Source: Arenibacter catalasegens (GTDB lineage: Bacteria; Bacteroidota; Bacteroidia; Flavobacteriales; Flavobacteriaceae). Taken from it: a DNA stretch of 64,000 nt. Shown one piece after another: positions 1 through 64,000 of this stretch. Under the pieces are notes generated by a model. That model had not been told where the DNA came from. It was given only the letters and a program-made list of their open reading frames with translations, and ran no database searches. A program made the position numbers and the translations under genes. The stretch lies in assembly GCF_002909235.1 (NCBI RefSeq), contig NZ_PHQQ01000001.1, positions 310,001 through 374,000 on the forward strand, given 5' to 3'. Position 1 is the first letter of the stretch. Each line of letters starts with the position of its first letter.

Positions 1-1920
1 AGATCATTTGACCAAGACTATAGAGGTATAGGTCTGGATCCTACAAGTATCTATGATTTGCAACCTGGTGATGTAGCTCACGATTGGCAATACGGTAGAA
101 ATCAAAATGGTATTGGAGGAACAGGAGATGCAGGTGTAGCGGCGAAGTTTGATAATTCACAAAGATGGAAAAAGACATATTTTGGGAACGTGAGTTCTTA
201 TTTACAATATGAAATCATAGAAGGATTAAATTTAAAAACCATTTTTGGAGCAGATCTTCAAGATACCCAAACCTACGAATATCATGGAATATTATCAGAT
301 GGTCAACAACGTTCCAATCAAACAGAGTTGGATATATCCAATATAAAAAAATCTACTGTTTTAAGTACGACTACTTTAAATTATGCAAAAGTTTTTGCTG
401 ATAAGCACGATATATCTGCGGTGGCTGGAATGGAATTTGTAAATACATATTATAAGGGAATTGTAAACAATGGATCAAACGTGGCATTTGGTCTGCCATT
501 AAATTATGATTTTTTTGACCCTGCAGATGTGATTACCAACGAGATAGATGAGACTCAGTCAAGAAATGGTTTTTTTGGAAGAATTGCTTATGCGTTTGAT
601 GATCGTTATCTACTATCGGCATCCATTAGAAGAGATGGTGATTCACGATTTGGAGCCAATGAAAAATACGCGGTATTCCCAGCACTATCCTTAGGCTGGA
701 ATATTCATAATGAATCCTTTTTTGGAGATGCTGATGGGTTTAGCCTATTTAAACTTAGGTTTAGTACTGGATCTTTAGGAACGGCTTCTTTCTTAGGGTC
801 ATACAACTCATTAAGTATTTTGGGAACCTCACCGACCGCTTTCGGGACAGGATTTCTAATTCCGGAGGATATAGCAAACCCAGATTTAACTTGGCAAACC
901 AATAAAGAGACAAACTATGGTGTTGATACAGGGTTTATAAATAACCGTTTCAGATTGAGTGTAGATTATTATACGTCTGATGTAAATGATATGTTGATCA
1001 ATCAAAGTGTTTCTGAAGTTCTTGGGACACCTGCTATAAAACTTAATCGCGGTGATGTGACCAGTTCCGGTTTGGAGTTTGAACTTAATGCAAAAATAAT
1101 TGCCGATCAAAACTTCTCTTGGAATGTTAACGCCAATTTATCAACTGCTAAATCAGAAATTACCAATCTAGGTGAATTGACCGAACTGCCCAGGCAAATT
1201 TACGGTGGACCGAGTGGAAGAGGTCCTGAGTTTAGAAACTATGTAGGAGGTGAAATTGGTGAAATGTGGGGATATGAAGTAACTGGTGAGGTTGAAACGA
1301 TACATATGTCGGATCCATCCAGAGGCGTTGGATTTGGCAGCGGAGAATATTATGTCGTAGACCAAAACGGTGACGGTGAAATTACCTATGAAGAAGATTA
1401 TGTAAAGTTAGGATCCGCAACCCCGGATTTCTATTGGGGACTTTCAAGTTCTATGAGCATCAAGAATTTTGATTTTTCGTTCCAGTTCCAAGGATCTCAA
1501 GGAGCAGAACTTTACAATATAGACCCCATTTACTGGAAATCACAATTTGGCGGTAGATTAAAATCCAGTTTTGATGCCAATAATGACGGTATTGCCGATG
1601 CCAGTGGCAAGTTTTATCAGGAGACCAGAAATGCACATGGTTCGGGGATTCAAGATGCTTCCTTTACCGCTTTAAGAAACATAACTTTAGGTTATACCCT
1701 TGATTCTGATTTAACGGATAAAATTGGTATAGGTTCTATGAGGGTATATGTTGCAGCTACCAATTTGTTGTACATAATGGCAGATAATTATACCTCATTT
1801 AACCCTGAAGGTGTAGAGATCGAAAATACAGGTTATGCTGGTCCAACAACTTACGGATACCAAGAAGGTGCGAGCCCGCTTGTAAGAAGTTTTACTTTGG
1901 GTGTAAATGTTAATTTTTAA
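1..1920 (+). CDS. SusC-type TonB-dependent outer-membrane receptor, 3'-terminal part
   Basis: The frame is open from the first base, so the gene starts upstream of the window and only the C-terminal 639 residues are visible. What is seen is a long run of alternating polar/aromatic strands ending in a short aromatic strand (LGVNVNF), as expected for the beta-barrel of a SusC/RagA receptor; the signal peptide, carboxypeptidase-like domain and plug lie outside. SusC proteins import oligosaccharides across the outer membrane with energy from TonB. A susD homologue starts 10 bp after the stop, so the two form the usual pair. Downstream regulator, permease and SDR suggest a uronate-rich substrate such as alginate, but the barrel itself does not show this. 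Confidence 0.93.
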   Translation, partial: RSFDQDYRGIGLDPTSIYDLQPGDVAHDWQYGRNQNGIGGTGDAGVAAKFDNSQRWKKTYFGNVSSYLQYEIIEGLNLKTIFGADLQDTQTYEYHGILSDGQQRSNQTELDISNIKKSTVLSTTTLNYAKVFADKHDISAVAGMEFVNTYYKGIVNNGSNVAFGLPLNYDFFDPADVITNEIDETQSRNGFFGRIAYAFDDRYLLSASIRRDGDSRFGANEKYAVFPALSLGWNIHNESFFGDADGFSLFKLRFSTGSLGTASFLGSYNSLSILGTSPTAFGTGFLIPEDIANPDLTWQTNKETNYGVDTGFINNRFRLSVDYYTSDVNDMLINQSVSEVLGTPAIKLNRGDVTSSGLEFELNAKIIADQNFSWNVNANLSTAKSEITNLGELTELPRQIYGGPSGRGPEFRNYVGGEIGEMWGYEVTGEVETIHMSDPSRGVGFGSGEYYVVDQNGDGEITYEEDYVKLGSATPDFYWGLSSSMSIKNFDFSFQFQGSQGAELYNIDPIYWKSQFGGRLKSSFDANNDGIADASGKFYQETRNAHGSGIQDASFTALRNITLGYTLDSDLTDKIGIGSMRVYVAATNLLYIMADNYTSFNPEGVEIENTGYAGPTTYGYQEGASPLVRSFTLGVNVNF

Positions 1921-1930
1921 TTAAGAAAAA

Positions 1931-3265
1931 ATGAAAAAAATGAAAACTATATATCTAGCAGTAGTTTCCTTGTTGTTGATAACAGCATGTGATAACGATT
2001 TGGATCAATCGCCACCATTATTACTTGAATCCAGTGCTTTGGAGGAATTTGGACCCGTTTTGAATGCAGCGTATTACTATCAGACCGGTGGTTCAACTCC
2101 ACTGGGTGTGATGGGCGACTTTAGGGCCGACAATATGTTGATGTTAGAAAGCCCATATACGGCATTTGACACCTACAATGCAGATTTAGGAGGTTTAGAT
2201 TTGGTAGAACAATTTTTTCGACCATTCTATAGCAATTTGTACAAGGCCATCTTAAGTGCCAATAACGTTATTGAAAATTCAGCGAAGCCTAGGGAGATAG
2301 CGGAGGCCAAATTTTTAAGAGCATTGTCTTACTTTAAATTGGTAATGGTATTTGGTGATGTCACCGTGAATTTATCTCCTTCACCCAGCCCATCGGATTT
2401 GACCATTTTAAAAAGACAACCGGCTGCCGACGTATACAACAACGTAATCATCCCAGACTTTCAAGCCGCAATAGCTGGTTTAGACAATTCTGGATTGGCA
2501 AGTGGGCGCGCGTCCAAAATTGCGGCTCAGGGTTTTCTAGGAAAAGTATATATGTACCGAGGGAATTTTTCAGAAGCTTCAACAACACTTGGAGCTGTTG
2601 TAAGTGGTGCTGCCGCTGCAGGGGTTAGTTTAGAAAGCGACTTTGCCAACGTTGTAGTCGACGGTAATTCAGAAATCATTTTTGCTACCCAATTATCAAC
2701 TTCAGTTCCAAACGCATATGGATCAGCCACCACGTTTGTAGGATGGTATACCGGGGCAGACACAAAAGCCCTTACCCCTTTAGATCCAAGCTTAATTGCT
2801 GCTTTTGACGCCAGTAGTGCTGCTGGTGGAGGTACAGATTTAAGAAAGGCGCTTACTATAGATACGGATAATATGAATGGTAGTAACAAATATACTGGAG
2901 CCCTGGATCAGGACTTTATAGAACTGAGGTTATCCGATGTTATTCTAATGTACGCAGAAGCACTGAATGAAAATAGTTCTCCTTCAACAACTGTACTTCC
3001 ATTATTGGATCCTATAAGAACTAGAGCAGGTTTAAATAGCCTAACTGGAACAGTAAGTTCACAAGCTGATGTTAGACAGGCTATTGCTGACGAAAGAAGA
3101 GTGGAGTTGGCCCTTGAAGGACATAGATGGTTTGATTTGGTGAGAACGGGTACCGTAGATGTGGAAATGGGAGCAACGATTAGTAGTAATTACCATGTGT
3201 TTCCAATACCAAACTCAGAAATTCTTGCGAGTGATGGAGTTATTACTCAAAATGATGGTTACTAA
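1931..3265 (+). CDS. SusD/RagB-family outer-membrane lipoprotein
   Basis: This 444-residue protein begins with a lipoprotein signal ending in a lipobox (LITAC, Cys20), so it should be anchored in the outer membrane facing outwards. The middle has helical TPR-like segments and the C-terminal third carries SusD hallmarks: RLSDVILMYAEALNE, then DERRVELALEGHRWFDLVRTG. Family members cap the SusC barrel and bind the incoming glycan. It follows SusC by 10 bp and is followed by a strong hairpin terminator, so the SusCD transcript probably ends here. A second ATG lies at 1940, three codons in, and could be the true start. Length is slightly short for the family (usually about 500), typical of alginate- or small-oligosaccharide-type SusD proteins. 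Confidence 0.93.
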   Translation: MKKMKTIYLAVVSLLLITACDNDLDQSPPLLLESSALEEFGPVLNAAYYYQTGGSTPLGVMGDFRADNMLMLESPYTAFDTYNADLGGLDLVEQFFRPFYSNLYKAILSANNVIENSAKPREIAEAKFLRALSYFKLVMVFGDVTVNLSPSPSPSDLTILKRQPAADVYNNVIIPDFQAAIAGLDNSGLASGRASKIAAQGFLGKVYMYRGNFSEASTTLGAVVSGAAAAGVSLESDFANVVVDGNSEIIFATQLSTSVPNAYGSATTFVGWYTGADTKALTPLDPSLIAAFDASSAAGGGTDLRKALTIDTDNMNGSNKYTGALDQDFIELRLSDVILMYAEALNENSSPSTTVLPLLDPIRTRAGLNSLTGTVSSQADVRQAIADERRVELALEGHRWFDLVRTGTVDVEMGATISSNYHVFPIPNSEILASDGVITQNDGY

Positions 3266-3315
3266 AAATCAGTAAGATTATAAATTCAAGTAATTATAGT
3301 TAATTTTTTAAATGG

Positions 3316-3352
3316 AATTTACCGGCTTTAGGTCTGGCCGGTAAATTTTTTA
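3316..3352 (+). terminator. Rho-independent terminator after susD
   Basis: Perfect 11-bp stem (AATTTACCGGC / GCCGGTAAATT) with a 10-base loop, followed by a run of T. It lies 50 bp past the SusD stop and separates SusCD from the regulator gene. Confidence 0.85.
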
Positions 3353-3428
3353 AAACTGAAATAATAAAACTTATATTTTGGAATCGTAGACTATTAAAAT
3401 TTCATTCAGTTATTGATTTTATGTAGAT

Positions 3429-3453
3429 TTGACCAACCAATTTGGTCAACCAA
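3429..3453 (+). promoter_or_regulatory. Candidate GntR/FadR-type operator before the regulator gene
   Basis: A perfect palindrome TTGGTCAACCAA lies at 3442-3453. A degenerate copy, TTGACCAACCAA, lies immediately upstream at 3429-3440. The TTGGTnnACCAA form matches the known operator style of FadR-subfamily regulators such as UxuR/ExuR. The site ends 21 bp before the regulator's ATG, which fits autoregulation; control of SusCD or the permease from other sites is not visible in this window. Confidence 0.6.
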
Positions 3454-3474
3454 TTTAAGCCATACACGATTAGC

Positions 3475-4182
3475 ATGAAAATAGATATCAATACAAAAAA
3501 CGAAAACGACCAAATACAAAAAGAGATTATATCCAAGATTAAGGATTTTATTAATTACAAGAACTTGGAACCTGGGGACAAATTGCCCTCAGAGAGAAAG
3601 CTAGCCGAAAAATTTGAAGTGAGCAGAAATAATGTAAGAGAAGCCATTCAATCATTGGAATTTTACGGACTATTAAAATCTAAGCCACAGAGCGGAACGT
3701 TCGTTGCCGATATTGGTCCTGTAGCAATGAACGGTATGATTACCGACATACTGGGATTGGAAGAGCCAGATTTTAAATCCTTGGTAGAGACAAGGATACT
3801 TTTGGAACTTAAAACCGTAAGGTTGGCAGCGCTGAGAAGATCAGAGGAAGATTTGAAACAAATGGAGGAGGCTTTGGAGGCATATACCGTAAAGGTTATG
3901 AAAGGAGAAAATGCTACACAGGAAGATTTGTTGTTCCACCTAGCCATAGCAAAAGCTTGTGGCAATAGTACCATCAACACATTTATGCTGACCATCACCC
4001 CGGAGATCCTCACAAATTTTACCAAATATCATGTCTGCGATAAGAATATCGCATTTATAGGCATTCAAGAACACAGGGATATTTATGAGGCCATAAAGAA
4101 ACAGGATCCCCAATTGGCCAAAGAAAAAATGAAAATACATTTTAAAATGTTATACCAATATTGTTACAACATTAAAGATTAA
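3475..4182 (+). CDS. FadR-subfamily GntR transcriptional regulator
   Basis: The 235-residue protein has an N-terminal winged helix-turn-helix (roughly residues 10-75) with the GntR signature PGDKLPSERKLAEKFEVSRNNVREA and a GTFV wing. An all-helical FCD ligand-binding domain follows (about 85-225), with the LVETRILLE and EDLLFHLAIA segments of that family. FCD regulators usually repress sugar-acid genes and are released by an intermediate of the pathway. The frame extends further upstream to a TTG at 3442, but that codon lies inside the palindromic operator, so the ATG at 3475 is the sensible start. In alginolytic flavobacteria a regulator of this type sits between SusCD and the permease/SDR genes, and that is the arrangement here. 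Confidence 0.88.
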   Translation: MKIDINTKNENDQIQKEIISKIKDFINYKNLEPGDKLPSERKLAEKFEVSRNNVREAIQSLEFYGLLKSKPQSGTFVADIGPVAMNGMITDILGLEEPDFKSLVETRILLELKTVRLAALRRSEEDLKQMEEALEAYTVKVMKGENATQEDLLFHLAIAKACGNSTINTFMLTITPEILTNFTKYHVCDKNIAFIGIQEHRDIYEAIKKQDPQLAKEKMKIHFKMLYQYCYNIKD

Positions 4183-4419
4183 TAAAAAGAAGGAAAGGAT
4201 AGAATTGCACAGTTTTATCGCTTTCGACACATAACTGAAGGGAAATAATACTTAGAATATTATTATAAAATTACGTCGTATTTAAAATACCCATTTAAAT
4301 ACCCCTAAAAATTTTAGCTATAATTCAGGTATTTGGATAAGCACAGGCATTTCGTCTGCTTACTTTTTATTGACTGTACACAACATAGCAACAATAATAA
4401 CAAACCAAAGCAAAATACT

Positions 4420-5721
4420 ATGAAAGTTAAGGGATTAAGATGGTGGATTATAGGGCTCATCGCATTAGCCACAGTTATAAATTATATAGATCGCCAAGCC
4501 CTACCAGTTCTATGGCCTGACATTGCTGCGGATTTATATCCAGATAAGACCGCTGATGAACGAAAAGGAATTTATGCAATAATCTCTACAATATTCATAT
4601 TTTCTTATGCCTTTGGTCAAGCTATATTCGGCAAAATTTTTGACAAGCTTGGAACGAGGATCGGGTTTACATTATCGATTGGTTTTTGGTCAATTGCAAC
4701 CGCAATGCATGCTTTTGCAAAGGGAGTGGTAAGTCTTAGTATATTCCGCTCTTTGTTAGGTATATCAGAAGCTGGAAACTGGCCAGGAGCAGCAAAAGGA
4801 AATGCAGAATGGTTTCCAACCAAGGAACGAGCATTTGCACAGGGATTATTCAATTCAGGTGCAGCTATAGGTGGAATCATTGCCTTCCCTGTCATCGGTT
4901 TATTATCTGTCCATTTCAACTGGCAATATATTTTCATATTGGTAGGTGCACTGGGCTTATTATGGCTAATTCCATGGTGGATTTTAGTAAAATCCCCACC
5001 TAAAAAACACCCTTGGATAACAGATGAAGAACGCGTTTACATCTTAACCGGACAGAAGAATCAAGATGCAGATGAGGATGGAGATTTTGATGAAGGTTAC
5101 AATCCTACTACCGCTAAGATGCTAAAGCATAAAGAAAGTTGGGGAGTTATCATTGCATCTGCCGCTCTCGACCCGATTTGGTGGTTGTTTGTTTTTTGGA
5201 TACCAATTTACTTAAACGAAGTTTATGGAATGGATGTAAAATCAATTGGTTTTTATGCTTGGGTGCCTTATGTTGGAGCAATGATTGGAGCTTGGTTTGG
5301 AGGGCTACTAGCCCAAAACCGTATTAAAGTAGGTTGGACGGTGAACAAAACACGAAAGTTTGTAATCACACTGGGATGTGTCATTATGTTACCTGCTTTA
5401 CTCGCGATGGCAAATCCAGGAGGACCTGAAACAGCTGTGATATTAATGGCAATTATTTTATTTGGTTTCCAAACAGCAATTGGAAATGTTCAGACATTGC
5501 CCAGTGATTTATTCGGTGGAAAAACAGTAGGTACACTTTCCGGGTTTTCGGGTATGGCTGCTAAGCTAGGAGCATTTGGATTAACAGCATTAGTCCCTTG
5601 GCTTACATCAGGTGGTAATTATACCCCGGCATTTGTGATTGGTGCTGCATTAGCTATAATAACTATGGCGAGTGTTTGGATATTATGCCCGAAAATTGAA
5701 CCGCTTAAAAGCAAAATTTAA
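4420..5721 (+). CDS. MFS permease, hexuronate (ExuT-like) transporter
   Basis: This 433-residue inner-membrane protein has about 12 hydrophobic segments. It begins with the anion:cation-symporter (ACS) pattern WWIIGLIALATVINYIDRQAL and contains the loop motif FGKIFDKLGTRIGF and the segment SEAGNWPGAAK typical of hexuronate and phthalate permeases. The predicted role is proton-coupled uptake of unsaturated or saturated uronates released in the periplasm. The frame is open from a TTG at 4333, but that extension is hydrophilic and low in complexity; the ATG at 4420 puts the first membrane helix at the expected place. It is separated from the regulator gene by 237 bp, so it probably has its own promoter, and the SDR gene follows after 29 bp. 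Confidence 0.86.
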   Translation: MKVKGLRWWIIGLIALATVINYIDRQALPVLWPDIAADLYPDKTADERKGIYAIISTIFIFSYAFGQAIFGKIFDKLGTRIGFTLSIGFWSIATAMHAFAKGVVSLSIFRSLLGISEAGNWPGAAKGNAEWFPTKERAFAQGLFNSGAAIGGIIAFPVIGLLSVHFNWQYIFILVGALGLLWLIPWWILVKSPPKKHPWITDEERVYILTGQKNQDADEDGDFDEGYNPTTAKMLKHKESWGVIIASAALDPIWWLFVFWIPIYLNEVYGMDVKSIGFYAWVPYVGAMIGAWFGGLLAQNRIKVGWTVNKTRKFVITLGCVIMLPALLAMANPGGPETAVILMAIILFGFQTAIGNVQTLPSDLFGGKTVGTLSGFSGMAAKLGAFGLTALVPWLTSGGNYTPAFVIGAALAIITMASVWILCPKIEPLKSKI

Positions 5722-5750
5722 ATTAAACTTAACAGATTAAAATTAATAAC

Positions 5751-6512
5751 ATGAGTACAAACGGAAAAGTAGCAGTAATAACCGGAGCTACCGGCGGAAT
5801 TGGTTTCGAAGTAGCAAAGAGATTAGGCAAAGACGGATATACCGTGGTTTTAAACGGTATCGATGATGAAGCAGGAGTTAAAAGAATTAAGGAGCTTACT
5901 GCGGAAGGCATCACAGCTGAATATTATGGATTTGACGTTACAAAAGAAGACCAAGTAACAGCAAACATTAATAAAATTGGCAAAAAATATGGAAAAATTG
6001 ATGTTCTTGTCAATAATGCAGGTGGACTGGGAGGAAGATCTAGGTTTGAAGAAATGACAACGGATTTTTACAGATTTGTAATGGCATTAAATCTTGATTC
6101 AGTGTTTTTCGCTTCAAGAGCTGCCATACCTTATCTTAAAAAGGGAGACCTACCTACTATAATTAACTATACATCCATTGCTGGATGGAATGCTGGAGGA
6201 CCTGGAGCTGGAATTTATGGAACATCCAAAGCTGGTGTTCATGCCATAACAAGGGCATTGGCAAAAGACCTTGCTGAATATGGGATTAGAGTAAATGCAG
6301 TATCTCCCGGTACCATTGACACGCCTTTCCATACTGAAATTAAATCTACCAAGCCTGAAGTTTTCGCTTCCTGGAAAAACAATATTTTGTTGGGCAGATT
6401 AGGGCAACCTGAAGAAGTAGCCTCTGTAATTTCGTTCTTGGCAGGCAAAGACGCCGCCTTCCTTACAGCCGAAACCATCCAAATTGGTGGCGGACAAGGT
6501 TTAGGAATTTAA
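5751..6512 (+). CDS. Short-chain dehydrogenase, probable DEH (4-deoxy-L-erythro-5-hexoseulose uronate) reductase
   Basis: Classical SDR of 253 residues: nucleotide-binding TGATGGIG (residues 11-18), NNAG (88-91), catalytic Ser142 and Tyr156-x3-Lys160, and the PGTIDTPF segment. From family knowledge it resembles SDR-type reductases of alginolytic flavobacteria, which convert the alginate monomer DEH to 2-keto-3-deoxygluconate with NAD(P)H. That assignment rests on overall resemblance plus the regulator-permease-SDR order, not on a diagnostic residue. Other SDR activities on keto-uronates remain possible. It is the second gene of the permease transcript; 160 bp with no clear terminator separate it from the next operon. 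Confidence 0.78.
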   Translation: MSTNGKVAVITGATGGIGFEVAKRLGKDGYTVVLNGIDDEAGVKRIKELTAEGITAEYYGFDVTKEDQVTANINKIGKKYGKIDVLVNNAGGLGGRSRFEEMTTDFYRFVMALNLDSVFFASRAAIPYLKKGDLPTIINYTSIAGWNAGGPGAGIYGTSKAGVHAITRALAKDLAEYGIRVNAVSPGTIDTPFHTEIKSTKPEVFASWKNNILLGRLGQPEEVASVISFLAGKDAAFLTAETIQIGGGQGLGI

Positions 6513-6671
6513 GGAGATAGAAATCAGTAAGCAATAATGTTGATAATATTAGCGGGTTAGCATTTAGCTACCACCTAATTCTTAAACACACAAAAAAGGG
6601 AAGTATCAATTTTAATAAATCTTGGGGTGGTAAGGTCGCTGTAAATTACGTGATGTTTTAAAAAGATAAAA

Positions 6672-7895
6672 ATGGCCAAAAAAAAATCCATATTAATTAT
6701 TTGCGGAGGAGGTCCTGCGCCCGGTATCAATGCTGTAATAGGCACAGTAGCAAAGATTTTTTTAAAGGATGGTTATAGGGTCATTGGATTACATGAAGGT
6801 TTTAAAGGAATCTTTTCAGAACATCCCAAAATAAAAGAATTCGATTTCCCCCATGCCGATCGAATCTTTAGCAGAGGAGGATCCACCTTGATCATGAGTC
6901 GGTTCAAACCCGGCAATGAAAAATTGAATACTACCCTTTTTTCTGAAAATAATGTAAAACTATTGGTGAGTATTGGTGGTGATGACACGGCCTCTACTGC
7001 CAATAGAATTACGGGTTATTTGAAGAAAGAGAATATTATCATTTCCAACATTCATGTTCCCAAGACCATAGACAACGATCTTCCTTTACCGGACAGGAAT
7101 CCCACCTTTGGTTTTCATTCCGCAAAGGATGAGGGAGTGAGAATTGGCACTACTACCTATGAAGACGCACGTACCAGTGAAAACTGGTTCGTAATGTCCA
7201 CCATGGGAAGGTCTGCAGGGCATTTGGCTCTTGGAATTGCAGCTAGCTGTCATTTTCCAATGATGGTTATTCCTGAAATGTTCAACAAGACCAATATTAC
7301 CTTCGATAAGGTTGTCCGACTGATTATCTCCTCGATGGTCAAAAGAAAAATCCAAAATATAAATTACGGTGTTGCCCTAATTAGTGAAGGCGTTTTTCAT
7401 ATAATGCCAGATTCAGAAATTAAACATTGTGGCATAAATTTTACATACGACGATCACGGGCATCCCGAATTGGGCAATGTTAGTAAATCCCACATTTTTA
7501 ATATGCTGGTACAGCGGCGATTGAAAGAACTGGATATACAAATTAAAAGTAGGCCTGTTGAACTGGGCTATGAACTCCGATGTTGCAGACCAATTGGATT
7601 TGACCTAACATTATGTACCCTTTTAGGGCTGGGAGTCAAGAAATTATTCGATGAAGGCCTGAGCGGATGCATTGTTACTGCCAATTCGAGAGGAGAAGTA
7701 TCACCTCTTTTTTTGACGGACCTACAGGATAAGGATGGAAAAATAGCACCTAGATTGGTGGATATAGACTCCGAATTTATCCGACTTTGTTTTCAGAATC
7801 TACACTATTTGGAGGAAAAGGATTATGACCGCGCAAAGGTATATTTGGATAATCCCTCGGATTATGATTTCAACAAGATATTAAATAAAGTATAA
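6672..7895 (+). CDS. PfkA-family phosphofructokinase homologue with PPi-type active-site motifs
   Basis: The 407-residue protein starts with the PfkA nucleotide-binding motif (CGGGPAPGIN, residues 11-20) and has the catalytic block PKTIDND (130-136). At the phosphoryl-donor site it reads GGDDT (102-106). In this family GGDGS marks ATP enzymes, while GGDD together with the Lys before TIDND marks pyrophosphate-dependent enzymes, so PPi is the better predicted donor. The MGR segment of the sugar-phosphate site (STMGRSAGHLAL) is present. It heads a tight operon: the aldolase gene begins 7 bp after the stop. The acceptor may therefore be a sugar acid or another sugar phosphate rather than fructose 6-phosphate; this is inference from context. 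Confidence 0.82.
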   Translation: MAKKKSILIICGGGPAPGINAVIGTVAKIFLKDGYRVIGLHEGFKGIFSEHPKIKEFDFPHADRIFSRGGSTLIMSRFKPGNEKLNTTLFSENNVKLLVSIGGDDTASTANRITGYLKKENIIISNIHVPKTIDNDLPLPDRNPTFGFHSAKDEGVRIGTTTYEDARTSENWFVMSTMGRSAGHLALGIAASCHFPMMVIPEMFNKTNITFDKVVRLIISSMVKRKIQNINYGVALISEGVFHIMPDSEIKHCGINFTYDDHGHPELGNVSKSHIFNMLVQRRLKELDIQIKSRPVELGYELRCCRPIGFDLTLCTLLGLGVKKLFDEGLSGCIVTANSRGEVSPLFLTDLQDKDGKIAPRLVDIDSEFIRLCFQNLHYLEEKDYDRAKVYLDNPSDYDFNKILNKV

Positions 7896-7902
7896 AAAGC
7901 GA

Positions 7903-8571
7903 ATGGCACAATATTCAAGAATAGAAGTAGCAACGGCAATGAAAGAATCAGGTATGGTACCCCTATTCTACGATCCGGATATAGCACTTGGTAAAAAAGT
8001 ATTGCAAGCCTGCTACGACGGTGGTGCCAGATTGATGGAATTTACCGCTCGGGGCGACTTCGCATACGAAGTCTTTTCAGAAATGAACAAATTTGCCATT
8101 AAAGAACTGCCGGGCATGATTATGGGAGTTGGTTCCATAACAGATGCTGCCGCGGCATCACTATATATGCAGATGGGAGCCAATTTTATTGTAACCCCAT
8201 CCCTCAGGGAGGATATTGCTATTGCCTGCAACCGAAGAAAAGTACTTTGGTCTCCTGGCTGTGGTTCACTGACCGAAATTAACAGGGCAGAAGAAATGGG
8301 TTGTGAAATTGTAAAATTATTTCCTGGTTCTACCTATGGCCCCTCTTTTGTTAAGGCCATTAAAGGCCCACAACCTTGGACAAGTATAATGCCCACTGGA
8401 GGAGTAACTACAGAAGCCTCCAACTTAAAGGGCTGGTTTGATGCCGGCGTTACCTGTGTAGGACTGGGCTCCCAGCTTATCAGCAAGGATATTTTGAACA
8501 AAAAAGATTTTATAGGATTGGAAAATACGGTACGCGATACTTTAGTGTCCATTATAAAACTAAGAAACTAA
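7903..8571 (+). CDS. KDPG/KHG aldolase-family protein (Eda-like)
   Basis: The 222-residue class I aldolase homologue keeps the Schiff-base lysine in the segment EIVKLFPG (Lys138) and the general acid/base glutamate in LMEFTARG (Glu46). It also has the C-terminal phosphate-binding pattern MPTGGV. Family members split 2-keto-3-deoxy-6-phosphogluconate into pyruvate and glyceraldehyde 3-phosphate, or act on 4-hydroxy-2-oxoglutarate. Length is typical. It sits 7 bp after the PfkA-like gene and 4 bp before the Nramp-like transporter, so the three are surely co-transcribed. KDPG cleavage as the last step of uronate breakdown fits the neighbouring permease and SDR, but a different phosphorylated keto-sugar acid cannot be excluded. 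Confidence 0.85.
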   Translation: MAQYSRIEVATAMKESGMVPLFYDPDIALGKKVLQACYDGGARLMEFTARGDFAYEVFSEMNKFAIKELPGMIMGVGSITDAAAASLYMQMGANFIVTPSLREDIAIACNRRKVLWSPGCGSLTEINRAEEMGCEIVKLFPGSTYGPSFVKAIKGPQPWTSIMPTGGVTTEASNLKGWFDAGVTCVGLGSQLISKDILNKKDFIGLENTVRDTLVSIIKLRN

Positions 8572-8575
8572 AAGT

Positions 8576-9850
8576 ATGGAAACCCCGTCAACTAAGAAAT
8601 CGTTTCTAAAAAAGATTTTGGCCCTAGTATTGGCTTTTGGTCCAGGAATTTTTGCCATTGGTTATACTATTGGTACGGGGAGTGTAACCTCCATGATCGT
8701 TGCGGGAAGCACTTATGGAATGCAATTGTTATGGGTTTTGCTATTAAGTTGTGTATTCTCCGGAATCTTGATGTTTGCTTATGGCAATTTTGCGCTGGTT
8801 ACTGGAGAAACAGCCTTGTACGCTTTTAAGAAGCACCTGAAATATGGAAAGCTCATTGCCATAATGATTATTATAGGAATTTCGTTTGGACAATGGAATT
8901 CATTAATGGGAATTTTAGGGATTTCTGCGAGCATTATCTTCGAGATATTCCTAATCTATTTTCCTGGGTTAGGAGGTTATCATTATGAATCCGTATTAAC
9001 AATTGCCATAGTAGTCATTATAATTATGTACGGTTTCCTAATGGTAGGGAAGTATGCCTTCTTCGAAAAGATCTTGGTCATTTTCGTCACCATTATGGGG
9101 CTGTCATTTATAATATCCCTTTTTATGGTCTATCCCCTACCCATTGAGGTCGCCAAAGGATTAATACCATCCATACCCCAGGTGGAGGGAGGGAAAATGA
9201 TGGTGGCTGCATTTGTAGGTACTACAATGGCTGCTGCCACCTTTCTGTCCCGACCACTTTTCGTAAAAGGCAAAGGTTGGAATATCAACCATCTCAATCA
9301 ACAAAAAAAAGATGCTATTATAGCCGCCTGTTTGGTCTTTGTAATCAGTGCATCAGTTATGGCCGTAGCCAGCGGAGCCTTGTTTCACCAAGGTCAACCT
9401 GTTACCAAAGTTTTGGATATGGTAAATACCCTTGAACCGGTCGCCGGGAAATTCGCACTGACCCTATTCTTTTTTGGAACCTTAAGTGCAGGACTATCTT
9501 CTATATTCCCCTGTCTACTCATAGCACCCATTCTCCTGGCCGATTACCAATCAGGTGAATTGGACACCAGTTCCAAGCAGTTTAAGATAATTACGGCCAT
9601 TGCATGCTTGTTTGCTCTAATTGTACCCGTTTTTGGTGCCAATCCTATTCAGATGCAGATTTTGTCCCAGGTTTTTAACGTCTTCGTCTTACCTCTTGTA
9701 ATTCTAGGAATTATCTTATTGATCAATAATAAAAAACTGATGGGCAAACACAAAGGAAGTTTTTGGCTTAATTTGGGCTTGTATGCCGCCCTACTGTTTT
9801 CAATTGTAATCTCCTATAATGGGATTGTGGCCCTGTTCGACTTTTTTTAG
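8576..9850 (+). CDS. Nramp-fold membrane transporter lacking the canonical metal ligands
   Basis: This 424-residue protein has about 11 hydrophobic segments and the Nramp-like opening GPGIFAIGY. Where true Nramp metal importers have DPGN in the first helix it reads IGTGS (residues 32-36). Where they have MPHN in the sixth helix it reads TMAAAT. The aspartate, asparagine, methionine and histidine that coordinate Mn/Fe are thus all missing. It would usually be auto-annotated as a divalent-metal transporter; the residues argue against that. Being third in an operon with a sugar kinase and aldolase (4-bp spacing), it may carry an organic substrate or another ion. The substrate is unknown. Confidence 0.75.
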   Translation: METPSTKKSFLKKILALVLAFGPGIFAIGYTIGTGSVTSMIVAGSTYGMQLLWVLLLSCVFSGILMFAYGNFALVTGETALYAFKKHLKYGKLIAIMIIIGISFGQWNSLMGILGISASIIFEIFLIYFPGLGGYHYESVLTIAIVVIIIMYGFLMVGKYAFFEKILVIFVTIMGLSFIISLFMVYPLPIEVAKGLIPSIPQVEGGKMMVAAFVGTTMAAATFLSRPLFVKGKGWNINHLNQQKKDAIIAACLVFVISASVMAVASGALFHQGQPVTKVLDMVNTLEPVAGKFALTLFFFGTLSAGLSSIFPCLLIAPILLADYQSGELDTSSKQFKIITAIACLFALIVPVFGANPIQMQILSQVFNVFVLPLVILGIILLINNKKLMGKHKGSFWLNLGLYAALLFSIVISYNGIVALFDFF

Positions 9851-9866
9851 TTGACCACTAATAGTG

Positions 9867-10583
9867 CTATAGATGTTTTACCCTAGATTCATATTTATGA
9901 TAGAGGGCTTCATTGTCTGCCTCATCTATATTCTGACTTTGAAAAACAGCGACATCTACACCTCTGTCCAAATTAATTTTTATGGCTTCAGTCGAAATAA
10001 TGTTGACAATGATCATTCCCAGTACGGATGAAGCCGGACCTATTAAGAGGTCATTTACCGAAATAACTCCATCCCCAGAAGGAACACAGTTATCAACTAC
10101 CAAATCGGTGATCTGATACAATTTCTTACCACTCTCATGCCTTGAAGAATACTTTTTAGACTGTTCCAAAGAAGTGATTGCGATAGTGCTTAAACCTTGT
10201 TTTTTGGCCTTCATGGCCATCTCTAGTGGTAAGGCATTTCTACCAGAGTTTGAAACAACGATCAGTAAGTCCCCCTTATTAAATTGATATTTATTCCAAA
10301 GAATTTCGGCAAGTCCACTTATTTGCTCCATTGCCCCAGATCTCCTTGCCCCACCGGACATAAGAACCATATCGTCCATTATAGCATTGACATTGGCCAA
10401 GTTGGAAGCCCTTCCAAACATCTCCATGCCTATCATTTGCGAATGACCCGTGCCAATAGTATGAATTATTCCATCGTTCTTAATGACCTCCGCAACCATT
10501 TTTGAAGCAGCGACCAATTGATCTTGTTGATCAATGGACATTTTGTCTATGAGTAATTTTATTTTATCTAAATATTCAAACAT
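9867..10583 (-). CDS. SIS-domain phosphosugar-binding protein (UPF0309/COG4821-like)
   Basis: The 238-residue protein is a single SIS domain. [17 protein letters not shown] forms the first phosphosugar loop and [19 protein letters not shown] the second; SGDGV and [15 protein letters not shown] follow near the C-terminus. It resembles the UPF0309 group related to MurNAc-6-phosphate etherase and other aldose/ketose phosphate isomerases. No exact substrate can be read. It is encoded convergently with the Nramp-like gene, 16 bp apart, so it is not in that operon, but its location suggests a role in the same sugar-phosphate metabolism. Confidence 0.75.
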
Positions 10584-10937
10584 AGGAACAATAGCATTTT
10601 AGTTAGGGAAGGAAACTATCAATATTAATATGGGGAATAGCTTGCCTATTTATCAATAATGTAAATAAATGTTTCCATAGACCAATATAAAGAATAAAAA
10701 CTATGCCCAGCTAAGGTCTAAAAATATAAAGCCATATCAGCACATTGTGGAGCAACAATTTCCAAATTCATAACTTAATAAATGGCATTAAAACCTAAAC
10801 CAAATACTAGGCTCCTATAATGGACATACCCGAAGACCTGGGTATTAAACCGAAAACCCCGCCAAAAGGCGGGGTTCGTTCGACCATCCTATTCCAATGC
10901 GCCTGCGGCTTTTGAAATACGGGTCTCACGAACAAAA
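10584..10937. other. Intergenic stretch between SIS gene and cspA
   Basis: No convincing ORF. It holds a short ATACCC/GGGTAT hairpin (10826-10845) and a strong GC stem (10855-10876, listed separately). The rest is AT-rich leader of the SIS gene. Confidence 0.6.
10855..10876. terminator. GC-rich perfect hairpin, terminator-like
   Basis: A 9-bp perfect stem AACCCCGCC / GGCGGGGTT with an AAAA loop. Read on the minus strand it is followed by T-rich sequence, so it may be a back-up terminator downstream of cspA. Confidence 0.5.
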
Positions 10938-10961
10938 AAAGCCTATCAAATGATAGGCTTT
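10938..10961 (-). terminator. Terminator of cspA
   Basis: Perfect 11-bp stem AAAGCCTATCA / TGATAGGCTTT with a two-base loop; on the minus strand it runs into seven T. It lies 28 bp past the cspA stop. Confidence 0.85.
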
Positions 10962-10988
10962 GGGTCTTAGGAAATTAAATAGTATTTA

Positions 10989-11180
10989 TTAAATAACTTT
11001 AACGTTTACTGCGTTTAATCCTTTTTTTCCTTCTTTTAGTTCAAACTCAACTTCGTCGCCTTCGCGAACTTCGTCGATTAAACCAGAGATGTGTACAAAA
11101 TGTTCTTTGTTAGAACCTTCTTCGGTGATGAACCCAAATCCTTTGGCATCGTTGAAAAATTTTACTGTTCCTCTACTCAT
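10989..11180 (-). CDS. cspA: Cold-shock domain protein (CspA family)
   Basis: A 63-residue single cold-shock domain: MSRGTVKFFNDAKGFGFI contains RNP-1 (KGFGFI), and EHFVHIS is the RNP-2 segment. Such proteins bind single-stranded nucleic acid and melt RNA secondary structure. Length and sequence are typical of flavobacterial Csp proteins, and the whole domain is intact. It is monocistronic, with a -7 box upstream on the minus strand and a strong terminator downstream. Whether it is cold-induced cannot be told; the leader is short (about 30 bases), unlike the long thermosensing leader of E. coli cspA. Confidence 0.95.
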   Translation of the reverse strand: MSRGTVKFFNDAKGFGFITEEGSNKEHFVHISGLIDEVREGDEVEFELKEGKKGLNAVNVKVI

Positions 11181-11213
11181 TACTAAAATTTAAATTAATT
11201 ACTTATTATAAAT

Positions 11214-11243
11214 CAAATATAGTTCCAAAAGTTTGAACCACAA
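11214..11243 (-). promoter_or_regulatory. Promoter of cspA (TTG...TATATTTG)
   Basis: On the minus strand TATATTTG matches the Bacteroidota -7 consensus TAnnTTTG exactly, with a TTG (-33 element) 20 bp upstream. It predicts a leader of roughly 25-30 bases. Confidence 0.6.
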
Positions 11244-11304
11244 TCATTTATAGCCAAGAATTTTAACATAGAACTGAAATAAATGCAACAATCCGTGTAA
11301 ATGC

Positions 11305-12387
11305 TTACTTTTCAAAGGATTTGGAAATAATAAATTCTACCCTTCTATTTAGGGCCCTACCCTCTTCCTCCCCATTATTTGCAATGGGCCTTTTAGCTCC
11401 AAAACCATTCCACGTAATTCTTTTTCTAGCCAAACCCAATTGTATTAACCTATCTGCTACCGCGGCCGCACGATTAACAGAAAGTTCCATATTGTAGGAA
11501 GTGGTACCCAAACCATCGGTATATCCATTAATTACAATTTGTAAAGTCTTATCAGATTGTAAATAATTAAATACTCGCTTTATCTCCTGAGTGCCAATAT
11601 CCTGGACCTGAAACTCATCAAAATCGAAAAATACATTCTCAAAAACATGGGTCTCGTCCAAAGCATAGGACTGAATTCCCTCCCCTAAATATACCATGTC
11701 CAAATAATAATAGGCCCCTTTAACGCTTTTTTCCTTTGCCAATTTCTTTCGTCTTGTAGTGGCATTGTCCTTGAAATTACCCAGCGTTATAAACCGCTCA
11801 GAGCCGTTTGCCACAAATGTGGTGGATACCTTTGTCCATAAATTCTCATCAGTAAAGAAATGGTCTCCCAAAATCTCGATAAAAGTAAAATTGTTCCCCT
11901 CAATTTTAGAAAGCTGCCATTTGGTGAGTCCCTTTTTTATTTTAATTTCCAATGGTCTGGAAGACAATAGAATATCAAAATCACGAATGGCATAATCAGA
12001 ATTCTCGGCTAGATTTAAATAGAAGGAAATGGAATATGAAAGATCTTTCTCCAAAGGTTGGCTCAGCTCTCCCTGAATATACTCCCTATAATCTCCAGGG
12101 GCATACATATAAAATCCTAAATAACCATCTCCAAATTTTGAGGCCTGATGTCCCATAAAATTCTTGGGCACTCCCATACTAAGACTACAGGTATTAAAAT
12201 AATCGGTGCTCCCCAGTGTGGGTACAGACCAATATTTAAGGTCTTGTCCAAAATTCCCTAAATGATCCGGGCATTCCAAAAATGATTCAAAACTAGGGTT
12301 TTCCACTAGGTTTTGGGATATGTTCTGACCATGGCATAATACTCCCAAAATCCAAATCCAATTTCTACAACCTACAGTAAATTTCAT
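11305..12387 (-). CDS. Exported OmpA-family protein
   Basis: The protein is 360 residues from the ATG at 12387. The frame extends eight codons further to 12411, but starting at MKFTVGC places the hydrophobic signal peptide at the N-terminus. After the signal comes NLVENPSFESFLECP, the opening of a beta-rich domain often found in flavobacterial surface proteins. The last 110 residues are an OmpA C-terminal domain: FFDFDEF, GYTDGLGTTSYNMELSVNRA and a final NRRVEFI. In OmpA proteins this domain binds peptidoglycan, tethering the envelope. No genes appear to be co-transcribed. The role of the N-terminal domain is unknown. Confidence 0.85.
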   Translation of the reverse strand: MKFTVGCRNWIWILGVLCHGQNISQNLVENPSFESFLECPDHLGNFGQDLKYWSVPTLGSTDYFNTCSLSMGVPKNFMGHQASKFGDGYLGFYMYAPGDYREYIQGELSQPLEKDLSYSISFYLNLAENSDYAIRDFDILLSSRPLEIKIKKGLTKWQLSKIEGNNFTFIEILGDHFFTDENLWTKVSTTFVANGSERFITLGNFKDNATTRRKKLAKEKSVKGAYYYLDMVYLGEGIQSYALDETHVFENVFFDFDEFQVQDIGTQEIKRVFNYLQSDKTLQIVINGYTDGLGTTSYNMELSVNRAAAVADRLIQLGLARKRITWNGFGAKRPIANNGEEEGRALNRRVEFIISKSFEK

Positions 12388-12471
12388 CATACTGAACAAA
12401 TTGTAAGTCAAACTTGCTTACTGACGGAAAACCTATCTGACAAAAAGTTTGAGTACGTTTTATCCAAAAAT

Positions 12472-12503
12472 AAAAAAACATCCTCAAATTCAAGGATGTT
12501 TTT
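12472..12503 (-). terminator. Terminator of the small exported protein gene
   Basis: Stem ACATCCT / AGGATGT (12478-12484 with 12493-12499) flanked by an A run on the left and T run on the right, so it can work in both directions. It lies 43 bp past the stop of the gene at 12546. Confidence 0.75.
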
Positions 12504-12545
12504 AAAGCGAGACTGGATATTACAACCGTCACCTCTATTTAACTT

Positions 12546-12971
12546 TTAGGATTTAGTTCTTTTTCCTTCCAATAAAAATGTCCCCTCGGGCGAATTGGCC
12601 TTACCTTTTATAACATCATCATTCACTTCCAAGGAAACTTGTACCTGCCCTCCTTCTATATAAACCGAAAAGTTTATTATATTTTTGTCAACCTTTACTT
12701 GTGTAGCCGTCAAGGTATTATAATTCACTTTTAGTTCTACTTTATATCCGTCTTTTTCCTTCGTAACAATTAGCACACCGGCACTATATTCATAAGGAAC
12801 ATCTTCCACAGTATAATTCCATGTCCCAACGGGTGACTTATATACTTTAGCAAGTAATTCCTTTTGATTAGTAGGAGCTAAAGTTCCATGAATTGGGTTT
12901 ACTGCCAAAAGTGACATACTTGAGGATACCAAAAAAATAAAAGCGTAAAACAATTTTCTAAAATTTTTCAT
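12546..12971 (-). CDS. Small exported protein of unknown function
   Basis: A 141-residue protein with a clear signal peptide (about residues 1-23, FIFLVSSSMSLLA). The mature part is mostly beta-strand, with a PVGTWNYTVEDVPYEYSAGVL segment and a C-terminal GTFLLEGKR. The pattern (a 'GTW' opening and a closing strand) resembles small lipocalin-like or beta-sandwich proteins, but I do not recognise the family. It stands alone with its own terminator. No cysteine follows the signal, so it is probably periplasmic or secreted rather than lipid-anchored. Confidence 0.65.
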   Translation of the reverse strand: MKNFRKLFYAFIFLVSSSMSLLAVNPIHGTLAPTNQKELLAKVYKSPVGTWNYTVEDVPYEYSAGVLIVTKEKDGYKVELKVNYNTLTATQVKVDKNIINFSVYIEGGQVQVSLEVNDDVIKGKANSPEGTFLLEGKRTKS

Positions 12972-13398
12972 CTTGATAACGTATTTAAATTAATATTGAT
13001 CAATACTACAAAACAAGTATATCCGATAACAAAAGAATATATTTTTTGCCATTCTGTGACCAAATGGCACTTCAGAGTGATAAATGGGATGATTTTTTTC
13101 AAATATACTTTCTCAAAGGAAACTTTATTCAATTTTTACTGGCGCAGTATTAATGAAAAATCTCTTAAATCCTGGAGAACATTGTCCGGGAATACAAGTT
13201 CTAAACAAATCAAGAAGAATCAATTCGATAAAGTATATTAAATATGGGACAAGCTTTACTATAATAAAAATACCTTACTGCCTTTCCACCTCCATAAGAG
13301 AAGGTAAAAGGCAGAAGGTACCTTCACATAGGCCATAAAATACCACGGGGTTTTTGGCGCAATATAACCTACTTCAAATTCTAAATATTTATATAATC
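12972..13398. other. Intergenic stretch of 427 bp without a gene
   Basis: Short open frames here have no ribosome site or protein-like composition. The only structure seen is an imperfect CTGCCTTT / AAAGGCAG hairpin at 13278-13314, which may end the transcript of the barrel gene at 13399. Confidence 0.5.
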
Positions 13399-15150
13399 CT
13401 ATAGATCAAATTTATATGTGGCGCCAGCCAATACCTGAAAACCTTGCACTTGGTAATTATTCCATCGCATGTAATTCTGGTTGGCAATATTGTTGGCCTT
13501 TGCAAACACGGATAATTGTTCATTTACGCGATAGCCAATATGCGCATTGGCATCAAAATAACTATCCAAAGTTATCGCCGCCATTGTAAAATTTTCCGGT
13601 AGGGTTCCAGGAGACGCTACTGTGTAAAGATCATCTCGTTCTCCAACATAAAATAGATTGGCCCCCATAAACCACTTTTCCCCTATTTGATAATCTAGAA
13701 ACGTAGAGGCCGTAAGACCGGGTAGGTTCCAAGCAGGATTGTCGGTTTCCGTATCGTAATCGTACACTTGCACATTAATTCCCAAGCTAAAATTACGATT
13801 TACATCAACATTTAATTCCCCAAAAACGCCCAATGTTTTTACATCATCATAAAATACCTGGAAACTATTTCCATAGTAATACCCTTTTTCATCGGTCCTG
13901 GAGGTATTTTCAGGATTTAGCAAAAAGAGTGGTTTTCTATTTTCGGCGGTATAAGATCCTTTTAAGTTGTAGCTAAGGTTGGGCAACAATTGCCCTTTTA
14001 ATCCTATATAGGCATCGTATTGTTGGTCTGTTGGCTGAATGTCCAAGGTAGGCGAAACATATGGGTTCTCTTCCACATAGCTATAGAACGAGTTTTGCTT
14101 TAACTCCCCTTCTACTCCACCGTAAGCAATGGCTACCTCATCTAACAAACGATAGGATGCCGTTATTTTGGGATAAATATAAAAGTTGCCTTCACTATTC
14201 TCCATATCCATACCATATACCAAATTGACCCCCAGATTAAGTGAAAGGTCGTCTCCCAAGATATTGATATTGGGATTTATTCCCGCTTGCAAATGGGAAT
14301 AATCTATGCCGGGAATATTGGTGTCATTCGCAACCTGCCCATTTTCAAACTTACCGCCCAAATAATCTACCTTGGCCCTAAGCGTTAATAATTCATCTCC
14401 CAATGGAAATTCGAAGGCAGATTTTAGAACTGCTCTATTTTCACCTGATTTAGTAGCATCCCAAAACCGTCTTACCAATAAATCGGCACTCTTAAAGAAA
14501 GAGTCTTCCACTTCTACAAAACCTCCTGCAAAAGCATTAAAATAGTTCTGCTTTTCATCTATTTCGTTCACCGTTTCCTCAGTGTAATATCCGTTGGGGA
14601 TTCCATACCAATTATACAACTGATGTTGTGCTCCTATATTTGCCCCCCAACTTAGGTCCCTATCCTTCTTGGTGTAATTGGCGTCCAATTTGGTATTGTA
14701 GAATACATTGTCCAAAGCAGTACCATCAATTTCTCCCCTTGAGGAATGATGATTAAGGCTTATATCCAATCGCTCGTCCCTGTTCAAGGCACTACTGGTG
14801 TAAAAATCTACCAAAGCATTGTTATAATTGCCCAAACCTACGGATGCATAGGAGTTATATATCTTTTCAGGAGGAGACTTTTTCACCCCTGAAGCCTTAC
14901 CCTTGGCAGGCGTAAAAGTTGACACAACGGGAACAGAAAATATACTGTAATTAATAGGTTTTTTTTGTAAAACAATGGAATCGTTCAAGGTGGGCATGGA
15001 CTTCACCTTAAAAGCATCCGAAATGGTTGGTGCATACGCCTTTACCACAGTCACCGTTTCAGTACCTAAATCTTTTTTATCGTCCTGTGCCAATCCGATT
15101 TGAAATAAACCAAGAATGGCGAATATGGATATTTTTATGTGCTTGTGCAT
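13399..15150 (-). CDS. TonB-receptor-like outer-membrane beta-barrel without plug
   Basis: The protein is 583 residues from the ATG at 15150. The frame is open to 15186, but that start would overlap the upstream gene and push the signal peptide inward. After the signal (ISIFAILGLFQIGLAQ) comes a short linker, then YASVGLGNYNNA and a continuous set of beta strands ending in VLAGATYKFDL. This matches the barrel of TonB-dependent receptors (SDYFDANAHIGYRVNEQLSVFAKANNI-type terminal strands), but no plug domain is present, so it may not be a gated transporter. It lies 25 bp behind the large TPR gene and is very likely co-transcribed and functionally linked with it. Confidence 0.8.
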   Translation of the reverse strand: MHKHIKISIFAILGLFQIGLAQDDKKDLGTETVTVVKAYAPTISDAFKVKSMPTLNDSIVLQKKPINYSIFSVPVVSTFTPAKGKASGVKKSPPEKIYNSYASVGLGNYNNALVDFYTSSALNRDERLDISLNHHSSRGEIDGTALDNVFYNTKLDANYTKKDRDLSWGANIGAQHQLYNWYGIPNGYYTEETVNEIDEKQNYFNAFAGGFVEVEDSFFKSADLLVRRFWDATKSGENRAVLKSAFEFPLGDELLTLRAKVDYLGGKFENGQVANDTNIPGIDYSHLQAGINPNINILGDDLSLNLGVNLVYGMDMENSEGNFYIYPKITASYRLLDEVAIAYGGVEGELKQNSFYSYVEENPYVSPTLDIQPTDQQYDAYIGLKGQLLPNLSYNLKGSYTAENRKPLFLLNPENTSRTDEKGYYYGNSFQVFYDDVKTLGVFGELNVDVNRNFSLGINVQVYDYDTETDNPAWNLPGLTASTFLDYQIGEKWFMGANLFYVGERDDLYTVASPGTLPENFTMAAITLDSYFDANAHIGYRVNEQLSVFAKANNIANQNYMRWNNYQVQGFQVLAGATYKFDL

Positions 15151-15175
15151 ATATTGTTCTTTTTGCAAGGAATTT

Positions 15176-18100
15176 TTAATTTCCATCTGTACTAATAGAA
15201 GAATTACTTTGGGCTTCTTTTGCCTTAATTATAGATGACTCTTGTTTGGCTTGGGCCACAATAGAAGGGAAATCACCAAAATTGGAAATAACGCTGTCCA
15301 AAATATAGGTAGCTTGAAAAGCATCTCCCAATGCGTAAAAGTTTTTAGCCATAACAATCAATCCTTTGGCACTCCATTCCTTATACCCGGCATAATCCTT
15401 CGCCAATTTTTGAACTGAAGCGTTGGAAGCCTCATACTTTTGAGCCTTGTTCTTAAAAAAGGCATCATAATAAAGTGCTTCAGCCGCTAAATCTCCCGTA
15501 GCAATTTTCAGCACTTCCGCATACGCCTTCTCTGCCCTGTTTTCATCATTGGTCTTAATGGCCGACCTTGCGATCATTATTTGCGCATCACTTTTTATAC
15601 GGTTGTCTATTTTGGAATTGGACAATACTTTTCCGGCATATGTAATGGTCTTGTCATAGTCTGACTGTTCATAATAGCCTTTCATTAAATTGGATTGGGC
15701 AAAGGTGATGTTCTGCTGAATTTCAGCCTTGGACTCCAATTGTTCTAAGTAAGGAATAGCCGTTACGTAATCGTTCTTGCCTACATAAATCTCACATACC
15801 CTAGTAAGTGCCTGTTCAGCATATTCATTGGTCCCTCTCCCTTCAACATTTTTAAAATAGGGCAAGGCTTTATCCTTTTGGCCCTTTCCAAAATACAATT
15901 GTGCCAAATTAAAATTGGCCTTCAATGAATTTAATCCGTTTGGAAATTGTTTAACATAGCTTTCATATCCCTTTATGGCAGCATCCCGGTTACCTTCAAT
16001 ATATTGTTTGTCCGCAGATTCAAAAGTGGCATTGTCCAGTTCAGTATCCGTCACCTCCACAAAATCAAGCCCTTTAACCCACTGGGCATAATCATTAACC
16101 CTACCCAAATCCACATAAATAAGTTTGGCGGTAGTTACTGCCTGAAGTGCTTCCTGTGTATTAGGGTGGTCCCGGACTACGGTTTTAAATTTGGCCAAAG
16201 CCTGTTCGTTTCTATTGGCATTATAATGTACCAATCCTTGACGCAACATAGCTTGTGGCACCAAAGAACTTCCTCTGTAATCTCCGATCAATTGGTCGTA
16301 AAGCTGTAACCCTCTTTCGGTATTATTGGCTCTAACATAAGAATTGGCCAACTCAAACAATGCATCATCTTTTAGGGTTGAGTTGGGATATCTGGATACA
16401 AAATTGGAAAGCTCCTCTATTTTGGTGGCACTCCTGTCCACAAATCCATAACTCAATGCCTTTTGGTAAGCAGCGTAATCGCTCTCCGGAATATTCCTAG
16501 CTATTGCCTTGTTGTAAGTTTCAATGGCAGGCCAATACTTACTACTAACAAAATAACTATCCCCTAATCGCAGGTAGGTATCGTTCAATTTTTCACCATC
16601 GTTGCTGGTCTCAGCATAACTGGAAAATGCGGCTATGGCATTGGTATAATCTCTTAACTTGAAATAGGTATATGCCAAATTATAATTTAAGTCTTTGAAT
16701 TCAGGGGTCGATTTAGCACTGGGAATGGATTTAAATTGAAGGTATCCCGCCAAGGCCTCATCAAAATGGTTCATATTATAGTCCGACTCCGCTTTCCAAT
16801 AACTAGCCCTAGCCTTAAAATATTGATCCTCCGCATTGTCCAAAGATTTTTTGAATACGGCTGATGCCTGTTCAAAGTTCAACTCTAAAAATAATTCCAC
16901 TCCTCTATAAAAGGCCACCTTCTGATACGTAGCCTTACTGGCAAAGTTTTTGTTCTTTTCCAAAAGGTCCATCGCCCCGGCAAAATTTCTTGAGGTGATA
17001 TAAGAGTCTACCAATAACTCCTGCATTTCCTCTTTATGGGCATCATTGGGATATTTTTCCAAGTAAGTAGTCAAAACTTTGGGTACCGGCTCGTAAGCAT
17101 TCCCGATTTCATAACTCAATCGGGCATAATTTAGATAGGCATCCTTTTGAATTTCTGGATTAAAATCCATTTGGGAAGCATTTCTGAACGCGTTCAAAGC
17201 CTCTTGTTTTTTATCCAATTTCAGATAACATTCCGCTAAATGATAATAGGCATTTTGTGAAACATCATTATTCCCATCAATTATCTTATTAAATTGCTGT
17301 ATCCCATTGGCATAATCGCCTTGCTTATAGTAGGAATAACCCAGAAAATAATAATCGGTATTACTCCACTTACCTCTCTTACCCTTGTATTCGCTTAAAT
17401 AAGGTATGGCATTGGCATATTGTTTTAGATTGAAGTAACTCTCGCCAATTATTTTGTTTAGCTCTGACACCTCATTACGATCAGATTTTGGCAATTGTTT
17501 TTTTGCCAAGGCAATGGCTTCTTCAAACTTGCCCAGTTTAAAATTCATATCTGCCTGATAATAGGACAGTTTTTCCTCCAACAATTCTTGATCCGTTATC
17601 TGATCAAAACGCTGATTGGCCTGTGCATAATCATCTTGCTGATACGCAATATATCCCAAATAATACTTTGCTTGGGACCCGTATGTTGGTGAGGTGGTGA
17701 CCTGGTTTAAATAACGCTCTGCCTCTTTGGGTTTGTTCGATGAAAACAAAGCATATCCATTGTTAAAACTGAAGCGTTCCTTGTCTTTTCTGGACATGGA
17801 ACTTTGATCTACCTTGCCATACCACTTTAAGGCATAAGGATATTTTCCAGTTTCAAAATAATAATCGGCCACATCAATATAGGCCGAATTGCGCTTGGTA
17901 GAAGTAGGGTACTTTTCCACAAATTCCTCCATTAACCTGTCCGCCCCCAACTGATTTAGGCGAATAGCAGCCGTAGCGGCATAATACGCACTGTTGGCCT
18001 GGGTCTCTTCATCCCTGGTATTGTTTTTTACCTTGTCAAAAATTGTCTGAGCTGCTTGATACTGCTTATTGTTATACAAGGCCAAAGCTTCCTGGTAGTC

Positions 18101-18196
18101 CTTTTGGTCAAAAGTATAGATTTTTGATTCTTGGGCGTTCGCAATAAACAAAGACCCAAAAAAACACAGTATTACAGCGGTTTTTTTTCTTAGCAT
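15176..18196 (-). CDS. Large periplasmic tetratricopeptide-repeat protein
   Basis: A 1006-residue protein with a signal peptide (VILCFFGSLFIANAQ). At least twenty TPR-like helical pairs follow along its length, recognisable by repeated patterns such as YQAAQTIFDKV, AERYLNQVTTSPTYGSQAKYYLGYIAY and FEEAIALAKKQL. TPR arrays act as scaffolds for protein complexes; here the likely place is the periplasm. It is the first gene of a two-gene operon with the plug-less barrel. The pair, next to ftsE, is a familiar arrangement in flavobacteria from memory, but no function has been assigned to it that I know of. Possible roles are envelope assembly or cell-wall synthesis. Confidence 0.85.
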   Translation of the reverse strand: MLRKKTAVILCFFGSLFIANAQESKIYTFDQKDYQEALALYNNKQYQAAQTIFDKVKNNTRDEETQANSAYYAATAAIRLNQLGADRLMEEFVEKYPTSTKRNSAYIDVADYYFETGKYPYALKWYGKVDQSSMSRKDKERFSFNNGYALFSSNKPKEAERYLNQVTTSPTYGSQAKYYLGYIAYQQDDYAQANQRFDQITDQELLEEKLSYYQADMNFKLGKFEEAIALAKKQLPKSDRNEVSELNKIIGESYFNLKQYANAIPYLSEYKGKRGKWSNTDYYFLGYSYYKQGDYANGIQQFNKIIDGNNDVSQNAYYHLAECYLKLDKKQEALNAFRNASQMDFNPEIQKDAYLNYARLSYEIGNAYEPVPKVLTTYLEKYPNDAHKEEMQELLVDSYITSRNFAGAMDLLEKNKNFASKATYQKVAFYRGVELFLELNFEQASAVFKKSLDNAEDQYFKARASYWKAESDYNMNHFDEALAGYLQFKSIPSAKSTPEFKDLNYNLAYTYFKLRDYTNAIAAFSSYAETSNDGEKLNDTYLRLGDSYFVSSKYWPAIETYNKAIARNIPESDYAAYQKALSYGFVDRSATKIEELSNFVSRYPNSTLKDDALFELANSYVRANNTERGLQLYDQLIGDYRGSSLVPQAMLRQGLVHYNANRNEQALAKFKTVVRDHPNTQEALQAVTTAKLIYVDLGRVNDYAQWVKGLDFVEVTDTELDNATFESADKQYIEGNRDAAIKGYESYVKQFPNGLNSLKANFNLAQLYFGKGQKDKALPYFKNVEGRGTNEYAEQALTRVCEIYVGKNDYVTAIPYLEQLESKAEIQQNITFAQSNLMKGYYEQSDYDKTITYAGKVLSNSKIDNRIKSDAQIMIARSAIKTNDENRAEKAYAEVLKIATGDLAAEALYYDAFFKNKAQKYEASNASVQKLAKDYAGYKEWSAKGLIVMAKNFYALGDAFQATYILDSVISNFGDFPSIVAQAKQESSIIKAKEAQSNSSISTDGN

Positions 18197-18343
18197 AATG
18201 TTCTCTAGAAGTTAAGAATTACCGTAATTAAATTATATAACGATAAATAATGTCCTCAAGTATATGATAAAGAAAAAGAATTTTAAAGAAGATTTGGTTT
18301 ATTTCCACAGGAACTTATTACATTTATATCAACATTAAAAACT

Positions 18344-19027
18344 ATGAGCGAAAGCATATTGCAACTGAAGGATGTAGCCGTATTCCAGGGAGAAAATTTA
18401 GTACTGAACGATATTAGCCTTGAAATAAAAAAAGGAGAGTTCGTATATCTTATAGGGAAGACGGGCAGTGGAAAAAGTAGCTTTATGAAAACTTTATATG
18501 GCGACCTCCCGTTAAAGCAAGGGAGCGGCAACATTGTGGATTTCGATCTCACCACCTTAAAGGAAAGGGATATCCCATATTTGAGAAGAAAACTGGGAGT
18601 TGTTTTTCAGGATTTTAAATTATTACCGGATCGCAACGTCAACAATAACCTACTGTTTGTATTAAAAGCTACCGGTTGGAAAGACCAGAGCGAAATGAAC
18701 GCCAAAGTTGAAGATGTCTTGGATAAAGTAGGCATGAAAACAAAAGGCTTTAAATTTCCACATGAACTATCGGGTGGAGAACAACAGCGGATTGCCATAG
18801 CACGAGCCCTTCTAAATGATCCAGATTTAATTCTTGCGGACGAGCCAACAGGGAATCTAGACCCTCAAACCAGCGTAGAGGTAATGAAAGTACTTCAGGA
18901 CATCAACAAAACAGGGAGGACTATCCTAATGGCCACGCACGACTACGCCCTTATTCTTAAATATCCATCCAAGACATTGAAGTGTGATGGCAATAAGGTG
19001 TTTGAAGTTATACAACGAGCAGTTTAA
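18344..19027 (+). CDS. ftsE: ABC-type ATPase FtsE
   Basis: The 227-residue ATPase has Walker A GKTGSGKS (residues 38-45), the Q-loop in VVFQDFKLL, the ABC signature LSGGEQQR and Walker [10 protein letters not shown]. It ends with the switch histidine in LMATHDY. Length and the short [10 protein letters not shown] insertion fit FtsE, which pairs with the membrane protein FtsX to activate peptidoglycan hydrolases at division. LolD/MacB-type ATPases are similar, so the call relies on overall style. No ftsX lies next to it, which is usual for Bacteroidota. It is divergent from the TPR gene, with 147 bp between them. Confidence 0.85.
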
Positions 19028-19093
19028 AAAGAAATAGTTCCAGTCTAAATCCACATTATTTTATTGAGCTGACCATAAACAGCGGGCCATTGT

Positions 19094-19138
19094 ACTGGCT
19101 TATTTGGCTTCAAACAAGCCAGTGATCACCAGTTTTTT
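19094..19138 (+). terminator. Terminator after ftsE
   Basis: Stem ACTGGCTT / AAGCCAGT (19094-19101 with 19116-19123) followed by a second short inverted part (TGATCACC) and a T run at 19133-19139. It lies 67 bp past the ftsE stop. Confidence 0.55.
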
Positions 19139-19164
19139 TGAATTTATTTTTCAAATCGCATACG

Positions 19165-19215
19165 GTTCAGTTAAATCCAAAGTCGCTTCACTTACCATTT
19201 TGTCCACTTCACTTA
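19165..19215 (+). promoter_or_regulatory. Triple direct repeat with 21-bp period, candidate LytTR operator
   Basis: Three 9-mers lie at 19165-19173 (GTTCAGTTA), 19186-19194 (CTTCACTTA) and 19207-19215 (CTTCACTTA). Their starts are exactly 21 bp apart, two helical turns. LytTR-domain regulators (AgrA, VirR, ComE and others) bind pairs of 9-bp direct repeats separated by about 12 bp, the same geometry. The array ends 31 bp before the -7 box of the repeat-protein gene, an activator position, and a LytTR regulator is encoded 1.7 kb downstream. Confidence 0.7.
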
Positions 19216-19246
19216 ATAACTACCTTTTATACACTATAAGGCCCTG

Positions 19247-19254
19247 TATCTTTG
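19247..19254 (+). promoter_or_regulatory. -7 box (TATCTTTG) of the repeat-protein gene
   Basis: Exact match to TAnnTTTG, 46 bp before the ATG at 19301. There is no good TTTG at the -33 position, which suits a promoter that needs an activator bound at the upstream 21-bp repeats. Confidence 0.65.
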
Positions 19255-19300
19255 TGCCATAAACAAGATGTATCACAAAATAATTATAAAATTAAATAAC

Positions 19301-19783
19301 ATGAAAAACGCAGCTTTATTAATAAGTACTATACTAGTATCTCTTTCGCTGTTCTCATTTTCAGGAAAGGACAAATGTTTAAAAACTGAAGGCATCAACT
19401 GCTATTTAGAATCCCATAACCCCTTTGCAGAAGGATTACTTTTGGATGAGGAAATAAGAAATTTAAGCCTGGATCAAATTAACCTTGTTAATGAGGAGGA
19501 AGAAATTATTCTAGGATTCGATACAGCAACCTACCTTCCCCTTGGATTTGATGCTTATGCTGGGATGGAATTGGATCTTGACGATATTATTGTGGAGGAC
19601 TTGGAAGAAGAAATTGTTTTGGATTTTGATCCAGCCAAATATCTTCCTATAGGTTTTAATGCATATGAAGGTATGGAACTGAACCTTAGCGATATCGTAG
19701 TAGAAGAAATAGAGGAGGAAATAAATCTTGGTTTTGAGGTTATGAACTATCTTCCTAAAGGATTTGACCCTTTCTCTAAATAA
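19301..19783 (+). CDS. Secreted acidic protein with three 36-residue repeats
   Basis: The protein is 160 residues from the ATG at 19301; the frame is open from 19268, but this start puts the signal peptide (ALLISTILVSLSLFSFSG) first. Two cysteines follow at 26 and 34. From about residue 67 there are three copies of a unit built around EEIxLGFD...YLPxGFDAYxGMELxLxDI, with YLP at 78, 114 and 150, so the period is exactly 36 residues; the third copy is cut short. The mature protein is very acidic. I do not recognise a function. It lies directly before a LytS/LytTR pair and behind a phased operator array, so it is probably the target of that system, or the signal or adhesin it controls. Confidence 0.8.
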   Translation: MKNAALLISTILVSLSLFSFSGKDKCLKTEGINCYLESHNPFAEGLLLDEEIRNLSLDQINLVNEEEEIILGFDTATYLPLGFDAYAGMELDLDDIIVEDLEEEIVLDFDPAKYLPIGFNAYEGMELNLSDIVVEEIEEEINLGFEVMNYLPKGFDPFSK

Positions 19784-19811
19784 AGAACAGTTTTATGGGT
19801 CGGCTACATAT

Positions 19812-19843
19812 AAGCCCTTGGTATTTCCAAGGGCTTATTTTTT
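19812..19843 (+). terminator. Terminator after the repeat-protein gene
   Basis: Perfect 10-bp stem AAGCCCTTGG / CCAAGGGCTT with a 5-base loop and a T run. It separates the repeat-protein gene from the kinase/regulator transcript. Confidence 0.9.
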
Positions 19844-19931
19844 TCCTATAGCCATTTGATCAATTAAATTCCATATATGGAACTATGATGGGGATGATTA
19901 AAGAGGTATATTTAAAACCAACTAGATTAAA

Positions 19932-20969
19932 ATGGATAGTCCAAAACAGGTACAGCAGCTCGAAATTATAAAAATTGCCCTTCTGATCGCTGTTTTAGTG
20001 ACCCTTCCACTGACCATATCGCTTTTCAGGTCAACCGGATTTCATAAAGGGATTTTTTCCAGTGAGCTGTTTGTAGATCTTGATTTAAAATTCTGGTTTT
20101 CTTTCCTTTTTTCATGGTCCGCACTTCAGTTCAATACCAATTTTATTTATCGCATTCCTAAAAGGAACCGCTTAATGGATTGGGGATTGAGGCTCGTGGG
20201 CAATATTGGAATCCTAGTGGCCACAATTTCAATCCTAAATTTAGTATACCCTATTTTTATTGAAAAGACCATTTCCAATAGAGAAGAGGATTTTCAAGTT
20301 TTTATATTCATCGTTGTCCTCATTATCATACTTTTTATTTCTAGAATCTTAAGGCTTAAAATTATTCAAGGTGAAAACATTCTGGAGAACGAACATTTAA
20401 AACAGCAAAACCTACAAAATGAACTTTCTGCCCTAAAGAATCAAATCAACCCGCATTTTCTTTTCAATTCCCTAAATACACTCAATTCCCTTATACGAGA
20501 CAATAAGGAGGCCACCATGTTTGTTAAAAAGCTTTCCTTTATGTACCGTTATATATTGCAAAGCGGGGATAGAGATCTGGTAACTTTAAAAGAGGAACTT
20601 AAATTTTTAGAAAGCTATACCTATTTAATAAAAACAAGATACAGGAACCGTTTTCAAATTGAAATCGCAATTGACGAAAGTTATCTGGACAGAAAAATTC
20701 CACCTTTGGCATTGCAATTATTGGCAGAAAATGCAGTAAAACATAACGAGATTTCGGAATCACATCCTTTAAAAGTTCAAATCTACTCCCAGGGCGAATG
20801 CCTCTATGTGGAAAACAAAGTACGGGCGCGTACTACATTGGCGGAAGGTACCGGTACTGGACTTTTAAATCTATACAAACGTTATTATATGATAAGAAAA
20901 CAGCAAATTATTGTGGATAAACAAAATGATATTTTCCGCGTAAAGTTACCTTTGAACAAAATGACATGA
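19932..20969 (+). CDS. LytS/YehU-type sensor histidine kinase
   Basis: The 345-residue protein has four membrane segments in the first 140 residues (about 12-32, 54-72, 88-110 and 122-140). After a coiled linker comes the His_kinase phospho-acceptor box NPHFLFNSLNTLNSLI with His175. The ATPase domain has LALQLLAENAVKHNE and GTGTGLLNLYKRY. No extracytoplasmic domain of note is present, so the signal is probably sensed in or near the membrane. The last four bases of the gene (ATGA) overlap the start of the LytTR regulator, so the two are translationally coupled. Confidence 0.92.
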   Translation: MDSPKQVQQLEIIKIALLIAVLVTLPLTISLFRSTGFHKGIFSSELFVDLDLKFWFSFLFSWSALQFNTNFIYRIPKRNRLMDWGLRLVGNIGILVATISILNLVYPIFIEKTISNREEDFQVFIFIVVLIIILFISRILRLKIIQGENILENEHLKQQNLQNELSALKNQINPHFLFNSLNTLNSLIRDNKEATMFVKKLSFMYRYILQSGDRDLVTLKEELKFLESYTYLIKTRYRNRFQIEIAIDESYLDRKIPPLALQLLAENAVKHNEISESHPLKVQIYSQGECLYVENKVRARTTLAEGTGTGLLNLYKRYYMIRKQQIIVDKQNDIFRVKLPLNKMT

Positions 20970-21727
20970 AAGTAGTAATAGTAGAAGATGAATTGGCGGC
21001 AAGTGAAAACCTTGTCTATATGCTTAAAAGCTTAGAGGATACCATTGAGGTATTGGCCGTTCTAGACTCTGTAAAAACCTCAGTTGATTATTTTTCTCAT
21101 AATCAGGGGGCTGACCTAGTTTTTATGGACATACACCTGGCCGATGGACTGTCATTTGAAATTTTTGACGCAATTAAAATTGATGCTCCCATAATCTTTA
21201 CTACCGCTTATGACCAATATGCCTTAAAGGCTTTCAAACTAAATAGCATCGATTATTTATTAAAACCCATAGATGAGGATGAGCTAGAAGAAAGCCTAAT
21301 TCAATTTAAAGATCAAAAAAAAGGCAAGGGTCTTATTTCCAATCAAGTAGAGGGATTATTACATTTATTAAAAGATCAGAAAAGAGGCTACAAATCAATG
21401 TATTTGGTCCATCACCGAGATGAATTGATTCCATTAAAGACTGAAAAAATTGCGTACCTATATATTGATAACGGAATAGTTAAAGCGGTAACCAAGGATA
21501 AACAAACTTATGTCATAGAACAAAAATTGGAAGATATTGAAAATGAACTGGACCCTTCTATTTTTTATAGGCTAAACCGCCAATTTATTGTTCAAAGGGA
21601 TGCCATTTCCGGTATTAAACAATATTTCAACGGAAAACTTATCGTTAATGTTATCCCGACCTATGAGGAGCGGGTAATTGTGAGCAAAGCCAAAGCAGCC
21701 GAATTTAAAAATTGGATGAATTATTAA
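20966..21727 (+). CDS. LytTR-family response regulator
   Basis: The 253-residue regulator has a receiver domain with the acidic pair in VIVEDEL, phospho-acceptor Asp55 in VFMDIHLADG, and FTTAYDQYALKAF plus DYLLKP near its end. A LytTR DNA-binding domain covers about residues 150-250, with YLVHHRDELIPLKTEKIAYLYID and FYRLNRQFIVQRDAI. LytTR proteins bind 9-bp direct repeats; such an array lies upstream at 19165-19215. It is coupled to the kinase gene by a 4-bp overlap. Confidence 0.93.
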   Translation: MKVVIVEDELAASENLVYMLKSLEDTIEVLAVLDSVKTSVDYFSHNQGADLVFMDIHLADGLSFEIFDAIKIDAPIIFTTAYDQYALKAFKLNSIDYLLKPIDEDELEESLIQFKDQKKGKGLISNQVEGLLHLLKDQKRGYKSMYLVHHRDELIPLKTEKIAYLYIDNGIVKAVTKDKQTYVIEQKLEDIENELDPSIFYRLNRQFIVQRDAISGIKQYFNGKLIVNVIPTYEERVIVSKAKAAEFKNWMNY

Positions 21728-21797
21728 AAAGTAAGGCATTAAATAAGACTACAACTTTCAAAACAAGACCATAAAGCAAGTACAAGCTCCTTTAATT

Positions 21798-21835
21798 CCA
21801 TCTGCCGGACCAAAAAAATTCAATCCGCCAGATGG
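21798..21835. terminator. Hairpin between convergent genes
   Basis: Stem CCATCTGCCGGA / TCCGCCAGATGG with one mismatch pair and a 14-base loop. It sits between the LytTR gene and the convergent ThuA-type gene and may end either transcript, though no long T run follows. Confidence 0.5.
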
Positions 21836-21899
21836 TAATAATTTAACCAAACTTATCCTTTAAGTCTTTCTCTGTAAAGTATAGGACCAAAAATGCCCC

Positions 21900-24800
21900 T
21901 TACTTGCCTTCGGCATTGTTAGCATTAGCGTCTCTTTGCAATACAACGGATTTAGATCCTGTCAATGACTTTACATTATTATCCCCCTTGTCCGTATAAC
22001 TGGCAGTAATCACCATTACAGTTGCCCCCTTTGCAGGATTTGGAACTATGCTTCCCGCTGCCGGTAAGGATTTCTTCTTAACAGCTGTACTGGCTAGGGA
22101 CTGGATATACAATCCTATCTGCCTGGATTCATCATTGGTCAGGTTGGGATGGGCCGGCATGGTTACTTCGCCCCAAACTCCACTACCGCCGGAAATAATC
22201 TTTCCTTGAAGATAACTAAGTCCCTTTTTATCGTTCTTGTACTTTTCAGCGATATCATGGTACATTGGGCCTACTGATTTTTCCTTTTCTTTATGGCAGG
22301 TTTTACAGTCCAATGCCAATGTCAAAGCTTTTCCAGTAACGGCCGCAGACACTTCTTGATGCCCCAAAGAAAGTGAGGCCTCATCCAAGCCTTCCAAATA
22401 ATCTACAGAAACAAAAATATTAGCCTTATCGATTTCAGAACCATCCGGATCAGTAACGGAAACCTTATAGTTCACAGCTACCCCAGGCGTAAAGAAAGAT
22501 GAATTGCCTTCACTAATAGCTATCGACACCTCTGGCCTCGAATTTCCGGCCACAATATTAAGCACTTGGCTTTTGACCGAAGCCCCTTTACTATCGGTAA
22601 CAGTGGCGGACACAAGGTAGTCCCCCGCATTCTCATAGGTGTAGGTAATACTAGAAGTAGTAGTTTCCTTGGTTTCACCATTCCCCAAATCCCACACATA
22701 GGCCATTGTATCCTGCTCCTTATCCATCGCTTCCAATGTGGAGGTAAAGGTGAGTGGGAATTTTCCAGATGTTTTATCAACAGAAATATTCTCAATTACC
22801 GGCGGTCTATTGCCCCCATTATATTCTATATAGCTCAACGCGGAATCATCATTTTTAGAAAACCAGCCACTACCGTATTCCAAGAGATAGACCCTACCAT
22901 CCGGACCAACTTCCATATCGATAAGATTATTGACTTTAATATGATCAGCAAAAGGTTCCATTTTATTGAATTCGCCATTGGGGAAAAGGCTAACGGCCAT
23001 CATCCAGCCCCTTATCCAATCATAAACCAATACTTTACCGTCGTAATACTCTGGCAGGGCATTGGGGCCATTGTAGAGGTCCGAATAATACACAGGTCCC
23101 GCCATAGCGTTCCTTCCCCCAGTACCGGTTTGTGGAAATTCTTGCGATTCCACGTATGGATAAAAACCATAGGCTGGCATTGCCTTGGGAAGCTCCCTAA
23201 GCCCTGTATTGTTTTTTGAATCATTGATAGGCCTTTCGGGATCAAAGGACTCACCACTCTCCCCCGTAGCATAATCATAGCTGCGGTATGGCTTGTTATC
23301 CGCCACGAACAATGGCCAACCAAAATTTCCAGCCTCCCTAGCCTGATTCATTTCATCATATCCCCTGGGTCCTCTGGTCTTTAAACTATCTGCTCTGGCA
23401 TCAGGCCCTACATCTCCCCAATATACATATCCTCTTTTAGGATCTACCGAAATCCTATATGGATTACGATGGCCCATAGTAAATATTTCAGGTCGGGTTT
23501 TAGCAGTTCCTTCCGGGAATAAATTTCCTTCTGGGATACTATAACTTCCATCTTCTTTTACCTTAATACGCAATATTTTACCTCTAAGATCATTAGTATT
23601 CCCTGAAGAACGACGGGCATCATACTGTTCTTTTCCTGGGATATCGTTTAAGGGAGCAAAACCACTATTCACATATTTCACACCCTTTTCACTAAAAGGA
23701 GTAGAATTATCCCCCGTAGATAAATACAACATATTATCCGGGCCAAAAGCTATTGATCCACCGGTATGGCAACATATCTCACGCTGACTATCCACTTCAA
23801 GAATTATTTGTTCCGTGGCGGTATCCAAAATATCATTCTCAAATTTAAACCTGGACAAACGGTTCACCCATTTATCACCAGTTGGACTGTAGTACAAATA
23901 AATCCAGTGATTGGTCTCAAAATTGGGATCTTTCTGCAAACCCATTAGACCTTCCTCTGCATTTGCATTTGCACTCAATGTTTTGTTATAAACATCCAAA
24001 AAGCCCACTTGGGACAATTCTTTGGTTGCAGCCTTATACAACATTATTTCACCCCTTCTTTGGGAAATTAAAATATCATTATTAGGTAAAATAGCCATTT
24101 CAGTAGGCTCAAAAAAATCACCATATTTTAAAGAAACTTTAGCAAAGCGATCGGAATCAGGAGGAATCTGAGTGGTAACCTTTGCATAATCCAGGATTTC
24201 ATTCTTCCCAATAGCATATTGAATACCCCCTAGTAAATGCTTTAAATACATTTCCTCTGAAAAACTTTCCTCAGTGTGCCCCAAAGCGGTATAAAAAGCA
24301 CGCCCACCATCGTATTCGTGATACCAACTCATTGGGTGGTGTTCTCCATTGGCTCCCCCTTCGTAGGTCTTTTCGTCAACGGTCATCAGAACATGTACCT
24401 CTGGGTTTATTTTCTTAAAATTATAAAGTTCATCGGTACGATGCCAGATAGAATCTGTAAACATCTTGGTAGCACTAAAAGAGTTGTCCTTAATAATAAA
24501 ATCCGCTTCTGGTGTACCGGCAGGATGGCTGGCAAAATAAGCCCCGACCAATCTTCCATACCAATTCCAGTCATATTCGGTATCTGTTGCGGCATGAACA
24601 CCAACAAAACCACCGCCAGCCTGAATATACCTCTCAAAAGCGGCCTCCTGCTTGGCATCCAAGATATTTCCGGTGGTACTTAAAAATACTATGGCAGAAT
24701 AGCTTTTTAAATCTTCATCATTAAAGATATCGGCATTTTTAGTCGTATCAACACTAATTTTATTTTCCTTCCCCAACTGCTGTATTGCAGCCAATCCTTT

Positions 24801-24935
24801 GGGTATGGAGGAATGCTTAAATCCCATGGTTTTGGAAAAAACCAAAATTCGGGGTTCGCCTTCCCTTTTCTTGCTATCACAAGAAGTAAAAAATAATATA
24901 AAAACACCAAGTACAAGGGCAATGTAATTTTTCAT
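21900..24935 (-). CDS. Multidomain lipoprotein: ThuA, PQQ-type sugar dehydrogenase, PKD, cytochrome c
   Basis: The 1011-residue protein has a lipobox (FTSC, Cys19). A ThuA-like domain (about 30-240) contains RILVFSKTMGFKHSSIP, GGFVGVHAATDTEYDW and EHHPMSWYHEYDGGRAFYTALGH. A GSDH-type beta-propeller follows (about 255-690; GPDNMLYLSTGD, MGHRNPYRISVDP, EYGSGW), then a PKD domain (about 705-795; DLGNGETKETTTSSITYTYENAG). Last is a c-type heme domain with CKTCH at 877-881 and a likely axial Met in MPAHP. Such fusions are common in Bacteroidota and Planctomycetes and are thought to oxidise sugars at the cell surface, passing electrons to the cytochrome. The substrate is unknown. It stands alone, convergent with the LytTR gene. 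Confidence 0.88.
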   Translation of the reverse strand: MKNYIALVLGVFILFFTSCDSKKREGEPRILVFSKTMGFKHSSIPKGLAAIQQLGKENKISVDTTKNADIFNDEDLKSYSAIVFLSTTGNILDAKQEAAFERYIQAGGGFVGVHAATDTEYDWNWYGRLVGAYFASHPAGTPEADFIIKDNSFSATKMFTDSIWHRTDELYNFKKINPEVHVLMTVDEKTYEGGANGEHHPMSWYHEYDGGRAFYTALGHTEESFSEEMYLKHLLGGIQYAIGKNEILDYAKVTTQIPPDSDRFAKVSLKYGDFFEPTEMAILPNNDILISQRRGEIMLYKAATKELSQVGFLDVYNKTLSANANAEEGLMGLQKDPNFETNHWIYLYYSPTGDKWVNRLSRFKFENDILDTATEQIILEVDSQREICCHTGGSIAFGPDNMLYLSTGDNSTPFSEKGVKYVNSGFAPLNDIPGKEQYDARRSSGNTNDLRGKILRIKVKEDGSYSIPEGNLFPEGTAKTRPEIFTMGHRNPYRISVDPKRGYVYWGDVGPDARADSLKTRGPRGYDEMNQAREAGNFGWPLFVADNKPYRSYDYATGESGESFDPERPINDSKNNTGLRELPKAMPAYGFYPYVESQEFPQTGTGGRNAMAGPVYYSDLYNGPNALPEYYDGKVLVYDWIRGWMMAVSLFPNGEFNKMEPFADHIKVNNLIDMEVGPDGRVYLLEYGSGWFSKNDDSALSYIEYNGGNRPPVIENISVDKTSGKFPLTFTSTLEAMDKEQDTMAYVWDLGNGETKETTTSSITYTYENAGDYLVSATVTDSKGASVKSQVLNIVAGNSRPEVSIAISEGNSSFFTPGVAVNYKVSVTDPDGSEIDKANIFVSVDYLEGLDEASLSLGHQEVSAAVTGKALTLALDCKTCHKEKEKSVGPMYHDIAEKYKNDKKGLSYLQGKIISGGSGVWGEVTMPAHPNLTNDESRQIGLYIQSLASTAVKKKSLPAAGSIVPNPAKGATVMVITASYTDKGDNNVKSLTGSKSVVLQRDANANNAEGK

Positions 24936-25217
24936 TAATAAAATTTATAAAGATTATTTGAATCGATCGAAGAAGCTTAAATTATACATAATAGAATTGG
25001 AAGTCGTAATACCATAGGGCCAAAGCTCATTTAAAAAAACAGACAATAGCCATACCCTAAATTTTGAATTTTTCAAATATAGCATTTATTTGATTGTATT
25101 GTAGCTACACCATTAATTAATGAAATGATTTCATTTTTGGCCATTTCCAAGATCACGGTTTAAACGCTTAACCTCAGCAAGAAATATTTTATATCTTTAA
25201 GCAACCAACTAAGGCCA
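24936..25217. other. Divergent intergenic region
   Basis: 282 bp between the ThuA-type gene and the Nudix gene. It should hold both promoters; I see no clear motif or ORF. Confidence 0.4.
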
Positions 25218-26033
25218 ATGATTTTAAAAAAACAAGTCTATAAGGTGGACAAGAAGGTGAATCCGTTAATTGGGATACTCCTGTTCCTCATCTCTATATT
25301 TTTAATCATTTTCACACTCCCTTTGGGGTTTATATACGGTCTTTTTCACGGTTTATTCAAAAAAGGCATTGTAGGATTGGGAGAGTATCTACTAAAAATA
25401 GCCATATCCATAGATCAATTGGGAAATGTTGGGATGCAGCATCTTTTAAACTTGGTATGGATCAAAAAGGGAGGTTATAAATTTGGCAATAGGGATGAGA
25501 CCATTTCCAGTGCCTTGGGCCGAAACTACAAACTTGGCACACTTACCAAGTTTGGAAAAGCCATTGATCAACTGCTCGACTTTTTAGATAAGAACCATTC
25601 ACTAAATTCTATTGACTACTATATTGAGCCCTCTGCCGAAATTATAGATCAATTGGCATGGATATATATTCTAGACCAAAAGCTCTTGGCCATTAGACCT
25701 AATGGAACGTCTAAATATAGACTTCCAGGAGGTCTAAAAGAACCTAACGAGTCCGATGCAATGGCTCTTACAAGGGAAATCAAAGAAGAATTGAAAATAA
25801 CTCTAGAAATCTCCTCCTTTGAATATATTGGCATTTTTGAGGCACAAGCCGATGGTAGAAAACCTGCTATATTAGCCAGAACAACCTGTTATTCCTCCAA
25901 ATATGAGGGAAAGCTTGCAGGTAATATGGAATTTGGAGAAATATTATGGTTGAATTATAAAGACAGGGAAAAAGTTTCTGAAGTTGATAAATTGATTTTT
26001 GATTACCTTAAAGATTCAGGCCAATTGGTTTGA
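25218..26033 (+). CDS. Membrane-anchored Nudix hydrolase with a phage-like N-terminal segment
   Basis: The 271-residue protein has a hydrophobic segment (about 16-45). It is followed by IDQLGNV, GNRDETISSALGRN and a lysine/leucine-rich stretch ending SLNSIDYY. This order resembles small membrane proteins found in phages and prophages (IDQ...DETISSxLG...SIE), judged from memory. The C-terminal half is a Nudix domain with an intact box: GLKEPNESDAMALTREIKEEL fits G-x5-E-x7-RE-U-x-EE. Nudix enzymes cleave nucleoside diphosphates linked to other groups. The fusion places the enzyme at the inner membrane. The sulfatase gene follows 45 bp later and may be co-transcribed. Confidence 0.78.
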   Translation: MILKKQVYKVDKKVNPLIGILLFLISIFLIIFTLPLGFIYGLFHGLFKKGIVGLGEYLLKIAISIDQLGNVGMQHLLNLVWIKKGGYKFGNRDETISSALGRNYKLGTLTKFGKAIDQLLDFLDKNHSLNSIDYYIEPSAEIIDQLAWIYILDQKLLAIRPNGTSKYRLPGGLKEPNESDAMALTREIKEELKITLEISSFEYIGIFEAQADGRKPAILARTTCYSSKYEGKLAGNMEFGEILWLNYKDREKVSEVDKLIFDYLKDSGQLV

Positions 26034-26078
26034 TTTAAATTTAGCCTTTATATTTGAACCTACTAAATTGAGTTATCC

Positions 26079-27566
26079 ATGCCAACCTTTTTGAATAGAT
26101 CCCTTACTCTTTTAGCATCCCTAGTAATCTTGGGAAGCATTGTACAATGCAAGCAAGAACAGAGGCGTCCCAATGTCCTGTTTATTGCCGTGGATGACCT
26201 AAGAACAGAATTGGGGGCGTACGGACATCCAATTGTTCAATCGCCCAATATGGATGCACTGGCCTCTGAAGGATCCGTTTTTACAAATCACTTTGTTCAG
26301 GTCCCTACCTGTGGCGCATCAAGATACGCACTGTTAACCGGTATGCGCCCAAGCAAACCATTACATTTGAACAACAATGCCATTGAAAAGGAAATTTCCA
26401 ATGCAGCGGAAAATGACGCTCCCGAGACTTTTATCCACCATCTTAAAAGGAATGGTTATTACACTGTCGGCATTGGTAAGATAAGTCACTCTGCCGATGG
26501 CCTGGTCTACGATTATGAAGCGCCGGTATCTACTAAAAAAGAATTGCCCTTTAGTTGGAATGAGCTATTGTTTAACCCAGGGAAATGGGGTACTGGTTGG
26601 AACGCTTTTTTTGCCTATGCGAACGGAGAAAATCGGCAAAGCCTAAAAAAACAGGTAAAACCATATGAGGCAGGGGAAGTGGATGACGAGGGATACCCTG
26701 ATGGCCTGACCACCAAATTGGCCATTTCAAAACTTAGGGAACTAAAAGACAAGGATCAACCTTTCTTTATGGGCGTTGGTTTTTTTAAACCCCATTTGCC
26801 ATTTAATGCTCCAAAAAAATATTGGGACCTATACGACCGGGAGAAAATACCGCTTTCCCCTAATCCTAGTATTCCAGAGAATATAAGTTTAACAAGTCTA
26901 CATGCAAGCGGTGAATTTAATCAATATGCCTTAGGGGAGGAACATCCAAGTTTATCCGAGGCGGTCTCCAATGAATATGCAAAAAAATTACGACATGCTT
27001 ATTTAGCTTCCATTAGCTATATTGATGCGCAAATTGGGATGATTTGGGACGAATTAAAAGTACTAGGGTTGGACAAAAACACCATTATTGTGATTTGGGG
27101 AGACCACGGCTGGCATTTGGGTGATCAGCGAGTTTGGGGAAAACATACATTGTTTGAAAATGCGTTAAAAAGTGCCTTGATCATTAAATCCCCGTTTGAA
27201 GAAAATCAGACCAAAAATGTGGAATCCATTATAGAAACCGTGGATATCTACCCCACCTTAATGGAACTGTGCAATATTGGTATGAAACACAAAATAGATG
27301 GCGAAAGCTTTAGGGATAGCTTCACAGGTTCCAAACCAAGAGAAGATCAAGTGGCCTACAGCTATTTTAAAAATGGAATTTCATTGCGGACCGAAAAATA
27401 TAGATTAACCAAATATTATAGACTGGACGAACCTACCCTTGAACTTTACGATCACAACACGGACCCCTATGAGACCAAAAATATAGCCCAGATGAATCCA
27501 GACATTATTGAAGCATTAATGCCGCTGTTGGAAAAAGGGAATACTGGACTTTACGGAGGAAATTAG
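26079..27566 (+). CDS. S1-family sulfatase lipoprotein, iduronate-2-sulfatase-like
   Basis: The 495-residue protein has a lipoprotein signal (Cys24) and the metal-binding start NVLFIAVDDLRTELGAYG. The formylglycine motif is CGASR at 78-82; it is the CxAxR variant, still a valid substrate for formylglycine formation. The HGWHLGDQRVWGKHTLFE segment carries the second metal/sulfate site, and the ending ELYDHNTDPYETKNIA is typical. Overall it is closest to the iduronate-2-sulfatase-like S1 subgroup. It removes sulfate esters from glycans, probably at the cell surface or in the periplasm. The maturating enzyme is not in this window. Confidence 0.87.
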   Translation: MPTFLNRSLTLLASLVILGSIVQCKQEQRRPNVLFIAVDDLRTELGAYGHPIVQSPNMDALASEGSVFTNHFVQVPTCGASRYALLTGMRPSKPLHLNNNAIEKEISNAAENDAPETFIHHLKRNGYYTVGIGKISHSADGLVYDYEAPVSTKKELPFSWNELLFNPGKWGTGWNAFFAYANGENRQSLKKQVKPYEAGEVDDEGYPDGLTTKLAISKLRELKDKDQPFFMGVGFFKPHLPFNAPKKYWDLYDREKIPLSPNPSIPENISLTSLHASGEFNQYALGEEHPSLSEAVSNEYAKKLRHAYLASISYIDAQIGMIWDELKVLGLDKNTIIVIWGDHGWHLGDQRVWGKHTLFENALKSALIIKSPFEENQTKNVESIIETVDIYPTLMELCNIGMKHKIDGESFRDSFTGSKPREDQVAYSYFKNGISLRTEKYRLTKYYRLDEPTLELYDHNTDPYETKNIAQMNPDIIEALMPLLEKGNTGLYGGN

Positions 27567-27694
27567 AAAAAACATTGAACAATTGCCCTGAAAATAATGC
27601 TCAACGAGCTCTCTAAACTTCGCCCTTGAAACATGGATACATTAACTACCAAAAGTTTTTTGTTACTTTGTTCGCAAATACTTTAATTTAATAC

Positions 27695-28447
27695 ATGGAA
27701 ATCCTCGGAATAGATATCGGTGGCTCGGGCATAAAAGGAGCCTTAGTAAACATGGAAACAGGTGAAATGATTACGGAACGGTTTAGAATACCAACACCAA
27801 AATCGCGAAAACCAAAACCCATGGCCGAAGTAGTAGCCAAAATTGTGGAACATTTTGATTACAAAGGTCCCATTGGCTGTGGATTTCCGACCGTTATTAA
27901 AAATGGTATCTGCAAGACCCCAGGAAATCTTCATAAGAAATGGGCTGGAGTAAATGTAAACGAACTTTTTAGTGAAGCTACAGGTTTGCCTGTAAAAGTG
28001 GTCAATGATGCCGATGCCGCAGGATTTGCATCCATGAATTTTGGAGTAGGCAGAGGTAAGGAAGGTCTTGTGGTGATGATTACCATAGGGACAGGACTGG
28101 GTAGCGGTGTATTTTTTAACGGAGAATTGATTCCAAATTTTGAGTTGGGACAGATTCCGTATAAAAAATATGATAAAATTGAACTATGGGCTGCAGCTTC
28201 CGCCAAAGAAAAAGAAGGCCTTAGTTATAAAAAATGGGGTAAGCGCTTTAATGTTTTCCTGGAATTCGTTGAATTGATCGTATCGCCAGATCTTATTATT
28301 TTAGGAGGAGGAACCTCAAAAGACTGGAACGAGTTTAAAGATTATATTAGTATTGAAACCCCTGTAATACCAGCAGAATTACAAAATCATGCCGGGATTA
28401 TCGGTGCCGCCGCCGCGGCCTACAGTAAAAAGGAATTGGTACAATAA
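27695..28447 (+). CDS. ppgK: Polyphosphate glucokinase (ROK family)
   Basis: The 250-residue ROK kinase has the phosphate-binding GIDIGGSGIKGALV, GFPTVIKNG, the catalytic Asp in VVNDADAAGFA, and GTGLGSGVFFNG. The length and the ELGQIPYKKYDKIE segment, without the zinc-binding cysteine motif of other ROK enzymes, fit polyphosphate glucokinases. These phosphorylate glucose from polyphosphate or ATP. It is monocistronic: 128 bp behind the sulfatase and ending at a strong bidirectional hairpin. Confidence 0.88.
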   Translation: MEILGIDIGGSGIKGALVNMETGEMITERFRIPTPKSRKPKPMAEVVAKIVEHFDYKGPIGCGFPTVIKNGICKTPGNLHKKWAGVNVNELFSEATGLPVKVVNDADAAGFASMNFGVGRGKEGLVVMITIGTGLGSGVFFNGELIPNFELGQIPYKKYDKIELWAAASAKEKEGLSYKKWGKRFNVFLEFVELIVSPDLIILGGGTSKDWNEFKDYISIETPVIPAELQNHAGIIGAAAAAYSKKELVQ

Positions 28448-28530
28448 AGAGCATTTTCTTTAATTAAAATAACTCCATTACACCTAAGGTCTAAATAGTA
28501 TCCCTGGCCTAACTAGCGGATTTATTAGCA

Positions 28531-28570
28531 AAAAAAGGTGATTTCCAAAGATTGGAAATCACCTTTTTTT
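28531..28570. terminator. Bidirectional terminator
   Basis: Perfect 12-bp stem GGTGATTTCCAA / TTGGAAATCACC with a three-base loop, A run on the left and T run on the right, between convergent genes. Confidence 0.92.
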
Positions 28571-28580
28571 TATCCTTATT

Positions 28581-29480
28581 TTACAATCCTTCTATCAGCT
28601 TAGCGCCTTGAGGGCGTTTAAAGAAATCTTCTTCTAATTGATTTTGGAATTCAATATCACTGAGTTCGATAGTTGTAATAGGCTCACCGGTTGGTTGTCC
28701 GTCTTCAGTTGACCAATACGTATTAAATTTCAGTGGCAAATTAACACCGTTAATAGTTTTACGGTCGACCAAATCCATAATTTTTTCCGGATTATTTCCG
28801 CCATTGGGAAAATACCCTGGGTATGACACTATATATCTAAGCGCAGATAACAAATGTGTTTTGGCATCAAGGTATAATATATAATAATCATCTGGAGCAT
28901 CCCCAGTACCGGAAGCGAAGGTTACCTTAACCACATCCTGCGGTGCATCCTTATAATTAGTTCCCGGCAACAATTCCAAATTAACACCTTCACCATCCAA
29001 AACAAGAGGTTGTGCGGCTAGATACAGAGGAGTTAATGCCCAAAACCTCATATTATATTTAAAAGAAGTACTGTCCTTAGCCTTAACCCAAGCATTTTCA
29101 CCATCCCATCCAAAAATTGCCGTACTATCGGTTGCACTACTATGCCTTGCTTTGTTACTCCAGGTATCAATAGTTTGGTAGGTATCGCGAGGTACCGAAC
29201 CATCCAATGGCTGATAATTAAATCTAAAAGACAAATAGCCATTACTATACCACTTAAACAAGCCTCCATGTGCTTCCATTGATTTCCAAACAACTTTCCC
29301 TGCCTCGGTAGCATTTAGTCGCTCATGGGCTTTATCCACTCTTTTTTGTACCCAGGATTCGGGTATCTTATATTCGGAAATTGATTCGACTACAACTGCA
29401 TCTGTTTTAGGCCGTTGCTCTTTACAGGCGCCAATAGTCAACAATAAAACTGAAACAACAAAAAACAAATTCTTATTCAT
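28581..29480 (-). CDS. Lipoprotein of unknown function, possibly LolA-like fold
   Basis: The protein is 299 residues from the ATG at 29480; a further start at 29489 adds only MMI. The lipobox is TIGAC, with Cys19. The mature protein opens with a helical stretch and then has many strands: GYLSFRFNYQPLDGSVPRDT, DSTAIFGWDGENAWV, DDYYILYLDAKTHLL and a final DIEFQNQLEEDFFKRP. The order of strands recalls LolA/LppX-type lipid-binding lipoproteins ('outer-membrane lipoprotein-sorting' style), but no diagnostic residue supports this. It is convergent with ppgK and lies behind typA, whose terminator separates them. Confidence 0.65.
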   Translation of the reverse strand: MNKNLFFVVSVLLLTIGACKEQRPKTDAVVVESISEYKIPESWVQKRVDKAHERLNATEAGKVVWKSMEAHGGLFKWYSNGYLSFRFNYQPLDGSVPRDTYQTIDTWSNKARHSSATDSTAIFGWDGENAWVKAKDSTSFKYNMRFWALTPLYLAAQPLVLDGEGVNLELLPGTNYKDAPQDVVKVTFASGTGDAPDDYYILYLDAKTHLLSALRYIVSYPGYFPNGGNNPEKIMDLVDRKTINGVNLPLKFNTYWSTEDGQPTGEPITTIELSDIEFQNQLEEDFFKRPQGAKLIEGL

Positions 29481-29544
29481 AATCATCATTCTTAAATTAA
29501 AATCGACTTAGTCGGTAATTACCATGATACCTTTCAAAAAGTTC

Positions 29545-29580
29545 TAAAAAAAAATCCCAAGATTAATACCTTGGGATTTT
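29545..29580 (-). terminator. Terminator of typA
   Basis: Perfect 11-bp stem AAAATCCCAAG / CTTGGGATTTT with an 8-base loop; on the minus strand it is followed by a T run. It lies 22 bp past the typA stop. Confidence 0.9.
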
Positions 29581-29601
29581 CAATTCAGCTCACCTAATAG
29601 A

Positions 29602-31401
29602 TTAGGCTATTTTATTTCGCTTACGTTCATTTTCTGTTAAATATATTTTCCTTAAACGGATATGTTTAGGAGTTACCTCTACATATTCATCTTTTTGAAT
29701 ATATTCCAACGCCTCCTCCAATGAAAATTTAATAGCAGGGACTATTTTTGCCTTATCATCCGCTCCCGAAGAACGTACGTTAGACATTTTCTTCGTTTTG
29801 GTAATATTCACGGTCATATCATCACCTCTTGAATTTTCACCAATAACTTGACCCTCGTATATATCTTCTCCTGGCTCAACAAAAAACTTACCTCTATCTT
29901 GTAATTTATCTATAGAATAAGGAATGGATTTTCCCAATTCCATTGAAACTAATGAACCATTTTGACGTTGAGGAATATCTCCTTTCATGGGTTGGTATTC
30001 TAAAAATCTATGTGACATTATAGCTTCACCAGCTGTAGCCGTCAACAATTGATTTCTTAAACCAATAATACCTCTTGATGGAATCAAGAATTCGCAAATC
30101 ATACGATTTCCTTTAGCTTCCATACTGGTCATCTCCCCTTTTCGGATAGACACCATTTCAACAGCCCTTCCGGAAACTTCTTCAGGTAGATCAATAGTTA
30201 ATTGCTCAATTGGCTCACATTTTTTTCCATCAATTTCCTTTATAATAACCTGTGGCTGACCAATTTGCATTTCGTAACCTTCACGACGCATTGTCTCTAT
30301 TAATACTGATAAATGCAATACACCTCTACCAAATACTAAAAATTTATCAGCACTATCAGTAGCATTAACACGCAATGCCAAGTTTTTTTCTAGCTCTCGC
30401 GCTAAACGGTCTTTAATATGACGAGAAGTAACAAATTTACCATCCTTACCAAAAAACGGACTGTCGTTGATGGTAAACAACATACTCATAGTTGGCTCAT
30501 CAATTGCAATTGTTTTTAAGCCTTCTGGATTTTCAATATCAGCAACAGTATCTCCAATTTCGAATCCTTCTATACCTACCAAGGCACAAATATCTCCAGT
30601 GGCTACTTCTTGAACCTTTAATCGGCCCATTCCTTCGAAGATATATAGTTCCTTAATTTTTGTTTTTACAATACTTCCGTCTCTTTTTACCAAAGAAACT
30701 TGTTGTCCTTCTTTTAAAGTACCTCTTTGCAATCTACCTATAGCGATCCTACCGGTAAAAGAAGAGAAATCCAAAGAAGTAATCAACATTTGCGTATTCC
30801 CTTCCTTAGCTTCAAAGGTTGGGATATGCTCAATGACCATATCCAATAACGGCTCTATATTTTCTGTCTGATTTTTCCAATCATCACTCATCCAATTGTT
30901 CTTTGCAGAACCGTATACCGTTGGAAAATCCAATTGCCATTCTTCTGCACCCAATTCGTACATAAGATCAAAAACTTTCTCATGCACTTCCTCTGGGGTA
31001 CAGTTTTCCTTGTCCACTTTATTGATTACCACACAAGGCTTAAGCCCTAAATCTATTGCCTTTTGCAACACAAAACGGGTTTGCGGCATAGGACCCTCGA
31101 AGGCATCTACCAACAAAAGCACACCATCTGCCATATTAAGAACACGTTCTACTTCACCACCAAAATCGGCGTGACCAGGGGTATCGATAATGTTGATCTT
31201 AGTATCCTTGTAAACCACGGAAACATTCTTTGAGGTAATTGTAATACCCCTTTCACGTTCCAAGTCATTGTTGTCCAAAATTAGGTCTCCAGTATTCTGA
31301 TTCTCCCTAAACAATTGACAGTGATACATAATTTTATCCACCAAGGTAGTTTTACCGTGGTCAACGTGGGCTATAATAGCTATGTTTTTTGTTGCTCCCA
31401 T
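29602..31401 (-). CDS. typA: Ribosome-associated translational GTPase TypA/BipA
   Basis: The 599-residue GTPase has G1 AHVDHGKTTL, G3 DTPGHADFGGEVERVL and G4 NKVDKE. EF-G-like domains II, III and V follow, and then the TypA-specific C-terminal domain with ENSRGDDMTVNITKTKKMSNVRSSGADD. TypA acts on the 70S ribosome and 50S assembly, especially in cold or stress. Length is typical. It is monocistronic with its own terminator; kdsA is divergent. Confidence 0.97.
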   Translation of the reverse strand: MGATKNIAIIAHVDHGKTTLVDKIMYHCQLFRENQNTGDLILDNNDLERERGITITSKNVSVVYKDTKINIIDTPGHADFGGEVERVLNMADGVLLLVDAFEGPMPQTRFVLQKAIDLGLKPCVVINKVDKENCTPEEVHEKVFDLMYELGAEEWQLDFPTVYGSAKNNWMSDDWKNQTENIEPLLDMVIEHIPTFEAKEGNTQMLITSLDFSSFTGRIAIGRLQRGTLKEGQQVSLVKRDGSIVKTKIKELYIFEGMGRLKVQEVATGDICALVGIEGFEIGDTVADIENPEGLKTIAIDEPTMSMLFTINDSPFFGKDGKFVTSRHIKDRLARELEKNLALRVNATDSADKFLVFGRGVLHLSVLIETMRREGYEMQIGQPQVIIKEIDGKKCEPIEQLTIDLPEEVSGRAVEMVSIRKGEMTSMEAKGNRMICEFLIPSRGIIGLRNQLLTATAGEAIMSHRFLEYQPMKGDIPQRQNGSLVSMELGKSIPYSIDKLQDRGKFFVEPGEDIYEGQVIGENSRGDDMTVNITKTKKMSNVRSSGADDKAKIVPAIKFSLEEALEYIQKDEYVEVTPKHIRLRKIYLTENERKRNKIA

Positions 31402-31545
31402 AATATGATTTTAAACGCATCTAAGCACCCTAAATGCGGGCGCAAAGATACTCATTTTTTTTACGCCAACTACAAAAGCCCAATTTTTCTTATCTTATTG
31501 ATATTGAAGTAGTTTTACAAAATACTAATAACACCCAAATTCCAC

Positions 31546-31553
31546 TATCTTTG
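31546..31553 (+). promoter_or_regulatory. -7 box (TATCTTTG) before kdsA
   Basis: Exact TAnnTTTG match 17 bp before the kdsA ATG, giving a very short leader. The -33 region has no clear TTTG. Confidence 0.55.
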
Positions 31554-31570
31554 TATAAAAATTAGGACCA

Positions 31571-32389
31571 ATGAATTTAGAGCTCGTTCCTCAACTTAAA
31601 CATACTAAAAGCAACAACTTTTTTTTACTTTGTGGCCCATGTGCCATTGAAGGGGAAGAAATGGCGATGCGAATTGCGGAAAAGGTAGTATCTATTACCG
31701 ATAAATTGAATATTCCCTATGTTTTTAAGGGCAGTTTTAAAAAGGCCAATCGAAGCAGAGTAGACTCCTTTACCGGTATTGGGGATGAAAAGGCCCTAAA
31801 AATCTTAAGAAAAGTGTCAGAAACTTTTAAGGTACCTACTATTACGGATATTCATGAAATTTCAGATGCCCATATGGCCGCAGAATATGTCGACATCCTG
31901 CAAATACCTGCATTTTTGGTGCGTCAGACCGATTTAGTTGTTGCGGCAGCAGAAACTGGAAAAGTGATCAACCTAAAAAAGGGCCAGTTTATGAGCCCGG
32001 AAAGCATGAAGCACGCGGTACAAAAAGTACTTGACTCCAAGAATGAACAAGTTTTGATTACCGATAGGGGGACTATGTTTGGCTATCAAGATATGGTGGT
32101 AGATTTCCGTGGCATTCCTACCATGAAACAATATGCCCCCGTGGTATTGGACGTTACCCATTCCTTACAACAGCCCAATCAATCGTCCGGGGTTACAGGT
32201 GGAAGACCGGATATGATCGAGACCATAGCCCGTGCAGGAATTGTCACAGGTGCTGACGGTATTTTTATGGAAACCCACTTTGACCCTGCTAATGCCAAAA
32301 GTGATGGTGCCAATATGTTGCATTTGGATTATTTGGAAAAATTATTGACCAATTTGGTGGCGATTCGTAAAACGGTAAATTCCCTATAA
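31571..32389 (+). CDS. kdsA: 3-deoxy-8-phosphooctulonate (KDO8P) synthase
   Basis: The 272-residue enzyme condenses phosphoenolpyruvate with arabinose 5-phosphate for lipopolysaccharide inner core. It has FFLLCGPCAIEG at 17-28, SFKKANRSR, the ILQIPAFLVRQTD strand and VTHSLQQPNQ. At the position that separates the two KDO8P synthase classes it has Cys24 (GPCAIE) rather than Asn, so it should belong to the metal-dependent class. Length is typical. It appears monocistronic, ending close to a decayed AraC fragment and a hairpin. Confidence 0.95.
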   Translation: MNLELVPQLKHTKSNNFFLLCGPCAIEGEEMAMRIAEKVVSITDKLNIPYVFKGSFKKANRSRVDSFTGIGDEKALKILRKVSETFKVPTITDIHEISDAHMAAEYVDILQIPAFLVRQTDLVVAAAETGKVINLKKGQFMSPESMKHAVQKVLDSKNEQVLITDRGTMFGYQDMVVDFRGIPTMKQYAPVVLDVTHSLQQPNQSSGVTGGRPDMIETIARAGIVTGADGIFMETHFDPANAKSDGANMLHLDYLEKLLTNLVAIRKTVNSL

Positions 32390-32461
32390 TTCCTGCTTAA
32401 ACTCTTTTGGGGTTTTATTAAAATATTTTTTAAATGCCGCACTAAAATGTGTGGCATTTTT
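32384..32461 (-). pseudogene. Remnant C-terminus of an AraC-family regulator
   Basis: Read on the minus strand, this stretch encodes ATHFSAAFKKYF then NKTPKEFKQEL and a stop at 32384-32386. That is the end of the second helix-turn-helix of AraC/XylS regulators (usual form: SxFSRxFKKxFGxTPxEFR). Further upstream on that strand the likeness ends (at about 32462) and a stop occurs at 32525-32527, so the body of the gene is gone. The fragment overlaps the last bases of kdsA and also forms the hairpin that probably terminates kdsA. Confidence 0.6.
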
Positions 32462-32463
32462 TA
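32432..32463 (+). terminator. Probable kdsA terminator
   Basis: Stem AAATGCCGCAC / GTGTGGCATTT with one G-T wobble, then six T. It lies 43 bp past the kdsA stop and inside the AraC remnant. Confidence 0.7.
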
Positions 32464-32696
32464 TTACCGTTATGATGTAATAATGAAAAGATAACTTAAA
32501 GATTCCGAACAATAAATAGATTACCTATTCATCAACTAATCTAATCAACAAGCGCCAACTGAGCATATATTCTTTATTCTTACAAGTCATTTAGTTGGCA
32601 TTTGTGCGTTAAAAACATAAATTTGTCATTGGCCCAGCCTGTTATGCTAATAAAAATTGAAACAGGAATAATTGATGTTCACCCTAATCCATACCT
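32464..32696. other. Intergenic stretch before the second sulfatase
   Basis: No gene seen. Together with the AraC remnant it makes up the 307-bp gap after kdsA; it should contain the sulfatase promoter, but no TAnnTTTG box stands out. Confidence 0.4.
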
Positions 32697-34304
32697 ATGA
32701 ATCGCATACTATTTTATCTCTTTTTTTGTGGAACTTCAATATTGATGGTATCCTGTAAAGAGGAATCCAAAGATGTAACCCAAACAAAACCCAATATTAT
32801 TTTCATCATGTCAGATGATCATGCCTACCAAGCTATTAGCGCATATGATGATCGGCTTATCCAAACGCCAAATATAGACCGTATCGCCAAGCAAGGTATG
32901 CTCTTTACCAATGCCAGTGTTACCAACTCTATATGCGCACCTTCCCGTGCCGTTATCCTAACCGGAAAGCACAGTCATATTAATGGAAAAATAGACAACC
33001 TCTCCCCTTTTGACACCACCAATGTCACCTTTCCGCAATTATTACAGAAAGCAGGCTACCAAACCGCTATGTTCGGGAAACTTCACTTTGGCAACAATCC
33101 AAAGGGTTTTGACGAATTTAAAATATTACCTGGTCAAGGAGATTATTACAACCCACGATTTATTACTGCCACTGGCGACACGACTATTACCGGTTATGTT
33201 ACCGATATTACCACCGACCTCACCATGGATTGGCTACAAAATCGTAGGGATGCCAAAAAACCCTTTATGTTGATGTATTTGCACAAAGCACCGCATAGGT
33301 CCTGGATGCCTGCCCCAAGACATTACAAAGAATTTACAAAAAAGACCTATCCTTTACCAGCTACTTTGTTCGATGATTATGCAAGCCGTGAAACTACGGC
33401 AGGACCTGCAGAAATGAACATCCTTAAGCATATGACGTTGCGCTATGACCTAAAAATAACGGATGCCGTACTGGACGAATTAAATATTGAGGAACATTTG
33501 GGCATTGGAGGTCTAAATAAATTTAATCCAGAACAGAGAGCGGAATGGGACAAAGTATACGGCCCCATTAATGAGGCATTTAAAAAAGAGTACGGTAACA
33601 TGAACGATTCTACCCTAATGGTCTGGAAATACCAACGGTATATGCAGGATTATTTAGGGACCATTGCAGCTGTAGACGAAAACGTAGGTAGGGTCTTGGA
33701 TTATTTGGATGACGAAGGATTGGCAGAAAACACCTTGGTGGTATACACCTCGGATCAAGGTTTTTACCTAGGGGAACACGGCTGGTTCGACAAACGCTTT
33801 ATGTACGATGAATCCTTTAAAACACCGCTACTTATCAAATGGCCCAATGTTATAAAACCAGGAACTACAGAAGATGAAATGGTACAAAATCTGGATTTCG
33901 CACAAACCTTTCTCGAAATTGCAGGCGTAGTTCCACCAGAAGACATGCAAGGAAAAAGTTTAGTGCCGCTATTTAAAGGTGAAAAGGAAAAATGGGATAG
34001 AGAGGCTGTTTACTACCATTATTATGAATACCCTGCCGAACACGCCGTAAAGCGTCATTATGGCATTGCCACCAAAGAGTTTAAATTGATTCACTTTTAC
34101 TACGATGTGGATGTATGGGAACTCTACGATCGTAAAAAGGATCCACAGGAACTTAACAATGTATTTAATGATCCGGATTATGCTGTAGTGGTTTCTGAAA
34201 TGAAGGATAAACTAACCGAATTGCGTAAAGAATACAAGGATTCCGATTCTTTGAGCAACCAGTATATCCAACTTTATAAGGACAAAGGCTTGATTGAGGA
34301 GTAG
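32697..34304 (+). CDS. S1-family sulfatase lipoprotein, N-acetylglucosamine-6-sulfatase-like
   Basis: The 535-residue protein has a lipoprotein signal (MVSC, Cys20) and NIIFIMSDDHAYQAISAY for metal binding. The canonical formylglycine motif CAPSR is at 80-84, followed by AVILTGKHSHINGK. LYLHKAPHRSWMPAPRHY and YTSDQGFYLGEHGWFDKRFMYDESFKTPLLIKWP are strongly typical of the S1 group that contains GlcNAc-6-sulfatases and related polysaccharide sulfatases. It should release sulfate from marine glycans in the periplasm or at the surface. Its stop codon is the first unit of a tandem heptamer repeat. Confidence 0.9.
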   Translation: MNRILFYLFFCGTSILMVSCKEESKDVTQTKPNIIFIMSDDHAYQAISAYDDRLIQTPNIDRIAKQGMLFTNASVTNSICAPSRAVILTGKHSHINGKIDNLSPFDTTNVTFPQLLQKAGYQTAMFGKLHFGNNPKGFDEFKILPGQGDYYNPRFITATGDTTITGYVTDITTDLTMDWLQNRRDAKKPFMLMYLHKAPHRSWMPAPRHYKEFTKKTYPLPATLFDDYASRETTAGPAEMNILKHMTLRYDLKITDAVLDELNIEEHLGIGGLNKFNPEQRAEWDKVYGPINEAFKKEYGNMNDSTLMVWKYQRYMQDYLGTIAAVDENVGRVLDYLDDEGLAENTLVVYTSDQGFYLGEHGWFDKRFMYDESFKTPLLIKWPNVIKPGTTEDEMVQNLDFAQTFLEIAGVVPPEDMQGKSLVPLFKGEKEKWDREAVYYHYYEYPAEHAVKRHYGIATKEFKLIHFYYDVDVWELYDRKKDPQELNNVFNDPDYAVVVSEMKDKLTELRKEYKDSDSLSNQYIQLYKDKGLIEE

Positions 34305-34346
34305 TCAGTAGTCAGTAGTCAGTAGTCAGTAGTCAGTAGTCAGTAG
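34302..34346 (+). repeat. Tandem heptamer (TAGTCAG) x6.4 starting at a stop codon
   Basis: Six full copies and a partial one of TAGTCAG, with no mismatch. The first TAG is the stop of the sulfatase gene. A perfect array implies recent slippage or recombination. Confidence 0.95.
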
Positions 34347-34411
34347 CAAAAAAATAAAAAAAAGTAATTTCAGGCTTATTTATTAGCAATACTAACTTTA
34401 TAACTAGAGCA

Positions 34412-34771
34412 CTATTTCCAAAACTTTTTATCCTTGACGCTATAAGCATCCTGCAAGACTTCTGTTAAGACGATACTATCAATTTCTTCTAGGGATTTAT
34501 ACCGAAGGGATTTCATCATTTTTCTGCCAGTGGTGGTCATTTGGCCCAAATGCTGGGTTAAATGGGCTGCATTCCAAAACCCAAGATCCACATAGTCCTT
34601 GCTTTGATTTAAGTAGCAAAAGGGTTTGCCGTTCAGGTAATAAAAAGGGATTTTGTATTTATATTTTAGTTCCGCCTCCGGCACAGTACCCTCAATGACC
34701 GTTTGTAGATAAAGTAATATACTTCTATAGGGTTCGGGTTGATGTTGAATATATTCTTCAGACGGGTTCAT
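34412..34771 (-). CDS. DUF1801-type small protein (YdhG-like)
   Basis: The protein is 119 residues from the ATG at 34771 (MNPSEEYIQ). The frame runs on to 34837, but the extra part is not like the family. The protein has YILxQPEPYRSILLYLQTVI, AELKYKYKIPFYYLNGKPFCYL and a late segment MMKSLRYKSLEEID, the pattern of DUF1801/YdhG proteins. The fold is a small alpha/beta domain and the function is unknown. It is divergent from the PHP-domain gene; 93 bp lie between the two starts. Confidence 0.8.
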   Translation of the reverse strand: MNPSEEYIQHQPEPYRSILLYLQTVIEGTVPEAELKYKYKIPFYYLNGKPFCYLNQSKDYVDLGFWNAAHLTQHLGQMTTTGRKMMKSLRYKSLEEIDSIVLTEVLQDAYSVKDKKFWK

Positions 34772-34864
34772 TGCCAAGCTAAATTTACCTTTTATTAACC
34801 AAATGAACATATTTTTATTTATTTTCAAGGATTCCAATCACTTATTATTGAAAAAAATTACAAA

Positions 34865-35980
34865 ATGAAAAATTCCGTTTTAGCAATTGTAGCGTTCTTC
34901 ACCTTGCTCAGTCTCAACGCACAAACCCATACCCACTCAGGGACGCAGCCACTTACCTACCCCAATATTGAAGGTTATGTCAGCTTAAAGACGGATTTAC
35001 ATATGCACAGTGTTTTCTCGGATGGCAATGTATGGCCCACCATAAGGGTACAGGAGGCGCTACGTGAAAACTTGGACGCCATATCCTTGACAGAGCATTT
35101 GGAGTACCAGCCCCATAAAGAGGATATTCCACATCCCGATCGTAATCGCGCCCATCAATTGGCCCTGGAGGAAGCCAAGGAACATGATCTATTAATAGTA
35201 CCAGGATCTGAAATTACACGCTCCGCACCTGTCGGGCATAACAATGCCGTATTTATTACCGATGCCAATAAATTATTACATGATGATGCAAAAGATGCTT
35301 TTGCCTCTGCAAAAAAACAACAGGCCTTCGTTTTTTGGAACCATCCCGCATGGTATGCCCAAAATCCAGCTGGAACCCCAATCTTAAGCGATTTTCAAAA
35401 AGAGCGGATTAAAAAAGGTGAATTACATGGAATTGAAGTCATAAACAATGTGGATTATTCTGAAGAATCCCTTGCCCTGGCCTTGGAAAATAATTTAACC
35501 ATTATGGGCACCAGTGACGTACATGGGCTAATAGACTGGGAGTATACGGAAATGGGCAACCACCGCCCCATAACCCTGGTATTTGCAAAAGAAAAAAGCA
35601 TTGAGGGTTTAAAGGAGGCCCTTTTTGCAGGTAGAACAGTTGCTGTGTACAACGATCTTCTTGTTGGGAAGGCCGAATATCTTAAACCTTTGCTACAGGC
35701 AAGCATAGAAATAGTAAGGGCAAAATATATAGGGAAGACCCAAGTTCTGGAAGTGGAACTTAAAAATATTTCCAGTAGCGATCTCTTATTCGAAAACGCC
35801 ATGGCTTATACTTTTTATGACAGCTCTCCAGTATTTGAGATTCCAGCTGGCGAATCCAAAATAATAAAAATAAAAACTTTGGAGAAACTTAGCGGCCTAG
35901 ACCTGAAATTGGTTGCCTTGGGCGGCATCACCGCTCCAAAAGTGCATCCCACGGTCATTTGGAAAATTAAAATGGAATAA
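34865..35980 (+). CDS. Secreted PHP-domain phosphodiesterase (Sb-PDE-like)
   Basis: The 371-residue protein has a signal peptide (VLAIVAFFTLLSLNAQ). The PHP metal-binding motifs follow: DLHMHSVFSDG, SLTEHLEY, GSEITR, FWNHPAW and GTSDVHG. PHP domains bind three metals and hydrolyse phosphoesters. A secreted form with a C-terminal beta domain of about 90 residues matches proteins called Sb-PDE-family phosphodiesterases, judged from memory. It should act in the periplasm, possibly to scavenge phosphate from organic esters. It appears monocistronic. Confidence 0.85.
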   Translation: MKNSVLAIVAFFTLLSLNAQTHTHSGTQPLTYPNIEGYVSLKTDLHMHSVFSDGNVWPTIRVQEALRENLDAISLTEHLEYQPHKEDIPHPDRNRAHQLALEEAKEHDLLIVPGSEITRSAPVGHNNAVFITDANKLLHDDAKDAFASAKKQQAFVFWNHPAWYAQNPAGTPILSDFQKERIKKGELHGIEVINNVDYSEESLALALENNLTIMGTSDVHGLIDWEYTEMGNHRPITLVFAKEKSIEGLKEALFAGRTVAVYNDLLVGKAEYLKPLLQASIEIVRAKYIGKTQVLEVELKNISSSDLLFENAMAYTFYDSSPVFEIPAGESKIIKIKTLEKLSGLDLKLVALGGITAPKVHPTVIWKIKME

Positions 35981-36307
35981 ATTAAGGATGGCTACCAAGT
36001 GACAGTTTCGGATATAAGTGCTATAGAATCCCGAAAACAGTTCCATCTTTACTCAAAATCGGCAATGATCGTCATTTTTTGTTTACTGCTAATTGTAGAC
36101 TATAAACAGATTACTGATAATTAGGCCCAATCCTCCTTAATCAATTTGGTTTTAGATAAATGTGTGATTTTGCTGGGCTGAATCTTCGATTTCTCCTCGC
36201 TATGGCACTTTCGCAAGGACTGCAATGGTCATTTAAAAAGGGTAACAACTGATAATTGTTTAATTGCTTATTGTTAATTAAAATTGTAAACTGTCTACTG
36301 CAACTGT
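35981..36307. other. Intergenic stretch with degenerate repeats
   Basis: 327 bp without a gene. The right half (from about 36246) is AT-rich and built from degenerate CAGT/GAACAGT units that continue into the end of the next gene. Confidence 0.6.
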
Positions 36308-36328
36308 TCACTGATTACTGTTCACTAC
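36280..36328 (-). repeat. Degenerate CAGTGAACAGT repeat overlapping a gene end
   Basis: On the minus strand, GTGAACAGT recurs (at 36316-36324 and 36301-36309) with CAGTAATCAG and GCAGTAGACAG spacers. It supplies the last residues (NSNQ) and the TGA stop of the saccharopine-dehydrogenase-like gene, as the heptamer does for the sulfatase. Confidence 0.7.
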
Positions 36329-37531
36329 CTCCTTGCCCTCCACATAATCCTGTAAATAGGTATATCGATTCGTTAGTTTACCATCTTTTGTCATTCTGGC
36401 CCGTTCCAATACTCCGTCTTTGTCACCATTAAAAAAAGCTGGAATTACATTTTTCATGAAGGCATCCCCAAAACCAACACTGGCATCACGTGGCAATTCG
36501 CAGGGTAAATTGTCTACGGCCATTACCGCAATTGCTTCCTTATCCGTAAAATCTATCTCGGACTCTGTAATTGGATGGTATCCATAAATTGGATCCGCTA
36601 TAGTACTAGGCCTTATGGTTGTGGCCACGGGACCATCAATATCGCAGCTAACATCGGCTACTACCTTGATTCTAAAATCGGGATGCTTGGCATCTTCCCG
36701 TGTAAAAAGATAAGGAGCACCATCACCGTAAAAATGACCAGCAATATAAAAATCTGTTACTTTGGCAAAACGAAAAAAATTGGATTTATAATCTTCAGGG
36801 TGCGCAAAAAAATCAGCTTTATTCCCTCTTATCCCATCTTTGCGCTTGTTATATTCAGAAATATCAATCTGACAATAGACTACTTCATCGAAGTCTTTCT
36901 TAAGGTAATCAGTAACCGTAACCTCCTTAACTTCCATGGCATCCAGCATTTCTTTGGCTCCATTTCCCACTCTGCCCCTACCAGTTAGGAGAATTTTAAT
37001 ATTGGGGAGTTTCACCTTCCTTAGTTCCGATATCAAGGCTTGTTGGTCTGTCAATGTTTCCGCTTTGGGTAATTTGAATAAATCAAATTTAAGTCCATAA
37101 GCCCTAATTCCATTATACGCCCCAACTATTCCAGCATATCTCCCAAAGGCAACCATCCGCTGTCCCTTAGAATTGGTAATTACTTCATGATCATACAATT
37201 CGATATTCTTTTCCAATATAGCATTGAGCAAAATTCTATTATAAGGTTGCTTTTTTATGGTGTGGGAAAAAAAGAAATATTTTTTATTGGGGATTAAATG
37301 ATCAATAGGCACTTCCTTGACACCTATAAGCACATCGCATTTCTCCATTTCCGATGCCACTTGAAACCCTTTCGCCTTATACTCCACGTCTTTAAAAACC
37401 CTTATAGGCGATGGCTCTACTATTATCTTTGCCTCCTTAAATTTAACCACTAACTGTGCACAGGCATCTGGTGTTAGGACCACGCGACGATCTGGTGGAT
37501 TTTTTCGCTCTTTAATAATCCCAAATTTCAT
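36308..37531 (-). CDS. Saccharopine dehydrogenase-like (lysine-forming type) NAD(P)-dependent oxidoreductase
   Basis: The protein is 407 residues from the ATG at 37531 (MKFGIIKERKNPPDRRVVLTP). A longer frame begins at 37591 but adds nothing family-like. The N-terminal domain is the alanine dehydrogenase/transhydrogenase type, and the nucleotide site is ILLTGRGRVGNGA. VVADVSCDIDGPVATTIRPSTIADPIYGY matches LYS1-type saccharopine dehydrogenases. It may degrade or form lysine via saccharopine, or serve a related amino acid. The last four residues and the stop lie in a repeat. Confidence 0.85.
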   Translation of the reverse strand: MKFGIIKERKNPPDRRVVLTPDACAQLVVKFKEAKIIVEPSPIRVFKDVEYKAKGFQVASEMEKCDVLIGVKEVPIDHLIPNKKYFFFSHTIKKQPYNRILLNAILEKNIELYDHEVITNSKGQRMVAFGRYAGIVGAYNGIRAYGLKFDLFKLPKAETLTDQQALISELRKVKLPNIKILLTGRGRVGNGAKEMLDAMEVKEVTVTDYLKKDFDEVVYCQIDISEYNKRKDGIRGNKADFFAHPEDYKSNFFRFAKVTDFYIAGHFYGDGAPYLFTREDAKHPDFRIKVVADVSCDIDGPVATTIRPSTIADPIYGYHPITESEIDFTDKEAIAVMAVDNLPCELPRDASVGFGDAFMKNVIPAFFNGDKDGVLERARMTKDGKLTNRYTYLQDYVEGKEVVNSNQ

Positions 37532-37931
37532 ATTTATAACTTTGTAGTCATGTTTAGTTGTAAATGTAACATATGACAAGTTGACAAGCAAAACTTTTTT
37601 TGGAATACTTTTTGGAGTACCTTTGGCGACCGCGTTAGGGATAGAGGCGGCATCTTTTTTGATTTTCCCTGGACCGTGTTCGGGAAAAAATCAAAAAAAT
37701 ATAGCCGACAGCCCGACCTTTTTTTGATACCTACAAGGTTTTGAAAACCTTGCAGGACAGGAAAAAAAGGGAACGCCAAAGAAAAGATTATATAGTTCAT
37801 TGAAAAAAAAGATGAGAGAATAGTATTCTGCCTGTCCGTATCCTTTGATAAGGCAGGTTGGATTAAAATATCCCGCCATCGGCGGGATTCAATTCGATTA
37901 CGGTACGCCCAGGCGTACCTATCTCATTGAA
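37532..37931. other. Leader region of tmRNA with several inverted repeats
   Basis: 400 bp without a gene. It holds a 19-bp palindrome CAAGGTTTTGAAAACCTTG (37734-37752), a CTGCCT/AGGCAG stem (37830-37856) and two perfect hairpins just before the tmRNA (37870-37888 and 37902-37919). The small open frames here are composed of these repeats. Confidence 0.6.
37870..37919 (+). repeat. Pair of perfect hairpins directly upstream of tmRNA
   Basis: ATCCCGCC / GGCGGGAT (37870-37877 with 37881-37888) and GGTACGCC / GGCGTACC (37902-37909 with 37912-37919). The second ends 12 bases before the mature tmRNA 5' end. They may be part of a processed precursor or a terminator for upstream transcription. Confidence 0.7.
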
Positions 37932-38327
37932 GGGGCCGACTGGTTTTGACAACGAGACCAATTGGAATGTAAGCATGTCGAGCGCTGGGCTACAGCTCGT
38001 TAATCTCATTTTCCACACTTTTTAATTGGCGAAAATAATTACGCTCTTGCCGCTTAATCCGAATCATAGTAGGATTTAGCCTCGTCCCTACTAGGTAGGG
38101 AAGCGAGATGTTTCTGGGAAGCCTTTGTTGACGGCGTCCCTATCAGAAGCACCATCAAAGTCAATATAAGGAAGATGTTGCTCTGCCATCCTCACTAAAA
38201 CTTAAAGAGCTAAGTGTGTATTAGGCTGTTTCCAGTCAGGTGCACATCGAAAATTAATTGGGAACTAAGCATGTAGAAGGCATTGTAATTGCTTGTTTGG
38301 ACGAGGGTTCGAATCCCTCCGGCTCCA
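37932..38327 (+). ncRNA. ssrA: Transfer-messenger RNA
   Basis: The 5' end GGGGCCGA pairs with the 3' end CGGCTCC (one G-U) to form the acceptor stem. The T-arm reads GAGGGTTCGAATCCCTC (38304-38320). The discriminator A is at 38327 and CCA is not encoded (the next bases are CTT). The tag frame lies at 38028-38057 and reads GENNYALAA then TAA, to which the charged alanine is added first; its LAA end is the usual protease signal. tmRNA with SmpB rescues stalled ribosomes and tags unfinished proteins. The size, about 396 bases, and the tag fit flavobacteria. A terminator follows. Confidence 0.96.
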
Positions 38328-38331
38328 CTTC

Positions 38332-38357
38332 AAAAACCACCTACGGGTGGTTTTTTT
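38332..38357 (+). terminator. Terminator of tmRNA
   Basis: Stem AAAAACCACC / GGTGGTTTTT with a TACG loop and seven T, starting five bases after the mature 3' end. Confidence 0.92.
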
Positions 38358-38505
38358 ACTCATTACTTTTTTATGTTGATTTTTTATAGGTATTCGTGAA
38401 CCTCCTAAGGTCGGTTTCGTTACGCCTCTGGGATTCGAAGGCCAGCGCGCCAGCTCACTCCATCACTAAAAATGCCCACAGGGCATTTACTTAACGCTCG
38501 ACCGT

Positions 38506-38517
38506 CTCCGGCTCCAC
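38506..38517 (+). repeat. Duplicate of the tmRNA 3' end, possible att remnant
   Basis: CTCCGGCTCCAC repeats the bases 38317-38328 at the end of ssrA exactly, 189 bp further on. The 3' end of ssrA is a well-known integration site for islands, so this may be the far att of a lost element. Twelve bases is short, and no integrase remains. Confidence 0.4.
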
Positions 38518-38551
38518 GATCACCCACAACTGTGTTGTGGATCAAAACATT

Positions 38552-38590
38552 AAAACCCAACAAGTTTACTTGATTGGGTTTTGTTGTTTT
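38552..38590. terminator. Terminator-like hairpin
   Basis: Stem AAAACCCAA / TTGGGTTTT with an inner CAAGT/ACTTG pair, followed by TGTTGTTTTT. It could end leftward transcription of the receiver gene or rightward read-through from ssrA. Confidence 0.5.
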
Positions 38591-38758
38591 TAGACACCTG
38601 GCTTGAAAAATCAGGCAGTTGTACTTGCAGTACGATAACCATTAGGGAAAACCGAAGGTAATCCTTCGGAAAAAGTAAGTTACGCCTCCAGGATTCAAAG
38701 GCCAGCTCAGTAGTTCGCGCCTGGCCAAAGCGAACGCAAACTATTTTCCAGTTACATT

Positions 38759-39169
38759 TTAAATGGCCCCTTCTATCTCAATGGACTTGAACAGATCAGA
38801 AAGAATGGAATCGGACAATGGCTTTACTATAAAGTCTTTTACTATATCATAGGAATGGGCTTTTTCAATATCCTGATTATCAATTGAAGAGCTCACTATA
38901 TACACCCTAGTTTTATTTTCTATAGGTAACTTTATAAATTCATCCAAGAATTCCCATCCATCCATAATCGGCATATTTAAATCCAAGAAAATCACATCTG
39001 GCAATCGCTCTCCGCCTTTAACCATTGAAGTAAGATTTTCCAATGCCTCTTTTCCATCCTCATGCACTATGACGGAGGAACCAAAACTGCTGTTGTAATT
39101 TAATAAAATTTTTGTTCCATAAACAAAAATGGGATCATCATCAATAATGCATACTGTCTCAATCTTCAT
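38759..39169 (-). CDS. Stand-alone response-regulator receiver (CheY-like)
   Basis: The protein is 136 residues from the ATG at 39169. The frame continues to 39238, but MKIETVCIIDDDPIF is the proper start of a receiver domain. The acidic pocket is IIDDD (9-13), the phospho-acceptor is Asp63 in VIFLDLNMPIMDGWEF, and the conserved lysine is in FIVKPLS. There is no output domain, so it should act by binding a partner protein, often a hybrid kinase in Bacteroidota. No kinase gene is adjacent. Confidence 0.9.
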   Translation of the reverse strand: MKIETVCIIDDDPIFVYGTKILLNYNSSFGSSVIVHEDGKEALENLTSMVKGGERLPDVIFLDLNMPIMDGWEFLDEFIKLPIENKTRVYIVSSSIDNQDIEKAHSYDIVKDFIVKPLSDSILSDLFKSIEIEGAI

Positions 39170-39581
39170 AAGCTTAAAAAGTGTAAAAGGATACATACAA
39201 ATCGTCTGCATACTATTTTCTGGATATAATTTAGGCATATTATTTACAACCTACAATACCATGGAAAATATTGCTAAAGATTTGGTGGTCCTTATTTGGG
39301 AAAGTCTATAATTTTAAAAAGTAATATTTTTCCTATAATTTATTTTTCAACAAATGTAAGTAAAAATTGTTAACCATATGATAATTACTAATTCTAACTA
39401 CCTATATTTCAATGACTCAACAACAATCCCTGAGTATATTGAATACAACCAATGACAATTGCGCATTTATGAAAGGTCTAGGAATCCTTTTTAGACAAAT
39501 TAAGGGGTACTAATTGAATGAGTGAATATCGATCATCCCACCAAACCTGCAAGCACAAGTCATATAAATAGAACAAACGCA
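39170..39581. other. Intergenic stretch, nothing recognised
   Basis: 412 bp, AT-rich, without a good ORF or hairpin. It contains the receiver-gene promoter on the minus strand and the 3' end of the transcript from 39582. Confidence 0.4.
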
Positions 39582-41948
39582 CTAATAAACCACAGCGCTC
39601 CTTAATATGTAGCTGTTAATTTTCTCACCCCCTTTTAATTCATTTAAAATCCAAGTATCCTTATTTTCTCCTTCAAGCAATCTCCAGTCCTTCTCTGCTT
39701 TTACCAAAAGGTTTTTAATATCTCTCGGAAAGGCATTTGCCGCTCTAGCCTTTTCCCAGGTCCTGATTACTTTGAAAATGGCATCCTTTTCGGGACAGCT
39801 TTCCACATCTTTCTGATTTAAATAGAGACTGTAAGTAGTTCCTAGTCCGACCGAAATGGCCTGAATATGTTCATATTGCCCAACCGTTGAATTGGCATTG
39901 ATGGGAAAATTTCCACCCATACCCACCGGAAAATAATTGGCGTATGTTACATCCCTAAGATCTTTACCCTGACTGGTAGCACTACCCCATTCCCTTGTAT
40001 CAATATCATAAAGGTTTTTGCCCCCTCCAACATTCCATATGCTCTGATAATGCCATGAACCTTCAGATAATGTGGCTCCCGTGAAGCGAATGGGAGGAAT
40101 TCCATGCGAGTGGGCCCTTTCGAACATTTTTCGGAAAAAGCGTTTGGCCGAGTAATAACCATGTCCGTTATTGAACAAAAACTCCTGTCCATCAAAATCG
40201 TAGTAGCCCAGACCGTTAATAAAACTAACATCTGCATAGTATTCTGCAATTTTATCCTGAAGTTGCATATTGGGTATTAATCCGTCATAGCCATAGTTTA
40301 TGGTTACCTGTAGTTTGTATATGGTATCGTTGGTATTGTGCTCTATAGGTGTGGTGCCCCAATAGCCCCTCTTTACATTTAGAAGGCGATAAGGCTCTTC
40401 TTCGGAAATACCCAGATAATGGATAAGCTCCTTACCTATTTTTACCATATTCAGATTTTTTGCATGCCCTTCCCAACTAGCAATCTCGTCCATGTATTTA
40501 GGGTCGTCCACAATAATAATGGTATCCGTAGGACTGATGCCTTTCATCAACAAACGTTTTTGCTGATAACACAAACTATCGCTTGGAATGGGACTGGCAT
40601 CTTTGGTACCTGGGGCCAATGCTGTAGTTATGGGGGTTCTACCTATGGTAATACCGTATTTTCCTGCCAAATCTGAGAACTCTTTATGTGACAAATTACC
40701 AGAAGTTAATTTTAACGGTTTTTTCTCAAAATCCTTTCCATCTATATACCCCTCATTTCCACGGTCTGCCCGCAGAAAACTCTGATCGTATAGACTAATC
40801 GCCTTAAAGCCCAATCTGGAGGTGTAGGATATAATACTATCATACAGACCGCCACTAGTAATGGCATCAGGTACGAAAGCGGCCGGATCTTTTACCCATT
40901 TTCCATCTATAGTGGGATAAGGTAGATCCTCCGACAAAACAATATCTTGAACTACATCCAGCAAGGCGGTACTGTCAGGGCTGCCCCATAAAGCGACAGA
41001 TGATCCAATATAATCCACCCCAGGTAGAGGCTGAACCTGCAAATGATTGGGGGTATTGGCAGGCATATTAGGTATCAAAGAGAAATACACTTCCCTTTTC
41101 TTTGACCTATCCCTTGAGTTATAGGTAATGGATATTCTCCCTTTATCGTCAACCTCTGCGGCGTTACCGTACAAAATTCTATAATAGGGTTCTTTATGGG
41201 CATAAAAGGCCACATCATTTATTCCATTACCACCAAGGGTAAAGACCTGTCCTTCATGAAGTCCTTCCGGCAAGGGATATTGGGTGGAGTCTGGGGAATG
41301 AATAACATACTGAAAAGGAGCCGCATCCCCAATTGTCCTTGATGTACCCCCCAAAGTATTATCATCTAGGGCAAGCATACCTACGGCATAGTTGATGGTT
41401 TCACTAGTGTCTCTGGCTACACCAATAATTTCACCAAAAAGATTGGTGATATTGGTGTGGATAGAACCCCATTGCACCCCCTCAATATCGTCCCTATTGG
41501 TCAACGACAGCAGGGTAAATTTAAGATACTTATCCTTTGGCTCAACACTGATTTCCGCCAGGGAATTGTTGGGATAGGAAAGCTTTATCGTATTCTTGGA
41601 CTTGTTATATTCGGCACTTTGTGGTTCGAAAATGGTATCAAGTTTACTGTTATATAAGGACAGCAATGGTGAGGTCTTATCGGACGGACTTAATTCTAGA
41701 GCTTGTTGTTTGGTAATATCTTTTAGGCTGTATATACGCCCTTGAGCATTCAAACTAACCTCCAAATAAGTTGTCTTGAAGTTGGTTTGGGCATTATTGG
41801 AACAACTCCCAATCACCAATAAAAATAGTAATGACAAAAGTCGACTACAATTCCTTTGGAAATATGATTTAAGACCTGTTGTAATAATAAATGGATTGTA
41901 TTTTCCTAAAGCGTAATTATTCTTGGCAATTTTGTATATCATTTTCAA
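39582..41948 (-). CDS. Large lipoprotein of unknown function, possible glycoside-hydrolase-like TIM barrel
   Basis: The 788-residue protein has a lipobox IGSC (Cys49). The stretch before it is unusually long; a non-ATG start nearer the signal is possible, since no other Met lies between. The first half is rich in beta strands (PDSTQYPLPEGLHEGQVFTLGGNGINDVAFYAHKEPYYR). The second half alternates helix and strand, with GLGYYDFDGQEFLFNNGHGYYS (DFDG at 584-587) and HSHGIPPIRFTGATLSEGSWHYQS. A beta domain followed by a barrel with acidic clusters suggests a glycosidase, but I do not recognise the family. It is the second gene after the PBP on the same strand, 66 bp away. Confidence 0.6.
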   Translation of the reverse strand: MKMIYKIAKNNYALGKYNPFIITTGLKSYFQRNCSRLLSLLFLLVIGSCSNNAQTNFKTTYLEVSLNAQGRIYSLKDITKQQALELSPSDKTSPLLSLYNSKLDTIFEPQSAEYNKSKNTIKLSYPNNSLAEISVEPKDKYLKFTLLSLTNRDDIEGVQWGSIHTNITNLFGEIIGVARDTSETINYAVGMLALDDNTLGGTSRTIGDAAPFQYVIHSPDSTQYPLPEGLHEGQVFTLGGNGINDVAFYAHKEPYYRILYGNAAEVDDKGRISITYNSRDRSKKREVYFSLIPNMPANTPNHLQVQPLPGVDYIGSSVALWGSPDSTALLDVVQDIVLSEDLPYPTIDGKWVKDPAAFVPDAITSGGLYDSIISYTSRLGFKAISLYDQSFLRADRGNEGYIDGKDFEKKPLKLTSGNLSHKEFSDLAGKYGITIGRTPITTALAPGTKDASPIPSDSLCYQQKRLLMKGISPTDTIIIVDDPKYMDEIASWEGHAKNLNMVKIGKELIHYLGISEEEPYRLLNVKRGYWGTTPIEHNTNDTIYKLQVTINYGYDGLIPNMQLQDKIAEYYADVSFINGLGYYDFDGQEFLFNNGHGYYSAKRFFRKMFERAHSHGIPPIRFTGATLSEGSWHYQSIWNVGGGKNLYDIDTREWGSATSQGKDLRDVTYANYFPVGMGGNFPINANSTVGQYEHIQAISVGLGTTYSLYLNQKDVESCPEKDAIFKVIRTWEKARAANAFPRDIKNLLVKAEKDWRLLEGENKDTWILNELKGGEKINSYILRSAVVY

Positions 41949-42014
41949 TAATTTTTTAAATCCTTTAACTCACCAATTATTATTTCAAAAGAAAACTGAT
42001 TCCATAAAAACATT

Positions 42015-44438
42015 CTATTGGTCGCCAGTAGTTTTAGAAATATTCAAATCTATTGAAAGGCTATCCTGATCAATGGAATCAAAGGCTATCTCTCCTGGTA
42101 CAATCCCTTGAATTGAATCGACTGATATTGGTGCATCTACCAATATAGCAAGTGTATCCCTTACCCGTAATTCCTGTAAATAAGTAGAATCTTTCTGTGC
42201 GTAATCGTAGGCCTCTTGGGCATTCAATTCTACAAAAGGCCTACAGGGAAAATAATCAAAACCATACTCAAAATTACTGAGTATCGGCCGTTTCCAATAA
42301 CTTAAATTTTTAAATACGGATGCCACAATAGGTAGCGCCGTATTAGAACCAGAACCCATACTCGTGGATGCAAACTGAACCCGTTTATCAAAGGTACCTA
42401 CCCATGAACCAACAACAAGTTCGGGAGAACAAGCTATAAACCAACCATCGCCATTATTTTGAGTAGTTCCCGTCTTACCGATAAGATTATAGGGAATTTC
42501 ATAGCCCACTAAACGAGATCCTGTACCCTCCTTAATAACCCCTTCCATCATTTTTTGAATGGATTTAATGTTTTCCGTGCTGGCTACGCGTCCTAGGTAT
42601 AAGGGCTTTGCTTCATACAACAAATTACCCTGTTCATCCTCTATGCGGTCAATGGCATAGGGTTTTATTTTATTTCCTCCGTTGGAGATACTGGCATAAG
42701 CGGTTACCATTTCCATTAAGCTAATATCCGCAGTGCCTAGCACTATGGAAGGCACATTTGGAAGCTCGGATTCTATACCCATCCTTTTTGCCTGCTCCAA
42801 TACTCTTTCTATCCCAGTCTTCAACTGAAGGGTTACTGAAACAGTATTTATGGAATTCACCAAAGCCCCATACATACTATAACTACCTCCATATTTATTA
42901 TTGGAATTTCGAGGTCTCCAATCCTCATATTTCGAGTAGGTAACAAGATTATTGTCATAGTAATTACAAGGCTCCTCTCCTGCTTGCAAGGCTGCCAAAT
43001 AGGTAATGGGCTTAAAGGTGGACCCCACCTGCCTCGGCGTGGTAACATTGTCCATTTGACTAAATCCATAATCGATTCCACCTACATATCCCATTATTCT
43101 TCCAGAGGTACTGCTTACTGCTATAACTCCGGCATGCAACCTATTTATACTTTTTACAATTGAATCCTCCAAAGACTGCAGCTGATCTTCATATCCTTTG
43201 CCGATTACCCAATATTTTCTATTTTGTTTTTCCTCGACAAATGCTTCGATCGCCGATTCCGTTATTCCACTAAGCCGCATTTGCCGCACTTCGTTATTTT
43301 GATCCACCAATTTTTTCAACAACACCTCCTTACCCCCCTCGGTAGTTGCTGAGGCCCAATAAGTATCCATAAGTTTTTGCAGGTTGTCCGCTTGACGGTG
43401 CAGGGCAGATTCTGCATACTTCTGTATGTTGACATTTAGGGTAGAATAAATATTTAAACCATCTGCCTCCAAATCGTAAATATGACCGTCAGGTGCAGGG
43501 TTCTCAGTTGCCCAAACTGCAAATTCCGTAGCAACATAATCTTTGAAATAAGCAGAAAAAGAAGATACTTTTTTTGGAGTCTGATAATCCACCTTCATTG
43601 GAATCTGGGCCTCTGCAAAAGCTTCTTCCGTGATATAATTGTATTTAAGCATTTGGGAAAGTACCACATTTCGTCTTTGCTCGGCCCTTTCGGGAAACCT
43701 TCTGGGATTATAGTAAGATGGTGCCTTTAACAGGCCAACCAAGGTTGCACTTTCCGACAAAGTCAGTTCCTCGGGCACCTTGTTAAAAAATCGGAATGCT
43801 GCCTTTTCAATCCCATAAATATTTTCACCAAAAGATACCGTATTGAAATAGAGCAAAATAACATCCTCTTTATCATATATACTCTCAAGTCTTCTGGCTA
43901 TAAATATTTCCCTTATTTTATTAATTGGGGTAGAAAGAAAAAACTGTTCTTCCCTGCCAAACAAATTTTTGGCCACCTGTTGGGTAATAGTACTGCCACC
44001 TCCTGCGTTTTGCTGCAAAATGATGGATTTTATCAATACCCTCGCATAACTCCGGTAATCGATTCCACCATGCTGATAAAAACGTACATCTTCAGTAGCA
44101 ACTAACGCCTCTTTAAGGGAGGACCTTATCTGTGAACTATCGGCATTAGATCTATTTTGAAGATAATAATACCCTATGGGTTCTTTATCGGAGGCATAAA
44201 TGGTTGAGGTTACAGGGTTTTTTAAACTTTTTAAATAGGCCTTTGTTGGTAATTTGCCAAAGGCACCCAAATAAATGATCAAAAAAAGCAAAAACAGACT
44301 TGTAAATCCGGCAATACCAGCAAATAATAATGATTTAAATGGATGTTTCCTGACATATGCCAACACCTTCATTAACCTACTCCAGCTTGACACCAAAACA
44401 TTCCTAACACTTTCCAAAAACATATTATCTTTTCTCAA
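42015..44438 (-). CDS. Class A penicillin-binding protein (transglycosylase/transpeptidase)
   Basis: The 807-residue protein has a short cytoplasmic tail and one membrane helix (about 35-60). Its GT51 transglycosylase domain contains ATEDVRFYQHGGID and GGGSTITQQVAKNLFGR, and its transpeptidase domain has Ser473 in STFK, the SIN motif in NSINTVSV and KTG in GKTGTTQNNGDGW. It polymerises and cross-links peptidoglycan in the periplasm. The layout fits the PBP1a group. The protein of unknown function behind it may share its transcript. Confidence 0.94.
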   Translation of the reverse strand: MRKDNMFLESVRNVLVSSWSRLMKVLAYVRKHPFKSLLFAGIAGFTSLFLLFLIIYLGAFGKLPTKAYLKSLKNPVTSTIYASDKEPIGYYYLQNRSNADSSQIRSSLKEALVATEDVRFYQHGGIDYRSYARVLIKSIILQQNAGGGSTITQQVAKNLFGREEQFFLSTPINKIREIFIARRLESIYDKEDVILLYFNTVSFGENIYGIEKAAFRFFNKVPEELTLSESATLVGLLKAPSYYNPRRFPERAEQRRNVVLSQMLKYNYITEEAFAEAQIPMKVDYQTPKKVSSFSAYFKDYVATEFAVWATENPAPDGHIYDLEADGLNIYSTLNVNIQKYAESALHRQADNLQKLMDTYWASATTEGGKEVLLKKLVDQNNEVRQMRLSGITESAIEAFVEEKQNRKYWVIGKGYEDQLQSLEDSIVKSINRLHAGVIAVSSTSGRIMGYVGGIDYGFSQMDNVTTPRQVGSTFKPITYLAALQAGEEPCNYYDNNLVTYSKYEDWRPRNSNNKYGGSYSMYGALVNSINTVSVTLQLKTGIERVLEQAKRMGIESELPNVPSIVLGTADISLMEMVTAYASISNGGNKIKPYAIDRIEDEQGNLLYEAKPLYLGRVASTENIKSIQKMMEGVIKEGTGSRLVGYEIPYNLIGKTGTTQNNGDGWFIACSPELVVGSWVGTFDKRVQFASTSMGSGSNTALPIVASVFKNLSYWKRPILSNFEYGFDYFPCRPFVELNAQEAYDYAQKDSTYLQELRVRDTLAILVDAPISVDSIQGIVPGEIAFDSIDQDSLSIDLNISKTTGDQ

Positions 44439-44981
44439 ATTTCTACATTTACAATTCGGTTACAAAAAAATAAGTCAATATTAAATAAGAATTACCCTTT
44501 TACCAATAAATAATTTTATAGGAATTTATAATAAGAGAATTTTGTATATCCAATTGCTTCATTAGAAATTACAAAACCTATAAATTAGGTTTCCAAAAAG
44601 GTATGATCTTTAACTTCGTTTTTAATGTTTTAGTTCTTCTACTTGTGTCTAGCCAATGAATGTCTTGATGTACATCAGAAAAAAATATAATTACAACGAT
44701 CATATCAATTTTAACTTTTAAAATCGTTTCTTCTTATTTATCTTGCTGATTAATTGCCCGTTAGAGATATTGAATCGATTATCAAAAGAATTGAAATTTT
44801 AAGATAATATGCAATATTTGCGTTTTATCTTTGTAAAACGATCCGGAAATCTTTTCGAGCAAGGTAGATTGATTATCCTAATTAAATACATATTTGCGAA
44901 TATTGTATTTTTTGTATTACCATTACTATAAGTAATATAGTTTTCGATAGGTAGTTTATTTGCATTTTAGAATCCAATCTT
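44439..44981. other. Longest intergenic stretch of the window (543 bp)
   Basis: Very AT-rich, no ORF with protein-like composition. It contains divergent promoters for the PBP and apaG; one TAnnTTTG box is seen at 44826. Confidence 0.5.
44826..44833 (+). promoter_or_regulatory. Possible -7 box (TATCTTTG) upstream of apaG
   Basis: Exact consensus match, but 149 bp before the ATG, so it would give a long leader; no -33 element is clear. Confidence 0.35.
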
Positions 44982-45368
44982 ATGATAACACAGGTAACTA
45001 AAGGAATAAAAATATCGGTGAACACGAGTTTTGAAGGAACTTTCTTCAAGAATTATAAGATGCATTTTGCTTTCGGCTATACCATTACCATAGAAAACCA
45101 AAGCAAAGATTCGGTTCAATTAACGTCACGTCATTGGCAGATTTATGATTCGCTAAACGAATTGGAAGTGTTGGATGGCGAAGGGGTTATTGGCAAAAAA
45201 CCAGTAATTAAACCTGGCGAATCGCACACCTACAGTTCTGGGTGCCTATTGGCTTCCACTATAGGAGCCATGAAAGGTCACTATAACATGGTAAGCATAA
45301 ACAATTCAGAGAAGTTTAGGGTTTATATTCCCACTTTTAAATTTAGTGCTCCATTTGCCCTAAATTAG
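44982..45368 (+). CDS. apaG: ApaG-domain protein
   Basis: The 128-residue single-domain protein has the ApaG/DUF525 pattern: GIKISVNTSFEG, FGYTITIENQSKDSVQLTSRHWQIYDS, GEGVIGKKPVIKPGESHTYSSGC and MKGHYNMV. It forms a fibronectin-III-like sandwich. In enterobacteria apaG is linked to Co/Mg homeostasis and Ap4A metabolism; its role in Bacteroidota is unknown. It is monocistronic. Confidence 0.93.
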   Translation: MITQVTKGIKISVNTSFEGTFFKNYKMHFAFGYTITIENQSKDSVQLTSRHWQIYDSLNELEVLDGEGVIGKKPVIKPGESHTYSSGCLLASTIGAMKGHYNMVSINNSEKFRVYIPTFKFSAPFALN

Positions 45369-45539
45369 TCTTCCAAATTGCCTGGTCTTTTTCATAATTT
45401 CCCTTGGTTTTCTTTCATGGGAAACATTGGTATTGTATTAACTATCAACTCCCCAGAATCTGGCTATTCTAATTTAGAATACCACACTAAAAAGCATAAT
45501 TCACGCACCACTTCCTTTTAATATCGCAGATGAATTTAG

Positions 45540-45547
45540 TACCTTTG
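45540..45547 (+). promoter_or_regulatory. -7 box (TACCTTTG) of pruA
   Basis: Exact TAnnTTTG match 30 bp before the ATG. Confidence 0.6.
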
Positions 45548-45577
45548 TGGTGAATTTGAACTTAAAAATAAATTATC

Positions 45578-47206
45578 ATGGGTAAAGGATTCTTTCAAGT
45601 CCCTACGGCATATAACGAACCTATTAAGAGTTATGCCCCTGGCTCTCCAGAGCGGGAAGAAGTATTAAAACAATACAGCACCTATTTCAATGGCCACACC
45701 GACGTTGCAATGTATATTGACGGGAAGGATGTTAAAACGGGACAAACCAAACCTATTTCCCCACCGCACGACCATAAGCATATAGTGGGCCAATATCATA
45801 CTGCAAAGAAGGAAGATGTATCCCATGCCATTGCCAACGCATTGGAAGCAAGGGAACATTGGGCTAATCTGGAATGGGAACAACGTGCTGCCATTTTCCT
45901 AAAAGCCGCAGAGTTAATTTCAGGACCTTATAGGGCAAAAATTAATGCTGCAACGATGATTGCGCAATCAAAAAATATACATCAGGCAGAGATCGATGCG
46001 GCATGTGAACTTATAGATTTCCTTCGATTCAATGTAGAGTACATGTCCCAGATCTATGAGGAACAACCGGATTCTGCCGAAGGTATTTGGAACAGGGTGG
46101 AATACCGTCCGTTAGAAGGCTTTATCTACGCCATAACTCCGTTTAATTTTACCGCAATTGCAGGAAACCTTCCCGCGAGTGCAGCAATGATGGGAAATGT
46201 AGTACTATGGAAACCAAGCGATAGTCAGGTCTTTTCTGCCAAAGTAATAGTAGACATCTTTAAGGAGGCAGGAGTACCAGATGGCGTTATCAATGTGGTT
46301 TATGGCGACCCTGTAATGATTACAAAAGAAGCATTGAGCAGTCCAGATTTTGCGGGAATCCATTATACAGGATCCACCCATGTCTTTAAAGAGCTATGGA
46401 AACAGATAGGGAACAACATTCATATCTACAAAACCTATCCTAGGATTGTTGGGGAAACAGGTGGCAAGGATTTCATTATAGCCCATCCTACCGCGAATCC
46501 TAAGCAAGTAGCTACTGCTATTGTGAGGGGCGCCTTTGAATTCCAGGGACAGAAATGTAGTGCTGCCTCTAGGGTCTACCTTCCGAAATCTATTTCCAAA
46601 GAAATATTGGATTTTGCTAAATCCGATGTGGAATCGTTCAATAAACCAGGATCTCCCGAAGACATGAGTAATTATATTACTGCCGTTATACATGAAGGTT
46701 CTTTTGACAAACTGGCCAAATATATTGATCAGGCCAAAAAAGACAAGAATGCTGAAATTTATGCTGGTGGGAATTATGATAAATCCAAAGGTTATTTTAT
46801 TGAACCAACGGTCATTGTAACGACCGACCCAAAATATACTACCATGGAAACCGAGCTTTTTGGACCCGTGGTTACCATTTATATTTATGAGGACAAGGAT
46901 TGGGCTAAAACACTTAAACTGGTAGATAGCACCTCTGAATACGCCCTTACCGGCGCTGTCCTCTCAGGTGATCGATATGCTATTGCGGAGGCAACGAAAG
47001 CTTTACAGAACTGTGCAGGAAACTTTTACATCAATGATAAACCCACTGGTGCCGTTGTAGGGCAACAACCATTTGGTGGAGCAAGGGCATCCGGCACAAA
47101 TGATAAGGCCGGTTCGGCCCAAAACCTATTGCGTTGGGTATCCCCAAGGTTGATTAAAGAAACCTTTGTTACCCCAGTGGATTACAGATACCCGTTTTTG
47201 GGCTAA
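45578..47206 (+). CDS. pruA: 1-pyrroline-5-carboxylate dehydrogenase (L-glutamate gamma-semialdehyde dehydrogenase)
   Basis: The 542-residue aldehyde dehydrogenase has the oxyanion Asn in TPFNFTAIAGNLP, the catalytic Glu in GETGGKDFI and catalytic Cys327 in FQGQKCSAASR. ETELFGPVVTIYIYEDKDW and GQQPFGGARASGTNDKAG near the end are specific to P5C dehydrogenases. It oxidises glutamate semialdehyde from proline to glutamate. Length matches the stand-alone bacterial/eukaryal form, not the PutA fusion. It is monocistronic, with a strong terminator. Confidence 0.95.
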   Translation: MGKGFFQVPTAYNEPIKSYAPGSPEREEVLKQYSTYFNGHTDVAMYIDGKDVKTGQTKPISPPHDHKHIVGQYHTAKKEDVSHAIANALEAREHWANLEWEQRAAIFLKAAELISGPYRAKINAATMIAQSKNIHQAEIDAACELIDFLRFNVEYMSQIYEEQPDSAEGIWNRVEYRPLEGFIYAITPFNFTAIAGNLPASAAMMGNVVLWKPSDSQVFSAKVIVDIFKEAGVPDGVINVVYGDPVMITKEALSSPDFAGIHYTGSTHVFKELWKQIGNNIHIYKTYPRIVGETGGKDFIIAHPTANPKQVATAIVRGAFEFQGQKCSAASRVYLPKSISKEILDFAKSDVESFNKPGSPEDMSNYITAVIHEGSFDKLAKYIDQAKKDKNAEIYAGGNYDKSKGYFIEPTVIVTTDPKYTTMETELFGPVVTIYIYEDKDWAKTLKLVDSTSEYALTGAVLSGDRYAIAEATKALQNCAGNFYINDKPTGAVVGQQPFGGARASGTNDKAGSAQNLLRWVSPRLIKETFVTPVDYRYPFLG

Positions 47207-47227
47207 CAGAAGTCATTTTATAATTAT

Positions 47228-47262
47228 AAAGCCCGTATTTGCGATTTGCAAATACGGGCTTT
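47228..47262 (+). terminator. Terminator of pruA
   Basis: Perfect 15-bp stem AAAGCCCGTATTTGC / GCAAATACGGGCTTT with a 5-base loop. Confidence 0.92.
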
Positions 47263-47520
47263 ATTCTTGAAATAATCCTTTTAATAAAACTGGGCTAGAA
47301 ACATTCCGCAATCAAACTAAAGGCAGAAAAATGCGCTTAATCGTTCAAAAATACAGGAACCGAAAATAACCCCTCAAACATCCCTCTTAATTACTACACA
47401 ATAATAAAATCTGCAGTTAAAAGCAATTATTTAAAATATTTTGACAATAATAATGTAAACTTAACGTTAATTTATTGTAAATTAATAGTCAAAACAAGGT
47501 TAACCTTAAATCAAAGCATC
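47263..47520. other. Leader of the small ORF, no other gene
   Basis: AT-rich; with the pruA terminator it makes up the 314-bp gap. A TTGACA-like element at 47450-47455 may start the transcript of the small ORF; no other structure is evident. Confidence 0.35.
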
Positions 47521-47652
47521 ATGAAAGAAAATCTTAAAAAAAATACTCCTAAAGAGGCAGCAAAAGCCATTTCATTAAGAAATTTTCCTAAATACATAAG
47601 GACCTATGCCAGGACGTGTAGAGAATCTTATTACCATATGTTAAGCCTATAG
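47521..47652 (+). CDS. Possible small basic protein, 43 residues
   Basis: An ATG-initiated frame of 43 codons ends two bases before the end of rsmG on the other strand. The product is basic: it opens MKENLKKNTPKEAAKAI and closes CRESYYHMLSL, with helix-forming composition. The codons look coding-like and it follows a strong terminator plus an AT-rich leader of about 250 bp, which otherwise has no gene to serve. I do not recognise it, and a chance frame is still possible. Confidence 0.4.
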   Translation: MKENLKKNTPKEAAKAISLRNFPKYIRTYARTCRESYYHMLSL

Positions 47653-47654
47653 CC

Positions 47655-48290
47655 CTATCCTTTATATTTAACCGGCAGGTAAACTAACTTTTTGGTTTCA
47701 AAAAATTCCTCCTCAAACATTTCCGAAAGATTATGTATCTGCACGGTACGGTATTCTTTTAGCTCTTCCTCCAAATCACCTCCCTTTAAATAAAGGATTC
47801 CGTTCTTAAGGTCGTGTTCCGATTTCTTCTTGATTTTACCTTTCACCCAGTGGGTAAAAGTAGGCATAGCGGCTACCGCCCTACTAACAATATAATCGAA
47901 CTGACCATCTATTTCCTCTACTCTGGAGTGAATGGCTTTTACATTCGTAATTTCCAATCCCTCCACAACTTCCTGCACTACTTTAATCTTTTTTCCAATG
48001 GCATCAACTAAAGTAAAATGTGTCTCGGGAAACAAAATGGAAAGAGGTATACCGGGAAAGCCTCCGCCAGTACCAACATCCAATACTTTTGCACCAGGAT
48101 TAAATTTATGAAATTTAGCTATCGCTAGGGAATGTAACACATGCCGGAGATACAACTCGTCTATATCTTTTCTGGAAACCACATTTATCTTTAGATTCCA
48201 ATCCTGGTACAGATCCTGCAACTTCTCAAATTGCAGTTTCTGTATATCGGTTAAATCTGGAAAATATTTATAAATAATTGAATGGTCCAT
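47655..48290 (-). CDS. rsmG: 16S rRNA (guanine527-N7) methyltransferase RsmG
   Basis: The 211-residue Rossmann methyltransferase has NVVSRKDIDELYLRHVLHSL, the SAM-binding VLDVGTGGGFPGIPLSI and the later VSRAVAAMPTF. It methylates G527 of 16S rRNA with S-adenosylmethionine (also called GidB). Length is typical. The start at 48290 (MDHSIIYKYFPDLT) is the normal one. The desaturase gene is divergent, 117 bp away. Confidence 0.95.
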   Translation of the reverse strand: MDHSIIYKYFPDLTDIQKLQFEKLQDLYQDWNLKINVVSRKDIDELYLRHVLHSLAIAKFHKFNPGAKVLDVGTGGGFPGIPLSILFPETHFTLVDAIGKKIKVVQEVVEGLEITNVKAIHSRVEEIDGQFDYIVSRAVAAMPTFTHWVKGKIKKKSEHDLKNGILYLKGGDLEEELKEYRTVQIHNLSEMFEEEFFETKKLVYLPVKYKG

Positions 48291-48407
48291 TTTGTTTTAT
48301 TAAATTTTTGCCAAAAATAGTACTTTAATGGGCATGGCCTACGTTTTAACAAAGCAGTTATACTTAATTTGGCCTTGAATTGCCGTATATTTACAAAAAA
48401 ATAAATC

Positions 48408-49511
48408 ATGGACAACAAACCCATAAGATTTTCAAGAAAAGACTCTGCCCAATTTTTCAAGACCCTAAATAAACGTGTTAATGATTATTTTAAGGAAAAT
48501 GACCTTAAAAAAACTGGGAATTGGAAATTGCATATAAAGACTGCCGTAATGTTTGCGCTATTTTTGGCTCCCTATTTTCTAATATTGACCTTAGGGCTTC
48601 CCAATTGGGCTAATTTTTTATTGACCATTACCATGGGTGTGGGAATGGCAGGAGTGGGCATGAATGTAATGCACGACGGAAACCACGGTTCCTATTCCAA
48701 TAAAAAATGGGTGAACAAACTCATGGGGGGCAGCATCTATATCCTTGCCGGAAACGTTTACAATTGGCAAGTTCAGCATAATGTACTGCATCATACCTAC
48801 ACCAATATACACGAGCATGATGAAGATTTGGAAGCAGGAAGAATTTTGCGGTTTTCCAAACATGCCAAGTGGCACAAATTCCATAAATTCCAGCATTTTT
48901 ATTCCCTTTTCCTTTATGGACTTCTTACCTTTAACTGGGCCATTACCACAGATTTCCAACAAATGTATCGCTACACCAAAAGAAAATTGGCCTATGGAAA
49001 ATTCCCCAATCCATTCATGAATTGGAGTATGTTGGTAGCAACAAAGCTTATTTATCTAACCATTTGGATAATACTACCTATGCTATTTTTAGATATAGCA
49101 TGGTGGAAAATTCTTATAGGATTTTTTATCATGCACTATGTTGCCGGCGTTATTTTGAGCGTTGTATTCCAGTTAGCGCACGTTGTAGACGAAGCGGATA
49201 CTCCCTTACCTGAAAAAGACGGCAGCATGAAAAACACTTGGGCCATACATCAATTGTTCACTACCGTAAATTTTGGTACTAAAAACCGTATTGTAAATTG
49301 GTTTACCGGCGGCTTAAACCATCAAGTGGAACATCATATTTTTCCCAACATAAGCCATATACATTACACAAAAATTGCCAAAATTGTTAAAGAGACTGCA
49401 AATGAGTTCAATTTACCATACAACGAATATAAAACTACAAGAAAAGCTATAATTTCGCACTTCAAACATCTGAAGGAATTGGGTAAAAAACCCACATTAC
49501 ATTATCAGTAA
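48408..49511 (+). CDS. Fatty-acid desaturase (acyl-lipid/linoleoyl-CoA type)
   Basis: The 367-residue membrane protein has the three histidine boxes of di-iron desaturases: HDGNHGS, HNVLHHTYTN and HQVEHHIFP. The third box begins with Gln (QVEHH), typical of front-end desaturases, although no cytochrome b5 domain is fused. About four membrane helices are seen (for example MFALFLAPYFLILTLG and LIYLTIWIILPMLFLDI). It introduces a double bond into membrane fatty acids and may serve cold adaptation. The aminotransferase gene follows 14 bp later and may be co-transcribed. Confidence 0.9.
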   Translation: MDNKPIRFSRKDSAQFFKTLNKRVNDYFKENDLKKTGNWKLHIKTAVMFALFLAPYFLILTLGLPNWANFLLTITMGVGMAGVGMNVMHDGNHGSYSNKKWVNKLMGGSIYILAGNVYNWQVQHNVLHHTYTNIHEHDEDLEAGRILRFSKHAKWHKFHKFQHFYSLFLYGLLTFNWAITTDFQQMYRYTKRKLAYGKFPNPFMNWSMLVATKLIYLTIWIILPMLFLDIAWWKILIGFFIMHYVAGVILSVVFQLAHVVDEADTPLPEKDGSMKNTWAIHQLFTTVNFGTKNRIVNWFTGGLNHQVEHHIFPNISHIHYTKIAKIVKETANEFNLPYNEYKTTRKAIISHFKHLKELGKKPTLHYQ

Positions 49512-49525
49512 ATTATAACAGAAAA

Positions 49526-50710
49526 ATGAAAAACCATTTATCCGATAGGATCAACTCCATGTCCACCTCGGCCACATTGGCTATGGCCGCTAAAGCCAGA
49601 GAATTAAAAAGTGAAGGCAAAGATATTATTGGTTTAAGTTTGGGGGAACCAGACTTTAACATACCGGATTTTATCAAAGAAGCCGCTAAACAAGCAATAG
49701 ACCAAAACTATAGCAGTTACTCCCCAGTGGATGGTTATGCAGATTTAAAGCAGGCTATTGCCAATAAATTTAAACGCGACAATGGACTTACTTATGGTCT
49801 GAATCAGATCGTAGTATCTACAGGTGCAAAACAATCCTTGGCAAATATTGCCATGGTAATGCTCAATGATGGTGATGAAGTTATTCTACCAGCTCCATAT
49901 TGGGTAAGTTACAGCGATATTGTAAAATTGGCCGAAGGTGTACCCGTGGAAGTTCCTACGAGTATCGACACCGATTTCAAGATGACCCCGGAACAATTGG
50001 AAAAAGCCATTACACCCAAAACCAAAATGATCTGGTTTAGCTCCCCCTGTAATCCAAGTGGATCCGTATACAATCAGGAAGAATTGGAAGGCTTGGCTGC
50101 AGTATTGAGAAATCATCCAAATATTTTTATAGTTTCCGATGAAATTTATGAGCATATTAATTTCATTGGTGCCCATGTAAGTATTGCAAATATTGATGGA
50201 ATGTACGACCGCACCATTACGGTAAACGGTGTTTCTAAGGCATTTGCCATGACTGGATGGCGTATTGGTTACATTGGTGGTCCAGAATGGATTGCAAAGG
50301 CCTGTAACAAGTTCCAAGGACAGATTACCAGTGGTGCCAATGCTATTGCCCAACGTGCTACCATAGCAGCTCTTGACGCCCCTATTTCCTCAATTAAATT
50401 CATGATCGATGAATTCCACAAAAGACGTGATTTAGTTTTAGCGTTATTGGGTGAAATAAAAGGATTTAACCTTAATGTACCCGAGGGAGCATTTTACGTA
50501 TTCCCGGACATCTCTAGCTTTTTTGGAAAAACGCTTAACGGAATCTTAATCAATAATGCTTCCGATTTTGCACTATACCTTTTAGAAAAAGCAAATGTGG
50601 CCACCGTTACAGGTGAAGCCTTTGGAAATGCCAATTGTATACGTATATCCTATGCCGCCTCCGAGAAGGAATTGAGAGAGGCTGTTTCCAGAATAAAAGC
50701 AGTTTTATAA
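49526..50710 (+). CDS. aspC: Class I PLP aminotransferase, aspartate aminotransferase type
   Basis: The 394-residue enzyme has the family start LSLGEPDFNIPDFI, SPCNPSGSVY, the Asp of the cofactor site in IVSDEIYEHI and the PLP lysine Lys238 in VSKAFAMTGWRIGY. A substrate-carboxylate arginine lies in NCIRISYAAS. It belongs to the I-gamma group of aspartate/prephenate aminotransferases. The exact substrate could be aspartate, prephenate or both. It ends at a strong bidirectional terminator. Confidence 0.92.
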   Translation: MKNHLSDRINSMSTSATLAMAAKARELKSEGKDIIGLSLGEPDFNIPDFIKEAAKQAIDQNYSSYSPVDGYADLKQAIANKFKRDNGLTYGLNQIVVSTGAKQSLANIAMVMLNDGDEVILPAPYWVSYSDIVKLAEGVPVEVPTSIDTDFKMTPEQLEKAITPKTKMIWFSSPCNPSGSVYNQEELEGLAAVLRNHPNIFIVSDEIYEHINFIGAHVSIANIDGMYDRTITVNGVSKAFAMTGWRIGYIGGPEWIAKACNKFQGQITSGANAIAQRATIAALDAPISSIKFMIDEFHKRRDLVLALLGEIKGFNLNVPEGAFYVFPDISSFFGKTLNGILINNASDFALYLLEKANVATVTGEAFGNANCIRISYAASEKELREAVSRIKAVL

Positions 50711-50728
50711 TTAACGACAATAATCCAA

Positions 50729-50766
50729 AAAAAAATGGACGTCTTAACCGACGTCCATTTTTTTTG
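50729..50766. terminator. Bidirectional terminator between aspC and trkH
   Basis: Perfect 11-bp stem AAATGGACGTC / GACGTCCATTT with a 6-base loop, A run left and T run right. Confidence 0.92.
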
Positions 50767-50769
50767 TTT

Positions 50770-52260
50770 TTATATGCGCTTCCAGAAATATGGAGAAAAT
50801 AAAATCAATACGGTAAACAGTTCCAATCTACCCAAGAGCATTAGGAATCCGCACCACCATTTCCCCAACGCGGGGAGGCTATTAAAATTGGCCAAAGGAT
50901 TTAAGGTACCTAAAGCCGGACCCACATTTCCCAGGGAAGATGCAGCACCACCAACGGCACTTTCAAAATCTAGCCCCAGTGCACCAAGCACTAAAGATCC
51001 AATTATAAACAGCAACATATAAAGTACAAAAAAGGCGATGATGTTATATACAATTTTTTCCTGTACCGTCTTATTGTTATACCTAACGGGAATAATGGCA
51101 TTGACATGTAGGGTACGTTTAAATTCCAATAAACCGTTCTTAATAATAAGTAAGTGCCTCATTACCTTGATACCACCAGCGGTAGAACCGGCCGAGCCAC
51201 CAAGGAAAAATAGTCCAAAAAAGAATACGGTTAAAAAAGGTGTCCAAGAAGTAAAATCGGCCGTTACAAAACCTGTGGTCGTAATCACCGAAACCACTTG
51301 AAACAAAGCATGCCTAAATGCACTTTCGCCTTCCCCAAATACCATGGGATGAAAATCGGACTCTTGAACATTGGCCTGAAAATACACTACCAAACTGGCA
51401 ACTATGGTAAAACAAATTATAAAAATGGAGTAGAACTTAAATTCCTCATCCATAATCACTTTTTGCACCCTGCCTTTAAAGGCATAATAACTTAGTACAA
51501 AGTTGCTACCTGCCAAAAACATAAACAGAATTACAATGTATTGTATCAAAGGTTGGTCGTTCCAATAGGCCATGCTGGCATTCTTGGTAGAAAACCCCCC
51601 TGTAGATAGCGTTGCCAAAGAGTGATTTATTGCATCGAAAAAAGACATTCCAGCAAGTTTCAATAATAGGGTTTCAGCCACCGTATAACTAAAATAAATT
51701 AACCATAATCGTTTGGCTGTATCCGTAATCCTAGGATGAAGTTTATCCCCACTTGGTCCAGGAGCCTCCGCTGCAAAAAGCTGCATCCCTCCTATTCCCA
51801 AAAGTGGTAAAATGGCTATAGCAAGTACTATAATCCCCATCCCCCCGATCCAATGCGTTAAACTTCTCCATAATAAAATCCCCTCTGGCAAAGCCTCTAT
51901 ATCATCTACAATTGAGGCTCCGGTAGTAGTATAACCGGAAATAGTTTCAAAAAATGCATTGGTAACACCCGGAATAGCTCCAGAAAAAAGATAGGGCAAC
52001 ATTCCTGAGGCGGACATTACCAACCACCCAAAAGTAACAATGATATAACCTTCCTTTCGTTTTACTTCCTTTTTATGATGGCGCGTATAAAACATAGCCA
52101 AAACACCTACCAGCATTGTTACTATAGCAGCAAGCGTAATGCCCAAGGTAGCCCCGTCGTCGTAAATTCCACTGACTACTGCAGCCAAAATCATAAAAAA
52201 ACCATTGCAAAGCAATAGCAATCCCATGAGGTGAATGATAATTTTAGAATTTAAACCCAT
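50770..52260 (-). CDS. trkH: Potassium uptake channel subunit TrkH
   Basis: The protein is 496 residues from the ATG at 52260. The frame continues to 52296, but that would overlap the trkA coding region. The four pore repeats are visible, for example SGYTTTGASIV, LATLSTGGFSTKNAS and VVSVITTTGFVTADF, with about ten membrane helices. TrkH forms the K+ path and is gated by TrkA, encoded one base upstream on the same strand. The pair is a two-gene operon ending at the shared terminator. Confidence 0.95.
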   Translation of the reverse strand: MGLNSKIIIHLMGLLLLCNGFFMILAAVVSGIYDDGATLGITLAAIVTMLVGVLAMFYTRHHKKEVKRKEGYIIVTFGWLVMSASGMLPYLFSGAIPGVTNAFFETISGYTTTGASIVDDIEALPEGILLWRSLTHWIGGMGIIVLAIAILPLLGIGGMQLFAAEAPGPSGDKLHPRITDTAKRLWLIYFSYTVAETLLLKLAGMSFFDAINHSLATLSTGGFSTKNASMAYWNDQPLIQYIVILFMFLAGSNFVLSYYAFKGRVQKVIMDEEFKFYSIFIICFTIVASLVVYFQANVQESDFHPMVFGEGESAFRHALFQVVSVITTTGFVTADFTSWTPFLTVFFFGLFFLGGSAGSTAGGIKVMRHLLIIKNGLLEFKRTLHVNAIIPVRYNNKTVQEKIVYNIIAFFVLYMLLFIIGSLVLGALGLDFESAVGGAASSLGNVGPALGTLNPLANFNSLPALGKWWCGFLMLLGRLELFTVLILFSPYFWKRI

Positions 52261-52261
52261 A

Positions 52262-53611
52262 TTACAGGAATAACTTTTCAATTTTAGGAATGGCACTTGG
52301 CAAACAACACACCACTACCCGATCACCCTCTGTAATCCTAAATCCTCCAAGCGCTATAATGCCTTGATTATCACGAATTACACCTCCAATAGTAGCCTCT
52401 CTGGGAAATTCGAGCTCCCTTATAATTTGCCCGTTCACCTGGGAAGTTGGCTTAACAATAAATTCCAAAATCTCTGCATTTAAATTATTCAACCTAGTCA
52501 TTGCAACTATCTCTCCTTTTCGGATATGTCTAAAGATATTATTCGCGGCAAGTAGTTTTTTATTGAGTAAGGTGTCTATACCTATGGAATGTGACAATTG
52601 AAAATAATCCATATTTTCAACTAAAGCGATTGTCTTCTTAACATTCTTGGACTTGGCCACCAAGCAAGACATAATATTTGTTTCCGAATTCCCGGTGACA
52701 GCTACAAAAGCATCCATGGCCTCCAGATTTTCCTCTTCCAGTAATTCTACATTTCGTCCATCACCATTAATGATAAGGGCATTGGGCAGTTCATCTGCCA
52801 AATCAAAAGCCTTTTCCTTATTCTTCTCTATAAGCTTAACATTAAACTTATTTCTGCAAAGATCTCGTGCCGTCTTAAAGCCTACCTTACTCCCTCCGAG
52901 AATCATAACGTTTTTAATTTCCTTCTTCTCTTTTCCCGTGAGTTTATAAAGTTCGTCCAAACCCTCTTTGGCAGTTATAAAATAAACCTGATCATTTTCC
53001 TTGAAAATGGTATCTCCTCTAGGTACAATTGTATATTGAGTACCCATTCTTTGAATAGCAATGGGCATAAAGTGTAGTTCAGGAAATATTTTAGCCGCAT
53101 CTTTTACCATCTTGCCCACAAAAGGTGCAGTCTTAGGCAAGGAAACGCCCACCATTATCAAGAGTCCTTCCTCAAATTCATAGGTGTTGTTAAAAGCAGA
53201 TTGATTTAATAATAGTTGTATTTCGGTAGCGGCCAAAGCCTCTGGTGAAATAAGTTCATCAATGCCTAAATCTGCAAAATTAATTTCCTCTTTATTATGA
53301 ATAAATTCTGCATTGGATATCCTGGCAATTGTTCTTTTGCTTCCCAATTGTTTTGCCAACATGCACAAGGTAATATTGGTAGTCTCGGAGGAGGTTACTC
53401 CAATGACAAGGTCGGATTTATCTACCTGTGCATCCTTTAAAATGGCGATTGAAGTGGCATCACCCCTAAGCACCCTAATATCCAAATGACTATCTGCATA
53501 TGATAAACTATCCTTATTACAGTCTATCAGAGTAATATCTTGAGATTCGTAGGACAATAACTTGGCCAAATGAAAACCTACTTCACCCGCTCCTGCAATA
53601 ATAATTTTCAT
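52262..53611 (-). CDS. trkA: Trk system NAD-binding regulatory subunit TrkA
   Basis: The 449-residue cytoplasmic protein has two RCK units. The first starts MKIIIAGAGEVGFHLAKLLSYE; the second has VMILGGSKVGFKTARDLCRN. Each is followed by a TrkA-C domain, with IVPRGDTIFKENDQVYFI and GGFRITEGDRVVVC as their ends. It binds NAD(H) and gates TrkH. It is the first gene of the trkAH operon. Confidence 0.96.
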   Translation of the reverse strand: MKIIIAGAGEVGFHLAKLLSYESQDITLIDCNKDSLSYADSHLDIRVLRGDATSIAILKDAQVDKSDLVIGVTSSETTNITLCMLAKQLGSKRTIARISNAEFIHNKEEINFADLGIDELISPEALAATEIQLLLNQSAFNNTYEFEEGLLIMVGVSLPKTAPFVGKMVKDAAKIFPELHFMPIAIQRMGTQYTIVPRGDTIFKENDQVYFITAKEGLDELYKLTGKEKKEIKNVMILGGSKVGFKTARDLCRNKFNVKLIEKNKEKAFDLADELPNALIINGDGRNVELLEEENLEAMDAFVAVTGNSETNIMSCLVAKSKNVKKTIALVENMDYFQLSHSIGIDTLLNKKLLAANNIFRHIRKGEIVAMTRLNNLNAEILEFIVKPTSQVNGQIIRELEFPREATIGGVIRDNQGIIALGGFRITEGDRVVVCCLPSAIPKIEKLFL

Positions 53612-53965
53612 CTGTTATATAAATTGTTTTTCATCAACCTAAGTGAACAATAATATGTGGTTGGTCCTGTATGCTCAAGTTATGCACCTTCCGTCCTCTA
53701 CATTCAACTAAAACGGAAACCATATCTATTGTATTTGTATACCAGATTGGGATATAATAATAAATCCATTTTACTAAAAAAGTACAGAAGCTTATTAAGG
53801 CCAATTTCAAATAAAATCTGAATATAAGCGGCACAAAATTACACAATTAAATCGGGTTGTATTCCAAATAGAGAAGTTAAAACAAATGGAGGTCCGTGCT
53901 TATTGTAAAAAATTAGAAGTATAACTTTATGTCTATATAGTATCTTTACCAAAAATTTGATGATT
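53612..53965. other. Intergenic stretch between trkA and the methyltransferase gene
   Basis: 354 bp. The only open frame (minus strand, about 53634-53846) has poor composition. A near-consensus TATCTTTA at 53941-53948 lies close to the next start and may be its -7 box. Confidence 0.4.
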
Positions 53966-54694
53966 ATGGATAAGAAGGTGACCCCTTATAAAGATTCAAC
54001 GCTTGGTAAAAAGGAACAGGTAACTAAAATGTTTGATACCATATCCGGAAATTATGATGGACTGAACAGGGTAATATCTTTTGGAATAGACATTAAGTGG
54101 AGAAAACGGGTAGTGTCCATCGTCTCAGAAAAACATCCCGAAAAAATATTGGACATTGCTACAGGCACGGGGGACTTAGCCATTAATATGACAGAAACTG
54201 GTGCAAAGGAAATTATTGGTTTGGACATCTCGCCTGGCATGTTGGAAGTTGGCAAAAGAAAAATCGTTGAAAAAAAACTGGAAAACATTATTGAACTGAT
54301 AGTAGGCGATAGCGAAAACCTGCCATTTGAGGCCAATTCTTTTGATGCAATAACGGTTGCATTTGGCGTTCGGAATTTTGAAAATCTAGAAAAAGGCTTA
54401 TCGGAGATATATAGGGTCTTAAAACCTGGCGGTTCATTTGTTGTTCTGGAAACATCCATACCCACAAAAACACCCTTTAAACAAGGTTATAAATTTTATA
54501 CTAAATTCATCCTGCCCGGCATTGGTAAATTATTTTCCAAAGACCGTAGTGCTTATACTTATTTATCGGAATCCGCGGCTACTTTCCCCCATGGAATGGC
54601 CTTCAACAATATTTTGAATAAAATTGGGTTTATAGGTATAGATAATAGACCTCAAACTTTTGGGGTTGCCTCAATCTATGTAGCTACAAAGTAA
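53966..54694 (+). CDS. menG: Demethylmenaquinone/ubiquinone methyltransferase
   Basis: The protein is 242 residues from the ATG at 53966; ATG 53960 and TTG 53957 are in frame just upstream, but MDKKVTPYKDS is the usual family start. It has FDTISGNYDGLNRVISFGIDIKWR, the SAM site ILDIATGTGDLAI and FGVRNFENLEKGLSEIYRVLKPGG. It carries out the last C-methylation of menaquinone; UbiE is the same family. The porT gene follows 3 bp after the stop, so the two are one operon. Confidence 0.93.
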   Translation: MDKKVTPYKDSTLGKKEQVTKMFDTISGNYDGLNRVISFGIDIKWRKRVVSIVSEKHPEKILDIATGTGDLAINMTETGAKEIIGLDISPGMLEVGKRKIVEKKLENIIELIVGDSENLPFEANSFDAITVAFGVRNFENLEKGLSEIYRVLKPGGSFVVLETSIPTKTPFKQGYKFYTKFILPGIGKLFSKDRSAYTYLSESAATFPHGMAFNNILNKIGFIGIDNRPQTFGVASIYVATK

Positions 54695-54697
54695 AAT

Positions 54698-55393
54698 ATG
54701 AAAAATATTCTTATTCTTTTTTTGGGTTTTATACTTTTAGGCACCACTTCCCATGCCCAGTTTAATGAAAAACCCGTAATGAACCTTGAAAATGAAGATG
54801 AGCCCTTGCTTAATTGGGGATATTTTTTAGGCTTCAACCAGTATGACTTTAAATTCGAATATAAAGACGATCTGCCCGATGTTTTGGTGGACAAATCCTT
54901 TGGATTTAATGTAGGTCTTATCGGGGAACTACGACTCAACAAATTTTTGGACCTAAGGTTTGAGCCCGGCCTACATTACAATCAAAGAAATTTAGGGTTT
55001 CCTGGTTTTGATAATGAAAGAGATGCTATCCGAGAGGTAAAATCGACCTATATAAACTTTCCCTTGCTCCTAAAAGTTAGCACTAAAAGGTTAGGAAACT
55101 GGAAGCCTTTCCTTATCGGAGGTGGCTCAACATCTATGAACCTAGGGAGTAATGAACAAAGTTTGGACGATAACAGCAGTGCCACTTTTCGAATGAAAAA
55201 AACAACCTATTATTACGAAATGGGTTTCGGGATCGATTTTTACCTAGAATATTTTAAGTTCACTCCATCTATCCGTGGCGTTTTTGCCATTAATGATGAA
55301 CTGATTCGGGATAATGACCCCAATAGCCCGTGGACAGGCAATATTGAGGCTATGATGACCAGGGGCCTGTTTATCAATTTTACCTTTGAGTAA
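54698..55393 (+). CDS. porT: PorT-like outer-membrane protein of type IX secretion
   Basis: The 231-residue protein has a signal peptide (ILILFLGFILLGTTSHAQ) and a predicted eight-stranded beta-barrel: FGFNVGLIGELRLNKFLDLRFEPGLHYNQRNLGF, YINFPLLLKVSTKR, KPFLIGGGSTSMNLG and a final RGLFINFTFE. It is the PorT/SprT type by length and by its place next to the menaquinone methyltransferase. PorT is required for type IX secretion in Porphyromonas and for gliding in Flavobacterium. The general 'porin-family barrel' is a safe fallback if PorT identity fails. Confidence 0.82.
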   Translation: MKNILILFLGFILLGTTSHAQFNEKPVMNLENEDEPLLNWGYFLGFNQYDFKFEYKDDLPDVLVDKSFGFNVGLIGELRLNKFLDLRFEPGLHYNQRNLGFPGFDNERDAIREVKSTYINFPLLLKVSTKRLGNWKPFLIGGGSTSMNLGSNEQSLDDNSSATFRMKKTTYYYEMGFGIDFYLEYFKFTPSIRGVFAINDELIRDNDPNSPWTGNIEAMMTRGLFINFTFE

Positions 55394-55397
55394 AAGA

Positions 55398-56120
55398 CTA
55401 CCCCCTTCTAATTTCATTAACAAGTATAGCTGTTGCCGTTGCCACATTTAAACTTTCTGTTGTTTTAGCGCCAAACTGGGGTATACTTATTTTTTTACTT
55501 ACCAAATCCTCAACCGCTGCTGACACCCCATTGGCTTCATTCCCCATAACCAATATCCCGCTTTTAGGAAACTGCTCATTATATACCTCCTTGCCATCCA
55601 TAAATGCCCCGTATACAAGAACATCTGTCCGTCCAAAAACCTTTTGCAAATCTTCATATACCAAATTTACCCGGCTAATAGAACCCATGGTAGCTTGTAG
55701 GACCTTGGGATTATAACAATCAACGGAATTGGGCGAACAAATTAGGCTTGCAATTCCAAACCAATCGCATAAGCGGATAATAGTACCCATATTTCCGGGA
55801 TCCCTAACATCGTCTAGGGCTATGACCCAGTCAGTAAAGTCTATTTCCTTAGGCGCAGGAATATAAAAAACTCCCAATACCTTATTGGGAGTGGACAATC
55901 CACTCATTTTTTTCAAATCTGCCTCACTTACCAATTCCACAAAATTCCCATTCGTCTCCAGAAGGGAGCTCTCCGTAACATATATTTTATAGACCTTAAG
56001 TTTGGATTGCAAAAGTTCATTTACAGTCTTGATTCCTTCGACCACAAACAACTTATTTTGTGTTCGGTACTTTTTTTGCTGTAAATTTTTTATAAATTTT
56101 ATTTGGCTTTTAACAACCAT
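55398..56120 (-). CDS. SpoU/TrmH-family RNA 2'-O-methyltransferase
   Basis: The 240-residue protein has the N-terminal substrate-binding domain (KNLQQKKYRTQNKLFVVEGIKTVNELL) and the SPOUT catalytic domain. Its three motifs are ALDDVRDPGNMGTIIRLCDWFGI, LVMGNEANGVS and IPQFGAKTTESLNVATATAI. It methylates a ribose in rRNA or tRNA; the target is not evident. It converges on porT, 4 bp apart, and diverges from the tamL gene. Confidence 0.92.
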   Translation of the reverse strand: MVVKSQIKFIKNLQQKKYRTQNKLFVVEGIKTVNELLQSKLKVYKIYVTESSLLETNGNFVELVSEADLKKMSGLSTPNKVLGVFYIPAPKEIDFTDWVIALDDVRDPGNMGTIIRLCDWFGIASLICSPNSVDCYNPKVLQATMGSISRVNLVYEDLQKVFGRTDVLVYGAFMDGKEVYNEQFPKSGILVMGNEANGVSAAVEDLVSKKISIPQFGAKTTESLNVATATAILVNEIRRG

Positions 56121-56130
56121 ACAAATAATG

Positions 56131-56138
56131 TATTTTTG
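56131..56138 (+). promoter_or_regulatory. -7 box (TATTTTTG) before tamL
   Basis: Exact TAnnTTTG match. It lies 6 bp before an in-frame ATG at 56145 and 24 bp before the ATG at 56163, so transcription probably begins between them, which favours the later start. Confidence 0.55.
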
Positions 56139-56162
56139 ACTTCTATGAGGACACGGCCGTGT

Positions 56163-58739
56163 ATGTATTTTAACATTACGAAAATAGGATTATTATTGCT
56201 AGTAATTGCAATAACCTCATGCAATGCCATAAAAAGAGTTGGCGAAGACGAACTCCTATTGACCAAAAATCTTCTTTACGCCGATAGTGTAAAAATTACT
56301 GACGAAGATATTCATAGCCTTATTTTTCAAAAACCGAACAGTACCCTACTGGGATACCCCCTTAGATTAAATCTTTACAATCTTGCCAAGAAAAATCCCG
56401 ATTCTTCCTATCAGGTTTGGTTACACAAAAAAGCAAAAAGGGAGCAGCACCTCGTCAATATCTTATCTAAAAAGCAGGTGGAAAGATTAGGTGAATCCTT
56501 TTTGGTAAAAGGGGCAAGTGTATGGCTCAAAAACATAGGAGAACCCCCGGCAATAATAGATACCACAAAAGCTAGAAGATCACTGCAAAGACTGAATGCC
56601 TTTTATAAAAGCAAAGGGTACTTTAACAACAATACCACCTATGTCATAGATAGTAGCTCTAGAAAACAAAGGGCTATAATGCACTACAGCTTAGATTTGG
56701 GGAATCCATATCTTATAGACTCGGTTACCTCCAAAATTACCTCTTCCGCTCTAGACTCCATTCATAAAGCAAACAAAAGCAATTCGTTTATAAAGCATGG
56801 TCAACAAATAGATTTGGACAATTTTAACAATGAAAGGGAACGATTGACCAATCTTTTTAGAAACACCGGGATACATAACTTTCAAGAGAGCTCCATTTCC
56901 TATGATTTAATTGGTGACACTACCAAACTTGGAAACAATAAACAATTGGATATTCTTTTAAATATTGAAGATTTAAAAACAAGAACTGACAACACCATTT
57001 CTACCTCGGAATACAGGGTACACTCATTTGAAAAAATCAACATATACACCAACTACACCTTTAATAATGGATTGGACAGCCTAAACAAATTAGATTATAA
57101 GGACTTTACAATTTACTATCAAGGTAAGTTGCGCTACAAACCAAAAACACTTACCGACGCCGTTTTTCTCAAAAAAGATAGTATTTATAGAGAAATTGAT
57201 CGTATTAGAACTTATAGACAGATTACTAACCTGAATACCTTTAAATACCCTAATATTGAATTTGTAGAAGATAGTGTGGCGTCTAAATTAACGGCCAATA
57301 TCTATCTTTCTCCTCGACCAAAATACTCCTTAGGTACCGATTTTGACGTAACCCACTCCAATATTCAATTTTTGGGAATTGCCTTCAGCCCATCCCTACA
57401 AGCAAGAAATTTGTTCAAAGGAGCAGAAAACCTCAGCATTTCAGGAAGATTTAACATAGGGGGCTCCAAGGACCCCAATATAGCCGACAACCGTTTTTTT
57501 AACATCCTGGAAGTGGGAGGGGACATCAACCTTAATTTACCCCGAATTTGGTTCCCATTTGTAAAAACATCTAAAATAATCCCAAATTACATGCTTCCCA
57601 AGACCAAATTATCTATGGGAACCAGTTTTCAACAGAACATAGGCTTGGACAAGCAGACTTTTAATTCGGTTTTTGGATATAGTTGGTCGCCAACAGATTT
57701 TATAAAAAACACGGCCGAACTTCTAAATGTTCAATTCGTACGTAATGTAAACCCAAATAGATTTTTTACGGTGTATCAAAACACCTATGAAAATTTAGAT
57801 GATATTGCGGACAATTATGAGACCGAACCAGCTCTTGCCGATTATTATGAGACCGCTGATGGAAGTACGAACCCAAAATTAATTATTCCCGAAGGCACCA
57901 TAGGCTTTACCAATGCCATCCTAAATGGAGAAGTATCTTCCAGTTCTTCAGATTTTGACGACATAAGTAGTATTGAAGAAAGAAGAAAAAGACTTACCGA
58001 AAACAATTTGATATTCGCGAGTAATTACACCTTTAATAAAAACAATAAAAATGGTATTACCGATAACGATTTTTATCAGTTCAGGTTCAAATTAGAAAGT
58101 GCCGGAAACCTATTGTCCGGAATTTCCTATTTAATTCCATTCTATAAAAGTGAGGATGACAAACTTTTGGTTTTTAATGTACCTTATTCCCAATATGTTA
58201 AAACGGAATTCGACTTTATAAAACATTGGAGTACTTCAGGGACCAATGTACTGGCATTCAGAAGTTTTTTCGGCATTGCCATACCTTACGGCAATTCGGA
58301 CAACATCCCTTTTGTCAGAAGTTATTTTGCTGGTGGATCCAACGACAACCGTGCTTGGCTGCCTTATTCCTTAGGGCCTGGGAGAACCGATGATGTAAAT
58401 GATTTTAACGAAGCCAATTTAAAAATAGCGCTTAATTTAGAATATAGATTTCCATTGGTGGGCGATATAAAAGGAGCTCTTTTTGCCGATGCGGGCAATA
58501 TTTGGAACGTCTTCGACAATGTTACAGATGAAAAGGCAAATTTCGAAAACTTAGGCTCCCTCGCAGACATTGCACTAGGCACTGGCCTTGGTCTCCGTTA
58601 CGATTTTACCTATTTCGTTTTTAGACTGGATATGGGATTTAAAACCTACAATCCAGCGGAAGAATCTACTAAAAGATGGTTTAGAGACTATAATCTATCC
58701 AAGGCAGTATTCAACATAGGTATAAATTATCCTTTTTAG
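56163..58739 (+). CDS. tamL: TamL-type BamA/TamA-family outer-membrane lipoprotein
   Basis: The protein is 858 residues from the ATG at 56163. An ATG at 56145 and a TTG at 56103 are in frame, but the later start gives a clean lipoprotein signal with lipobox ITSC (Cys20) and fits the promoter box. POTRA-like domains occupy roughly residues 40-380. The C-terminal half is an Omp85 barrel, with RSYFAGGSNDNRAWLPYSLGPG (conserved RG/RA element), GDIKGALFADAGNIW and a final strand VFNIGINYPF. In Bacteroidota the lipid-anchored TamA homologue is called TamL and works with TamB in outer-membrane biogenesis. No tamB gene follows here. Confidence 0.88.
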   Translation: MYFNITKIGLLLLVIAITSCNAIKRVGEDELLLTKNLLYADSVKITDEDIHSLIFQKPNSTLLGYPLRLNLYNLAKKNPDSSYQVWLHKKAKREQHLVNILSKKQVERLGESFLVKGASVWLKNIGEPPAIIDTTKARRSLQRLNAFYKSKGYFNNNTTYVIDSSSRKQRAIMHYSLDLGNPYLIDSVTSKITSSALDSIHKANKSNSFIKHGQQIDLDNFNNERERLTNLFRNTGIHNFQESSISYDLIGDTTKLGNNKQLDILLNIEDLKTRTDNTISTSEYRVHSFEKINIYTNYTFNNGLDSLNKLDYKDFTIYYQGKLRYKPKTLTDAVFLKKDSIYREIDRIRTYRQITNLNTFKYPNIEFVEDSVASKLTANIYLSPRPKYSLGTDFDVTHSNIQFLGIAFSPSLQARNLFKGAENLSISGRFNIGGSKDPNIADNRFFNILEVGGDINLNLPRIWFPFVKTSKIIPNYMLPKTKLSMGTSFQQNIGLDKQTFNSVFGYSWSPTDFIKNTAELLNVQFVRNVNPNRFFTVYQNTYENLDDIADNYETEPALADYYETADGSTNPKLIIPEGTIGFTNAILNGEVSSSSSDFDDISSIEERRKRLTENNLIFASNYTFNKNNKNGITDNDFYQFRFKLESAGNLLSGISYLIPFYKSEDDKLLVFNVPYSQYVKTEFDFIKHWSTSGTNVLAFRSFFGIAIPYGNSDNIPFVRSYFAGGSNDNRAWLPYSLGPGRTDDVNDFNEANLKIALNLEYRFPLVGDIKGALFADAGNIWNVFDNVTDEKANFENLGSLADIALGTGLGLRYDFTYFVFRLDMGFKTYNPAEESTKRWFRDYNLSKAVFNIGINYPF

Positions 58740-58754
58740 AGCTGAATATTTTAT

Positions 58755-58762
58755 TACTTTTG
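58755..58762 (+). promoter_or_regulatory. -7 box (TACTTTTG) of fba
   Basis: Exact TAnnTTTG match 36 bp before the ATG. Confidence 0.6.
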
Positions 58763-58798
58763 TCCCATCTTTTTAATTAATTACACTAAAATAAGATT

Positions 58799-59866
58799 AT
58801 GTCACACAATATTAAACCAGGAGTTGCTACCGGAGATGAAGTACAGAAAATTTTCAACTATGCGAAAGAAAAAGGTTTTGCCCTTCCTGCTGTTAATGTT
58901 ATAGGATCAGACACTATAAATGGAGTTTTAGAAACTGCTGCCAGTTTAAATGCTCCTGTAATAATACAGTTCTCGAATGGAGGAGCCCAATTCAATGCTG
59001 GCAAAGGATTGTCCAATGAAGGTCAGCAGGCCGCCATTTTGGGTGCCGTTGCCGGAGCAAAACACGTTCACCAATTGGCCGAGGCCTATGGTGCCACTGT
59101 AATATTGCACACAGACCATTGTGCAAAAAAATTATTACCATGGATCGACGGATTGTTGGATGCAAGTGAAAAGCACTTTAAAGAAACTGGAAAACCGTTA
59201 TACAGTTCACATATGATCGACCTATCGGAGGAACCGATTGAGGAGAACATTGAAATTTGTAAAACATATCTTGCCAGAATGAGCAAGATGGGGATGACAC
59301 TAGAAATAGAATTAGGCATCACTGGAGGTGAAGAAGATGGCGTGGACAATTCAGATGTTGACGATTCCAAATTATATACCCAACCAGAGGAGGTTGCCTA
59401 TGCCTATGAAGAGCTTTCCAAGATAAGCCCTAGGTTCACCATTGCAGCCGCTTTCGGAAACGTACACGGCGTATATAAGCCAGGAAACGTAAAATTGACC
59501 CCGAAAATTTTAAAAAATTCCCAGGAATTCATCACTAAAAAATACGGTGTAGAAAATAACCATATCGATTTCGTTTTCCACGGTGGTTCAGGTTCAACTG
59601 TTGAAGAAATACGTGAAGGCATTAGTTATGGTGTCATTAAAATGAATATAGATACGGACCTACAATATGCCTTCTTGGAAGGGATCAGGGACTATGTTCA
59701 AGGAAAAAAAGATTATTTACAATCTCAGATCGGCAATCCAAATGGTGCCGATGAACCAAACAAAAAGTATTATGACCCACGTGTTTGGTTAAGAGAAGGT
59801 GAAAAAACTTTTGTTACACGTCTAAAAAAGGCCTTTGAAGACCTTAATAACGTGAATACCCTATAA
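58799..59866 (+). CDS. fbaA: Class II fructose-bisphosphate aldolase
   Basis: The 355-residue zinc aldolase has FALPAVNVIGSDTINGVLE, the catalytic/zinc residues in VILHTDHCAKKLLPW and the GITGGEEDGVDNSDVDDS loop. Later come AAFGNVHGVY, DFVFHGGSGSTVEEI and KMNIDTDLQYAF. It is the class IIA (E. coli Fba-like) form. It splits fructose 1,6-bisphosphate in glycolysis and makes it in gluconeogenesis. accD follows 24 bp later and is probably in the same transcript. Confidence 0.96.
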   Translation: MSHNIKPGVATGDEVQKIFNYAKEKGFALPAVNVIGSDTINGVLETAASLNAPVIIQFSNGGAQFNAGKGLSNEGQQAAILGAVAGAKHVHQLAEAYGATVILHTDHCAKKLLPWIDGLLDASEKHFKETGKPLYSSHMIDLSEEPIEENIEICKTYLARMSKMGMTLEIELGITGGEEDGVDNSDVDDSKLYTQPEEVAYAYEELSKISPRFTIAAAFGNVHGVYKPGNVKLTPKILKNSQEFITKKYGVENNHIDFVFHGGSGSTVEEIREGISYGVIKMNIDTDLQYAFLEGIRDYVQGKKDYLQSQIGNPNGADEPNKKYYDPRVWLREGEKTFVTRLKKAFEDLNNVNTL

Positions 59867-59890
59867 TCCCCCAACCCAAAAAGAAAGTTT

Positions 59891-60751
59891 ATGTCGTCTT
59901 GGTTCAAAAGAAAGGAAAAAGGAATACAAACTGCCACCGATCAGAAAAAGGATACCCCAAGGGGCCTTTGGTACAAATCGCCTACAGGTAAAATTGTAGA
60001 ATCCGATGAGTTGGCTAAGAACTTTTATGTTAGCCCTGAGGATGATTACCATGTACGCATTGGTAGTAAGGAATATTTTGAAATTCTTTTCGACAACAAC
60101 AAGTTCACAGAGTTGGATGCCAAGTTATCTTCCAAGGATCCCTTAAAATTCGAGGATACCAAAAAGTATGCCGACCGTTTAAAAGCTGCCGAAGCTAAAA
60201 CGGGACTTAAGGATGCGGTTAGAACTGCGGTAGGCAAATCTTTAGGTAAGGATTTAGTCATTGCTTGTATGGATTTCAGCTTTATTGGTGGTTCTATGGG
60301 TAGTGTGGTAGGAGAGAAAATTGCACGGGGAATAGACTATGCTATAAAAAAGAAAATACCCTTTGTAATGATTTCCAAATCCGGTGGAGCACGTATGATG
60401 GAAGCTGCATTATCGCTAATGCAATTGGCCAAAACATCGGCTAAATTGGCTCAGCTTGCGGATGCAGGCCTCCCCTATATCTCACTCTGTACGGATCCTA
60501 CTACTGGCGGAACAACTGCTTCCTATGCCATGCTTGGGGATATCAATATCTCCGAACCTGGAGCACTGATCGGTTTTGCCGGTCCACGTGTTGTTAAGGA
60601 AGCTACCGGCAAGGAATTGCCAGAAGGCTTTCAGACGGCCGAATTTCTTCAGGAACATGGATTTTTAGATTTTATAGTCCATCGAAGGGATCTTAAAAAG
60701 AAAATCAATCTTTATATAGATTTAATAGAGAACAATCCTGTTAGAGGATAA
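59891..60751 (+). CDS. accD: Acetyl-CoA carboxylase carboxyltransferase beta subunit, zinc ribbon lost
   Basis: The 286-residue protein aligns along its length with Acc[57 protein letters not shown] and [17 protein letters not shown]. The enzyme transfers carboxyl from biotin to acetyl-CoA in fatty-acid synthesis. The four zinc-ribbon cysteines of typical AccD are absent: the region reads [12 protein letters not shown] and [13 protein letters not shown], so the expected Cys positions are Ser30, Gly33, Ser48 and Asp51. The ribbon shape may persist without metal. A hairpin terminator follows. Confidence 0.94.
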
Positions 60752-60760
60752 GGATAAAAG

Positions 60761-60788
60761 GCCCTGATATTATATTCAGGGCTTTTTT
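60761..60788 (+). terminator. Terminator after accD
   Basis: Stem GCCCTGA / TCAGGGC with an 8-base loop and six T, 10 bp past the stop. Confidence 0.85.
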
Positions 60789-60842
60789 ATTTAATGGCTG
60801 CCAAAAAATACTATGATTCCTCAAGGTTTCTAAAAAAAAGTC

Positions 60843-60850
60843 TATCTTTG
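60843..60850 (+). promoter_or_regulatory. -7 box (TATCTTTG) of rpsO
   Basis: Exact TAnnTTTG match 53 bp before the ATG. Confidence 0.6.
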
Positions 60851-60903
60851 CGCCCTGATTGAAAATCAATCATGTACATAAAAATCATTAAAATAATATT
60901 GGA

Positions 60904-61173
60904 ATGTATTTAACGAAAGAAGTTAAAGCCGAAATTTTTAAGAAACACGGTGGTGAGGCTAAAAACACAGGGTCTTCTGAAGGTCAGATTGCACTATTTA
61001 CTCACAGAATTAACCACTTAACCGAACATTTAAAAAGAAACCGCAAGGATTTCAACACAGAACGTTCTTTGGTAAAGTTAGTAGGTAAAAGAAGATCACT
61101 TCTAGATTATTTAATTAAGACTGATATTGTAAGATATCGTGAGATAATTAAAGAATTAGGAATTAGAAAATAA
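60904..61173 (+). CDS. rpsO: 30S ribosomal protein S15
   Basis: The 89-residue protein has the S15 pattern: NTGSSEGQIALFTHRINHLTEHLKRNRKDF, then LVKLVGKRRSLLDYL and a final YREIIKELGIRK. It binds the central domain of 16S rRNA early in 30S assembly. It has its own promoter box and a strong terminator, so pnp behind it is transcribed mainly from another promoter; the rpsO-pnp order is widely conserved. Confidence 0.97.
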   Translation: MYLTKEVKAEIFKKHGGEAKNTGSSEGQIALFTHRINHLTEHLKRNRKDFNTERSLVKLVGKRRSLLDYLIKTDIVRYREIIKELGIRK

Positions 61174-61178
61174 TTTAT

Positions 61179-61212
61179 AAAAAGGGGAAAGTTAAAACTT
61201 TCCCCTTTTTTA
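61179..61212 (+). terminator. Terminator after rpsO
   Basis: Stem AAAAGGGGAAAGTT / AACTTTCCCCTTTT with a two-base loop, 6 bp past the stop. Confidence 0.92.
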
Positions 61213-61368
61213 CAATACCAGTATTACTGTTTATTGTAATATTGTAAAGTCCCAAAGGGTTACCAATGGGCAAAAACAAAAAGCTTGCACATAGTTTTTC
61301 ATTGGTCAACAACACACAACTACAACACAACAACGTCGTCTATTGAAGACGAAAGACCATTGTTTAAC

Positions 61369-61390
61369 AAACCTGTAATGACACAGGTTT
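61369..61390 (+). promoter_or_regulatory. Hairpin in the pnp leader
   Basis: Perfect 8-bp stem AAACCTGT / ACAGGTTT with a 6-base loop, ending 12 bases before the pnp ATG. A weaker CGTCT/AGACG stem lies 20 bp upstream. In E. coli pnp is autoregulated through a leader stem-loop; this could be the counterpart. Confidence 0.45.
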
Positions 61391-61402
61391 TAATTCGTAT
61401 TT

Positions 61403-63616
61403 ATGATACCAAAAGTATTTAAAGAGGTCATAGACCTTGGAGACGGTAGGGAAATTTCTATCGAAACCGGAAAATTGGCAAAACAGGCCCATGGTTCTGT
61501 TGTTGTACAATCTGGAAAATGTATGTTATTATGTACAGTAGTTTCCAATTACAAACAAAGTGATGTGGATTTTCTTCCACTAACGGTAGATTACCGTGAA
61601 AAATTTGCAGCTTCAGGTCGTTACCCTGGTGGTTTCTTCAAAAGAGAAGCTAGGCCTAGTGATGGTGAAGTATTAACTATGCGTTTAGTAGATCGTGTAT
61701 TACGACCACTTTTCCCAAAAGATTACCATGCGGAAACTCAGGTGATGATCCAATTAATGTCCCATGATGATGATGTTATGCCAGAAGCAATGGCAGGACT
61801 AGCTGCATCTGCAGCAATCCAATTATCAGATTTCCCATTTGAATGCGCTATCTCTGAAGCAAGAGTTGGTCGTGTTAATGGTGAATTCGTGATTAACCCA
61901 ACACGTGCTCAATTGGAAGAATCAGACATCGAAATGATGATTGGTGCTTCAGCAGATTCAGTAATGATGGTTGAAGGCGAGATGAAAGAAATCTCAGAAG
62001 AAGAAATGGCTGATGCCATTAAGTTTGCCCATGAAGCTATTAAACTTCAAATTGCCGCGCAATTGCGTTTGGCAGAAGCATTTGGAAGAAAAGAGGTTCG
62101 TGAGTATGAAACTGCAGAAAAAAACGAAGACTTAGAAAAAAGAGTACACGATTTAGCTTACGATAAATGTTACGCAATTGCTAAGAAAGGAACTTCTAAA
62201 GCAGAGCGTACGGAAGCATTCGCAGCTGTAAAAGAAGAAGTGAAAGCTTCATTTACGGAAGAAGAGATGACTGAATTTGGCCACCTTGTTGGAGGTTATT
62301 ATAGCAAAGCGGAAAAAGAAGCCGTTCGTGAATTGACTTTAAGTGAAGGTTTACGTTTGGACGGTAGAAAAACTGATGAAATTAGACCAATTTGGTGTGA
62401 AATAGATTATTTACCATCTACACACGGTTCAGCTATTTTCACAAGAGGAGAAACCCAAGCTTTGGCAACAGTTACTTTAGGAACTTCTAGAGATTCCAAT
62501 AAAATTGATATGCCATCTTACGAAGGTGAAGAAAATTTCTATTTACATTACAACTTCCCTCCTTTTTGTACTGGTGAAGCGCGTCCTTTAAGAGGCACCT
62601 CCCGTCGTGAAGTTGGTCATGGTAACTTAGCACAGCGTGGTTTAAAAGGAATGATTCCTGATAACTGCCCTTATACAGTAAGAGTAGTTTCTGAAGTTTT
62701 GGAATCTAACGGTTCTTCTTCAATGGCGACTGTTTGTGCAGGGACAATGGCTCTAATGGATGCTGGGGTTCAAATGAAAAGACCAGTTTCCGGTATTGCA
62801 ATGGGATTAATTTCTGATGGTGACCGCTATGCTGTATTGTCCGATATTTTAGGTGATGAAGATCATTTAGGAGACATGGACTTTAAAGTTACAGGTACTT
62901 CCGAAGGAATTACTGCTTGTCAAATGGATATCAAAATTAAAGGTCTATCCTATGAGATTTTGGTAAAAGCATTAAAACAAGCACGCGAAGGTCGTTTACA
63001 TATTTTAAGTAAAATTACCGAAACTATTGCTGAACCAAATGCAGATGTGAAACCACATTCTCCAAAAATGATCATGCGTAGAATTCCTAACGAATTCATT
63101 GGCGCATTAATTGGTCCTGGTGGAAAAGTAATTCAAGAACTTCAAAAAGAAACTGGATGTACAATCGTTATTAACGAAGATCCTGTTACTGAAGAAGGTA
63201 TTGTTGAAATCTTAGGTACTTCACAAGAAGGTATTGATAAAGTACTTACAAAGATCGATTCTTTATTGTTTAAACCAGTTGTGGGCAGCGCATACGAAGT
63301 TAAGGTAATCAAAATGTTAGATTTTGGTGCTGTAGTTGAATATATGGATGCCCCCGGAAATGAAGTATTGCTTCATGTATCCGAATTGGCATGGGAACGT
63401 ACCGAAAATGTTTCCGATGTAGTAAATATGGGTGACGTTTTTGATGTTAAGTACTTTGGTCTAGACCCAAGAACAAGAAAAGAAAAAGTATCCCGCAAAG
63501 CTTTATTGGCAAAACCTGAAGGCTATATAGAAAGACCACCACGAGAAGATCGCGGTAGAAATGATAGGGGCAACGATCGAAATAGAGATAGAGATCGTAA
63601 GCCAAGAAGGGACTAG
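61403..63616 (+). CDS. pnp: Polyribonucleotide nucleotidyltransferase (PNPase)
   Basis: The 737-residue exoribonuclease has a first RNase PH domain (about 5-220; [33 protein letters not shown]), a helical linker and a second, catalytic RNase PH domain (about 310-545; [17 protein letters not shown]). A KH domain (about 555-615; [19 protein letters not shown]) and an S1 domain (about 625-695) follow. The C-terminal tail is rich in Arg and Asp. It degrades mRNA 3' to 5' using phosphate. Length is typical. It has a hairpin leader and a strong terminator. Confidence 0.97.
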
Positions 63617-63640
63617 TTTATTAAATAATTGTAACTATTC

Positions 63641-63684
63641 AAAGCCACGTTTTTTCCTTTTTAAAGGGAAGGCGTGGCTTTTTT
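63641..63684 (+). terminator. Terminator of pnp
   Basis: Stem AAAGCCACG / CGTGGCTTT enclosing an inner TTCCTTT/AAAGGGAA hairpin, followed by six T. Confidence 0.88.
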
Positions 63685-63803
63685 CATGCATTTCAACTAA
63701 AAAAGAAAAATAAAACAGACCAATTGTAACATTTCTAACTTTTGTACGTATAACCTTATGCAGCTTATGCTTAATGCACATAATATAGAAATAAAAAATT
63801 TCG

Positions 63804-64000
63804 ATGAGACAGCTTAAAATTACAAAACAGGTTACCAACAGAGAAACTGCTTCTTTGGATAAATACTTACAAGAAATTGGTAAGGTCGATTTAATTACAG
63901 CAGATGAAGAAGTAGAATTGGCACAAAGGATCAAGGCAGGTGATCAACTTGCACTTGAGAAATTGACCAAGGCCAATTTACGATTTGTGGTTTCCGTTGC
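63804..64000 (+). CDS. rpoD: RNA polymerase primary sigma factor, 5' part
   Basis: An ATG at 63804 opens a frame that runs off the window, showing 65 residues. It begins [19 protein letters not shown] and continues with [29 protein letters not shown] and [16 protein letters not shown]. These are sigma region 1.2 and the start of region 2.1 of the short Bacteroidota primary sigma factor, which recognises the TAnnTTTG promoters seen in this window. The N-terminal acidic region 1.1 is absent, as usual for this phylum. A TAACTTTTG element at 63736-63744 may be its promoter. Confidence 0.9.

Follow-up and report, generated by a model that had tools for sequence, protein, structure and literature searches.

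In the genome of Arenibacter catalasegens, three copies of a short sequence stand at regular steps between an ABC-transporter ATPase gene, which ends at 19027, and a gene for an acidic repeat protein that is followed by genes for a LytS-type kinase and a LytTR regulator. This arrangement raises the question of whether the repeats serve as the operator of that regulator. The window analyzed here is the whole 64,000-nucleotide stretch of this genome, and all coordinates refer to it. The preliminary description had named the repeats a putative operator of the LytTR protein encoded at 20966, and this reading has held up: the site tracks the orthologs of the regulator, is absent around its 22 paralogs, and has operator-like geometry. 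The element is a conserved promoter element, and, judging from sequence comparisons, the adjacent regulator very probably docks at the three repeats. The complete explanation, in which the LytS/LytTR system encoded next to the repeats uses them as its operator and the regulator binds them and activates the repeat-protein gene, appears highly likely. The features of the locus are as follows.

19165..19256, + strand, whole putative operator-promoter element (scoring 56.7 bits against sequence model R1, which was built from 38 regulator-adjacent training sites, the window's site among them)
19166..19173, + strand, putative distal operator unit 1, TTCAGTTA (exact match)
19187..19194, + strand, putative middle operator unit 2, TTCACTTA (exact match, orthologue alignment, 59-site profile)
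19208..19215, + strand, putative promoter-proximal operator unit 3, TTCACTTA, at approximately −51 to −44 from the inferred start (exact match, alignment, profile)
19247..19254, + strand, −7 box TATCTTTG, 39 bp from the start of unit 3, a distance nearly fixed in relatives
19259, + strand, inferred transcription start, from the placement of TAnnTTTG in F. psychrophilum
19301..19783, + strand, secreted, strongly acidic repeat protein of 160 amino acids (ATG at 19301 in an open reading frame that opens at 19268)
19810..19838, + strand, intrinsic-terminator-like hairpin with a 12-bp stem, between the repeat-protein and kinase genes
19932..20969, + strand, LytS-type sensor histidine kinase (His_kinase, PF06580, 8.3e-26)
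20966..21727, + strand, LytTR response regulator (receiver, PF00072, 1.2e-12; LytTR, PF04397, 3.3e-20)

Both Pfam matches of the regulator exceed the curated cutoffs, giving the receiver-plus-LytTR architecture, and its gene has a 4-base overlap with that of the kinase, a pairing with a LytS-type kinase that is usual for such regulators but does not define them. In a search of solved structures, the regulator was matched in its receiver half only. The kinase displays, by eye, about four hydrophobic segments. The repeats of the acidic protein carry the motif YLPxGF(N/D)xY; this protein matched no Pfam family at an E value of 0.1 and no NCBIfam family at 0.01, and structure prediction yielded no usable fold (mean pLDDT of 59.9, pTM of 0.15). 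Terminator-like sites number three in the scanned stretch, compared to a mean of 2.2 in shuffled sequences, and the stem at 19810–19838 is the longest of them. The LytTR Regulatory System consists of a receiver-less LytTR regulator beside a membrane inhibitor; membership in this class was considered and ruled out by the receiver domain and the histidine kinase.

The three copies of TTCA(G/C)TTA do recur at steps of exactly 21 bp, as previously noted, whereas the starts given for them (19165, 19186, and 19207) are each one base too low, the true ones being 19166, 19187, and 19208. The TAnnTTTG box reported downstream of the repeats is present as TATCTTTG at 19247–19254, and the reported lack of a good −33 element is confirmed by the absence of TTG or TTTG from 19217–19246. 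In relatives, the −33 region displays a weak A/T preference of ∼0.5 bit in a profile of 59 nonredundant sites. The same profile revises the length of the repeat unit, which had been taken as 9 bp and is better described as ∼12 bp with the consensus GnCRYTTCACTT. In F. psychrophilum, TAnnTTTG is described as occupying positions −12 to −5 (PMC9723704). Counted from the start inferred at 19259, the units would lie at approximately −93 to −86, −72 to −65, and −51 to −44, all on one face of the DNA. LytTR operators are defined as direct repeats of ∼9 to 11 bp separated by spacers of 10 to 13 bp (PMC4847170 and PMC11347149). The repeats in the window agree with this length and spacing, their 21-bp steps are conserved, and, with three units two turns apart, they have the arrangement of the CoxC/RcoM1 type.

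With the base composition of the window, ∼0.04 TTCASTTA pairs and 2.5e-6 triples are expected per genome. The pair TTCASTTA-N13-TTCASTTA is found in the window at this place only and in none of 100 shuffles; in the whole 5.45-Mb genome, it has two overlapping matches, both belonging to this triple (the backward-read control gave 1), and a looser pair combined with a TAnnTTTG box was found nowhere else in the 5.45 Mb. TAnnTTTG by itself occurs 84 times in the window against a shuffle mean of 85.2, that is, at chance level, so that what supports the −7 box is that relatives have it at the same position, and not its own occurrence. A sigma-70 scan returned 9 sites, compared to 10.4 in shuffles.

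Alignment of orthologous promoters, which the preliminary description had proposed as a means of refuting the operator, instead supports it, as the units keep their 21-bp spacing in front of orthologous repeat-protein genes. Aligned with the window, the three unit positions are free of gaps in 14 Arenibacter loci and in Kriegella, Eudoraea, and Cerina (17 relatives), before the same gene in each case, and the third unit in these promoters starts 38 or 39 bp upstream of TAnnTTTG. L033, L034, and L036 have a degraded distal unit. Across genera, the spacers diverge while the units stay conserved.

The regulator sequence was used to retrieve 80 loci (the regulator locus set). Scanned for a pair of units followed by the box, they yielded 80 hits spread over 58 loci; the reversed sequences yielded 3, each in a different locus. 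Dropping 21 near-identical sites left the 59 nonredundant ones, in which the box distance, allowed to vary from 34 to 43 bp, is 39 bp in 42 sites, 38 bp in 16, and 37 bp in 1; the last was also dropped, leaving 58 sites for a leave-one-out profile. Unit 1 is TTCA-like, matching 3 or all 4 letters, in 51 of these 58 sites, though it was not used in finding them, whereas such matches at other offsets average 5.2 sites with a maximum of 15, and the position 21 bp further upstream has only 5; three units are thus typical of this group, and a fourth is not. With the leave-one-out profile, the highest score among 80 reversed controls was 14.7; of the 80 loci, 72 exceeded it, and L061, L081, L097, L098, L099, L102, L103, and L107 did not. 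Among the 64 loci L028 to L090 and L093, only L061 and L081 failed, both of them short of most of their upstream DNA.

The distal unit is unrecognizable in Bacteroidales loci such as L096, L099 to L101, and L103 to L105, which, together with its degradation in the loci named above, indicates that three units are not indispensable everywhere. Bacteroidales loci such as L103, which falls below the control, and L104 and L105, which exceed it, retain two units, and there the box sits immediately in front of the predicted kinase start, a placement that suggests autoregulation of the kinase gene in those loci. A stricter scan, with two TTCANTTA units and one mismatch in all, was abandoned: it missed the Arenibacter orthologs because their units deviate from this form (e.g., TTCACCCA as the middle unit of L028), and it was the looser scan and the profile that found them.

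The genome encodes 23 LytTR domains. The other 22 LytTR proteins were covered by 20 regions, in which the profile score reached at most 6.8 (9.4 in reversed controls), compared to 61.7 for the window, close relatives of which were in the profile; with model R1, the window's site was the only match at E values up to 1 in the window and these 20 regions. Among the best 150 candidates per genome, 16 of 18 Arenibacter genomes have one strong site each (E ≤ 1.4e-9) and otherwise weak ones (8.7e-4 or worse), while G013 has a single weak match (0.02) and G015 has none. The repeat protein is likewise present in 16 of the 18 genomes and absent from G013 and G015, in which the best relatives of the regulator are 40 to 41% identical to it and represent paralogs (5 of the 18 genomes were examined in this respect). 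The suggestion that the locus forms a self-contained module fits Arenibacter, with its one strong site in 16 of 18 genomes, but fits less well in relatives, which have more sites in front of other genes.

In a set of 199 genomes, one per genus, the site (E ≤ 1e-3) was found in all 23 genomes with a regulator ortholog and in 10 of the 176 without one (Fisher p of ∼1e-22, not corrected for relatedness). Orthologs were defined by at least 53% identity, a cutoff set after seeing a gap down to 48%, and 2 of the 23 are fragments; the site search covered the best 21 candidates per genome under strict filters, and absences are to be read at that sensitivity. In 18 of the 23 ortholog-bearing genomes, the best sites were not R1 training sites, though close relatives of them are training rows. 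In G034, the regulator-near site is weak (2.7e-4), and a different contig carries the strong ones. Of the 10 site-bearing genomes without the ortholog, G089, G175, G031, and G183 carry the site within ∼3 kb of a sister regulator (43 to 48% identity), and G023, G062, G163, and G197 have weak sites (5e-4 to 7e-4). The single-contig genome G072, in which the best regulator relative is 40% identical and has the motif SRK, is a counterexample: a repeat-protein gene is still preceded there by a strong site (L249:10213-10954). G167 has two sites, one of them strong and the other weaker (L250:4138-4780). By eye, the latter adjoin genes resembling oxidoreductase and hydrolase genes. An exact pattern occurred at 60 places in 43 of the 199 genomes, versus 8 in the backward-read control.

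These data bear unequally on the alternatives to activation by the adjacent regulator. A functionless repeat born of chance or duplication is exceedingly unlikely: short AT-rich repeats do arise randomly, and the chance frequency of TAnnTTTG fits such an origin, but the vanishing number of triples expected per genome, the conservation of units across genera with diverged spacers, and the excess of hits over the reversed sequence (80 to 3) do not, and the orthologue alignment already contradicts it. A better case can be made for another regulator, LytTR or unrelated, as the main ligand of the operator, with the adjacent system merely sharing its regulon. The genome offers 23 LytTR domains to choose from, and strong sites occur in G072 and G167, neither of which has an ortholog of the regulator. 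This reading is nonetheless improbable given the presence of the site in 23 of 23 ortholog-bearing genera compared to 10 of 176 others, its absence wherever the regulator is missing in Arenibacter, and the lack of it in the neighborhoods of the other 22 LytTR proteins.

Slightly more credible, although still unlikely, is a CoxC-like mode, with the adjacent regulator bound at the three units and repressing the repeat-protein gene. CoxC is described as repressing from three direct repeats, but these overlap its −35 box (PMC11347149), whereas the proximal unit here ends ∼44 bp before the inferred start. The lack of a good −33 element also speaks against repression, as it is shared with the promoters of most LytTR activators, whose binding sites lie upstream of −35. 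As the units lie immediately upstream of the would-be −33 element, activation by the adjacent regulator seems to be favored.

The preferred explanation can be put as a sequence of events. The kinase (19932–20969) would phosphorylate the LytTR regulator (20966–21727), which would then occupy three direct half-sites on one DNA face, two helical turns apart. From the proximal unit, 39 bp before TAnnTTTG and just upstream of the would-be −33 element, it could recruit sigma-A RNA polymerase and thus switch on a promoter that has no good −33 element, yielding a secreted acidic repeat protein from a gene with its own terminator. This protein, in turn, may feed back on the envelope or on the kinase. 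The binding, its dependence on phosphorylation, the choice of activation over repression, the number of protein molecules involved, and the feedback are the parts of this scheme that we infer.

Residues 200 to 206 of the regulator, in its LytTR domain, read FYRLNRQ and depart from FhRhHRS, the commonest form, which is common without being defining. In the ortholog group, the N, R, and Q of the motif (residues 204 to 206) are found in 77, 80, and 80 of 80 proteins, respectively. Of all 22 paralogs, counted without a filter on residue 206, 19 have H-x-S and the other three have SRK (L109), NRS (L125), and NRQ (L127). There is no site near L127 despite its NRQ, so specificity must be set by more than this motif. 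NRQ is also found in four sister regulators with nearby sites. In AgrA, N201 and S202, the counterparts of the last two residues of the motif, are described as touching DNA (PMC4227749).

The operator is found in many related marine bacteria, and other envelope genes are among those behind it there. Sites in relatives precede genes for other repeat proteins, lipoproteins (assigned by eye), DUF6515 and DUF4251 proteins, and lipocalin-like proteins. Proteins of 51 to 62 amino acids are encoded directly behind the operator in several loci (L057:6978, L043:2211, L048:2541, L070:7437, and others); their C-terminal ends resemble one another in being Ala/Gly-rich and basic, and a Pfam search with two of them returned one weak below-cutoff match and no family.

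A different type of target is indicated by five regions from four genomes (L240 to L244 in G149, G185, G034, and G209), chosen as clusters of sites, which carry operator arrays or scattered copies (in L240, at 1793–3071). Here, 16 of 22 sites have a strong terminator at most 150 nt downstream and no ATG frame of 45 codons, compared to 1 of 109 sites in the 80 regulator loci; in shuffled downstream sequence, a terminator was found in 0 of 22 and 1 of 109 cases. The short transcripts predicted in these regions look like small RNAs of ∼90 to 150 nt. Three of the four genomes have a core in common, GTAAGTTTTTCATATNGTTAGTTTGGTTAGTTT, which hardly varies and is present in 12 of 13 such transcripts there; it has 18 copies in all in 3 of the 199 genomes. 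Rfam gave no match in six small-RNA and neighboring regions. The complement of the core resembles, by eye, a translation start. When 3 genomes were searched for possible pairing partners of the core, over 17 bases with no more than 2 mismatches, 33 places were returned, of which 18 were counted as small-RNA copies and the other 15 compare to 17 in the backward-read control, and no small-RNA target is therefore claimed.

We tentatively picture a Flavobacteriaceae-wide LytTR system, with apparent roots in Bacteroidales, whose phased three-site promoters may drive secreted acidic repeat proteins and also, in certain genera, small RNAs present in multiple copies, with a conserved core that could pair with translation starts; this is a real possibility, somewhat less likely than not. 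If true, it would represent an envelope response joining surface proteins and RNA regulators, of which no description was found in Bacteroidota. No LytTR operator from Bacteroidota was evident from titles and abstract openings in a search of mostly open-access literature. The consensus, the near-fixed promoter geometry, and the list of candidate targets were obtained from sequence alone; they make the regulon of an uncharacterized, widespread two-component system directly testable and provide a handle on the activation of Bacteroidota promoters that have no −33 element.

Comparison with known operators places this element in an existing category, as CoxC and RcoM1 already provide examples of triple LytTR operators and the three-site operator is thus not a new kind. 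Its prevalence here suggests that such operators are the norm in one response-regulator lineage and not a peculiarity of carbon monoxide regulators. RcoM1 is a one-component regulator, AgrA belongs to the peptide-sensing agr system, and YpdB differs from the system described here in promoter class and target. Like the element in the window, the operators of CoxC (Afipia) and RcoM1 (Paraburkholderia) are described as three direct repeats approximately two helical turns apart, but their consensus (the RcoM1 unit is TTCNNGCA) is other than GnCRYTTCACTT; CoxC also differs in having a membrane sensor domain fused to LytTR, with no receiver or kinase, and in repressing from an operator over the −35 box, and all three of its repeats are reported to be needed for efficient binding (PMC11347149). 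AgrA of Staphylococcus aureus resembles the regulator studied here as a LytTR response regulator that binds direct repeats upstream of promoters (PMC4227749), but it uses two repeats and has the motif FFRCHNS instead of FhRhNRQ. The closest parallel in sequence is with YpdA/YpdB of E. coli, also a LytS/LytTR system, in which the YpdB half-sites at yhjX are direct GGCATTTCAT repeats, 21 bp start to start and close to GnCRYTTCACTT, although that operator is described with two sites, A and B (PMC4847170). The yhjX oligonucleotide in the same report contains, by eye, TTCAT three times at 21-bp steps, and a third, upstream YpdB half-site may exist there.
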